Shown: positions 1 to 40,509 of the stretch, piece after piece
How positions within the stretch are numbered: the stretch's first letter is position 1
How the letters are laid out: each line of letters opens with the position of its first letter
Program-made: the position numbers and the translations under genes
The notes under the pieces: generated by a model
What the model was told of the DNA's origin: nothing
Databases searched by the model: none
The model's input: the letters and a program-made list of their open reading frames with translations, nothing else
Assembly: GCA_014377485.1 (NCBI GenBank)
Contig: JACMPM010000124.1
Coordinates: 1 to 40,509, forward strand
Source of the DNA: Bacteriovorax sp.
GTDB lineage: Bacteria; Bdellovibrionota; Bacteriovoracia; Bacteriovoracales; Bacteriovoracaceae
Reading direction: 5' to 3'
DNA: 40,509 nucleotides

Positions 1-1346
1 AAATCTTCGCGAATTAAAATGCGTTCAGATCGCTCGATCATTATCACTTCACTTCCAAAACGAGTAAAACACTGAGCAAGCTCACAGCCCATGGGCCCGC
101 ATCCTATTATTAAAAACTTCTTAGGCAATATTTTTAAATCCCAAATAGTTTCGGAAGTAACATAATTTGCATTTTCTATTCCTTTAATCTTGGGCACTAA
201 AGGTTTTGATCCAGTCGTAATAGTTATATTTTGAGTGGTGTAAACTCTCTCGCCTATTTTGACTTCATAGGGAGAAAGGATTTTAGCCTCTCCGCTAATA
301 CACTCAACTCCCAAACCGGTAAAGCGCTTGACCGAATCATGAGGCTCAACAGTGGCTACAACTCTTTTGACTCTCGCCATAACTTCGGCAAACTCAAAAT
401 CAATTTGTATTTTTTTTAAACCTAAGAGCTCAGCATTCTTTGCAAGATGAACGGCCTTGCTGCTTTTTATTAATGCTTTACTTGGAACACATCCGTAGTT
501 TAAGCAGTCGCCACCCATTTTATCTTTTTCAACAAGGGCCACTTTTGCTTTCATCGCAGCTGAAATAAAAGACGTTACGAGACCGGCCGCTCCTCCGCCA
601 ATAACCAGCATATTGAAATCAAAATTCTTTGGTTTTTTAAATTTTTTGTAGAGTTGATAATTTTTAAAACAATTAAGTAAAAACTTTGCAATGAAAGGAA
701 GTGTTCCAAGCACAACCAGAACGACAATAATTTTAGGATTCAAGATTCCTGATAGTGAAGTGAGTTTTGAAAATTCTAATCCGGCATATATATAAATAAT
801 AGTTGCCGGTAGCATTCCGATTTGGCTTACAACGAAAAAAAGATAGGAGGAAATAGAAGTTAAGCCCATCCCCATGTTGACAACAAAAAAAGGAAAGATG
901 GGAATTAAACGCAAACTGAGAAGGTAAAATACGCCTTCTTTTTCAATGTTTTTATTGATGGTCGAAACCTGAGAATAAAAATTGTGGGCTATATAATCTT
1001 TTAATAAAAAACGAGTTACCCAAAATGAAAGTGTCGCTCCGATTGTGCTGGCAAAAGAAACGATGAGCACTCCGTAAAGACTTCCAAAGACTGCTCCACC
1101 AAAAATTGTCAAAATGGCGGCACCTGGGAAAGAGAGTGCGGTGGCAAAAATATAAACAGCAAAATAGATAACTATGGTTTTAAAAGGATTAGTTGCAAAA
1201 CTTGCTTGCACCTGACTTAAATTATTTTTAAGATAATCGAAATTTAGATATTCCCTCAGGCCTAATTTATAAACCACAAGAAGAAGTACACCTATCAGGA
1301 TTATCAATAAAAACTTGAGAGACTTTTGCTTTGACATTTTATTCAT
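1..1346 (-). CDS. VTT/TVP38 membrane domain fused to mercuric-reductase-like FAD oxidoreductase (partial)
   Basis: The reading frame is open from an ATG at 1346 to the left edge, giving about 448 visible residues with the C-terminus missing. Residues 1-25 form a first membrane helix. Residues about 60-205 are a VTT/TVP38 (SNARE-associated, DedA-like) domain with several helices and the segment RLIPIFPFFVVN. From about residue 245 a class I pyridine-nucleotide disulfide oxidoreductase begins: an FAD-binding VIGGGAAGL, the redox disulfide GGDCLNYGCVPSKAL (Cys281 and Cys286), and an NAD(P)-binding GCGPMGCELAQ near residues 415-425. The dimerisation domain lies outside the window. It starts 7 bases after the msrA stop, so the two are probably co-transcribed. 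The substrate is unknown. The fusion suggests a membrane-tethered flavoenzyme exchanging electrons with thiols or quinones. An alternative ATG lies at 1337. Confidence 0.88.
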   Translation of the reverse strand, partial: MNKMSKQKSLKFLLIILIGVLLLVVYKLGLREYLNFDYLKNNLSQVQASFATNPFKTIVIYFAVYIFATALSFPGAAILTIFGGAVFGSLYGVLIVSFASTIGATLSFWVTRFLLKDYIAHNFYSQVSTINKNIEKEGVFYLLSLRLIPIFPFFVVNMGMGLTSISSYLFFVVSQIGMLPATIIYIYAGLEFSKLTSLSGILNPKIIVVLVVLGTLPFIAKFLLNCFKNYQLYKKFKKPKNFDFNMLVIGGGAAGLVTSFISAAMKAKVALVEKDKMGGDCLNYGCVPSKALIKSSKAVHLAKNAELLGLKKIQIDFEFAEVMARVKRVVATVEPHDSVKRFTGLGVECISGEAKILSPYEVKIGERVYTTQNITITTGSKPLVPKIKGIENANYVTSETIWDLKILPKKFLIIGCGPMGCELAQCFTRFGSEVIMIERSERILIRED

Positions 1347-1353
1347 TTAGTTT

Positions 1354-1929
1354 TTAGTGCGGGCTATGACCCCAAACTTCTTTTAAACGTTTATCCCGGC
1401 CACAATTAAAGCGATAGAATTTATATCGTATAGGATTTTTTGTATAATAAGACTGATGATACTCTTCAGCGGGATAAAACTTTTTGGCCGGCAAGAGTAG
1501 AGTTGCCACCAATCCATTAGGCTTAGTTTTTTCAAACTCTAATTTCTCTTGTTCATTATTATAAAATACAGCAGAAGTGTATTGTTCGCCTTTGTCACAA
1601 AACTGACCATGCTCGTCAAAAGGATCAATGTTTTCCCAGAAGATCTTTATTAATTGCGAATAACTTATTTTTTTAGGATTGTAATTCACTTCGATAGATT
1701 CTCTATGCCCGGTGCCACCTGCGGAAGTTTCTTCATAAGTAGGATTTTCTTTCGATCCACCAGAGTAACCAACTTTTACCGTATTTACTCCTTTGCCTAT
1801 TAGGGCATCAAAGGGTGGTTGCATGCACCAAAAACATCCACCGGCAAATATCGCAGTATCAGCTTTAGAAACAGACAAAAAGGAGAAAGAAATAACCATG
1901 ACTAAGATAAATGTATTTAACGTTTTCAT
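1354..1929 (-). CDS. msrA: Peptide-methionine (S)-S-oxide reductase, exported
   Basis: This 191-residue protein has a clear N-terminal signal peptide (about residues 1-23, hydrophobic core then SKA). It is followed directly by the MsrA active site GGCFWC with catalytic Cys32. Further family motifs are GYSGG, the GTGHRESIEV segment and GQFCDKGEQY; a Cys near residue 176 (FNCGRDKRL) is a candidate resolving residue. It reduces methionine-S-sulfoxide in oxidised proteins. The signal peptide implies a periplasmic enzyme, which needs an electron supply across the inner membrane. The next gene, a membrane-bound disulfide oxidoreductase 7 bases downstream, is a tempting but unproven partner. No MsrB is visible nearby. 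The start is supported by the signal peptide rather than by a strong ribosome binding site. Confidence 0.93.
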   Translation of the reverse strand: MKTLNTFILVMVISFSFLSVSKADTAIFAGGCFWCMQPPFDALIGKGVNTVKVGYSGGSKENPTYEETSAGGTGHRESIEVNYNPKKISYSQLIKIFWENIDPFDEHGQFCDKGEQYTSAVFYNNEQEKLEFEKTKPNGLVATLLLPAKKFYPAEEYHQSYYTKNPIRYKFYRFNCGRDKRLKEVWGHSPH

Positions 1930-1975
1930 AATATAACTCTACTTACTTTTGAATGATTATCCAAGAGGCGTAAGG

Positions 1976-2806
1976 TTAAGAATTTATTTCTTTTAAAATT
2001 TTTTCAACTTCTTCAAAACCTGTTGAATTGCCATGCTTTTGGTAGCCTTGCATAAGAATAGAACTTTTTCTTTTTATGGTCTCACTTACAATTTCCATAT
2101 GCTCATCTGATAAATTTCTGATTTTTAAAATTCTCACCAGTGATCTAAGACGCCACATATCCATCGCTACATACTTTGTGGATAATTGATCATCATGGCC
2201 ACCATGCTTGGTAATAATAGGATTGGCGATATAGCCAATTTCATAAAGCGAAGAAATTTTTAACCATAGATCGTAGTCTTCGCAAACGGTAAATTCTTGA
2301 TCGAATCCACCCATCTCATGAAAGATATTTGCACGTAACATAACTGAAGAAGGTGCAATAAAACATTGTTGAACGCATTTATCAAAAATCCATCCACCAT
2401 ATTTTTGATGAACAGCTCGCTGATTAACTCTCTTCCCGTTACGAACCCAAATTTCTTGTCCATAAACAATATTGAAGGACATATTTTTTTGTAAAAAATC
2501 AATCTGCTCTTGTAATTTACCGGGGAACCATTCGTCATCTGAATCGAGAAAAGAGATCCACTCTCCCGAAGATTTACTCACACCAAAATTACGAGCTGCT
2601 GAAACACCAAGGTTATGGTGTTTAAAGTAATTTATTGTACCCGCTTTTATCAAAGGAGAAAGAATAAGTTCAGTATCATCCGTAGATCCATCATCAACGA
2701 CTATGAGTTCAAAGTCTTTATTGCTCTGATTTAATACAGAATTGATCGCTCGTATGACGACCGAAGAACGGTTGAAAGTTGGAATAATTACGCTTACAAA
2801 AGGCAT
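1976..2806 (-). CDS. Family 2 glycosyltransferase
   Basis: A 276-residue GT-A fold transferase without membrane helices. The N-terminus VSVIIPTFNR, the nucleotide-sugar motif VDDGSTDDTE (about residues 37-46) and the metal-binding FLDSDDEW (about residues 86-93) are typical of GT2 enzymes that add a sugar to a lipid-linked or surface polysaccharide acceptor. The later segment GGFDQEFTVCEDYDLWLKIS contains the expected ED acidic pair for the catalytic region. The start lies 6 bases after the cphB stop, so the gene looks like part of the cyanophycin operon. A sugar transfer step has no known place in cyanophycin metabolism, so the association may only be positional. Donor and acceptor cannot be deduced. 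Confidence 0.85.
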   Translation of the reverse strand: MPFVSVIIPTFNRSSVVIRAINSVLNQSNKDFELIVVDDGSTDDTELILSPLIKAGTINYFKHHNLGVSAARNFGVSKSSGEWISFLDSDDEWFPGKLQEQIDFLQKNMSFNIVYGQEIWVRNGKRVNQRAVHQKYGGWIFDKCVQQCFIAPSSVMLRANIFHEMGGFDQEFTVCEDYDLWLKISSLYEIGYIANPIITKHGGHDDQLSTKYVAMDMWRLRSLVRILKIRNLSDEHMEIVSETIKRKSSILMQGYQKHGNSTGFEEVEKILKEINS

Positions 2807-2812
2807 ATTTCT

Positions 2813-3634
2813 TTATATGAGTAATTCCTTATTATTGAAAGCTTTTTTCAAAGCAATATCGTAGCAATTACCGTTTGTTAATACAGACAAGCGAACGTTA
2901 AAAATAGAGAGTACGGAATCGAAATCAGCCTCAGAAACATTACAGCCATGAGCTTCATGGGCATCTAATACATAGACGGCACCGGATCCAATGACTTCAA
3001 AATGGATTCTATCTTGAAGTATAATGGCAGTGTTTTCATCAATTCCAATTCCTAAATATTTAGGATTGTGAGCAACTGTTCCAATTAATCTTCCGATCCT
3101 TCCTCTTTCAGCAAAATGCTGGTCGATGATCATTTTAGTGGCAAAACCTAATCCTGGAGACATTACTACCCCTGATCCAATTCTATAGGAGGCGTCTGAT
3201 GCGCCCGCGATCATCATGATTTCTCCCATAACAGATGCACCTGCAGAAGTTCCTGCAATGACTCCTCCCTTTTGGTAAATTTCCATTATTCTATCTTGTA
3301 TAATGGTTCCACCAATCTCACTCGTGATTTTTAATTGATCACCTCCTGTAAAAAAAATTGCATCTGCATCTTTTACTGCAGCAAAAGCTTTTTTATCGAT
3401 ACTTTCGGTTCTGTGAATAACGTCGAGATGGGTTAGTGTCATCACGCCTAAATCATTAAAGATCTTGCGGTATATATCCCACATATGATCACCATCTTCA
3501 CTTGCAACTGTGACAACGCAAAGTTTTCCACTGCCAACTGCTTTAGCCACTACGCTCAGAATTTCTTTAGCTTCTTTTCTATCTTCACGACCACCAATAA
3601 TTATCAGTTTTCCTTGATTATTTTTTTTTTCCAT
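2813..3634 (-). CDS. cphB: Cyanophycinase (peptidase family S51)
   Basis: A 273-residue cytosolic serine hydrolase that cuts the cyanophycin polymer into beta-Asp-Arg dipeptides. The nucleophile elbow GTSAGAS places the catalytic serine near residue 130. The histidine of IIDQHF (about 171) and the acidic residue of GIGIDENTA (about 197) match the Ser-His-Glu arrangement known for cyanophycinases. Length agrees with the family (about 270 aa). It overlaps the 3' end of iadA by 17 bases, implying translational coupling, and sits in the order cphA-iadA-cphB. The neighbouring cphA and iadA make this assignment safer than for an isolated S51 protein, which could also be an alpha-aspartyl dipeptidase (PepE). 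Confidence 0.93.
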   Translation of the reverse strand: MEKKNNQGKLIIIGGREDRKEAKEILSVVAKAVGSGKLCVVTVASEDGDHMWDIYRKIFNDLGVMTLTHLDVIHRTESIDKKAFAAVKDADAIFFTGGDQLKITSEIGGTIIQDRIMEIYQKGGVIAGTSAGASVMGEIMMIAGASDASYRIGSGVVMSPGLGFATKMIIDQHFAERGRIGRLIGTVAHNPKYLGIGIDENTAIILQDRIHFEVIGSGAVYVLDAHEAHGCNVSEADFDSVLSIFNVRLSVLTNGNCYDIALKKAFNNKELLI

Positions 3635-4769
3635 AAATTTCTATTTTCCTATTGGAACTCTCAAGAATTCGTTGGTTGTATACAGATTTTCCATCTTTGA
3701 TAAATAGTTTTCCTTTTGCTACGACATGAATTATTTCGAGTGTTGTACGATCAACTGCAACTAAATCTGCATCTGCACCAGGGCCTATATATCCTTTAGT
3801 ACGCAATTGGAGAATTCTCGCTGTATTGGTTGTGACTAGAGGTAATATTTTTTCCAATGACCATTTAAATACTTTCATGGCCTCTTTTATTTGTTCAAAT
3901 AAAAAACTTGGAGACGTAAATGAAGCGTCACTTGAAAGAGTTAGAAAATTTAAGTCTCCTTCATGTTCAATAAAAGATTTTAATGAGGGGATAAGGTCGC
4001 CATCGCAAGTATCAAAATCAATTGTCACTCCAGAGTGGGTGATTGCTGCACCTTCTTTTAAAAGTTGGGGATTTCGGTTTATATGCGTGGGATAAAGTGA
4101 TGTTGCGTTCACATCATAGTTTGCCAAGAGATCAAACAATGGTTGAAGATGATACTTGCCTTCTCCCAGGTGGAAATGAGTAACACCAGCTTTGCCGGTT
4201 AACATTCCTCCAACATATGCCTGAGATACAATTCTAGCAATTTCCGGAAGAGTTGGTTGAGAGCTGCGCACATCTGAGATTGCAATTTCTCCCGCTCCTA
4301 TTACTTCGTTGACTAAAATGAGATCTGATTTAATTGAGCCTGTTAGTGTTGGCGGGGGAACGGAATATCCACCTGACCAGATATAAGCAGTGAGTCCTTC
4401 TTCATTAAAAAATTTTGCCTGTGCCAATAGAGAATGAATATTTCGGGTAAACGTATCTACTCCGATACACCCTACCACCGTAGTGATTCCTCCTCTCACA
4501 ATTTCCGGAACAGTCATTTCTGGAGAGCGAGAGGCATACCCAGCTTCACCACTTCCTCCAATGAGATGTTCATGTGGATCCAGTAGCCCCGGCAACAGAA
4601 ACATTCCTTCGAGATCCAAAACATCATAAGGAATTTCTAATCCATCAAGATGAGAGCTGTTCACACTTCCTATTTTGGCAACTTTTCCTTCCAGACATAA
4701 AATATCTTTTTTTCCTAAAAATGACGGAGAATAAACTTCTGCATTTTTTAATAAGAGTACTGAAGCCAT
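3618..4769 (-). CDS. iadA: Isoaspartyl dipeptidase (beta-aspartyl peptidase, amidohydrolase superfamily)
   Basis: A 383-residue zinc-dependent amidohydrolase that splits beta-aspartyl dipeptides. The metal site HEH of LLDPHEHLIGG (residues about 66-68), the substrate-binding GGSGEAGY that follows, YIWSGGYSVPPPT and the GEIAISDVRSSQPT block all match the IadA family, and the length is standard. In this operon it would hydrolyse the beta-Asp-Arg released by cyanophycinase to free aspartate and arginine, completing cyanophycin catabolism. It overlaps the cphA 3' end by 22 bases and the cphB 5' end by 17 bases. A general role in clearing isoaspartyl dipeptides from protein turnover is possible as well. 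The TTTTGGGCATG-like context gives no strong ribosome binding site, consistent with coupling to cphA translation. Confidence 0.93.
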   Translation of the reverse strand: MASVLLLKNAEVYSPSFLGKKDILCLEGKVAKIGSVNSSHLDGLEIPYDVLDLEGMFLLPGLLDPHEHLIGGSGEAGYASRSPEMTVPEIVRGGITTVVGCIGVDTFTRNIHSLLAQAKFFNEEGLTAYIWSGGYSVPPPTLTGSIKSDLILVNEVIGAGEIAISDVRSSQPTLPEIARIVSQAYVGGMLTGKAGVTHFHLGEGKYHLQPLFDLLANYDVNATSLYPTHINRNPQLLKEGAAITHSGVTIDFDTCDGDLIPSLKSFIEHEGDLNFLTLSSDASFTSPSFLFEQIKEAMKVFKWSLEKILPLVTTNTARILQLRTKGYIGPGADADLVAVDRTTLEIIHVVAKGKLFIKDGKSVYNQRILESSNRKIEIYGKKK

Positions 4770-7435
4770 GCATTTCCCCTTTTTGATCTTTCATCAAGAT
4801 TTTTTACAAAAAGCGAGGTATCTTCACTTGGAATAGCACCAAGTTCCATTATGATTTTTTCAATAACATCAATTTCTTCGTAGAAAAAAATAACCAATTC
4901 ATCAGTTTGCATTTCATCAATTGATTTTCTTAATGCCTCTTCTGAACTCAGAACAACTTCGCAACTTATTTGCGGCTTTCTAGCTAAAATAGACTGTCTT
5001 AGAATTTCCGCAACAATACCTTTGTCTCGGCCTCTTAAGTCAACATCCTCGCGAATGATAACTTTATCAAATGCCATGGCAGACGTTTCACCCAATAATT
5101 GTATTATTTCATCAGCGCGGTCTCCAGGAGCTGCGATCACTCCTGTGATCTTATCCACATTCCATCTTTTTCCCATTTCACCAATGGATTGAAAGGCATC
5201 AGGGTTATGTCCATAATCAAGTAATAAATAACCTCTGCCGATTTTATAAAGATTGGTTCGGCCAAGATTTAATTTCTGACTAAAACTGGTTAAACTTTTT
5301 AGGATAATATCATCACTTATATTGATGGCATGAGCTCCCGCAATCGCTGCCATTACATTGGCGGCATGAAAATAGGCAGTCCCTCCCAAGGTCAATGGAA
5401 TCTCATTAATATGAATCACACTACTTTCAATTTTACCTTGCGCTTCAAAAATTTCTCCATCTCTAACAAAATAAGCGTGTCCACCGTTCGCTAAATGTTT
5501 TTTGATAACAATATTATTTGCATCGAGAGTAAAATAAGTAAGTTTTTTTGTATGCATTTCACTTCTTGGATCAAGTGTGAGTCCGACAATTTCTTTTGAA
5601 TCAGCATTTAAAATAACTGCTCCACCGGCCTTGACTCTCTCAATTACTAAAGATTTAATTTTTAGAATATCTTCTAAGCACTCAATTCCATCCTGCCCGA
5701 TATGATCTTCGGCTAAATTTGTGAATATTCCTACATCACTCCAATCATAACCGAGCCCTCGTTTTATAATGCCACCACGAGCAGTTTCAAGTACCGCGAC
5801 CTCAACACAAGGGTCAGTTAAAACTGTTCTGGCTGAAATAGGACCTGTCGTATCTCCATGTGCAACCTGAATATTATTAATATAAATCCCATCTGTAGTT
5901 GTTGTTCCTACACATTTGCCACTAGCCGCAATGATATGACTTAAAAGACGAGTGACGGTAGTTTTACCGTTTGTTCCAGTGATAGCAATAATTGGAATTC
6001 TTCCATTGGAATTATTTGGATAAAGATTATTAATAATCGCAGACCCTACTTCTCGAACTACTCCAAAACTTGGATGGTGGTGCATACGAATTCCTGGTCC
6101 CGCATTCACTTCTATAATTCCTCCGCTTTGAGAACTCATAGGAAGACGAATATCTTCAGCAATTAAATCGACTCCACAAATATCAAGGCCAACAATGCGT
6201 ACGGCCCTCTCACACATAGATTGAATGTCAGGATGAACTTCCGAAGTACGATCAATAGCGATTCCGCCAGTAGAAAGATTTGCCGTTTCTTTCAAAAAAA
6301 CATATTCATTTTTTTTCGGAATACTGTTGAGAGTGATGCCTGATTTTGAAAGAAGTGTTTCTGTTTCAATGTTCAATACAATTTTTGTGAGAGGTTTTTC
6401 GTGACCGATCCCTCGAAGAGGATTGCGATTTTCATTTTCTATTAATTCACTTAAACATAGTTCACCGTCCCCAATCACATGGGCCGGAACTCTCTCCGAA
6501 GCCGCCACCATTTTTCCACCTACTACCAGGATTCGATAATCTTTTCCTTTTAAGCATTCTTCAATCATCACAATATCAGAGTGTATACGGGCCAAATGAA
6601 ATGCCGATTGTATTTCTTCTGGAGAAGAAAGATTAACTGTAACTCCTCTGCCATGATTTGCATCTATGGGCTTAACGACAAGAAAGCCTGGAATTTCTTC
6701 TCGAATTTCCATCGCCTCTTCTAACGAATAAGCAGGTCTTCCTCTCGGAACTCGAATTGAAGCTTCTTCTAATAATTTTTTGGTCAGATTTTTATCTTTA
6801 GCTATATCAACTGAAATATCCGAGGTCATACTTGTAGTTGTCGCTTGAATGAACTGTCGATTTATTCCATAACCTAATTGAATTAAACTTTTATCGTTCA
6901 ATCTTCGCCAGGGAATATTTCTTTTTTTAGCTGCATCTAAAATAGCCCGTGTTGAAGGACCAAGCTCGTTAATGCTAATAATGTTTTTGGTATTTTTTAT
7001 ACAAGTATCAAGATCGAAAGATTCTCCAAAAACCAGCTTTTCTGCTAGCTTTACTGCAGACTGAAGTAGAAACTTCATTCCTTCTTCACACCTATAGCGG
7101 GTGATTATCAGATATTTTCCAACCGCCCCACCATATACTGATTTACCATAACTCACACCAATACCTGACATTTCACTTAATTCAATCGCAATATGCTCGA
7201 TGATATGAGCAAAATAAGTTCCATTTCTTAAGCGCTCAACAAAACCACCTGAATGTCTAAGAGAACAATGATGATTTTTTAAACCGGGTAAAAGTGAAAT
7301 CAGACGTCCGGAAAATCCCGAAACATCAGTGCTTGCAATCTCTGCTAATGATTCTAATTCTAGACTCATTATGAGAACCGGGCGGTGATGATAAACATTT
7401 GGGCCGGTGATAGTGCGAATGTCCAAAATTTTCAT
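4748..7435 (-). CDS. cphA: Cyanophycin synthetase
   Basis: An 895-residue enzyme that polymerises aspartate and arginine with ATP into multi-L-arginyl-poly-L-aspartate without ribosomes. The order is that of CphA1: an N-terminal domain (about 1-160), an ATP-grasp ligase with VVKPIDANHGRGV (Lys255) up to about residue 475 that includes EVNAGPGIRMHHHPS, then a Mur-ligase-like module with the P-loop ITGTNGKTT (Lys491), TNLAEDHIGQDG and LLDYGHNPDAF. The length matches characterised CphA1 proteins (about 870-900 aa). Both ATP sites look intact, so the enzyme should be active. It is first in an overlapping cphA-iadA-cphB set. The start has GGAAAG just upstream. A candidate -10 box on this strand lies at 7603-7608. 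Confidence 0.96.
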   Translation of the reverse strand: MKILDIRTITGPNVYHHRPVLIMSLELESLAEIASTDVSGFSGRLISLLPGLKNHHCSLRHSGGFVERLRNGTYFAHIIEHIAIELSEMSGIGVSYGKSVYGGAVGKYLIITRYRCEEGMKFLLQSAVKLAEKLVFGESFDLDTCIKNTKNIISINELGPSTRAILDAAKKRNIPWRRLNDKSLIQLGYGINRQFIQATTTSMTSDISVDIAKDKNLTKKLLEEASIRVPRGRPAYSLEEAMEIREEIPGFLVVKPIDANHGRGVTVNLSSPEEIQSAFHLARIHSDIVMIEECLKGKDYRILVVGGKMVAASERVPAHVIGDGELCLSELIENENRNPLRGIGHEKPLTKIVLNIETETLLSKSGITLNSIPKKNEYVFLKETANLSTGGIAIDRTSEVHPDIQSMCERAVRIVGLDICGVDLIAEDIRLPMSSQSGGIIEVNAGPGIRMHHHPSFGVVREVGSAIINNLYPNNSNGRIPIIAITGTNGKTTVTRLLSHIIAASGKCVGTTTTDGIYINNIQVAHGDTTGPISARTVLTDPCVEVAVLETARGGIIKRGLGYDWSDVGIFTNLAEDHIGQDGIECLEDILKIKSLVIERVKAGGAVILNADSKEIVGLTLDPRSEMHTKKLTYFTLDANNIVIKKHLANGGHAYFVRDGEIFEAQGKIESSVIHINEIPLTLGGTAYFHAANVMAAIAGAHAINISDDIILKSLTSFSQKLNLGRTNLYKIGRGYLLLDYGHNPDAFQSIGEMGKRWNVDKITGVIAAPGDRADEIIQLLGETSAMAFDKVIIREDVDLRGRDKGIVAEILRQSILARKPQISCEVVLSSEEALRKSIDEMQTDELVIFFYEEIDVIEKIIMELGAIPSEDTSLFVKNLDERSKRGNAWLQYSY

Positions 7436-7443
7436 AACTTTCC

Positions 7444-7650
7444 ATGTTAAGTTTTTTTAAAAAATCATCTTCATCCTTTGCTAGTTTTAAGCCAAATCGA
7501 ATAGCTCAAAACGACAGCACAGTACAGTCTAAAAAGATGAAGTTCATCCCAAAAACTCCCAATGATGGAGACGGATTGCCTCATGTAATCGATTTGAAAA
7601 AAATTATACAAAATTTATATATGTTTGAGGGAAATTTGCTCTTGGATTAA
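7444..7650 (+). CDS. Doubtful small ORF, 68 aa
   Basis: A 68-codon reading frame divergent from cphA and starting only 8 bases from the cphA start codon. The product is Ser/Lys/Asn-rich at the N-terminus (LSFFKKSSSSF) with no recognised domain, signal peptide or membrane helix. No ribosome binding site is clear, and its body covers the region where the cphA promoter and leader should lie. It may be only an open stretch of the cphA 5' untranslated region. I keep it as a low-confidence candidate because the frame is otherwise unopposed over about 300 bases. Confidence 0.25.
   Translation: MLSFFKKSSSSFASFKPNRIAQNDSTVQSKKMKFIPKTPNDGDGLPHVIDLKKIIQNLYMFEGNLLLD
7603..7608 (-). promoter_or_regulatory. 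Candidate -10 box for the cphA operon
   Basis: Reading leftward, TATAAT occurs about 168 bases upstream of the cphA start. No convincing -35 hexamer is present at 16-18 bases, so this is a weak prediction. It would leave a leader of about 160 bases, room for post-transcriptional control. Confidence 0.25.
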
Positions 7651-7732
7651 ACGTAATTAATTATTTTCTACTTTAAGTTTCCTCGAACCTGAGTTAGCGT
7701 TTCGTATTACACACTTTTTCCCCCAGAGAACT

Positions 7733-8662
7733 ATGACAAAATATCTATGTCTGTTATGTATTTTTTTAAGTTTAAATCTATCTGCACAAGAACAAGTTAT
7801 TGAAGGATACACTTACAAAAAACCAAGTCTCTTGGAACCAATAACTTCAATTCCGCATAATCTCTCTGGTGTTTTGCATGAAGCATTCAGCAAGGACAGC
7901 CTTGGTGCTTGGGGAATAATCGCTGCATCAACAACTCTTTTGTATATTTATGACCCACAAATAAGTAATGAAACCAAAAGATTTGGAAGAAGAATCCATG
8001 TTGGAAATAAAGATCATACCAAAAGCATGATCAAAATTTTTGGAGTTTCATTATTCAGAGGCCCAACTGACGTAGGATCTGCGGCGTTTTTTATAGGTGA
8101 TGGTTGGGTAACAATCGCCACCGCCACTACTTTTCTAGCAGTTGGTAGCTTCAGTACTGACTACCGTGCGCTTCAAACTGGAAGTCAGCTTTTCAGTGGA
8201 CTATTGCAAACTGGTATCATCACCCAAATTCTAAAACGGTCAACTGGACGAGAAAGTCCAGTTGCTGCAACTTCAGAAAGAGGAAGCTGGCACCCGTTTC
8301 CTTCTTGGTCTAGATTCCAAGGACATATTTCAGCATACGATGCTTTCCCATCTGGACATTTGGCAACATTTATTATGGGGGTCACTGTAATCGCCGAGAA
8401 CTATCAGGAATATAGCTTTATCAGACCAATCGGTTATACTCTTGCTTCAATTTTAGGCTTTCAAATGGTCAATAATGATGTTCATTGGGCCAGTGATTAT
8501 CCACTCGGGATAGCTATTGGTTATCTAATTGGTAAAACCACTACAAAAAATGGAAGAACAAAAGTTGCAACTGAAGCTGAACAATTAAAAACGACTTATG
8601 ATTTTGGTCCAACGATCAGCAACAATGGTCAACCTGGAATAGCTCTCAATATAACTTATTAA
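7733..8662 (+). CDS. PAP2-family phosphatase, exported or membrane-associated
   Basis: A 309-residue protein with an N-terminal signal peptide or anchor (about 1-18, ending LSLNLSA). The C-terminal half carries phosphatidic acid phosphatase type 2 motifs: a KRSTGRESP segment (a variant of KX6RP), PSGH near residues 206-209 and NDVHWASDYPLG near 248-259, whose His and Asp belong to the active site. Hydrophobic segments around 60-80, 130-160, 210-235 and 255-275 fit a membrane-embedded fold. Relatives dephosphorylate undecaprenyl pyrophosphate, phosphatidic acid or lipid A; which substrate applies is unclear. It stands alone, with its own upstream gap and a long hairpin downstream. Confidence 0.88.
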   Translation: MTKYLCLLCIFLSLNLSAQEQVIEGYTYKKPSLLEPITSIPHNLSGVLHEAFSKDSLGAWGIIAASTTLLYIYDPQISNETKRFGRRIHVGNKDHTKSMIKIFGVSLFRGPTDVGSAAFFIGDGWVTIATATTFLAVGSFSTDYRALQTGSQLFSGLLQTGIITQILKRSTGRESPVAATSERGSWHPFPSWSRFQGHISAYDAFPSGHLATFIMGVTVIAENYQEYSFIRPIGYTLASILGFQMVNNDVHWASDYPLGIAIGYLIGKTTTKNGRTKVATEAEQLKTTYDFGPTISNNGQPGIALNITY

Positions 8663-8690
8663 CAATCAATACTATTTAAACTTTCGTCAA

Positions 8691-8740
8691 TTAAATTAGC
8701 ATTGCTCAAATGTTTTTTTGAGAAATTTATGCTAATTTAA
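8691..8740. repeat. Long nested inverted repeat between PAP2 and yceI genes
   Basis: A perfect 12-base inverted repeat (TTAAATTAGCAT at 8691-8702, its complement at 8729-8740) encloses a second 6-base stem (CTCAAA at 8705-8710 with TTTGAG at 8717-8722) around a 6-base loop. It lies 29 bases after the PAP2 stop and 51 bases before the yceI start. There is no T-run after the outer arm, so it is not a standard terminator. A T-rich loop within it and its symmetry would suit an operator or a transcript-stabilising hairpin. Confidence 0.7.
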
Positions 8741-8790
8741 AAGAAGCTCATCAATTTAGAAAACTCTTAAAAAATCCCTCTGGAGGATTT

Positions 8791-9516
8791 ATGAAATTTT
8801 TACTTTTAATCTCTTTAATATCTATTTTTTTTACATCACAAGCTTGGGCCCGCGAAATTGAAATCATCAAAGAACATTCTAAAATATCTTTTGATATCGA
8901 CTATATGCTTATGACTAAAGTACAAGGTCAGTTTAAGGACTATCGTGGAACATTAAATATTAATGAAGAAAAAGGTGAGCTTTATAATATAAATGTTATT
9001 GCTGTTGTAAACAGCATTGATACGAATGATGCAAAAAGAGACTTTCACTTAAAAGGTATGGAATTTTTTCAAGCGACAAATTATCCAGAAATCATTTTTG
9101 AAAGCAAAGGACCTTTTAAGATTTCTTCTCAAAAAAAATTTAGCTTAGTGGGAGTTCTAACTGTTAGAGGAATCAAAAGACCCATCATTCTAGAAGGAAT
9201 CTACAAAGGAAAACTAAAGGATCCCTGGAATAAAGAAAATTATTTTTTTGAACTTACAGGTGACATAGACCGGAAAGCTTACGGTATGGTTTGGAATAAA
9301 AAAATGGATAATGGAGGCGTATTAATTGGTGACAAGGCCCATATAAGCATAACCATTCAAGCACAGGCCACAGGTGACAAAACTGCATTCTCAACACATA
9401 TGATTCCAAGTACCAAAGGGATCATTGAGAGAGATCAGCTTAAAAAAGGATTAATCAAAAAGCTCTCTACCTCGACCGATCCAATAGATCATCCGTCCGA
9501 TAAAGAAAAAAAATAA
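8791..9516 (+). CDS. YceI-family periplasmic protein with C-terminal extension
   Basis: A 241-residue protein with a signal peptide (about 1-20, ending SQAWA). It is followed by the YceI lipocalin-like beta-barrel: SKISFDIDYMLM, VNSIDTNDAKRDFHLKG, FEATNYPEI-type and GVLTVRGIKRPI motifs, ending with the GGVLIGDKAHI strand near residue 188. YceI proteins bind isoprenoid-like lipids in the periplasm. About 45 extra residues after the barrel are rich in Lys, Ser and Thr and are not part of the domain. The start is set by a strong GGAGG 7 bases upstream. A decayed copy of the same family lies at 24495-24700. Confidence 0.9.
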   Translation: MKFLLLISLISIFFTSQAWAREIEIIKEHSKISFDIDYMLMTKVQGQFKDYRGTLNINEEKGELYNINVIAVVNSIDTNDAKRDFHLKGMEFFQATNYPEIIFESKGPFKISSQKKFSLVGVLTVRGIKRPIILEGIYKGKLKDPWNKENYFFELTGDIDRKAYGMVWNKKMDNGGVLIGDKAHISITIQAQATGDKTAFSTHMIPSTKGIIERDQLKKGLIKKLSTSTDPIDHPSDKEKK

Positions 9517-9618
9517 TTGTCTCTTAATCCAATTTAAGTGGAAAACTGAAAGCACCTACTTCAAGTGTGTACATAAAAACGGTAGCCCCCAAATCCACTC
9601 TCCATAAAATAGTGAATA

Positions 9619-9637
9619 GAAAATAATTTTTATTTTC
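9619..9637. repeat. AT-rich 8-base inverted repeat
   Basis: GAAAATAA (9619-9626) and TTATTTTC (9630-9637) form a perfect stem with a 3-base loop about 100 bases after yceI. It may be a weak end signal, or chance in AT-rich DNA. Confidence 0.3.
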
Positions 9638-9715
9638 CATAAATAGTATAAAGTTTTTAAGCCGTTCATATGTATTAGCAAGTAACTTAGTCGGTCTTCA
9701 TCTTTAATATTTTAT

Positions 9716-9740
9716 AAAAACTATGAGCAATATAGTTTTT
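9716..9740 (+). terminator. Candidate AT-rich hairpin with T-run
   Basis: AAAAACTAT (9716-9724) pairs perfectly with ATAGTTTTT (9732-9740) around a 7-base loop, and the 3' arm ends in a T-run. It is about 200 bases downstream of yceI and 88 bases upstream of the small gene at 9828. It could end yceI transcripts or attenuate the next gene. Only A-T pairs plus one G-C weaken the case. Apart from this and the repeat at 9619, the 310-base gap 9517-9827 shows no gene. Confidence 0.4.
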
Positions 9741-9827
9741 TATAAATGTCGATCGAAGTCATGTCATTCAATTATTTTGGTTGTATTTTGTAGCAATGGA
9801 AACTTTCAAAATTATTCGGAGGAATTT

Positions 9828-10070
9828 ATGGATTTACAAACAATCAAATCAAGTGATCCAAAAGAGCACGCACAAAACATAGAGAAATATATCACACAAT
9901 TAAAATTTTTTTGTCATGAAGAAATAAAACTAGTTAAGGAACCTAAGGCCAAAGCTCTTTTTGAAACTTCTGCAGAAGTCCTGAGTGGATTAGAGAAAGC
10001 CTTTAGTGATTATCAAGCTGAGAACGAGGGTGCCTGGGTAAACGATGAAGATCGTCCTACCCTTCAGTAG
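9828..10070 (+). CDS. Small cytosolic protein of unknown function, 80 aa
   Basis: I place the start at the ATG at 9828 rather than the in-frame upstream ATG at 9723, because GGAGG at 9818-9822 stands 5 bases before it and the upstream part reads as low-quality coding sequence. The 80-residue product is charged and helical, with no signal peptide or membrane segment, and ends in an acidic tail (WVNDEDRPTLQ). A central stretch (KYITQLKFFCHEEIKLVKE, ALFETSAEVLSGLEKAF) looks like two amphipathic helices. I do not recognise the family. It is convergent with the giant glucan synthase gene, with only 3 bases between the stop codons. Confidence 0.75.
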   Translation: MDLQTIKSSDPKEHAQNIEKYITQLKFFCHEEIKLVKEPKAKALFETSAEVLSGLEKAFSDYQAENEGAWVNDEDRPTLQ

Positions 10071-10073
10071 CAT

Positions 10074-13000
10074 TTAAATTAGTTCAACTGTTACTTTATG
10101 AAGAGCTCCATCATCAACGAGCTCAATAAATGCTTTATCTTCATCAACAGCTTTTCCATCCAACGACATTTTACTGACTCCAAAAGCTAATCCCAAAGGA
10201 TTATTAACTTCTATTTCATAAGTAGTTTTGAGATGGCGATAAGTAATTTTATACGATTTCCATTCCGGATGAATACGAGGATCAATTTTTAATTTATTTC
10301 CGGTCAACTTGAATCCTAAGATTGATTCAATTCCAGTGGTGTACATCCATCCAGCAGAACCCGTATACCAAGTCCAGCCACCGCGACCGACATGAGGTGC
10401 TTCAGAATAAACATCCGCGGCAATAACATAAGGTTCAACTTTATAGCGATGGGCCTCAATATTTGTGAGACTGTGATTGACTGGATTAATCATTGAAAAA
10501 AGCTCGACCGCTCTGCGCCCGTTATCCAGGCCAGTGTAGGCCAGAATACACCAAATTGCGGCATGAGTGTATTGCCCACCATTTTCTCTTACACCTGGAA
10601 TATATCCTTTTATATAACCTGGATCATGGGGCGTTTTATTAAATGGAGGTGTAAATAAAAGAATCATCTTCTCTTCATTTTTAATTAAATTTTGTTCCAC
10701 GGATTCCATCGCATGAATAGATCGCTCGCGGTCACCTGCTTTTGAAATCACTCCCCATGTTTGGGCCAGAGAATCAATTCGGCATTCACTATCTTTTGCT
10801 GAGCCAAGAGGAGTGCCATCGTCATAAAATGCTCTTCTATACCAATCGCCATCCCATGCCTGATCTTCAATACCCGATTTCAATTTTGTCAGATGATCTC
10901 TCCAATTAGCTGCACGTTTTTCCTCGCCTCTTGATTCTGCAATCTTCGCAAATTCAAATAAATTGGAAATTAAAAACCAGGCAAGCCACACACTTTCTCC
11001 TTTTCCGCCATGGCCCACTCGATTCATACCATCATTCCAGTCTCCGCCTCCCATAAGTGGAAGACCATGGATACCAACAAGTAAACTATGGTCGATAGCT
11101 CGAGCACAATGCTCGTATACTGAACCTTTTTCTGTTGAAATTTCCGGTGTGTAATATGAATCTTCTTTTTCAAGAGTTAGTAACGGCCCTTTTAAAAAAG
11201 ACATCTCTTCTTCCAAAACAGCAAAATCTTCTGAAATACGCATGTAGTAAGACACTACGAAAGGCAGCCATAAAAGATCATCAGAAAAATGAGTGCGAAC
11301 ACCTCTACCAGTGGGCATATGCCACCAATGTTGAACGTCTCCTTCGTGAAATTGTCTTGAAGCGGCCCTTAGAATTTGTCCTCTTATCATTTCGGGCTTG
11401 GTCCAGATAACGGCCATAGAATCTTGCAATTGATCTCTAAAACCAAAAGCTCCGCCGGCCTGATAAAATGCCGAGCGTGCCCAAAGGCGACAAACAGTTG
11501 TCTGATAAAGCAGCCATCGATTGAGCATGAGATTCATTGAGAGATCGGGAGTTTCTACTTGAATTTTACCTAAAATATTATTCCACTCACCAATCACATC
11601 ATTGAAATGATCATTCACATTTTGCTTGCTAATTTCTACTATTAATTCTTGAGCTTTTAGCTGATTTTCGGTTTGACCGAGAAGAAATATAATTGTCACT
11701 TCTTCAAATGCATTAATCGTAATATTTTTTTTAAGAGCGGCACATGCATCCATCCCCGCTCCCACACTTCCTGAGAGCTCAATATTTCTAATCAGAGCTT
11801 CCGGTCGTTTCATATTGCCATTCCTGCCAATAAATTCTGTGCGATTACCTGTCCACGAATCGTTACCGCCAACAAATGTAGCAAAGGCACATCGTGATCC
11901 AAATTCTTGATTCCAAGGATTGTAACTAAATAAACTACCGGTTTTTTCATCGTGATCGGATATTAGATAGGTCGAACTCACAGTTCTAGAAAAACCTAAG
12001 ACCCATTCGATGTAAGATGTAATAGTAAGACTGCGCTTTGCACTTGATTCATTTTTTAAAACAAGTTTAGAAATTTTTACCGGTAAATTATTGTGAACAA
12101 ATTGAGTAAGAGTGCTTTTAATTCCGTGATGCCGAAGTTCGAACTGGCTATACCCTTGTCCATGTCTAATAAGATACTCGGCGTTTTCCACTCTAATTGG
12201 TGAAATTGTTGGACTCCACAATTCTTCGCTGTCTTGATCAAAGATATAAAAGCATTCACCCGCTGGATCACTAATAGGATCATTTGACCAGGGAGTCAGT
12301 TGATTTTCCCGACTATTCATCGACCAGGTAGATCCTGCGCCACTTTCAGAAACGTGAAAACCAAACTGAGTATTAGCAATAACATTTATCCAAGGAGCTG
12401 GAGTGCACTCGTCTTTTTTTAGATGAATGACATACTCCAATCCTTGATCAGTAAAACCACCAAATCCATTATAAAAATCTAACTTGGGCACGAATAAAGG
12501 TTTTTCTGAAGCTTCTGCAAGCGATGTCTGGACATTTAAATTTGTGAAAGATTTTTCTACTTTTCTAATCATCCGCTTAACTTGTTCAGCTAAATTTCCA
12601 AGGCGGCCAACCAATATTGCTCGAGCGGCCGTTTGCAATAGATTGCGATCTTCCGGTGGAAGAATATCTGAACGTAATAGAAAAATTTTACCTTTTGATT
12701 GCGGTAAGTAAGTTCCGGAAGTTAATGTTGATCCGGAGACCATTGCTTCAAGCGAATCGTGAAGTTCTTGCGAATATGAACTAACTTTCTCATTAAGAAT
12801 AATAAGATCAACGATCAAACGTTTTGTTCCCCAATATTCATGAGCTCGCAAGAGCTGTCTTACAAGAGAACGCTGTTCGATATTATCGATACGAACCAGT
12901 ATAATTGGATAATCTCCAGAAATACCGTAGGCCCATAAGTTAGTTGCATTTCGCTCATTGCGTTTTAAAATATCACTCGAAACTCGAAGAGAAGAATCCA

Positions 13001-16000
13001 GATAAATAATTCTATTGGCGAGCTGTTGAAATAGATTGGCCTCACCATGATCAATTCCCAAATAATGAAGTTTTACCTGAGCATCGGTCCAGGCTAAATT
13101 TGAAGTTCGCTCATAAGATGTTGCTTCATGAAATTTTTCAGCAAGATTTATAATTTCTTCCCGGCTCGAAGACATGATAGTTGAATAAGTAATTGTAGCC
13201 GTTGCTCCAGGTTCAATACGAATTCTTGATCTTAGACTTATTATGGGATCAAGAACTGAACCTACAGAGTTGGATAATTTTTTAGCCTCTATCGAAATTG
13301 GATTATTGATAGTCCTGCCTCTGCCAATAAAACATGCTCGATCAGTTTCGTACTCAATCTCTCCAATCGCATTTGAATCTGTAGAAATTACCTGGGCCAT
13401 CCAAACAGGAGCTTCAGTCAGTGAGCGCGGTCTCCTTGTTGCCAACAACGAAGTAATCTCTGAAATATATTCTGTTTGCACAAAGAGATTTGAAAAAGTG
13501 GGATGAGCTATATCCGCGCCTTGAGTATTCAATACAACTTCTGAGTAAGTTGTGACTTCAATAACTTTGACCTCTGATCCATTATTGGTAAGACTCAGGC
13601 GCCTGATCTCGGCATTTTCTTCTGGTGAAACAAAAATTTCCAAATGAGAAGTTACAAATTTATCTTCTCGGGTGATTTTGGCACGGTCCTCAGTAAAAAT
13701 AACTTCATATTTTGAAGGCTCTACACATGTTGGCTGAAATCCCGCCGACCAAATATCATGTGAGTGAATATCTCGCAAATAAATATAACTTCCCCAATTA
13801 TCCCGCGTGACATCTTCACGCCATCTGGTCAAAGAAAGTTCTTCAAACCGGCTATAGCCTGAACCGGCAGTGGTGATCATTACAGAGTAATGGCCATTAG
13901 ACAGAAGATGGGTTCTTGGAACTCGGTGATGAGGTGAGAAATATTGTCGAATGGTATTTTCACCACCTTCATTAACATGCTCAACTTTAACCGACTCCGC
14001 TCTGGTTTTTGCCACGACAATATTGCGAGGTGTGCGCTCTTGCAAAAGCAGTTCACTTGACTGAATAATAGGCTCTCGATGAAATCGTTTAGGCATTAAA
14101 CCATCGTGAATAATATTTGAAATTGAAACTAATGACATACCTTGATGGTGGGCCATATAAGTTTTTACTATTGCCGATTCACGTCCCTCCGGGATACGAG
14201 ATTTTGTAAAATCTATTGATTCATAAAAACCATAGACCCCTTCTGCATTTAATGCCGATAGACGCTTAAGATTTTTTACAGCACTGATTGGATCATACAT
14301 TCCGGCCAGTATGGTCGCGTAAGGAGCAATAACTAAATCTTTTCCAATACCCCGCTTAAATGCCAGGTCTGGAACTCCAAAGTTAGAATATTGATAAGTC
14401 AGATGCAGGTCTCGGGAGTTATAGGCAGATTCTGACATACCCCACGGTATTGATAATCCATCTGCATAATCAATTTGTTTTTTTACAATCAATCTACAAG
14501 TTTGTTCTAGCAGACTAGATGCAGGAGTATTCATAACCAACGAAGGCATGAGGTATTCAAACATTGAGCCCGACCAAGAAATCAATGCTGTTCCTTTTTC
14601 TATAGAAGTGAGCGCTCGCCCAAGTCTAAACCAATGAGCCGCTGGAACATCACCTTTGGCAATGGCAACTAAACTAAGCAGTCTTGCCTCACTCGCTAAA
14701 AGATCGTAGTAACTCGCGTCCAGAGAAGAGTCTGACATGCGATAGCCAATAGAAAAAAGTTTTCTTGTAGAATCATAAAGAAAACTGAAATCCATTTCGT
14801 AAACGAGTTCTCGAGATGTGACTGCCAACCCAATTAATTTTTCTCTTAGTTTTTTTGAGCTATTAATACTGGTTGAATTAAACTGAAAATAATCTCTCGC
14901 ATGACTCTTAATCTCTGCTTCAATAATACTTGCCCAGTTATGAATTTCATTATTTTCTTTATCGTGTTTTTTGCCGCCGTAAAATTTAATTTCATCCAAG
15001 AGAAAAGCTGATCTTGACAATAGTATTTCCCAGTGAGCACTTTTATCTGGAACTGTTTGATAGGGAGTTAATAAAAGTTTTACCAAATCATTGAGGACAG
15101 AAGAAATTAAAAAATCTGATTGTTCAGAAAATGCCTCAACTAAAAGTCTCAAGCTATCATGAATGCCTGATAAAATTTTTGACGAATAATCTATTTCTTC
15201 TTCATTTTTCCCTGCCATTTCTTCGCAGCTTTGGGCCACTGCTAACAGATGACCGGCCAAATTACCATTATCGACTGAAGAAATATAACGAGGTTCTAAA
15301 GCCCTTTTGTCAGTCGTTTCATACCAATTATAAAAATGACCATTGTAGCGTGGAAGACTTTGCATGCTTTGAAGAGTGGCTTCTAACCGTTCAATCATTT
15401 CATGAAGTCCAATCCAACCGAAATCTCTAGCGGAGATTGTAGACAATAAATAAAGACCAAAATTTGTTGGTGAACTCCGATGAGCAATAATTGGATGCGG
15501 GTCTTCCTGGAAATTATCTGGAGGTAGAAAGTTTTCTCCTTCATTCACAAATGTTGAAAAGAAACGCCAAATTTTGCGAGCACTATTTCTTAAGACAAAA
15601 ATATCATCATTTGTTAAAGGAATAATTTTATCTTTTTCAGGCGGAAGGCTTATTCTCCATGCAACAACAGGAGAACTAAGCCAAAGTACAAAGAAAGGAA
15701 TGAAAATTGCCCAGTGGGATGAATTGATACAATAAATTAAAATAACCAAGCAGATCAGAACCACTTGCATCCCCGTCATTCGTTTAAAATAACTTTTTAT
15801 ATCTATGTTCGCGCATGATTTTGATTGAGCACTTGTCGTCCATTCTAACAAATGTCTTTTAGTAACTACCAATCTCAGAAGTGTTCGAAAAATTGCATCG
15901 AAGTGAACCCATGAATGATAAGGAATAAAAATAATGTTTAAAATAAAACGACTTACTCCTAATAATAAATCTTCTGTCGTAGATCTTAATTGAATGATTA

Positions 16001-18647
16001 ACGGGATTTTTTTTTGATAAGAAAGAATTCCTTCAAAAAATGGCAATAAATGAGAGAGCGCTAGACTTAATAAACTTAAAAGTATCCATGGAACTATGTC
16101 TATTCCTGGATTGCAAAAAAGTAAAATTAACAGAATAAATATCATCGGATTTAAAAGAGAGCGGCGAAGATTATCAATCATCTTCCATCTTCCAATAATT
16201 GAAATAGAGCGTCCTTCCCTACCTAATATCCAGGGAAGAAGTTGCCAATCTCCTCTTATCCATCTGTGATTTCTAGCAACTGAAACTTCAAAATGAGAAG
16301 GAAAATCTTCAAAAAATTCAACATCACTAAGAAGACCACAGCGGGCAAAATTTCCTTCAAAAAGATCGTGACTTAAAAGTCGATTCTCTGGAGTTCGTTC
16401 TTTAAGCGCTTGCTCAAAAACATCAACATTATAAATCCCTTTTCCTGTGTAGGAGCCTTCTGCAAAAAGATCTTGATAAACATCTGAAACGGCCGCGGCG
16501 TATGGATCAATTCCACATGGTCCGGATGAGAGGCGTTGAAAAAAAGTACTGTCTACTGCAGCAGGAAGTGTTGGGGTAATTCTAGGCTGTAATATTCCAT
16601 AACCTTCAATTACCCGATTTAATTTTGTATCAAATTTGGGTTGATTCAGAGGATGAGCAAAAGTACCTACAAGCTGAGCAACTGAGCCCCTTGGCAGTTT
16701 TGTGTCTGCGTCCAAAGTGATTACGTAAGTAATATCTTTAGGTATATCCAATTTGAGTTCATCTGAAATAATAAAAGTAGTGTCTGTGGCCCCGCGAAGA
16801 AATCGATTAAACTCTTGAAGCTTTCCACGTTTTCTCTCCCACCCAAGCCATTTTTGTTCACTTTCATTCCATTTTCTATATCGGTGAAAAATAGTGAAAC
16901 GATTTTTTCCTAAAATACTAGGCCCGTATTTTGTATTGAGATAATTTATTTGTTTTATTGCAATCGATAAAAAGAGTTCATCGTCAGAAAGATGTTCAGT
17001 AGGCGCATCCCTCCAGTCAGATAAAAGAGCAAAAAAAACGGAATCATCCGGGTTTGAAAGATAATGAACTTCCAGTTGTTCAACTTGACATGCAATATCT
17101 TCTTCATTAACTAGCATTGTTGGAACAACCACAAATGTTTTCAAGTCAGAAGGAATACTTTTCGATAAATCAAGTCGAGGTAAATGGCGGGGATTCAATG
17201 AAAAAATAGTCAAACGATTAACAATGGTAATCGCCAGTTCTGAAGCAGGAAAGAGACCTAAAAAACCTAGCAAATAAAATATGGATTGATCCAATACAAT
17301 ACTTTCCTTGAGACAAAGACTCACAAAAAGCAGCATTAGAAAAAGTATACTTCCAAGATAAAGAAACTCGCGGTACGAAACATACCACCGCATGAGATGA
17401 CTTCTAAGTTTTACTTTAAAATGTATTTCTTTTTCAAATTCATATCGCCCAGTTGAAATAAGATAAAAGCCTAGGTCAAATCGTTTTTCATTAAGAGAGA
17501 TTTTATCTTTCGCCGAACGGACGCGCTCATTTTCAATTTTATTGACAAGAGCTGTAGCAACTTCAAGTTCAGATAACTTTGAACCTCGAGCGAGCTCCTC
17601 TAGACTATGGCGGTAGTTATCCCTAGTAAAAAAATCCATTTGTCCGTACACAGGAAGTTCTTGAAATTTTTCATCAACCAGACTCACTTCTTCAAAAAAA
17701 TCACGCCAATCAAGAGAAGACATTAGTCTCATACTGGTAATAATGTTTCTAACTGTTACGTTGGCAGCTATCTGACTATTGTGTTCTTCTTGTACAATTT
17801 TATCGGCAATTAGACCTTCTGAAGTTAAGCGTTCATCAAGCCATTTTAAAACACTTACAACTATTCCTTCTTGAAATCTCAATCGCTGCACAAGTTGTAC
17901 TGCAAATGCTTTTCGGAGAGGCATGTGATTTAAACTTTCTATGATTTCTTCGTCCGATCTTCTGGTCATTCCACCCAGGCCTAAAAGTTCATCGGCGATA
18001 TGATCTGCTTCTGCTCGTGCTAACTGAGATCCAGTAATACGAGCGCTGAGACGACGCAAATTTTCGATCATGACTACACGAAGAGTAATCGAGATGGCCC
18101 AAAGCTCCCCCAGAGTTAGTGGTTGAATTTTTTGATAAGACTTAAGGACGAGTTTTAATAATTCAGGATCAAAAAGTGAATCTGTATGAGCAACAAAATC
18201 CCAAGCTATGGCATAAACTCGAGGGTAACCTTGAAGCTCCACAGTTGATAGTTTAGGCAGCTCTTTATAAAATTCTGGAGGAAGATGATCTCTAATATCT
18301 TTAAGCTGCTCTTCAACAATATAAAAGTTATCAATGAGCCATTCTGCAGCTGGAGTAATTGATCTTTCCTCTCGAACTGTTGCAACTATTGATTGAAAAG
18401 ATTCAATTAATATATTTTCATTTTCAGCAACTCTCGCCGCAAGATTCACTCCCCGAGTTGGAGCAGAATAGACAATATGTTTGTGCGCCATTGTCTCTGC
18501 ATATTTCTCAAGATGAACAGCACTGAATAATTCAGCACGAATTGGATCTTCAAAAATAGTAAACACATTAAGCGGAATTTTTCTTTTTCGAAATTGCACT
18601 AAATGTCCTGTGTGATGATAAGGCCCGTCGGCATTTTGGGAATCCAT
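10074..18647 (-). CDS. Cyclic beta-1,2-glucan synthase (NdvB/Cgs type), 2857 aa
   Basis: A 2857-residue membrane protein, almost the length of Brucella Cgs and rhizobial NdvB. The N-terminus PIRAELFSAVHLEKYAE is the family signature and supports the start. Helices at about 425-475 precede a GT84 glucosyltransferase domain (about 480-830) with TLDADTK near 640 and RNHRWIRGDWQ near 800. More helices follow at about 830-995. A glycoamylase-like domain covers about 1240-1520 (YAHHQGM-type YMAHHQGMS), then beta-sandwich domains. The last is a GH94 phosphorylase-type domain (about 2330-2790) with FRDQLQDSMAV and GGDWNDGMNRVG. Such enzymes build, size and cyclise beta-1,2-glucan from UDP-glucose; the products act in the periplasm as osmoregulated glucans. 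No exporter (NdvA/Cgt) is visible in the window. The ribosome binding site is weak. Confidence 0.93.
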   Translation of the reverse strand: MDSQNADGPYHHTGHLVQFRKRKIPLNVFTIFEDPIRAELFSAVHLEKYAETMAHKHIVYSAPTRGVNLAARVAENENILIESFQSIVATVREERSITPAAEWLIDNFYIVEEQLKDIRDHLPPEFYKELPKLSTVELQGYPRVYAIAWDFVAHTDSLFDPELLKLVLKSYQKIQPLTLGELWAISITLRVVMIENLRRLSARITGSQLARAEADHIADELLGLGGMTRRSDEEIIESLNHMPLRKAFAVQLVQRLRFQEGIVVSVLKWLDERLTSEGLIADKIVQEEHNSQIAANVTVRNIITSMRLMSSLDWRDFFEEVSLVDEKFQELPVYGQMDFFTRDNYRHSLEELARGSKLSELEVATALVNKIENERVRSAKDKISLNEKRFDLGFYLISTGRYEFEKEIHFKVKLRSHLMRWYVSYREFLYLGSILFLMLLFVSLCLKESIVLDQSIFYLLGFLGLFPASELAITIVNRLTIFSLNPRHLPRLDLSKSIPSDLKTFVVVPTMLVNEEDIACQVEQLEVHYLSNPDDSVFFALLSDWRDAPTEHLSDDELFLSIAIKQINYLNTKYGPSILGKNRFTIFHRYRKWNESEQKWLGWERKRGKLQEFNRFLRGATDTTFIISDELKLDIPKDITYVITLDADTKLPRGSVAQLVGTFAHPLNQPKFDTKLNRVIEGYGILQPRITPTLPAAVDSTFFQRLSSGPCGIDPYAAAVSDVYQDLFAEGSYTGKGIYNVDVFEQALKERTPENRLLSHDLFEGNFARCGLLSDVEFFEDFPSHFEVSVARNHRWIRGDWQLLPWILGREGRSISIIGRWKMIDNLRRSLLNPMIFILLILLFCNPGIDIVPWILLSLLSLALSHLLPFFEGILSYQKKIPLIIQLRSTTEDLLLGVSRFILNIIFIPYHSWVHFDAIFRTLLRLVVTKRHLLEWTTSAQSKSCANIDIKSYFKRMTGMQVVLICLVILIYCINSSHWAIFIPFFVLWLSSPVVAWRISLPPEKDKIIPLTNDDIFVLRNSARKIWRFFSTFVNEGENFLPPDNFQEDPHPIIAHRSSPTNFGLYLLSTISARDFGWIGLHEMIERLEATLQSMQSLPRYNGHFYNWYETTDKRALEPRYISSVDNGNLAGHLLAVAQSCEEMAGKNEEEIDYSSKILSGIHDSLRLLVEAFSEQSDFLISSVLNDLVKLLLTPYQTVPDKSAHWEILLSRSAFLLDEIKFYGGKKHDKENNEIHNWASIIEAEIKSHARDYFQFNSTSINSSKKLREKLIGLAVTSRELVYEMDFSFLYDSTRKLFSIGYRMSDSSLDASYYDLLASEARLLSLVAIAKGDVPAAHWFRLGRALTSIEKGTALISWSGSMFEYLMPSLVMNTPASSLLEQTCRLIVKKQIDYADGLSIPWGMSESAYNSRDLHLTYQYSNFGVPDLAFKRGIGKDLVIAPYATILAGMYDPISAVKNLKRLSALNAEGVYGFYESIDFTKSRIPEGRESAIVKTYMAHHQGMSLVSISNIIHDGLMPKRFHREPIIQSSELLLQERTPRNIVVAKTRAESVKVEHVNEGGENTIRQYFSPHHRVPRTHLLSNGHYSVMITTAGSGYSRFEELSLTRWREDVTRDNWGSYIYLRDIHSHDIWSAGFQPTCVEPSKYEVIFTEDRAKITREDKFVTSHLEIFVSPEENAEIRRLSLTNNGSEVKVIEVTTYSEVVLNTQGADIAHPTFSNLFVQTEYISEITSLLATRRPRSLTEAPVWMAQVISTDSNAIGEIEYETDRACFIGRGRTINNPISIEAKKLSNSVGSVLDPIISLRSRIRIEPGATATITYSTIMSSSREEIINLAEKFHEATSYERTSNLAWTDAQVKLHYLGIDHGEANLFQQLANRIIYLDSSLRVSSDILKRNERNATNLWAYGISGDYPIILVRIDNIEQRSLVRQLLRAHEYWGTKRLIVDLIILNEKVSSYSQELHDSLEAMVSGSTLTSGTYLPQSKGKIFLLRSDILPPEDRNLLQTAARAILVGRLGNLAEQVKRMIRKVEKSFTNLNVQTSLAEASEKPLFVPKLDFYNGFGGFTDQGLEYVIHLKKDECTPAPWINVIANTQFGFHVSESGAGSTWSMNSRENQLTPWSNDPISDPAGECFYIFDQDSEELWSPTISPIRVENAEYLIRHGQGYSQFELRHHGIKSTLTQFVHNNLPVKISKLVLKNESSAKRSLTITSYIEWVLGFSRTVSSTYLISDHDEKTGSLFSYNPWNQEFGSRCAFATFVGGNDSWTGNRTEFIGRNGNMKRPEALIRNIELSGSVGAGMDACAALKKNITINAFEEVTIIFLLGQTENQLKAQELIVEISKQNVNDHFNDVIGEWNNILGKIQVETPDLSMNLMLNRWLLYQTTVCRLWARSAFYQAGGAFGFRDQLQDSMAVIWTKPEMIRGQILRAASRQFHEGDVQHWWHMPTGRGVRTHFSDDLLWLPFVVSYYMRISEDFAVLEEEMSFLKGPLLTLEKEDSYYTPEISTEKGSVYEHCARAIDHSLLVGIHGLPLMGGGDWNDGMNRVGHGGKGESVWLAWFLISNLFEFAKIAESRGEEKRAANWRDHLTKLKSGIEDQAWDGDWYRRAFYDDGTPLGSAKDSECRIDSLAQTWGVISKAGDRERSIHAMESVEQNLIKNEEKMILLFTPPFNKTPHDPGYIKGYIPGVRENGGQYTHAAIWCILAYTGLDNGRRAVELFSMINPVNHSLTNIEAHRYKVEPYVIAADVYSEAPHVGRGGWTWYTGSAGWMYTTGIESILGFKLTGNKLKIDPRIHPEWKSYKITYRHLKTTYEIEVNNPLGLAFGVSKMSLDGKAVDEDKAFIELVDDGALHKVTVELI

Positions 18648-18752
18648 ATTTATACAAAAAAAAACAATTCAAAAAGACCCAAATTGCCCCGACAAAATAC
18701 CCGACATGGAAACTATTGACTCAAACTGTTCATATCTTCTTAACACTTACGT

Positions 18753-18779
18753 TTGGCATTATATATGCATTTATATAAT
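18753..18779 (+). promoter_or_regulatory. Candidate sigma-70 promoter for the PfpI gene
   Basis: TTGGCA at 18753-18758 and TATAAT at 18774-18779 are separated by 15 bases, slightly short. They lie 30 bases before the ATG at 18809, in the divergent gap between the glucan synthase gene and this one. Confidence 0.35.
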
Positions 18780-18808
18780 TAGAACTTTACGGAATAGTTG
18801 GAGTGAAT

Positions 18809-19387
18809 ATGCAAGATAGAAGTAATGTGCTCCATGATAGAAAGATCGCGATTCTTGCAACAGATGGTTTTGATGAATCACAACTTTTTTCTCCCAAAAA
18901 AGCCCTTGAAGATGCAGGTGCGGAGGTTGTTATTGTCTCTTTGAAAGAAGGCGAGATAAAAGCCTGGAAGGAAGATCATTGGGGAAGAAGTATTAATGTA
19001 GATATGACAGTGAACAATTCTACTTCAGAAGAATTCGATGCCCTGGTCATCCCGGGTGGGGTAATGAATCCAGATTCTCTGCTGCACGATAAAAAAGCTG
19101 TCGAATTTGTAAAAGATTTTCTCAATGAAGGAAAAACTATCGCTTCAATTTGTCACGGAACGAAAGTATTGATTGAATCAGGAATGGCAAAAGGACGGAT
19201 ACTCACGACCTGGCCATCTTTGAAAAAAGATTTAATTAGCTCAGGAGCTAAGTGGAAGGATGATGAAGTTGTCGTCCATAAAGGAATTATCTCCAGTCGC
19301 TGTCCTGATGATAACCCAATATTTAATAAAAAAATGATTGAAGGCTTTTCAATCAGCCCGCGAGGTCGTAAAACTCCGCTTCACTAA
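18809..19387 (+). CDS. DJ-1/PfpI-family type 1 glutamine amidotransferase-like protein
   Basis: A 192-residue cytosolic protein of the PfpI/YhbO class. It begins with the family strand KIAILATDGFDESQLFSP, has the GGVMNPDSL turn, and carries the nucleophile elbow ASICHGTKVLIESG with Cys near residue 115 followed by His. The acidic residue of FDESQ would activate the Cys. Members are stress proteins with reported protease, chaperone or glyoxalase-type activity; the true substrate is disputed. I choose the ATG at 18809 because GGAG at 18800-18803 stands 5 bases upstream; a GTG at 18803 overlaps that site. It is followed 28 bases later by the DUF1345 gene on the same strand, and both may be expressed together. 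Confidence 0.9.
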   Translation: MQDRSNVLHDRKIAILATDGFDESQLFSPKKALEDAGAEVVIVSLKEGEIKAWKEDHWGRSINVDMTVNNSTSEEFDALVIPGGVMNPDSLLHDKKAVEFVKDFLNEGKTIASICHGTKVLIESGMAKGRILTTWPSLKKDLISSGAKWKDDEVVVHKGIISSRCPDDNPIFNKKMIEGFSISPRGRKTPLH

Positions 19388-19414
19388 AAATTGATTCTAT
19401 GAAAAGATAGTCTG

Positions 19415-20107
19415 ATGAATACAATTACACAAACAGAAGGAATTTACCGTCACTATTTAGTACGATTGATTCGCAGTCGTCCTCATTTATTTATTTCGTT
19501 TTTTTTTGGTTTGGCAGTTGAACTGTTTTTACCTAACTGGATTGCCAAACAACCGACAACTCGCCATATCCTTGCCTTGAATTCAGGAGCTATTTTTTAT
19601 TTAATAATGGCGACTCAAATGATGTTTTTTTCTGATCATAAAAAGATGCTTCAGCGCTCAGAACTTCAAGATGAAGGACAAGTTGTAATTCTCTTTTTAG
19701 CGTTGGGAGCTGTGACAACTAGTCTCGTTGCGATAGTCGCAGAGCTTTCTGCCGCAAAAGAATTACATGGCTTTTTTAGATATGAGCATATCGCTCTAGC
19801 CGCCCTAACCATCCTTACTTCTTGGTGCTTTACTCATCTGATATTTGCTCTTCATTATGCCCATGATTATTATTTAAATTTATCACATCAGAGAGAGGGG
19901 GGACTTGAATTTCCTGGCAATAAACTTCCCGATTACGCTGATTTCTTATATTTCTCATGTGTCATAGGAACTTCTGGTCAAACAGCAGATGTTAGCTTCA
20001 GATCCCGAAAAATGCGTCGAGTTGGCGGTGTCCATTGTGTATTTTCGTTCTTCTTCAATACTACAATCTTGGCCTTAACAATAAATATAGCGTCTGGATT
20101 ATTTTAA
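19415..20107 (+). CDS. DUF1345-family inner membrane protein
   Basis: A 230-residue protein with about five membrane helices (about 25-42, 50-70, 90-112, 128-150, 205-228). The conserved segment DYADFLYFSCVIGTSGQTADV followed by RSRKMRR is the hallmark of DUF1345. HLIFALHYAHDYY in the fourth helix is also typical. No function is established for this family; the polar cluster around the conserved segment suggests a transport or sensing role, but that is guesswork. It probably follows the PfpI gene in one transcript. Its stop is only 1 base from the stop of the convergent tolC-like gene. Confidence 0.85.
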   Translation: MNTITQTEGIYRHYLVRLIRSRPHLFISFFFGLAVELFLPNWIAKQPTTRHILALNSGAIFYLIMATQMMFFSDHKKMLQRSELQDEGQVVILFLALGAVTTSLVAIVAELSAAKELHGFFRYEHIALAALTILTSWCFTHLIFALHYAHDYYLNLSHQREGGLEFPGNKLPDYADFLYFSCVIGTSGQTADVSFRSRKMRRVGGVHCVFSFFFNTTILALTINIASGLF

Positions 20108-20108
20108 A

Positions 20109-21458
20109 TTAGATTAAAAGCGGATCTACTTCTTGCCCGGTTGCCTCAGATAAGTGGGCCCAAGACATCTGGTATCGATAAAGAGATTCATAATAATCTT
20201 TGAACACAAGAGCGCGAGTCGTATACGCGTCGATTATGTCTTTAGCTGGAGTCAATCCAAGTGCAACAGAGGCTCCAATATTGGTAAGCCATTTTTTTGC
20301 AGACTTGTATGCCTTCTTTAAGGTTTCGGCCCGATCTTGAGCCTCTTGAACTTCCATATATGATTTATTCAACAGGACCTTAAGTCCTTCTTTGGCAAAA
20401 AGTTGTTTTGATTTTAATTCAGCAATTTCTAGAACCAATTTATCCTGTTTTGACTGCGCAACTCCGAAATCAATATCCCAAGTTAAACCAACTCCCGCTG
20501 CCAAACTACTATGGTTATAAGGATCATAAATAAAGGGATTGTTTTGAGCAGTTCGCTGATTAGTTTCTGCATAATCATATTTTACGAGAGCACCAAACAC
20601 TGGTCTGGTAGCTTTCTTTTCACTAATTAAAACGCTCGATTTAGCTTGAATGCCCATATCAACTTTCAATAAGTCAGGCGAAGATTGATTCATTAAATCC
20701 AGGTAATAGTTAATACTTTTAAGTTCTCGTTGGTCCATTTCAATCCATTGCCTTTCATTTTGAACAACAGTGGTTGAATCAAATTTTAATTCTTCACCCA
20801 AATAAAAGACTACCCCCATCTGGGCCAATCTAACGTTTTTTTCAATTTCTATTCTCTTTTCCTGAACTTGATATTTAAAAACTTCAAGTCTAAGGACATC
20901 TTCTCTTTTTACCTTTTTATCTTCTAGTGCTTTAATTGCTTCTTCTAAATCTTTTTGAGTTTCGCTCACAAAATCGAGTAGCGACAAAGCATATTGCCAG
21001 CCATAGTAAGCTTCTTTTAATTTAAAAATAACTTCATTTTGTTTTTTATTGAGATCTTGTATATTGAGTTCAGTGTTTAAATTTGCCGCTCGTTTTAAAT
21101 CCTCGCCTCTGCCCCAGACAAAAAGAGGAATTTTGGCTTCAATGCTTCCAACGTATTCTGCTCCCCAAGTATTTTGATCCTGGTAGGAAGCAAAATTACC
21201 TTTTTTGCCATTAATTGGTCCGCCACCTACCATCGTACTAATTTTAGGAAACAGCTCACCTTTAATCAATGTTAGATCAGTGGCGGCTATAGCAGATTTA
21301 TAGCTTTCAGTTTTAATTTCAAGATTATTTTTTAGGGCCAGCGCAATGGCTTCTTTAAGACTAACTGTGCGCGAATTAGCGGGAGTTTCTGTTTGAAAAG
21401 CTTTGGCTCCCGAACAAGAAAGCATTAAAAAAATTGTAATAATTGCAGTTAATCGCAT
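20109..21458 (-). CDS. TolC-family outer membrane channel protein
   Basis: A 449-residue exported protein with a signal peptide (about 1-20). The family start VSLKEAIALALKNNLEIKTESYK and the second repeat (QDKLVLEIAELKSKQLFAKEG, then a long helix to about 400) show the duplicated TolC plan of strands and coiled helices. The partner proteins would lie in the inner membrane and periplasm. Its ATG overlaps the mlaC-like stop by one base (TAATG), which points to translational coupling. With the divergent RND gene it could form an export path for lipids. No membrane fusion protein is seen nearby, which is unusual for a TolC-RND pair. Confidence 0.88.
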   Translation of the reverse strand: MRLTAIITIFLMLSCSGAKAFQTETPANSRTVSLKEAIALALKNNLEIKTESYKSAIAATDLTLIKGELFPKISTMVGGGPINGKKGNFASYQDQNTWGAEYVGSIEAKIPLFVWGRGEDLKRAANLNTELNIQDLNKKQNEVIFKLKEAYYGWQYALSLLDFVSETQKDLEEAIKALEDKKVKREDVLRLEVFKYQVQEKRIEIEKNVRLAQMGVVFYLGEELKFDSTTVVQNERQWIEMDQRELKSINYYLDLMNQSSPDLLKVDMGIQAKSSVLISEKKATRPVFGALVKYDYAETNQRTAQNNPFIYDPYNHSSLAAGVGLTWDIDFGVAQSKQDKLVLEIAELKSKQLFAKEGLKVLLNKSYMEVQEAQDRAETLKKAYKSAKKWLTNIGASVALGLTPAKDIIDAYTTRALVFKDYYESLYRYQMSWAHLSEATGQEVDPLLI

Positions 21459-22042
21459 TATGTTTTTTTATTAGCTTTTAGTTCATTTAATCTTTTATTC
21501 AAAAGATCTTTTAAACCATTCCATCCTTTCTCTTTTAAGGTTTTTTGAACTTTCTCATTTATTGTTTTTACCCATGATTCATCATCAATTGAAACATCCA
21601 CAACTTTCCAATCAGTTCCAATTTTTTTCAAAAGATAATCGACATCAGTTGACTCGCCTTTTTTATTAACACTCGAAAAAACCTTGGCATCGTCCGTATT
21701 TTGTTTTGTCTTTTTATAAGTGATCTTAACATTTTCTAAAAACTTAGGAGCAGAAGGATATACCGATCTTGTAATAATTTCTTTTATTGTCGATTCAAAC
21801 CATTTTAACTCGGCCGGCGAGCGTTTTGCGATTTCTTGCCCCAAGATCACTTTTGTCATTTCATTGAAGTCAACGTGCAATTCAACTTCTTCTTTAGATT
21901 TACTATTTAATAATAAATTTTCATGACCGACCTTTACAAAAATGTCTTTAATCAGATCTTCAGGAGTTATAGCTGCTTGAACAGCATTTATGATTAGTAA
22001 ACCAAGGAATAAGCTACAGAAAGTAAGCAGAATTTTCTTCAT
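21458..22042 (-). CDS. MlaC/HpnM-family periplasmic lipid-binding protein
   Basis: A 194-residue protein starting at the ATG at 22042, where AGAAGAGAT precedes and a clean signal peptide (MKKILLTFCSLFLGLLII ... VQA) begins. An in-frame upstream ATG at 22117 would bury the signal peptide. The mature part matches the Ttg2D/MlaC fold: VDFNEMTKVILG, an Arg-Ser-Pro-rich turn, and the late strand block VDYLLKKIGTDWKVVDVSIDDESWV. MlaC proteins carry phospholipids between the membranes; HpnM, of the same family, is encoded beside the RND protein HpnN in hopanoid clusters. Here it sits divergently beside an HpnN-like gene and is coupled to a TolC gene. No MlaD/E/F components are present in the window. 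Confidence 0.88.
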   Translation of the reverse strand: MKKILLTFCSLFLGLLIINAVQAAITPEDLIKDIFVKVGHENLLLNSKSKEEVELHVDFNEMTKVILGQEIAKRSPAELKWFESTIKEIITRSVYPSAPKFLENVKITYKKTKQNTDDAKVFSSVNKKGESTDVDYLLKKIGTDWKVVDVSIDDESWVKTINEKVQKTLKEKGWNGLKDLLNKRLNELKANKKT

Positions 22043-22152
22043 ATGTATCTCTTCTAATTGTGAATGTTTTAAGAGTTGAGATAATAATTTTTTTCTCATT
22101 ATGTCAATATTACTCATGTACAGATTCGATAAAAAATCTTATCTAGAGAATA

Positions 22153-24471
22153 ATGAAAAAACTATTGCAACTTAACCTACGATTCTATTGGATTGCACCA
22201 ATTTTCCTCATACTATTTGCCTGTTTTGGGGTCAAATATTCATCCAAACTTAAGATCAATTTGGATCTAGTTGGGCTACTTCCACAAAATAGTGAAAGTA
22301 TTCAAGAAATGAATCATGTGGTCTCAAAAGTCGGTGGAGGGGGCTATATCATAGTTCTGGTTGGGCCGATCACAAATCCCGAATCTAAACTAAATCTAAT
22401 TGACGAAAAAATTAAGAACATAAAAGATGTCAAATATACCTATTATGAGCGTGAAGAATTCATGCTTAAAGATAAAGCTCTTTACATCATGCCGAGGAAA
22501 GACTTTAAAAAACTAACTGAATATGCTCGAGTCATATTCTCAAAGAATGCTGTAGATACTACCGGTCTTGGACTTGTTGACGAATCAGATCGCGAAGAAC
22601 AATTAAAAGAAGCAAATAATTTTTTTAATAAGTTAAAAAAGAGAACCAGCTCGGACCGTTATTTTATATCTTCTGATAAAAAATACGTCATGCTCTTAGT
22701 AAGGCCAACTTTTGATTCAACCAACCTCGCTAGGTCAAAAGAATTAGCAGAAAATATTACGGCAGGAATTGAATCACTGTTTGAAAATAACCAACAGGCC
22801 ATATTCCCCTATAGTCTCTCTGGTCGCTATATTGAAAAAGCTCAAGAAGAAAAACAGTTTGAAAAAGATATTTCTAAAACAGGAATCATTAGCAATATTG
22901 CAATCACCGTTTTATTAGTTTGGGGTTTAGGAACATTTAGAGGAGCCTTTGCTACAGTTCTGGTCGTCGCCATCGCCATGTGCGTGACTAGCGGACTGGC
23001 TTTTTTCGCAATCGGGCAAATTAATATCCTGACTGGTTTCTTGCTCGCCATTCTCTCTGGCCTTGGCTCCAAGTTTGGAATCCATTTAATCAGGCGCTAT
23101 TATCAAGAAAGGCAAAAAGGCGCGGACAAAGAAACGGCTACAAGAAATACTTATTTTCACCTCAGTCGAAGAGCATTATTTTCTTCTGCACTAACCTCTT
23201 CATGCTCATTTTTTATTCTCGCTTACTCTAAATTCAGAGGATTCTCTGAGTTAGGCATCATCGCCGGTATGGGTATTATAGTCATCTATTTAGTATTCGT
23301 TTTAGCCTTTCCTATGATTGCTAAAATTTTGCCTGAAAGAAGTGCACTGAGCAGACGATCAAGATTTCCCCTTGGAAAATACCCGTTCAATTTGAAATGG
23401 ATAAAAATTCTTCCTCTTTTTATTCCGATCTTTATTTATGGTTTAGCTAGTGCTTATTTTGAATATGATTTTGATAAACTTCATAACTTCCCGCCGGAAC
23501 TTCAACGGACTAATGAATTAACTGACAAGATTTTTGGTCGGGCAATTTCGCCTTCAGCAATCCTGGCACGCGATAAAGAACAAGTTATAGCACTAACCGA
23601 TTGGCTCAGAAGCGACGATAACGCTCAAACCATTGATCAAGTGGTTTCGATGTATGACTTAGTACCACCTGATATGAAAAAACGCGCAGAGAGGCTTAAA
23701 ATGCTTCGCTCGTATGTTTATAAAGTAGATGCTGAAGAACTTGAGAAAAAATCCGGGATATCAAAAGAGAGCATTTATAAATGGATTAATGCTCCTATGT
23801 ATGACCGTTCAATTATCCCTCGGGCAATTAATGATAATTTTGGGAGCGACGGCAATATCATAATTGTTTTTCCAAAAGAAAAACAAAGTAATTATGAAAC
23901 GATCACTCGATATGCTCATACTTTAGCTGATGCTAAAAAAGAATTTCCTGGAATGGAAGTTGGTAGCGATACCTTAGTTTTTTCAGAAATTTTAACCCAT
24001 ATTATTGAAGACGGTAAACTGGTCCTGGTCTTTTTCTTGCTGGGGGCATTTTTTATTTTCTGGTTAGACTTCAAAAATATAAAAGACGCTTTATTGCTTG
24101 AAGCTCAATTAGTTTTTTGTGTTATTCTCTTAATAGCTTTTATGGGTATTGCTCATGTGCCATTTACGATTCTCAACGTCGCGATGATTCCTGAAGTTCT
24201 TGCCGCTGGGATAGACATGGGGGTTCATATAAGGCATCGGGAAAAAGAAGGTCATAGTTCATTAGCAAGTGCGAAATTAATTTCACATGCAGTCCAGCTT
24301 GGAGCCCTTACTTCTATCTTAGGATTTGGCTCTATGTTATTCACCAGTTCAAAAATGCTTCAAGGGATTGCCTGGATTTCTATTTTGGGCCAGGTTTCCT
24401 CATATTTTGTCTGTATGTTTGCTGTTCCATTAATCAAAGATTTTTTTAGCAAACACTATAAGGAAGTTTAA
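22153..24471 (+). CDS. RND-superfamily transporter, MMPL/HpnN type
   Basis: A 772-residue inner membrane protein with the RND duplication: helix 1 at about 12-30, a periplasmic loop, five helices at about 240-395, a second periplasmic loop, and helices at about 415-435 and 625-765. The first sterol-sensing-like repeat contains GLGSKFGIHLIRRYYQE and the second AAGIDMGVHIRHREKEG. The usual transmembrane-4 Asp is kept in the second repeat but appears as Lys in the first. The size and architecture fit hopanoid or lipid exporters (HpnN, MMPL) better than drug pumps of about 1000 aa. It is divergent from the mlaC-like gene with a shared 110-base control region. Substrate is inferred only. Confidence 0.88.
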   Translation: MKKLLQLNLRFYWIAPIFLILFACFGVKYSSKLKINLDLVGLLPQNSESIQEMNHVVSKVGGGGYIIVLVGPITNPESKLNLIDEKIKNIKDVKYTYYEREEFMLKDKALYIMPRKDFKKLTEYARVIFSKNAVDTTGLGLVDESDREEQLKEANNFFNKLKKRTSSDRYFISSDKKYVMLLVRPTFDSTNLARSKELAENITAGIESLFENNQQAIFPYSLSGRYIEKAQEEKQFEKDISKTGIISNIAITVLLVWGLGTFRGAFATVLVVAIAMCVTSGLAFFAIGQINILTGFLLAILSGLGSKFGIHLIRRYYQERQKGADKETATRNTYFHLSRRALFSSALTSSCSFFILAYSKFRGFSELGIIAGMGIIVIYLVFVLAFPMIAKILPERSALSRRSRFPLGKYPFNLKWIKILPLFIPIFIYGLASAYFEYDFDKLHNFPPELQRTNELTDKIFGRAISPSAILARDKEQVIALTDWLRSDDNAQTIDQVVSMYDLVPPDMKKRAERLKMLRSYVYKVDAEELEKKSGISKESIYKWINAPMYDRSIIPRAINDNFGSDGNIIIVFPKEKQSNYETITRYAHTLADAKKEFPGMEVGSDTLVFSEILTHIIEDGKLVLVFFLLGAFFIFWLDFKNIKDALLLEAQLVFCVILLIAFMGIAHVPFTILNVAMIPEVLAAGIDMGVHIRHREKEGHSSLASAKLISHAVQLGALTSILGFGSMLFTSSKMLQGIAWISILGQVSSYFVCMFAVPLIKDFFSKHYKEV

Positions 24472-24494
24472 TCCTTCAACTCCATAACTTTTGA

Positions 24495-24700
24495 TTACAA
24501 ATTGAGCTGGACGTAACTGACCAAAGTGGAGAATTAAAAGACTCATTGAAAAATACTAAGATTAATTTTTCAGCGAATACCAAAGTAAACTTAAAGATTT
24601 TGGGTTAATCTGGAATGCTACACTAGAAGCTGGCGGGTTACTTGTAGGTGATGAAGTGAATATCATGCTTGAAGTTCACCTCATCAAACAAACACTATAG
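24495..24700 (+). pseudogene. Remnant of a YceI-family gene (C-terminal part)
   Basis: Translation from 24495 gives a YceI-like segment (LQIELDVTDQ, KINFSANTKVNLK) that hits a stop, then a -1 frame change near 24600 restores DFGLIWNATLEAGGLLVGDE and ends at a TAG at 24698-24700. The last block is the signature closing strands of YceI (DFGLxWN...GGxLVGDEV). The first two-thirds of the gene and any signal peptide are missing. It fills most of the 317-base gap between the RND gene and the lipoprotein gene. Confidence 0.75.
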
Positions 24701-24788
24701 TAAAATCCTAATTATCTCATCAAATTAATATATTATTTTTTATTAAAGGTATTGATCCATCCTATTATGCAGGCAATAGGGGGGCATA

Positions 24789-25624
24789 TTGATAATTGAA
24801 ATTAATCATCAACCACAATTTAAATTGAATAAAAATAACTTTATTATTATTTCATTAATTCTTACTACTTCCATACTTTCTTCTTGTGTAAAACCTTATG
24901 GTCGGCATTCTTCAACTAGCAATCCCATAAGTATTAATATCGCAGGAGGTGCAAGCCTTATTCTTGATGCCAACACCCTGACTGGTACAACGTCTCCTGG
25001 TGGATCATGCAGCGTTTCTAGATGGAATGATTCTTCCGGCGCGGGTAATACCGGCACAATAAACTGTGCTACAGGGGGGGGATTTGCAGGCTCAGGAATT
25101 CCATCTGATCCATTTAGGATTGTATTTAATGGATTATCCACTTCTGTGACAACTTTTTTAAATGCTCAACCTAATACTATGGCAAGTTCGACATGGGTAG
25201 CATGGATTAAACCGGCATCTACCACTTTTCAAGAAATACTTTCAATCGATGGTCATACTGGTGCATTCAACCGAACAGTTATGATAGATAACGCTACTCA
25301 AGATTTTGGTGTTTTTAATCCGTTCAATTCTATTTTTACGACCAAACCGGTAGATCTGGGTGCTTGGCAATTTATTGCAGTTACTTTTGCACCCTCAGAT
25401 ATTGTTTTTACTAAAAATGGAATTTTGTGAATTTAGGAGTTCCTCCTAATTACACATCAACATTGCAACTATTTACAATAGGAAGATCAGCCGGAGGTTT
25501 TATTGATTTTTATAATGGCGCCATAGCATGGCTTGCCGTTTATCCACGAGCACTAACTACATCAGAAATAGATAATACCTGCCGGGCACTTTTATTTAGA
25601 TTTAATGGAGCAACTTGTAATTAG
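24789..25624 (+). pseudogene. Frameshifted LamG-like surface lipoprotein gene
   Basis: A TTG at 24789, 4 bases after an AGGGGGG ribosome binding tract, starts a 213-residue frame. It has a lipoprotein signal (lipobox LSSC, Cys33), then a concanavalin/LamG-like jelly roll: an early strand with SLILDAN, WVAWIKPAS near residue 140 and WQFIAVTFAP near 195. The frame stops at 25428-25430. The missing C-terminal strands (FIDFYNGAIAWLAVYPRALT, ending at 25624) continue at once in the -1 frame from a GTG at 25427. One lost base in the TTTT run at about 25422-25425 would explain the break. The upstream gene also has a G8 tract at 25074-25081. It may be a true pseudogene, a phase-variable gene in its off state, or a sequencing error. 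The full product would be about 278 residues. Confidence 0.75.
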
Positions 25625-25632
25625 GATCAAAT

Positions 25633-27333
25633 ATGAATGATTTTGTACAACCTATGCCAAGTTTAAAAAATCAATTCGATGACGATGAATTATTAAAATC
25701 ATTTTTAAAAATAAAAATACCAGAAGAATATCAAAAAGAAGTTTTCACAAACCTTTCAAACTTCGGTCAGAGAGTGGTTGGAGATATTTTGTTAATGTCC
25801 AAAGATGCTGAAGAAAATCCTCCATGTCTCGTCCAGTTTGATTGTTGGGGAGTAAGAAAGGATGAATTAAAAACTTCAAAAGGTTGGAAAGATTTAGATA
25901 AGGTGAGTGCAGAAGAAGAAATTGTTAGAATTGGCTATGATAAAAAATTTGCACATTATTCTCGAATGGTTCAATTCTCCAAGCTATATCTTTTCCATCC
26001 TTCAAGTGCTTTCTATTCTTGTCCGTTGGCAATGACTGATGGAGCAGCAAAATTAATTGAATTGTATGGTGACGAGCAGCTAAAATTAAAAGCATTTTTA
26101 CACCTAACTTCAAACGACCCTGAAACCTTTTGGACTTCTGGGCAATGGATGACTGAAAAATCTGGAGGATCAGATGTTTCTCGAACAGAAACCATTGCAA
26201 GAAAGATTAATGGAAAATGGAAATTATTTGGTATCAAGTGGTTCAGTTCTGCCACAACATCGCAAATGGCACTTGCCCTGGCCCGGATCGAAGATGAATC
26301 AGGACAAACAATTGCCGGCAGCAGAGGTCTTTCACTTTTTTACATTGAACTTAAAAAAGAAACTGGAGAATCCAATAATATTGAAATTATCAGGTTAAAA
26401 GAGAAGTTAGGAACCAAGGCACTTCCCACTGCAGAACTAAAATTAAACGGCACTGATGCCGAACTGATCGGGAGCATTGGTGATGGCGTAAGACTTATTT
26501 CTTCAATGTTTAATATCACTCGACTCTATAATGCCGTCACTGCGGTAGCTGCATTTCGGCGAATTCTTACTCTGGCAAAAGATTATTCTAGCAAAAGACT
26601 AGCCTTCAAAAAAATAATCAATCAACATCCACTTAATGTTTTAATTTTAGCCCAGGCACAAGTAGATTTTCATGCCTGTTTTCATTTAACATTTTTAATT
26701 TCCGAAATTATTGGCAATGATGAAGTGTTTACGACTGATAATTCTTTAAAATTAAACCATGAAGAAATAAGTAAAATTTTAAGATTACTTACTCCTATTG
26801 TGAAATTATATACTGCAAAGAAAGTAGTCACTTGGACTAGTGAACTTTTAGAAGTTTTCGCTGGAGTGGGATATGTTGAAGACAGTGGTATCGCCAGACT
26901 CTATAGAGACAATCAAGTTTTTTGCATTTGGGAAGGAACAACTAATATTTTGAGTCTGGATCTCCTAAGAGCATTAAAAAAAGATAATTCATTTTCAATT
27001 TTTAAAAAAATGGTTCACCAGAAGTTACAATTAATAACTTCAACTGAGTTAAAAGCAGAGGTTCAAAAAGTTTTCATGGCAACCGAAGAAGTTGAGCGAG
27101 TTTTGGAAATAAAAACAAAGAGAGACGAGTGTGAATTGGAAGGAATTGCCCGAGACTTGGCATTTTCTATCGGAAATATTGCAGCAGCAACTGGAATGCT
27201 GGAACATGCTGCACATGCTAATTCTCCAAAAAATGCTGAGAACATCGTTAAATTATTTTTAGAAAAAAATCTTAGTCAAATCGGAAAATTCGATCAGGCC
27301 AGGTTTGAAAAATTACAGGAAGTGATTTCATAA
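25633..27333 (+). CDS. Acyl-CoA dehydrogenase, AidB-like
   Basis: A 566-residue FAD enzyme of the acyl-CoA dehydrogenase superfamily. GQWMTEKSGGSDVSRTET (about residues 176-193) is the flavin-binding strand motif, followed by the KWFSSA strand. IARLYRDNQVFCIWEGTTNI (about 420-440) contains the region that normally carries or precedes the catalytic base and the flavin-binding loop. The WEGTTNILSLDLLRAL stretch and the C-terminal helical extension resemble AidB and related long ACADs more than short-chain beta-oxidation enzymes. AidB is tied to alkylation stress in E. coli; whether this one has that role or a lipid role is open. AGGA 8 bases upstream supports the start. Confidence 0.87.
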   Translation: MNDFVQPMPSLKNQFDDDELLKSFLKIKIPEEYQKEVFTNLSNFGQRVVGDILLMSKDAEENPPCLVQFDCWGVRKDELKTSKGWKDLDKVSAEEEIVRIGYDKKFAHYSRMVQFSKLYLFHPSSAFYSCPLAMTDGAAKLIELYGDEQLKLKAFLHLTSNDPETFWTSGQWMTEKSGGSDVSRTETIARKINGKWKLFGIKWFSSATTSQMALALARIEDESGQTIAGSRGLSLFYIELKKETGESNNIEIIRLKEKLGTKALPTAELKLNGTDAELIGSIGDGVRLISSMFNITRLYNAVTAVAAFRRILTLAKDYSSKRLAFKKIINQHPLNVLILAQAQVDFHACFHLTFLISEIIGNDEVFTTDNSLKLNHEEISKILRLLTPIVKLYTAKKVVTWTSELLEVFAGVGYVEDSGIARLYRDNQVFCIWEGTTNILSLDLLRALKKDNSFSIFKKMVHQKLQLITSTELKAEVQKVFMATEEVERVLEIKTKRDECELEGIARDLAFSIGNIAAATGMLEHAAHANSPKNAENIVKLFLEKNLSQIGKFDQARFEKLQEVIS

Positions 27334-27352
27334 TATGGTAGAATAGTTTACT

Positions 27353-28807
27353 ATGATAAATCAAATCTCCATTCCCACTCTCGTATTCATTTTAGATTTT
27401 GTGCTTAGACTTTGGTATTGCGCCCGAATTCTGGACAGAAGACTCCCTAGCGGTGTCGCATGGGCATGGCTTAGCATAATCTTTTTTTTACCAATTTTCG
27501 GAACAATACTCTATCTCTATTTGGGTGAGTATCGTTTAGGAAGAAGACGACTAAAGCGTTTAAACTCTACTTCTCTAATTATTAAAACTTTAATTCAAAA
27601 ACTTTTTGCGAAAAATTCAAACGAAAATTTATTAACCGAACCTTCCAGATCGTTTGCCCTTACTGTACGAGGATTTTTTGATGCTCCCCTAATGGGCGGA
27701 AACGATATCGAACTTTTGCAAAATGCAAAGGCTGCTTTCATCTCCATGATTAAAGATATTGATCAGTCAAAGATATCATGTGATATGGAATTTTACATAT
27801 GGAGTGACGGCGGCCTAGCCGATGAATTTGGCGAAGCTTTGATAAGGGCCGTAAGCCGCGGGGTAAAGTGCCGAGTACTGCTGGATCAAATTGGGAGTGC
27901 TGATTTTTTAAAAGGACCCAATGCCAAAAAATTAAAAAAAGCAGGAATCATTCTTCAAGCAGCTATGCCTTCTGGTTTCATACGTTCTTTTTTTGCACGC
28001 CCTGACTTAAGAATACATCGTAAAATACTCATTATTGACGGAGCTATTGGCTATACCGGAAGTCTTAATTTAGCAGACCCACTTTATTTTAAACAAAATG
28101 AAAATGTAGGCTTTTGGATAGATGCTTTCTGCAGAATTCAAGGGCCGGCAGTTGAAGCAATGAATTTTGTGTTCTTAAGTGATTGGAGCGTAGAATCAAA
28201 ATCAGATTTTGTAGCACTTGAAAAGGAATCTATTTTTATAGACAAGGCAAAAACTAAATTGGCTCAAATACAATGTCTACCTTCAGGCCCTACTCTTAAA
28301 TATTCAAATATTGAAGAAGTTTTAATCATGGCGATATATTCTGCACGCTATAGACTTGTTTTGACTACTCCTTATTTTATCCCTAGCGAGTCAGTACTTT
28401 ATGCACTTATGACGGCAGCTAAAAGAGGTGTAAAAGTCATATTAATAACTCCTGAAAAAGTAGACTCAAAACTTACACAATATGCAAGTCGCTCATACCT
28501 CAAAGAACTGGTGTTATCTGGAGTACAAGTTGCCCTTTATAAAGGTGGAATGCTTCATACAAAATCAATTGTGATAGACACTGAGTACTGTTTATTCGGA
28601 ACACTTAATTTAGATCCACGCAGCCTTCGTATTAACTTTGAGTTCACCCTAGCTATCTACGATAAATCATTTGCACTTGCATTGAACGAATTGCAAATGA
28701 AATATATGCATCAGTCAAAATTGGTAGAATTAAAAGATTATGATATTCGAAATAGGTTTAATGAATTTAAAGAAGATCTCGCTCGATTGATGGGACCTTT
28801 GCTTTAG
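27353..28807 (+). CDS. cls: Cardiolipin synthase, phospholipase D type
   Basis: A 484-residue membrane enzyme with two N-terminal helices (about 5-22 and 35-58, PLDc_N-like, with WAWLSIIFFLPIFG). Two HKD motifs define the catalytic pair: IHRKILIID...GSLN near residue 222 and LHTKSIVID...GTLNLDPRS near residue 402. The family joins two phosphatidylglycerols, or a phosphatidylglycerol and another phospholipid, into cardiolipin at the inner membrane. Length fits ClsA-type enzymes (about 480 aa). It starts 19 bases after the acyl-CoA dehydrogenase stop, with a weak ribosome binding site, so the two are likely co-transcribed. Confidence 0.94.
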   Translation: MINQISIPTLVFILDFVLRLWYCARILDRRLPSGVAWAWLSIIFFLPIFGTILYLYLGEYRLGRRRLKRLNSTSLIIKTLIQKLFAKNSNENLLTEPSRSFALTVRGFFDAPLMGGNDIELLQNAKAAFISMIKDIDQSKISCDMEFYIWSDGGLADEFGEALIRAVSRGVKCRVLLDQIGSADFLKGPNAKKLKKAGIILQAAMPSGFIRSFFARPDLRIHRKILIIDGAIGYTGSLNLADPLYFKQNENVGFWIDAFCRIQGPAVEAMNFVFLSDWSVESKSDFVALEKESIFIDKAKTKLAQIQCLPSGPTLKYSNIEEVLIMAIYSARYRLVLTTPYFIPSESVLYALMTAAKRGVKVILITPEKVDSKLTQYASRSYLKELVLSGVQVALYKGGMLHTKSIVIDTEYCLFGTLNLDPRSLRINFEFTLAIYDKSFALALNELQMKYMHQSKLVELKDYDIRNRFNEFKEDLARLMGPLL

Positions 28808-28930
28808 GATTACAATTCAGTTACCAGTACAATATGTAATCATACTGTAAAACTTTTTAACAAAAGTAAGCTTGTAATAACAAGTTAAAGATTTTATCTT
28901 TTTGAGCAACCTTTAATGCCAGGAGATTAT

Positions 28931-29419
28931 GTGAATTCATTAGCCTTCTTAAAAAAATCATTTCTTGCAATTTTACTAACCGCTTCGTTTAGCCAGGTTG
29001 TTTACTCTGGAACATCAGCTATTGATGAGACTTGCCTAGATCACGGAAAATCTTTAAATGTGATCAATGATCAAGTTATCGAGTGGAAGTCCAATACCGC
29101 CAATGCTTTTTTAGCACGAGCTCGTATTGAAGGTACTGTAGATCAGGTATTTCCTGACCATTCAGGACATAGGCACTTTTCCTTAAAGATTGGACCTCAA
29201 CTGGCAGATCATATTGAAGTGATTTACAATCTTTCATTTGGCCAAATGCCTACTCCTACAATTGGAATGAAAGCAGAAGCATGTGGTGATTATATCACTT
29301 CAATTGCACAGACTGGTTCATATCCTCCATCACCAGATGGTGGGATCATTCATTGGGTACACCGCAGTCCTCACGGGCATGAGCCTGGTTACGTAATTCT
29401 AGACGGAATAAAATATTAA
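28931..29419 (+). CDS. Exported DUF3465-family protein
   Basis: I choose the GTG at 28931 because AGGAG at 28921-28925 lies 5 bases before it; an ATG at 28916 precedes the ribosome binding site. The 162-residue product has a signal peptide (KKSFLAILLTASFSQVVYS). The mature part matches DUF3465: ARARIEGTVDQVFPDHSGHR, a strand-rich middle, and the closing block GGIIHWVHRSPHGHEPGYV. The His and Trp residues of that block are conserved in the family, which has an OB-like fold and no established function. It precedes another exported protein by 22 bases; both may share a transcript ending at the strong terminator at 29874-29898. Confidence 0.82.
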   Translation: MNSLAFLKKSFLAILLTASFSQVVYSGTSAIDETCLDHGKSLNVINDQVIEWKSNTANAFLARARIEGTVDQVFPDHSGHRHFSLKIGPQLADHIEVIYNLSFGQMPTPTIGMKAEACGDYITSIAQTGSYPPSPDGGIIHWVHRSPHGHEPGYVILDGIKY

Positions 29420-29441
29420 AAATCAATTATTAGGAGTTAGT

Positions 29442-29861
29442 ATGAAAAAAATAATTTTTGCAGCAACTATGTCTTTATTGTTTGTTACCACAAGTTACGT
29501 TTTTGCAAATGATAACGGCACAAAAAAAGAACTGCTAGCTGACATAAAAGAAGAAACAAAAAAATGCGCGGTACAAATTATTTCTGTATCAAGCGAAAGT
29601 GAAAATGTTCTAAATTTTGAATCAGAGTGTAGCAGCCTTAAAATTTTATCTTCTAACGAAGCTCAAATACTAATTGATGGTCAATGGCTTACGGCCCGTA
29701 TTACTGAATCTGGCGAATCCGATGGCGGAGACCTTGATGACCTAGCTATTCTAAATTCAGAAGGCAAAGTGCTTGCTACAAAAACGAATATTCCCGCTTA
29801 TGACAGCGTCGTTGTTGCTATGGCCGGAGATAGTGATTTTAAAAAAATTCAAAAGAAATAA
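29442..29861 (+). CDS. Exported protein of unknown function, 139 aa
   Basis: A TAGGAG ribosome binding site precedes the ATG. Residues 1-22 are a signal peptide (KKIIFAATMSLLFVTTSYVFA). The mature protein of about 117 residues is acidic, with alternating strand-like stretches (CAVQIISVSS, EAQILIDGQWLTARI) and two cysteines (in KKCAVQ and ESECSSL) that could form a disulfide in the periplasm. I do not recognise a family. It is the last gene before a terminator, and probably belongs with the DUF3465 gene. Confidence 0.75.
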   Translation: MKKIIFAATMSLLFVTTSYVFANDNGTKKELLADIKEETKKCAVQIISVSSESENVLNFESECSSLKILSSNEAQILIDGQWLTARITESGESDGGDLDDLAILNSEGKVLATKTNIPAYDSVVVAMAGDSDFKKIQKK

Positions 29862-29873
29862 TTTTTAACTAAA

Positions 29874-29898
29874 AACCCCCCTGAAATTTGGGGGGGTT
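29874..29898 (+). terminator. Rho-independent terminator
   Basis: AACCCCCC (29874-29881) pairs with GGGGGGTT (29891-29898) around an AT-rich loop, starting 13 bases after the stop of the preceding gene. The stem is very GC-rich for this genome. The trailing TTGTGTTT is a weak T-run. Confidence 0.85.
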
Positions 29899-29943
29899 GT
29901 GTTTCTCAGACAATATTATAGATAACCAGTTCTCTCAAGTGAG

Positions 29944-29971
29944 TTGGACATCAGTTTGCATTAAATATATA
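29944..29971 (+). promoter_or_regulatory. Candidate sigma-70 promoter for the YgaP-like/BON pair
   Basis: TTGGAC (29944-29949) and TATATA (29966-29971) are 16 bases apart. They lie just after the terminator and 24 bases before the ATG at 29995, which would give a very short leader. Confidence 0.45.
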
Positions 29972-29994
29972 TGAACCCATAAAAAGGAGCATAT

Positions 29995-30474
29995 ATGAAT
30001 TACTTACAGTCCTCTTATGTTGTCAAAAATCCCCATGATAGAGTAAGAAACCATAGCCCTAAATCCTTAAATGAAGCGATAGATAGAAAAACCATTTACA
30101 ATATTGAAGCTACAATTTTGAAAGGCCCTAGCGCCGTCCGAGAACGTTTAAATGCATTAGATAAAGAATGGGATATAGACAGAGCGATTATGTTACTTTT
30201 TTCAGGCGTAGTCTTTACTCAGCTTGCGGTTGCCATGAAAAAAAAGAATAGCAATTGGCTTGTGGCCCCCCTTATCCAACTACCATTACTATTTTTATAT
30301 GCAACTCTCGGATGGTGCCCGCCTGCGCCAGTGTTTCGCAAACTTGGTTTTAGAACACGTTTTGAAATACAAGCTGAAAGAGAAGAACTTTTAAATTCGT
30401 TGTACTTTGAAGATCAAGAAGACATTGAAAAAGATATTGAGATAACTGAATGGGATATTTATGAATCAATTTAG
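29995..30474 (+). CDS. YgaP-like (DUF2892-type) inner membrane protein
   Basis: A 159-residue protein preceded by AAGGAG. The middle holds a WDIDRA segment and two membrane helices (about 65-80 and 90-105). After them comes GWCPPAPVFRKLGFRTRFEIQAERE, split here by the signature residues Cys-Pro-Pro and Arg-Thr-x-x-Glu-Ile. That pattern is well known in small membrane proteins often found beside BON-domain proteins. The tail is acidic and cytosolic. It is 8 bases upstream of the BON gene in the same frame direction, so both form a two-gene unit. The function is unknown; stress or membrane-homeostasis roles are commonly proposed for relatives. Confidence 0.8.
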   Translation: MNYLQSSYVVKNPHDRVRNHSPKSLNEAIDRKTIYNIEATILKGPSAVRERLNALDKEWDIDRAIMLLFSGVVFTQLAVAMKKKNSNWLVAPLIQLPLLFLYATLGWCPPAPVFRKLGFRTRFEIQAEREELLNSLYFEDQEDIEKDIEITEWDIYESI

Positions 30475-30482
30475 GAGTCAAT

Positions 30483-30887
30483 ATGAGTCGATCAATTTAC
30501 GAAAATTATGGACAGGATGAATACCTAGATTTAAATGATGAAAATTTTAGAGAACAGCCAACTAATTTTGCAGGAGTAGGACCAAAAGGATATGAGCGTT
30601 CTGATGAGAGAATTACCGAAGATGTGTGCGAAGTCTTAAAGAGAGACAAGTTTATCGATGCAAGTGAAATCGAGGTAAGTGTTCAAGACGGTGTTGTATT
30701 ACTTTTTGGAACAGTTGATAGCCGGAGTGAAAAAATTTGCACCGAAATTGCCATTGAAGGAATTGATGGAGTTAAAGATATTCTTAATGAAATAAAAGTA
30801 AAAAAATGGGGCGACTATTCTGTTAGAACTTACCAAAAGAATTTTGATAATATTTCAAGATCAACTAAAGAAGACCATTATACTTAA
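30483..30887 (+). CDS. BON-domain protein (short form)
   Basis: A 134-residue protein without signal peptide. The linker GVGPKGYERSDERITEDVCE (about 37-56) leads into a BON domain (about 46-110) with the IDASEIEVSVQDGVVLLFGTV strand pair split around residue 66-80 and the closing EGIDGVKDILNEIKV. BON domains bind phospholipid membranes or assemble on the envelope. The lack of a signal peptide is notable because many BON proteins are periplasmic. A longer paralog with the same GPKGYxRSDxRI linker is at 35580-36221. An AGGAG site precedes the start. Confidence 0.88.
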   Translation: MSRSIYENYGQDEYLDLNDENFREQPTNFAGVGPKGYERSDERITEDVCEVLKRDKFIDASEIEVSVQDGVVLLFGTVDSRSEKICTEIAIEGIDGVKDILNEIKVKKWGDYSVRTYQKNFDNISRSTKEDHYT

Positions 30888-30909
30888 TTAGCTTAAATTA
30901 ATTATGATG

Positions 30910-31563
30910 TTATTGAAGCGCCACTAGCCTTGATTTCTCTAATAGCTTCATCCGAGAAGCAAGCTTAGAGAGATATTCATGCTTATGTTTCTTTGTTTTT
31001 GAATGATAACGAGCATACCATCTGCGGTCTTTTTTCTCATATCGAGTTTTGAGGATATGAAGAATCTGGGCCATCACTTCCAGAGAATAAGCCTGATCTA
31101 CCTTTAGTTTTTCAGCTTCTATTAAGTCCAAATTCATCCTTGTGAACTCTTTATTCCACACTTCCACATTCACTTGAGCCATCGACAAGTCTCCAGTAGA
31201 AGACACCATTTCGTGATTAAAATCACTTTCAGTATCAATGATCGCAACCACTATTTGTGGTTCAATTTTATACTTTGCAAATGCCTGGTGGATTTTTTCT
31301 GCTACGTCATTCAATTTTTCAGAGCTAAAATCTGGTTTTAGAACCGAAATCATTTTAGCAATAACTGGAGACTTATTGGGGATATGAACTTTATCGAAAT
31401 CTCCAAATCGATCACTATAGGCACTGCTAATTTTGATCGACTCTACTTTCGTATTTTTATTCTTAACGTTTGAGAACGCTCCAATCGTTAGCGTTGAAAG
31501 AAGAACTATTTTGCAGAATAATTCTTTATCACTTCTCGACGTATTATTATATGTTGTTTTCAT
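30910..31563 (-). CDS. Lytic transglycosylase-like (SLT-fold) protein
   Basis: A 217-residue protein with an N-terminal hydrophobic segment (about 16-30) that may anchor it. The region IVVAIIDTESDFNHEMVSSTGDLSMAQV (given here as its ends IVVAII and SMAQV around TESDF) resembles the ES dyad of soluble lytic transglycosylases, with Glu near residue 112 as the likely acid. The AYSLEVMAQILHILKTRY helix and RWYARYHS follow the same order as the SLT fold, where a final YNxG-type helix is expected. The product would cleave peptidoglycan between MurNAc and GlcNAc at the cell envelope. It is convergent with the BON gene, 22 bases away. Confidence 0.75.
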   Translation of the reverse strand: MKTTYNNTSRSDKELFCKIVLLSTLTIGAFSNVKNKNTKVESIKISSAYSDRFGDFDKVHIPNKSPVIAKMISVLKPDFSSEKLNDVAEKIHQAFAKYKIEPQIVVAIIDTESDFNHEMVSSTGDLSMAQVNVEVWNKEFTRMNLDLIEAEKLKVDQAYSLEVMAQILHILKTRYEKKDRRWYARYHSKTKKHKHEYLSKLASRMKLLEKSRLVALQ

Positions 31564-31680
31564 ACTTCTAATTATAAGTTCTCATCAGCCTATCAATTAG
31601 TCCTAATTGTGGTCTTTCCAGCTATACCAAGCAGTTAAAAATTACCAGCATTTTACAAGCTATTGAAGATAGGAGAAGTG

Positions 31681-31725
31681 AAGTTACGAGTGTAACTTAA
31701 AAGTGACCACCACTGATGGCAGTGG
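31681..31725 (-). terminator. Tandem hairpins downstream of the amidase gene
   Basis: Two perfect hairpins lie here: AAGTTAC/GTAACTT (31681-31698, 4-base loop) and CCACTG/CAGTGG (31710-31725, 4-base loop). The second is reached first by transcription leftward from the gene ending at 31762, and is followed by a short CACTTTT. On the other strand it is followed by CCTCTTTTT, so it could act in both directions. Confidence 0.55.
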
Positions 31726-31761
31726 CCTCTTTTTGATGATTTATTATTTATATCTCGGGTC

Positions 31762-32826
31762 TTAATTACATAATGTTTCGTTGGGATAAATAGCAAGCCT
31801 ACCCGCAAGCAGAGGTGGAAGTCCTTGAAGATCAACTGACTTCTTAATGATTGAATAATTGATCGCCGAGTCGAATGTTTTAAATTCTGTGTTTACCTGC
31901 CCTTCGCTGTCACTGTCTAAATCAAAATATTGACTGCTTTGTTTACAGCTAAAATCAAATTGAGCCAGATCAACTTTTCTCTGCAATGTAAGCTTCGCCG
32001 TTGTACGGAAGGTTATGGTTTTTTCATCTTGATTATAAATTAACTGCCAACGATTGTTTTTTGAACCAACATCACTTAGGAAAGCAAAAATGGCTTGAGT
32101 TGGGTCATCGAATTTGTTAATAAATTTTGCATTATAACTAGCTCTAACAAACCGATCCAATGAATCTTTGGAATCTATTACGATAGGTTTATCTCCGCCA
32201 AAAGTGATGAAATCTTTTGCGTATGCTAGATGCTCTTCGTATGTGTTGTTAGCGAAACTAGATATCGGTAAATCTCCAGACTGGTGAGTAACCAACTGCC
32301 CATTAACAAATTCAATCGTCATGCATTTTTTAATATCGCAGGCAAAGTAATGCAGCTTAGATCCTACGGGCGACAAACGAACATCTTGAAGTCCTAGAGT
32401 TATGCTTTCTACCGTCGAAAAATTATCCAGCAGGTATTGAATGAACTGTAATTCGTTAAGTGAAGCGCGGGCATCGACTCCAGGAAAAACTGAAGTTTTA
32501 AGTTCAAGGGCATCTACCACCAAACCTGCTTCATTCATTCCGCCTGTTGGAAATTCTCTACCGAATTGATTGAAAGTTACACTTCCATATTTTGAAGTCC
32601 AGTTTCCAGAGATATCAGTAGAAACTAATTTTAATCCATTTTTTGTGACATTGCGTTTATTGGTAAACACCAGGCCATGTCCATAGGCCCAATCAAAAGT
32701 TCGTCCCACCCAGTGTTGATTATTGGGATAAAGAGAAAAGATCGTACATGTTGAGGCAGGTTGAACGATGAAAGCAAAAAGAAATAATGCTGATGCGATT
32801 GTCTTTTTAAGTTTCTGGTTTTTCAT
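31762..32826 (-). CDS. Exported choloylglycine hydrolase-family (linear amide C-N) hydrolase
   Basis: A 354-residue Ntn hydrolase with a signal peptide whose predicted cut (PAST/C) leaves Cys27 as the new N-terminus. That is exactly the catalytic nucleophile position, as in exported Gram-negative members. Other active-site motifs are GRTFDW (Arg and Asp), GGMNEAGLVVD (Asn) and VRASYN (Arg). The family includes bile salt hydrolases and penicillin V acylases; Gram-negative periplasmic relatives often hydrolyse acyl-homoserine lactones or other N-acyl amides. The true substrate is unknown. GGGC about 5 bases upstream supports the start. A 522-base gap with regulatory-looking elements precedes it and tandem hairpins follow it. 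Confidence 0.87.
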   Translation of the reverse strand: MKNQKLKKTIASALFLFAFIVQPASTCTIFSLYPNNQHWVGRTFDWAYGHGLVFTNKRNVTKNGLKLVSTDISGNWTSKYGSVTFNQFGREFPTGGMNEAGLVVDALELKTSVFPGVDARASLNELQFIQYLLDNFSTVESITLGLQDVRLSPVGSKLHYFACDIKKCMTIEFVNGQLVTHQSGDLPISSFANNTYEEHLAYAKDFITFGGDKPIVIDSKDSLDRFVRASYNAKFINKFDDPTQAIFAFLSDVGSKNNRWQLIYNQDEKTITFRTTAKLTLQRKVDLAQFDFSCKQSSQYFDLDSDSEGQVNTEFKTFDSAINYSIIKKSVDLQGLPPLLAGRLAIYPNETLCN

Positions 32827-32942
32827 ACATGCCCTTTAAATTAGTTTTAATAAAGTATTGAGACTTTATTAATTTACTAAAAAAATTGACTGAGATCAAT
32901 TGCTGAATGAATTGAAAAAAATTATGGATTTAGAAATGCTTA

Positions 32943-32964
32943 TTTAACAGTTATTGCTGTTAAA
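32943..32964. promoter_or_regulatory. Perfect 8-6-8 inverted repeat, candidate operator
   Basis: TTTAACAG (32943-32950) and CTGTTAAA (32957-32964) form a perfect dyad with a 6-base centre, in the control region about 117 bases upstream of the amidase gene start. The half-site size and spacing suit a dimeric transcription regulator. It is not followed by a T-run on either side. Confidence 0.45.
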
Positions 32965-33050
32965 GATCTAATGAGATGAGTGTGCTCTAATTTTATTGAC
33001 CTATTTTATATACCTATAATAGAGTTCTGGGAAAACATAAGTCAAATTCT

Positions 33051-33235
33051 ATGCATATAACACTTTTAATTATTACTTTACTTACTACCCCCTATTTATG
33101 TTTGGAATGCCCATGATGATCCGGATGTTTAATTTTATGAGGGCGTGAAATTTACCGCAAAACTTAGACAAACTTGAACTAATTCTGAAATAACACTTCT
33201 TACGGTAATTCCTGAAGGTGCGGGAGCATCACGGT
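33051..33235 (+). pseudogene. Possible decayed exported-protein gene
   Basis: An ATG at 33051 begins a signal-peptide-like stretch (HITLLIITLLTTPYLCLECP) that stops at once. In another frame the next bases read HDDPDV, then YEGVKFTAKLRQT, then NSEITLLTVIPEGAGASR, broken by stops. The composition looks like coding sequence that has lost its frame. A TATAAT lies at 33015-33020. I do not recognise the family. The rest of the 522-base gap 32827-33348 shows only the 8-6-8 repeat and upstream sequence of the next gene. Confidence 0.3.
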
Positions 33236-33348
33236 AGTTATGAAAATTATCTGAATAATGTTGCCCAATTAATGACTTTTATTTTAGATAACTTGAAGAA
33301 AAAGCTGTAGAATAAAATATAAACAGCATTTCCAAAGAGATTAAAAAC

Positions 33349-33681
33349 ATGAAGACATCAAAGAAGGCTAAAGTTACGAAGAAAGCAACTACTACAAAAA
33401 AACAAGTAACTGTTAAGAAAACTAAAGCTGTTAAGACTCCAAAGAATCTAAAAGTTTCAAAAAAATTAACTCCCAAGCAAATAAGCGACATGGCGGTTGA
33501 TAGCTTAGTCATAAGTATGAATCAACAGTTCCAAAAAATAGAAACACAAGATGAAGCAAATTTAATTGAATATATTACTTTTACTACACTAGGGGATAAA
33601 ATCCTCGGGCACTTTGGTAAAAAAGTTTTTAATCAGTATGTGAAAGATATTATGGAAGATTTTAAAGATAGTAAGAAATAG
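33349..33681 (+). CDS. Small protein with a lysine-rich histone H1-like tail
   Basis: A 110-residue protein. The first 44 residues contain 17 lysines, in KK pairs separated by Ala, Thr and Val, much like the basic tails of histone H1-like nucleoid proteins. The second half (about 45-105) is a predicted compact helical domain (ISDMAVDSLVISMNQQFQKI, LGDKILGHFGKKVFNQYV) that I do not recognise. A DNA- or RNA-binding role is inferred from charge only; a low-complexity linker is another reading. The upstream AAGAGA is a modest ribosome binding site. The gene stands alone. Confidence 0.72.
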   Translation: MKTSKKAKVTKKATTTKKQVTVKKTKAVKTPKNLKVSKKLTPKQISDMAVDSLVISMNQQFQKIETQDEANLIEYITFTTLGDKILGHFGKKVFNQYVKDIMEDFKDSKK

Positions 33682-33707
33682 GCCAGAATGATTTTTTCTT
33701 AAACAAA

Positions 33708-33731
33708 AGAAGCACTCGATCGAGAGCTTCT
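33708..33731 (-). terminator. Hairpin terminator for the small ORF at 33741-33845
   Basis: AGAAGC and GCTTCT arms flank an A-A mismatch and the palindrome CTCGATCGAG. Leftward, the hairpin is followed by TTTTGTTTAAGAAAAAA-type sequence with a T-run. It starts 9 bases beyond the stop of the small leftward ORF. Rightward it lacks a T-run, although it is 26 bases past the lysine-rich gene and may serve it too. Confidence 0.6.
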
Positions 33732-33740
33732 AATGTTAAA

Positions 33741-33845
33741 TTATTTCTTAGCTTCTTTTTTTGCCTTATGATCTTCCTGCTTTACTTTACAAGAAGAAAT
33801 ATCCTCAGCTTGAAGTGATAGAGACAATAAGCTAGCTAAAGACAT
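33741..33845 (-). CDS. Possible 34-aa exported microprotein (too short for usual gene calling)
   Basis: An ATG at 33845 gives a 34-residue frame. It starts with SLASLLSLSLQAED, the hydrophobic core and cleavage region of a signal peptide, and then has SSCKVKQEDHKAKKEAKK, one Cys and a Lys/Glu-rich tail. A typical hairpin terminator follows 9 bases later. The codons just before the ATG would read Leu-Val-Ile after an in-frame stop, so the usual positively charged start of the signal peptide is absent. This may be the trimmed end of an older gene whose first codons have decayed. No clear ribosome binding site. The rest of the gap 33682-34036 has only an AGGTC/GACCT hairpin at 34002-34015 just before the esterase gene. 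Confidence 0.4.
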   Translation of the reverse strand: MSLASLLSLSLQAEDISSCKVKQEDHKAKKEAKK

Positions 33846-34036
33846 GATAACTAATTAATTAATAATAGAGTCCCGCTGGTAAATAAAGCATAAACCGAAT
33901 AGCTAAGTTTAAAATTATAAGAACATTAAAAGATATAATAAGGGATGTTGACCACTTTATAGCTAGATACCCTGTCTAAAAAATAACACCCTGTAAGTTT
34001 TAGGTCACAGGACCTGACCGTTGCACATCCTTTGAT

Positions 34037-35050
34037 ATGATGAGCTCTATGAAATCGACTACACTCCTATTTTTAATCTTCCTATCGTTTATCTTATCGT
34101 TGAATAGCTTTGCTTATTCTAAGCGCCTTAAGCATAGCGAATGCAACTGTGTAACAGAATTGCAAAATCAACTTGAAGATGAAAGCCGGTCGTTTGCCTC
34201 AAACTACAGATACAAATCGAATTCTTTTGTAAAAATAAACAATGATGCAGAAATGTTGGAAGGCTCAAATAAAGAAGAGGCTATTATTTTAATTCATGGT
34301 TTCATGGCTTCACCTTTTGAAGTGAGATCTATAGCTAAAGTTCTCAATGACTCTGGCTATACAGTTTATATGCCACTGCTTTATGGGTTCGGTGGATATG
34401 GTGAAATAGCTAATCAAGGTAAAGTCTCTATCTGGAGGGAGCAAATAAAAACTTCCGTTAATAAACTTTCACGCTGCTATAAAAGAATCTCTCTAGGTGG
34501 AATTTCTTTGGGTGCTGCCCTGGCAACAGATTATGTACTCACTACCCATGACCCGAAAATTAGTTCATTGGTTTTAATGTCGCCCTACTTTGATATTTCT
34601 CAGTCAGTTGCTAAACTTTTAGTTGGGCCGCTTTCATTTTTTAAAGACAGTGTTTCTTTATCGACTTTGTTCACTATTTCTCGTTCTGATGACTTGGTTG
34701 AAATTTTAAAAAATAATAATTTTTACTCTGACATCATGCCGTTTTTAACATTGCAGGAACTTTTTAAATTAAGCAATGAATTAAAAGCTAAAACGTCGAC
34801 AGTAAAAAGTAATATTCCGGTTTTTTTAGCTGTTAGTGAATTTGATTCGACAATTGATTTATCAATTGCTGAAAGCCTGCCCGCAAATCATTTTAATAAA
34901 ATAAATCTTTATAAGATCCCAAAGTATTTAAAAGTTCCTCACCAGATTACATATGAATCAAGCAATTCAAAGTTTGATGATATGACCAGTAAAATTGTAC
35001 GATTTGTTAATAGAAGCAATCTAACTTTATATTTAAAAAATCTCCAATAG
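34037..35050 (+). CDS. Exported alpha/beta-hydrolase (carboxylesterase-like)
   Basis: A 337-residue protein with a signal peptide (KSTTLLFLIFLSFILSLNSFA). The alpha/beta-hydrolase core shows the oxyanion segment ILIHGFMASPFEVRSIA (about residues 86-102), the nucleophile elbow GGISLGAA with Ser157, and late candidates for the acid (SEFDSTID) and His (KVPHQIT). The resemblance is to monoacylglycerol lipase/Est30-type esterases, so a short-chain ester or lysolipid is a reasonable substrate. Export suggests a periplasmic or surface role. Starts at 34037 or at the ATG at 34049 are both possible; the latter sits closer to the signal peptide charge, and neither has a strong ribosome binding site. 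Confidence 0.82.
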   Translation: MMSSMKSTTLLFLIFLSFILSLNSFAYSKRLKHSECNCVTELQNQLEDESRSFASNYRYKSNSFVKINNDAEMLEGSNKEEAIILIHGFMASPFEVRSIAKVLNDSGYTVYMPLLYGFGGYGEIANQGKVSIWREQIKTSVNKLSRCYKRISLGGISLGAALATDYVLTTHDPKISSLVLMSPYFDISQSVAKLLVGPLSFFKDSVSLSTLFTISRSDDLVEILKNNNFYSDIMPFLTLQELFKLSNELKAKTSTVKSNIPVFLAVSEFDSTIDLSIAESLPANHFNKINLYKIPKYLKVPHQITYESSNSKFDDMTSKIVRFVNRSNLTLYLKNLQ

Positions 35051-35075
35051 ATTCCTCAGACTTTTTTTCTAAAGG

Positions 35076-35392
35076 TTATTTTTGCAGAAATTCAAGATAC
35101 TCATCTAACTGATCAAAAGTTACAGTCCATCCCATTCACCGTAAACAACGTTGGATGACGAGAAATTTCTGCATATTTATCAGAAAATGAAACTACAAAT
35201 ACAATTTTTTCTTTCTCTACAATCTCGCGATAAATAATCTTACCCCATATCTGCAGTCCCTCAGGATTGGTCATACTGTAATGAAAAGTCCTTCGGGACT
35301 AAAATCAAAACTATGTATCTCTGTCTTAAATCTTTTGGGACCAAACCAATTGACCATATCTCTTGAATCTGTATGAACTTTGATAATCACTC
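35076..35392 (-). pseudogene. Remnant of an AHSA1/SRPBCC-domain gene
   Basis: Three leftward frames join into one recognisable AHSA1-like domain: VIIKVHTDSRDMVNWFGPKR, then GKIIYREIVEKEKIVFVVS, then GWTVTFDQLDEYLEFLQK and a TAA at 35076-35078. The WFGPKxF, FSPEG and EIVEKEKIVF motifs and the final GWxxxxDxLxEYL are hallmark positions. At least two frameshifts break it and the true start is lost. It fills most of the 529-base gap between the esterase and the BON gene; the remainder is upstream DNA of the BON gene. Confidence 0.75.
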
Positions 35393-35579
35393 CTAAAAAT
35401 TGAATAGAAAAAAGAAATGAGTTCTTGATTATTATTTACAATCTTCATGCCACATCCTATATTGCCCCACTCTTTTAAATTCAATCTTCCCTAAGATATC
35501 TTTTTTCCTTCAAATAAATTTGGCAAATAATATGCTTATTAACAATCAGATAAAATCCTTCAATGAATAGGAGTTTAAT

Positions 35580-36221
35580 ATGAATCGAAATTCACATGGC
35601 AGCAATGAACAAAATCGTTCTACTCAAGGAAGAGAACGCTTTGCAAGAAAAAATTCAACACCTCAGAAAATGGAGTCGCGTGAGAGGTTCAAACACGACC
35701 ATGATAAATTGTCAGGGCCTGATTTTCATGGAAGGGAAAGTAGTTATCGGGCAAATGCAGAATACGATAATTCTTTAAACCAATATGAAGACAAAGTTTG
35801 GAAAAATGCACCTACCGGAGACTTGAGCTTTGAAGACCAATACAGAACTGATGGCGAAGAACATAACTATCGAGGCCCAATTGCTGAAAATAGAATTGGC
35901 GAGTACCCAAGAACTCCTCGCGGTTTATTCCGTAGAACAGTTTCTCATAAAAATTTTTTTGGTATCGGTCCAAAAGGATATAAACGATCAGATGCTCGCA
36001 TTGAAGAAGAAATTTGTGAAGTTTTGACAAAAGATGAATACATCGATGCAAGTGAAATCACTGTTGAAGTTAAAGAAGGAGTTGTAAAACTTTCAGGTAC
36101 TGTTGAGGACCGGGAAGATAGAGTTGCGGCCGAAATGTTAGTTGAAAGTGTTTTAGGTGTGGAAGATATTCAAAATAATATAACGGTTAAAAAACGAGAG
36201 GTTAATTTAAATCTAAACTGA
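35580..36221 (+). CDS. BON-domain protein (long form) with disordered N-terminus
   Basis: A 213-residue protein with no signal peptide. Residues 1-125 are polar and disordered, rich in Arg, Asn, Glu and Gly with many SYR/REN-like stretches. Then comes the linker IGPKGYKRSDARIEEEICE (about 128-146) and a BON domain (about 140-208) with VVKLSGTVEDREDR and SVLGVEDIQNNITV. The same linker occurs in the 134-residue protein at 30483-30887, showing a recent or conserved paralogy. AGGAG at 35569-35573 supports the start. A role at the membrane surface is inferred from the BON fold. Confidence 0.87.
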   Translation: MNRNSHGSNEQNRSTQGRERFARKNSTPQKMESRERFKHDHDKLSGPDFHGRESSYRANAEYDNSLNQYEDKVWKNAPTGDLSFEDQYRTDGEEHNYRGPIAENRIGEYPRTPRGLFRRTVSHKNFFGIGPKGYKRSDARIEEEICEVLTKDEYIDASEITVEVKEGVVKLSGTVEDREDRVAAEMLVESVLGVEDIQNNITVKKREVNLNLN

Positions 36222-36232
36222 ATATTTTGGCG

Positions 36233-37579
36233 CTATATAACAATCGGTAGCTTTAAAATAAAAGTTGTAACCTGTTCGCTGAAATCAAACTCTAAATCTC
36301 CAGAGTGATCCATCGCAATTCCTTTCGAAATACTTAATGATAGACCAGTTCCTTTATTTACATCCTTAGTTGAGAAAAAAGGCTGGAATAAATGTTCTGA
36401 CACCTCTGGCGGAATTGGCTTACCGCTATTTTTAATCTTTATAAAAACAATATTGTCCTTTTCCATAAATTCAATTTTGATCCACTTTTCTGAACTGTTT
36501 TCCAAATGAATTGCATCATAAGAGTTTTTGATAACATTAAAAAGAATTTGTACCAACTGATAGGGCTGACATAATATTTTAACGTCAGGAATTTTTGAAA
36601 TTACTATTTTTATAGAGTGTGCTTTCAGTAATTCTTCACAATAAGTCATAGTCAGGCGAATAATATCTTCCAGTTTCTTTATTTCTTTTGCTGGAGAATC
36701 TATTTGTTGAGAAAAATACTTTAATCCCTGAACAACAGATTTAATTTTTTGTCCGGCATTTTTTACAATTTGAAATTTGTTTTCAAGTTGAAGATCTTCC
36801 ACATGCTTTTGCTTTAATCGTCTTTCTATTTGTTGAACTGCTGTTAGGATCACCATTAGGGAATTATTAACCTCATGAGCTAAACCACCAGACATATTTC
36901 CTAGAGCAGTAATCTTTGAAGCTTGAACGAGTTGTGATGTTTGATTTTGTAATTCAACGTAAGAAATTTCCAAATCAACCTGGTATCCAAATCTTTCAAA
37001 AAGTTGAGTTCGATAATCTTTATATTGCTTGATTTGATAAATAAAATAAATGAGATACATGATTGCCACAAACCAGCCATTATGAAATGAGCCCATTTTA
37101 TAAAAGTAAATAGACAAACACATTATCGGAAAAATTAATAAAACATGAAAAGAAAAAAACAGGGTTTTATCATAGGCAAGAGTAACGATTGTGCTTGCTA
37201 GATAAATGGCAATAATAACGTTAATAATGACGAAATCGGTTCCTACAAATTTAGTTTCAAAGGCACTGAAAGAAAAAATCACAGACCATGCAAGTGCATT
37301 TAACCAAACTCCAGCTCGAATTAAGTTTTTATCAGTTTTAGAAAAAACAGAATTTGTTACTACTTTTCTCGTGACCCATAAACGAAGTGCATTGGCAAAA
37401 ATAACAACTACGCATCCGGATTGAACTAAAATTTTAAATTCTGAGACATTAAAGTGATAGAAAAAAACAAACGTTGCTATAACAGCAAATGCGACAGAAG
37501 CAGAAAAACTTTTCTGTGCAACTTCTCTCCAGAGAAGTTGATTAATTTTCAGTTTTCGCTCAATTGAATTTTTTTTCAT
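36233..37579 (-). CDS. Membrane sensor histidine kinase
   Basis: A 448-residue kinase from the ATG at 37579 (a GTG at 37588 is an alternative). About six membrane helices occupy residues 22-195 with no recognised sensor domain. The dimerisation helix has SGGLAHEVNNSL with the phospho-accepting His near residue 235. The ATPase domain has an N-box ILFNVIKNSYDAI (about 345-360), an atypical G1 region IKNSGKPIPPEV where Asn replaces the usual Asp, LFQPFFSTKD, and the G2 box GTGLSLSISKGI (about 408). The Asp-to-Asn change may lower nucleotide affinity. No response regulator is beside it, so it is an orphan in this window. Convergent with the BON gene. Confidence 0.88.
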   Translation of the reverse strand: MKKNSIERKLKINQLLWREVAQKSFSASVAFAVIATFVFFYHFNVSEFKILVQSGCVVVIFANALRLWVTRKVVTNSVFSKTDKNLIRAGVWLNALAWSVIFSFSAFETKFVGTDFVIINVIIAIYLASTIVTLAYDKTLFFSFHVLLIFPIMCLSIYFYKMGSFHNGWFVAIMYLIYFIYQIKQYKDYRTQLFERFGYQVDLEISYVELQNQTSQLVQASKITALGNMSGGLAHEVNNSLMVILTAVQQIERRLKQKHVEDLQLENKFQIVKNAGQKIKSVVQGLKYFSQQIDSPAKEIKKLEDIIRLTMTYCEELLKAHSIKIVISKIPDVKILCQPYQLVQILFNVIKNSYDAIHLENSSEKWIKIEFMEKDNIVFIKIKNSGKPIPPEVSEHLFQPFFSTKDVNKGTGLSLSISKGIAMDHSGDLEFDFSEQVTTFILKLPIVI

Positions 37580-37642
37580 ATTTTCCACAGGAAATCATTA
37601 CCTTTCGAATATATAAAATTATTTATCAAAATTATCTTAATG

Positions 37643-37648
37643 TATAAT
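37643..37648 (+). promoter_or_regulatory. Candidate -10 box for the CoA transferase gene
   Basis: TATAAT preceded by TG, at 37643-37648 in the divergent gap 37580-37715, about 68 bases before the ATG at 37716. A clear -35 box is missing. Confidence 0.35.
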
Positions 37649-37715
37649 TAATAAACGCAAGAGGTTAAAATTGAGATTTCTTGAAGTTTAGATTTTAAAT
37701 GGCCATACTAAATTG

Positions 37716-39107
37716 ATGAAGTCGAAAGTCTACCAGCAATTCACATCTTCCTTTTGGAATTATCTTAATGGTGATCCAACTTTAACAGCTAACATTAAAT
37801 ATACTGGCCCAGAACAAATACTCCCTTCGGTTTTTGATGTAACTGCATTTGCGACAACAACAATTGGCGCCGCCAATCTAGCAATGGCCGAACTTAAATC
37901 ACTAAGAACTCATTCTGCTAATTTTTGCCAAGTAGAAGTCGATACAATTGAAGCTAGTGCTGCATTTAAAAGCGACTCGTTATTTAAACCAATCGGCTGG
38001 GATCTACCATCCCCTTGGGATGCTTTTGCAGGGGATTATCAGTGTTCAAATTTCTGGATAAGACTGCATACCAACTATAGTTATCATCGAGACGCAGTTT
38101 TTAAGGTTATTGGAAATGCAACTGATCGAAGAGAGTTGGCAAAAAATATAATTAATTGGGATGCAATTAAGCTGGAGCAAGCAATTGTTGATGCCGGCGG
38201 TTGTTGTGCGCTTATGTATGATAAAGAAACTTGGATTCATCATCCTCAAGGCTTAGCATCATTAGATGAAGCTCCAATCAAACTTACACCTCTTAGAAAT
38301 GCAAAAGCAACTTTTGAACAAATAGCTGCGGAAGACTTACCCCTGAAAGGTATTCGTGTTTTAGACCTCACTCGCGTGATAGCTGGGCCAGTCTGCACAA
38401 AATTTTTAAGTGCTCATGGCGCACAAGTCTTGCGAATAGATCCACCTCACTTTCAAGAAGTAATGGCTCTGCTTCCTGAAACAACAGTTGGGAAAAAGCG
38501 AGCGTTTCTCGATCTTACTTCAATTGAAGGCAGAAATACTTTTGAAAAACTTTTAAAAGAATCTCATGTTTTCGTTCATGGTCTACGTCCTGATGCTTTG
38601 GAAAAATTAGGAATTAATTTGGATTATATAGCTCAGATTAATCCGCAGCTGATTGTGGCAACATTGAATGCGTACGGCTGGAATGGACCATGGAAATGGC
38701 GAAGAGGTTTTGATAGCTTGGTTCAGATGAGTTGTGGAATTGCGGCGGCAGGTGCTCAATATAAAAAATCCGCTAAGCCAATTCCATTGCCTGTTCAGGC
38801 CCTTGATCACGGCATTGGTTATTTATTAGCGGCAGGAGTATGTCGCTCATTGAGTGAAATTTATCGAGATAATAAAGTAAATACTATTAATGCTTCTCTT
38901 ATAGGTGCTGCAAACTCTCTTCAACAATACCCAGGAGATTTTGAAATCGATGCTCCAAGCAATTCGAGATTTTCTCCAAATTTAATCGAAGAAAATACAT
39001 TTTGGGGACCTGCCTTACGGGTGCGATGCCCTGGAACAATCAATGGAAAACATGCTCAATGGATTATTCCAGCAGGACCTTTAGGACAAGATGCTCCACA
39101 CTTTTAA
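37716..39107 (+). CDS. Family III CoA transferase (CaiB/BaiF family)
   Basis: A 463-residue protein. The C-terminal half opens with the family signature KGIRVLDLTRVIAGPVCTKFLSAHGA followed by RIDPP (split here at GIRVLDLTR and VIAGP). It continues with KRAFLDLTSIEGR, GLRPDALEKLGI and LNAYGWNGPW; the catalytic Asp of family III enzymes is not placed by a motif I can verify. The first about 200 residues are a separate region (SFWNYLNGDPTL, FAGDYQCSNFWIRLHTNYSY) seen in fused or two-domain relatives. Such enzymes move CoA between carboxylic acids or act as racemases. A TTG at 37713 is the alternative start; neither has a good ribosome binding site. Confidence 0.85.
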   Translation: MKSKVYQQFTSSFWNYLNGDPTLTANIKYTGPEQILPSVFDVTAFATTTIGAANLAMAELKSLRTHSANFCQVEVDTIEASAAFKSDSLFKPIGWDLPSPWDAFAGDYQCSNFWIRLHTNYSYHRDAVFKVIGNATDRRELAKNIINWDAIKLEQAIVDAGGCCALMYDKETWIHHPQGLASLDEAPIKLTPLRNAKATFEQIAAEDLPLKGIRVLDLTRVIAGPVCTKFLSAHGAQVLRIDPPHFQEVMALLPETTVGKKRAFLDLTSIEGRNTFEKLLKESHVFVHGLRPDALEKLGINLDYIAQINPQLIVATLNAYGWNGPWKWRRGFDSLVQMSCGIAAAGAQYKKSAKPIPLPVQALDHGIGYLLAAGVCRSLSEIYRDNKVNTINASLIGAANSLQQYPGDFEIDAPSNSRFSPNLIEENTFWGPALRVRCPGTINGKHAQWIIPAGPLGQDAPHF

Positions 39108-39111
39108 AATT

Positions 39112-39537
39112 TTATAATTCAGTCTCAATTAAACAAAGATATTTTTTATCGTCGTATTTCAGAGAACATGTAATCGCTGATACATTGAGCCATCTATTTC
39201 CAACGCCAGCATCTTGATCTACATATTTGATAAGAGATTGAGCAATTGCCAATGACTGAATAAGATTTGGCTCTTGTACTTGAGTCCCTTCGCTGCAAGT
39301 TATATTAGTCATCCATTCATCGGGTGAGATTGCATTATAATGGCATGCAATTGGACCAGTCTTGAGGATAAGTGTTTTCCCTGCCCACTCTCCAGTATCG
39401 TTTTCTAATTTAAATCCTGATGCGGAAAGCGCCTCCATGATTGAACGGGCTTCATTATTTTTTACAGTTTTAATTACTTTCGCAAAGCTCATTTGTGAAG
39501 TTAAAGACAAAGTTAAAATAATTAATACTGTTTTCAC
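39112..39537 (-). CDS. Exported protein of unknown function, 141 aa
   Basis: GTG start at 39537, with AGGAG 5 bases upstream. A signal peptide (KTVLIILTLSLTSQMSFA) leads to a mature domain of about 122 residues. It has four cysteines (IACHY, ITCSE, AITCSLK, KYLCLIE) that could make two disulfides, and a RSIMEALSASGF helix. I do not recognise the family. It is convergent with the CoA transferase gene with 4 bases between stop codons. Confidence 0.75.
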   Translation of the reverse strand: MKTVLIILTLSLTSQMSFAKVIKTVKNNEARSIMEALSASGFKLENDTGEWAGKTLILKTGPIACHYNAISPDEWMTNITCSEGTQVQEPNLIQSLAIAQSLIKYVDQDAGVGNRWLNVSAITCSLKYDDKKYLCLIETEL

Positions 39538-39633
39538 ATCGACTCCTAAAAATTATTAGACCAATTTTTGGAAGATATGCATTTAGCTTAAAAACGTCAA
39601 ATAGAAGAAGCCGAATGTTTATATAGGAAAAGA

Positions 39634-39800
39634 CTATCTTACCCAATCATATCCATATTCAACCAGTTCTTTTTTTTGCAGAACGGCATACATGCCTTTT
39701 TTACTTATTCCTTTCGGATTAAGCCAAACATCAATTTGATTTTTATCTAAAAAAATCGGACAGCGATCATGGCCCATTCTTATTATTTCATGGAATCATT
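39634..39800 (-). pseudogene. Remnant of an SRAP (YedK/HMCES-type) peptidase gene, C-terminus
   Basis: Read leftward, a frame gives RMGHDRCPIFLDKNQIDVWL, then NPKG and a tail ending VEYGYDWVR and TAG at 39634-39636. The HDRxPxxLxxxxxDxWLxP pattern is the C-terminal signature of SOS-associated abasic-site processing (SRAP) proteins. An in-frame stop lies just upstream near 39800 and the catalytic N-terminal Cys part is gone. It occupies part of the 418-base gap 39538-39955; the rest shows no gene. Confidence 0.65.
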
Positions 39801-39955
39801 CCTTTTATAAAATTTTTTGAATGGGTTAGTGGTCCTTATTAATTTCAATAGAAAAACAGATAAGACCTCCAATTCCAGTACCTATTTCTGCTTGGTCTAT
39901 ACTATACTTTTTGGAGCGATAGAAAACAAGATAGGCTTTAGTAATAGGATTTTTT

Positions 39956-40509
39956 ATGCAATTAAACAACGGCTATTCAATTAAAGAAATGAGTCCAAAA
40001 GATTTTTTTCCATTATTCGGAAAACACTATGACTCTCTTTTTGGCAGCGACCATACTTTTTTTCCCGATTCTTATTTTAATGAAACTGAAAATCGAAAAA
40101 CTCAATGCCTCAAAGAAAGAATGGGAAATTTATTTGGTTTGCATTTGGGATTATATTCTCCCGAGAATACTTTTGTTGGATTTTCATTTGGCCATCAAGA
40201 AAGTGAAGAGACTTATTATATGGCCGCATCAGCTGTGCTCCCTGAACACCGAGGCAAGGGTCTTTACACTGAGTTAGTAAAATATGTTCTTAAGCGCGCA
40301 AGTGACGAAGGCTTTCAAAAAATTTATGGCACTCACTGCGCTACCAATAATGCTGTATTGGTTCCAAAATTAAAATTGGGTTTTATTTTTTCAAAAGTAG
40401 AGCTCTCAGATATGTTTGGTACCATTATTCATTTGCAGTATTTTACAAATCCATTGAGAAGAAAAGTGATGGATTACCGAAGCGGTTTGCGTGTTCCGGA
40501 TAGTGAAAT
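39956..40509 (+). CDS. GNAT-family N-acetyltransferase (partial)
   Basis: An ATG at 39956 with AATAGGA 6 bases upstream opens a frame that runs off the right edge, 184 codons visible. The central motif AVLPEHRGKGLYTELVKYVL is GNAT motif A with the acetyl-CoA binding Arg/Gly loop RGKG, preceded by the strand FVGFSFGHQE. NNAVLVPKLKLGF is motif B. The first 90 residues (KDFFPLFGKHYDS, SYFNETENRK) precede the fold. A protein or small-molecule acetyl acceptor cannot be deduced. The 82-codon frame seen inside it (40029) is a shadow. The stop codon lies outside. Confidence 0.85.
   Translation, partial: MQLNNGYSIKEMSPKDFFPLFGKHYDSLFGSDHTFFPDSYFNETENRKTQCLKERMGNLFGLHLGLYSPENTFVGFSFGHQESEETYYMAASAVLPEHRGKGLYTELVKYVLKRASDEGFQKIYGTHCATNNAVLVPKLKLGFIFSKVELSDMFGTIIHLQYFTNPLRRKVMDYRSGLRVPDSE

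Follow-up and report, generated by a model that had tools for sequence, protein, structure and literature searches.

A TolC-family channel, an MlaC-family protein and an HpnN-like RND transporter as a candidate lipid-export module in Bacteriovorax-like bacteria

Introduction

The routes by which lipids travel to the outer membrane or the cell surface, LPS and lipoproteins apart, are still an open question. TolC-family channels are textbook partners of membrane fusion proteins, and the locus described here raises the question of whether a periplasmic lipid carrier can take the place of such a fusion protein. The locus lies in a contig of 40,509 nucleotides, analyzed at its full length and referred to below as the window, which belongs to the 3.95-Mb assembly (98.85% complete) of a Bacteriovorax-like MAG. 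A first-pass annotation had interpreted a tolC gene, an mlaC-type gene and an RND gene in the window as a lipid exporter of this kind.

Gene content and arrangement of the locus

Open reading frames and Pfam profiles placed three genes at 20109-24471, with tolC and mlaC on the minus strand and the RND gene on the plus strand, divergent to both. Matches to the OEP, MlaC and MMPL families bore out the gene assignments of the first-pass annotation, and the arrangement that it described was confirmed as well: the mlaC stop codon overlaps the tolC start codon in a TAATG, and the RND gene points away from the mlaC-tolC pair.

20109-21458, minus strand: tolC-type outer-membrane factor (449 aa; OEP PF02321, E=8e-35)
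21458-22042, minus strand: mlaC/ttg2D-type periplasmic phospholipid-binding protein (194 aa; PF05494, E=2e-19; refined start)
22043-22152, no strand: divergent intergenic region between mlaC and the RND gene (110 bp)
22153-24471, plus strand: HAE-3/MMPL (HpnN-like) RND transporter (772 aa; PF03176; NCBIfam HpnN below cut-off)

A scan for promoters and terminators yielded nothing that exceeded shuffled sequences, and no promoter-like site in the 110-bp intergenic region was above chance. As called, the mlaC ORF spans 21458-22117 (minus strand) and encodes 219 amino acids. A start at 22042 (MKKILLTFCSLFLG...), with AGAAGAG upstream as a good ribosome-binding site, is more likely; it gives the 110-bp intergenic region and a protein of 194 amino acids, which is also the length of MlaC in two other genomes (G007 and G013).

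Elsewhere in the window, a gene at 10074-18647 (minus strand) encodes a 2857-aa GH94/glucoamylase-domain protein similar to cyclic beta-1,2-glucan synthases, and another at 4748-7435 (minus strand) encodes an 895-aa cyanophycin synthetase-like protein with Mur ligase and ATP-grasp domains. YceI-like (isoprenoid-binding lipocalin-type) genes are located within about 13 kb of the three genes in several genomes of the window's genus, the only genus among the loci scanned in which they were found near the set:

Window, 8791-9516, plus strand: YceI-like gene
L042, 14712-15431: YceI-like gene
L032, 12518-13048: YceI-like gene, directly downstream of the RND gene

Properties of the three proteins

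The MlaC protein belongs to family PF05494 (70.7 bits against a gathering cut-off of 26) and does not reach the curated cut-off of HpnM, TIGR03481 (35 bits against 160). Its signal peptide, as read from the sequence, ends at a signal peptidase I-type site between AVQA and AI. A phmmer search matched it to 2qgu, a phospholipid-binding protein, and a weak structural model (pLDDT 62) gave ten significant fold matches, all of MlaC/Ttg2D type, with TM scores of about 0.4. The homologous structures contain phospholipids. The protein is the sole MlaC in the genome.

Two OEP stretches (PF02321) and a signal peptide encoded at 21399-21458, with a predicted signal peptidase I-type site between AKA and FQ, place the channel in the TolC/OEP family. 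The periplasmic tip of TolC is the docking site of fusion proteins, and an alignment of this subfamily with five further OEPs from the genome was used to compare it:

20898-20924, minus strand: TolC residues 179-187 (EDKKVKRED), tip of the first periplasmic hairpin (alignment)
20286-20300, minus strand: TolC residues 387-391 (AKKWL), [KR]KW-type signature near the second hairpin (alignment)

The TolC clade of the window has a short, basic first hairpin, without the Gly that is present in the five other OEPs of the genome. The [KR]KW-type signature before the second hairpin is shared by most members of the subfamily, among them the RND-TolC fusion described below, with KKL or a similar sequence in some others; it is missing from the other OEPs of the genome. 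The tip is thus altered where fusion proteins dock and may fit a different partner.

The RND transporter is a member of the MMPL/HAE-3 group (PF03176, E=5e-20; 72 bits against a gathering cut-off of 20.5). MMPL is the only domain above cut-off in its 772 amino acids, and the protein does not fall into the HAE-1 (ACR_tran) family with its TolC-docking domain. The best NCBIfam match was HpnN (TIGR03480, E=3e-51), at 175 bits against a curated cut-off of 752, and the nearest solved structures are those of HpnN (6wu0 and 5khn). An AlphaFold model built with six close sequences had a pLDDT of 36. Two positions in transmembrane segments were compared across relatives:

23071-23073, plus strand: RND codon 307, a Lys in TM4; Asp or Glu in almost all close relatives
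24214-24216, plus strand: RND codon 688, the TM10 Asp (AAGIDMGVH) that is conserved across the clade

Lys307 occurs in the window's subclade (the window, G004, G001 and G005), all four sequences of which still keep the TM10 Asp; most clade members have Glu or Asp in TM4. Because HpnN aligned at the same sites has an Asp in TM4 and a non-acidic residue in TM10, the charge arrangement of the module (Asp or Glu/Asp in most of the clade, Lys/Asp in the window) is not the same as that of HpnN. Judged from these residues, a proton relay seems possible with either arrangement. Many genomes that have neither this TolC nor this MlaC also encode RND transporters of the wider family, and these transporters lie largely on separate branches of the RND tree. 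A plasmid search recovered distant MMPL genes only, one of which, in Haliovirga, adjoins a LolA-like gene.

The RND transporter and TolC are joined in one genome (G046; L049:298-3987, minus strand) in a single ORF of 1230 aa, in which the MMPL domain is followed by the OEP domain. The junction is formed by a basic linker together with a segment that resembles a signal peptide and ends between AYA and EE, and no in-frame ATG, GTG or TTG is found between the RND C-terminus and this segment. Signal peptidase may cleave the product as a polyprotein; an assembly error is also possible, since the ORF was seen just once and the MAG is fragmented.

Conservation and joint presence of the three genes

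A search of other genomes, which the first-pass annotation had proposed as a check, showed that the three genes stay linked in over a dozen genomes, which represent five genera and differ in the genes around the set. The neighborhood is conserved; a lack of conservation had been named as evidence against the exporter. The divergent arrangement of RND and mlaC-tolC is present in genus g1 as well as in g9 (G021), g52 (G093) and g67 (G150), where the genes on either side mostly differ; a single operon, mlaC-tolC-RND, is found in g61 (G106), and G007 has the set divided between contig ends. Partial arrangements include mlaC immediately before tolC with no linked RND gene (families f2, f7, f24 and f29), tolC divergent from the RND gene with mlaC not adjacent (f4; G037, G045, G305 and G306), and an mlaC-RND pair without tolC (G024); MlaC is not adjacent to the TolC or RND genes in f3 and f4. 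At 25 of the 65 mlaC places, the window counted, the gene that follows in the same direction within 250 bp is tolC. Chance does not account for the grouping of the three genes.

A search for substrate genes near the set in other genera found unrelated genes only, none of them recurring across families; the neighbors included genes for myo-inositol-phosphate synthase, tRNA modification, an amino acid kinase and FtsEX/EnvC-like proteins. The latter belong to family f2 (L135:111-5736; L174; L175), in which mlaC-tolC comes after genes that encode ABC-ATPase, FtsX-like and M23-peptidase domains. The FtsEX/EnvC-like identity was tested in L135, where a DUF3047 gene lies in between.

Of the 129 family genomes, 17 have MlaC, 18 this TolC and 19 this RND transporter, the counts differing only by G010, where the RND gene runs past the end of its contig and TolC is incomplete, and by G078, where the data are fragmentary. 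All 17 MlaC-bearing genomes also hold this RND transporter. MCE/MlaD is present in 119 of the 129 genomes, and MlaC does not follow it (p=0.23). Across the 369 genomes of the phylum, 52 have both TolC and MlaC, 4 have TolC only, 12 have MlaC only and 301 have neither (Fisher p=1e-46, with related genomes counted as independent, as in all these Fisher tests). Nine of the 12 MlaC-only genomes belong to f6 and f11, and those of their MlaCs that have tree rows form long separate branches. The stronger argument comes from variation within genera: the presence of the set varies inside g9 and g61, and the three genes were therefore gained or lost together. We conclude that tolC, mlaC and the RND gene very probably form one functional module.

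Fusion proteins, MlaA and hopanoid genes

No fusion-protein gene was found among the neighbors of the module tested by Pfam. A search of the genome with the Pfam family HlyD_3 gave three fusion-protein matches, each beside another OEP gene, so none is local to the module; the set indeed has no fusion protein at its locus, as the first-pass annotation had stated, and no linked one of the kind seen in AcrAB-TolC-type pumps. In the neighborhoods examined, which are annotated in part, this TolC occurs with MlaC and/or the RND transporter, or alone among unrelated genes, and no fusion protein was seen; an association with a separate fusion protein and pump, which had been named as evidence against the exporter, was thus not encountered there.

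The genome, which is 98.85% complete, gave no match to the squalene-hopene cyclase profile PF13243, so hopanoids are unlikely. MlaA (PF04333) was likewise without a match, and two MCE genes are present elsewhere in the genome. A hopanoid function, as the earlier comparison with HpnM and HpnN might suggest, was rejected on the lack of a PF13243 match, and the scores below the TIGR03480 and TIGR03481 cut-offs do not support it either.

Proposed mechanism and alternative explanations

In the mechanism that we propose, the HpnN-like RND transporter would draw on the proton gradient to extract its substrate, a lipid or some other amphiphile, from the inner membrane at the outer leaflet; the MlaC-family protein would take the lipid into its acyl-chain pocket and ferry it across the periplasm; and the dedicated TolC would receive the cargo and either pass it to the surface or act as a dock at the outer membrane. 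An adaptor-free, PMF-driven lipid exporter with MlaC as the periplasmic shuttle is the best explanation, and we lean towards it; for the full mechanism, from RND through MlaC to TolC, the case is about evenly balanced. Because the set is conserved, has no local fusion protein and includes a real MlaC-family carrier, a carrier in place of the fusion protein is the best reading, and to this extent the first-pass proposal stands. Its lipid substrate and outward direction are parts that we infer, as are the mobility of MlaC and its docking on TolC. A more specific version, in which the RND transporter hands lipid to MlaC, MlaC docks on the specialized TolC tip and discharge takes place through or at the barrel, with an RND-TolC polyprotein in one lineage, is tentative and rather unlikely. 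It is normally a fusion protein that opens a TolC barrel; we know of no MlaC that does so.

The direction of MlaC transport is debated in the Mla system, and the main rival explanation is a retrograde, homeostatic role, in which TolC takes the place of the OmpC-MlaA dock, MlaC carries mislocalized phospholipid inward and the RND transporter replaces MlaFEDB. Such a role would agree with a genome that has MlaC and no detected MlaA, and with mlaC-tolC being the most widespread pair, found with no linked RND gene in four families. However, all characterized systems known to us use RND pumps and TolC for export, and the two MCE genes of the genome could serve import. Outward movement of lipid by HpnN, stated with reference to earlier work in a passage of PMC6394551, also argues against a retrograde role, which we consider unlikely. 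The same two MCE proteins would allow MlaC to serve MCE/ABC systems encoded elsewhere, its place at the locus being incidental, but with MCE in 119 of the 129 family genomes and MlaC in just 17, all with this RND transporter, this is hardly credible.

The locus might instead combine two ordinary systems, with the RND transporter and MlaC delivering lipid to the outer membrane like HpnNM and TolC serving as a general channel for pumps with fusion-protein genes at other loci. Sharing of TolC proteins is possible, the genome does contain genes for fusion proteins, and HpnN works without an outer-membrane channel (PMC6394551). Yet this TolC is gained and lost with MlaC and the RND transporter, is fused to an RND transporter in G046 and has a tip unlike those of the other OEPs of the genome, while the detected fusion proteins each adjoin another OEP; two independent systems are therefore quite improbable. 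MlaC could also be a structural adaptor or assembly factor that bridges the RND transporter and TolC rather than a mobile carrier, and AmeB and AmeC have been proposed as fusion proteins in a Castellaniella HAE-3 pump (PMC6394551). A protein of about 170 residues with no coiled coil is nevertheless small to span the gap between RND and TolC, and the phospholipids held in homologous structures fit poorly with such a function, which appears very doubtful.

Comparison with known systems

No MlaC-TolC-RND system was found described in the open-access papers searched, and the novelty of the module is provisional, referring to the open literature only. The module is inherited as a unit in the phylum of Bacteriovorax-like bacteria and, if the proposed mechanism is true, would represent another way to use TolC; an RND transporter, MlaC and a dedicated TolC also make a compact, testable system for the direction of lipid transport.

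With AcrAB-TolC-type pumps the module shares an RND transporter and a TolC-family channel, but its RND transporter is of the HAE-3 and not the HAE-1 type, the fusion protein is absent and MlaC is present. Mla (MlaA-MlaC-MlaFEDB) likewise uses an MlaC-family periplasmic phospholipid carrier. The module is not a standard Mla system because MlaA is missing; it also has an RND transporter instead of the MCE-ABC complex, and TolC as a partner.

Two systems may serve as precedents for an HAE-3/MMPL pump that works with a lipid-carrier-like protein and no classical fusion protein. The AmeABCD monoterpene efflux system comprises an HAE-3 RND transporter, a DUF1302 outer-membrane protein, the LolA-like AmeB and AmeC (PMC6394551); it combines an outer-membrane protein with carrier-like periplasmic proteins as the module does, but these belong to other families and the system is tied to terpene metabolism. 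BstABC sterol transport pairs an HAE-3/MMPL pump with a carrier-like periplasmic protein (PMC10942540). Its MMPL/HpnN-like inner-membrane protein, periplasmic lipid binder and outer-membrane-associated protein parallel the three components here, whereas the binder and outer-membrane families are different and the substrate is a sterol.

The closest comparison is with HpnN/HpnM, which likewise consists of an HAE-3 RND transporter and an MlaC-family protein and includes, in HpnN, the best solved relative of the RND transporter. The module differs in its dedicated TolC, in a genome with no squalene-hopene cyclase detected and in scores below the family cut-offs; it would operate in the manner of HpnN/HpnM, supplemented by a channel.
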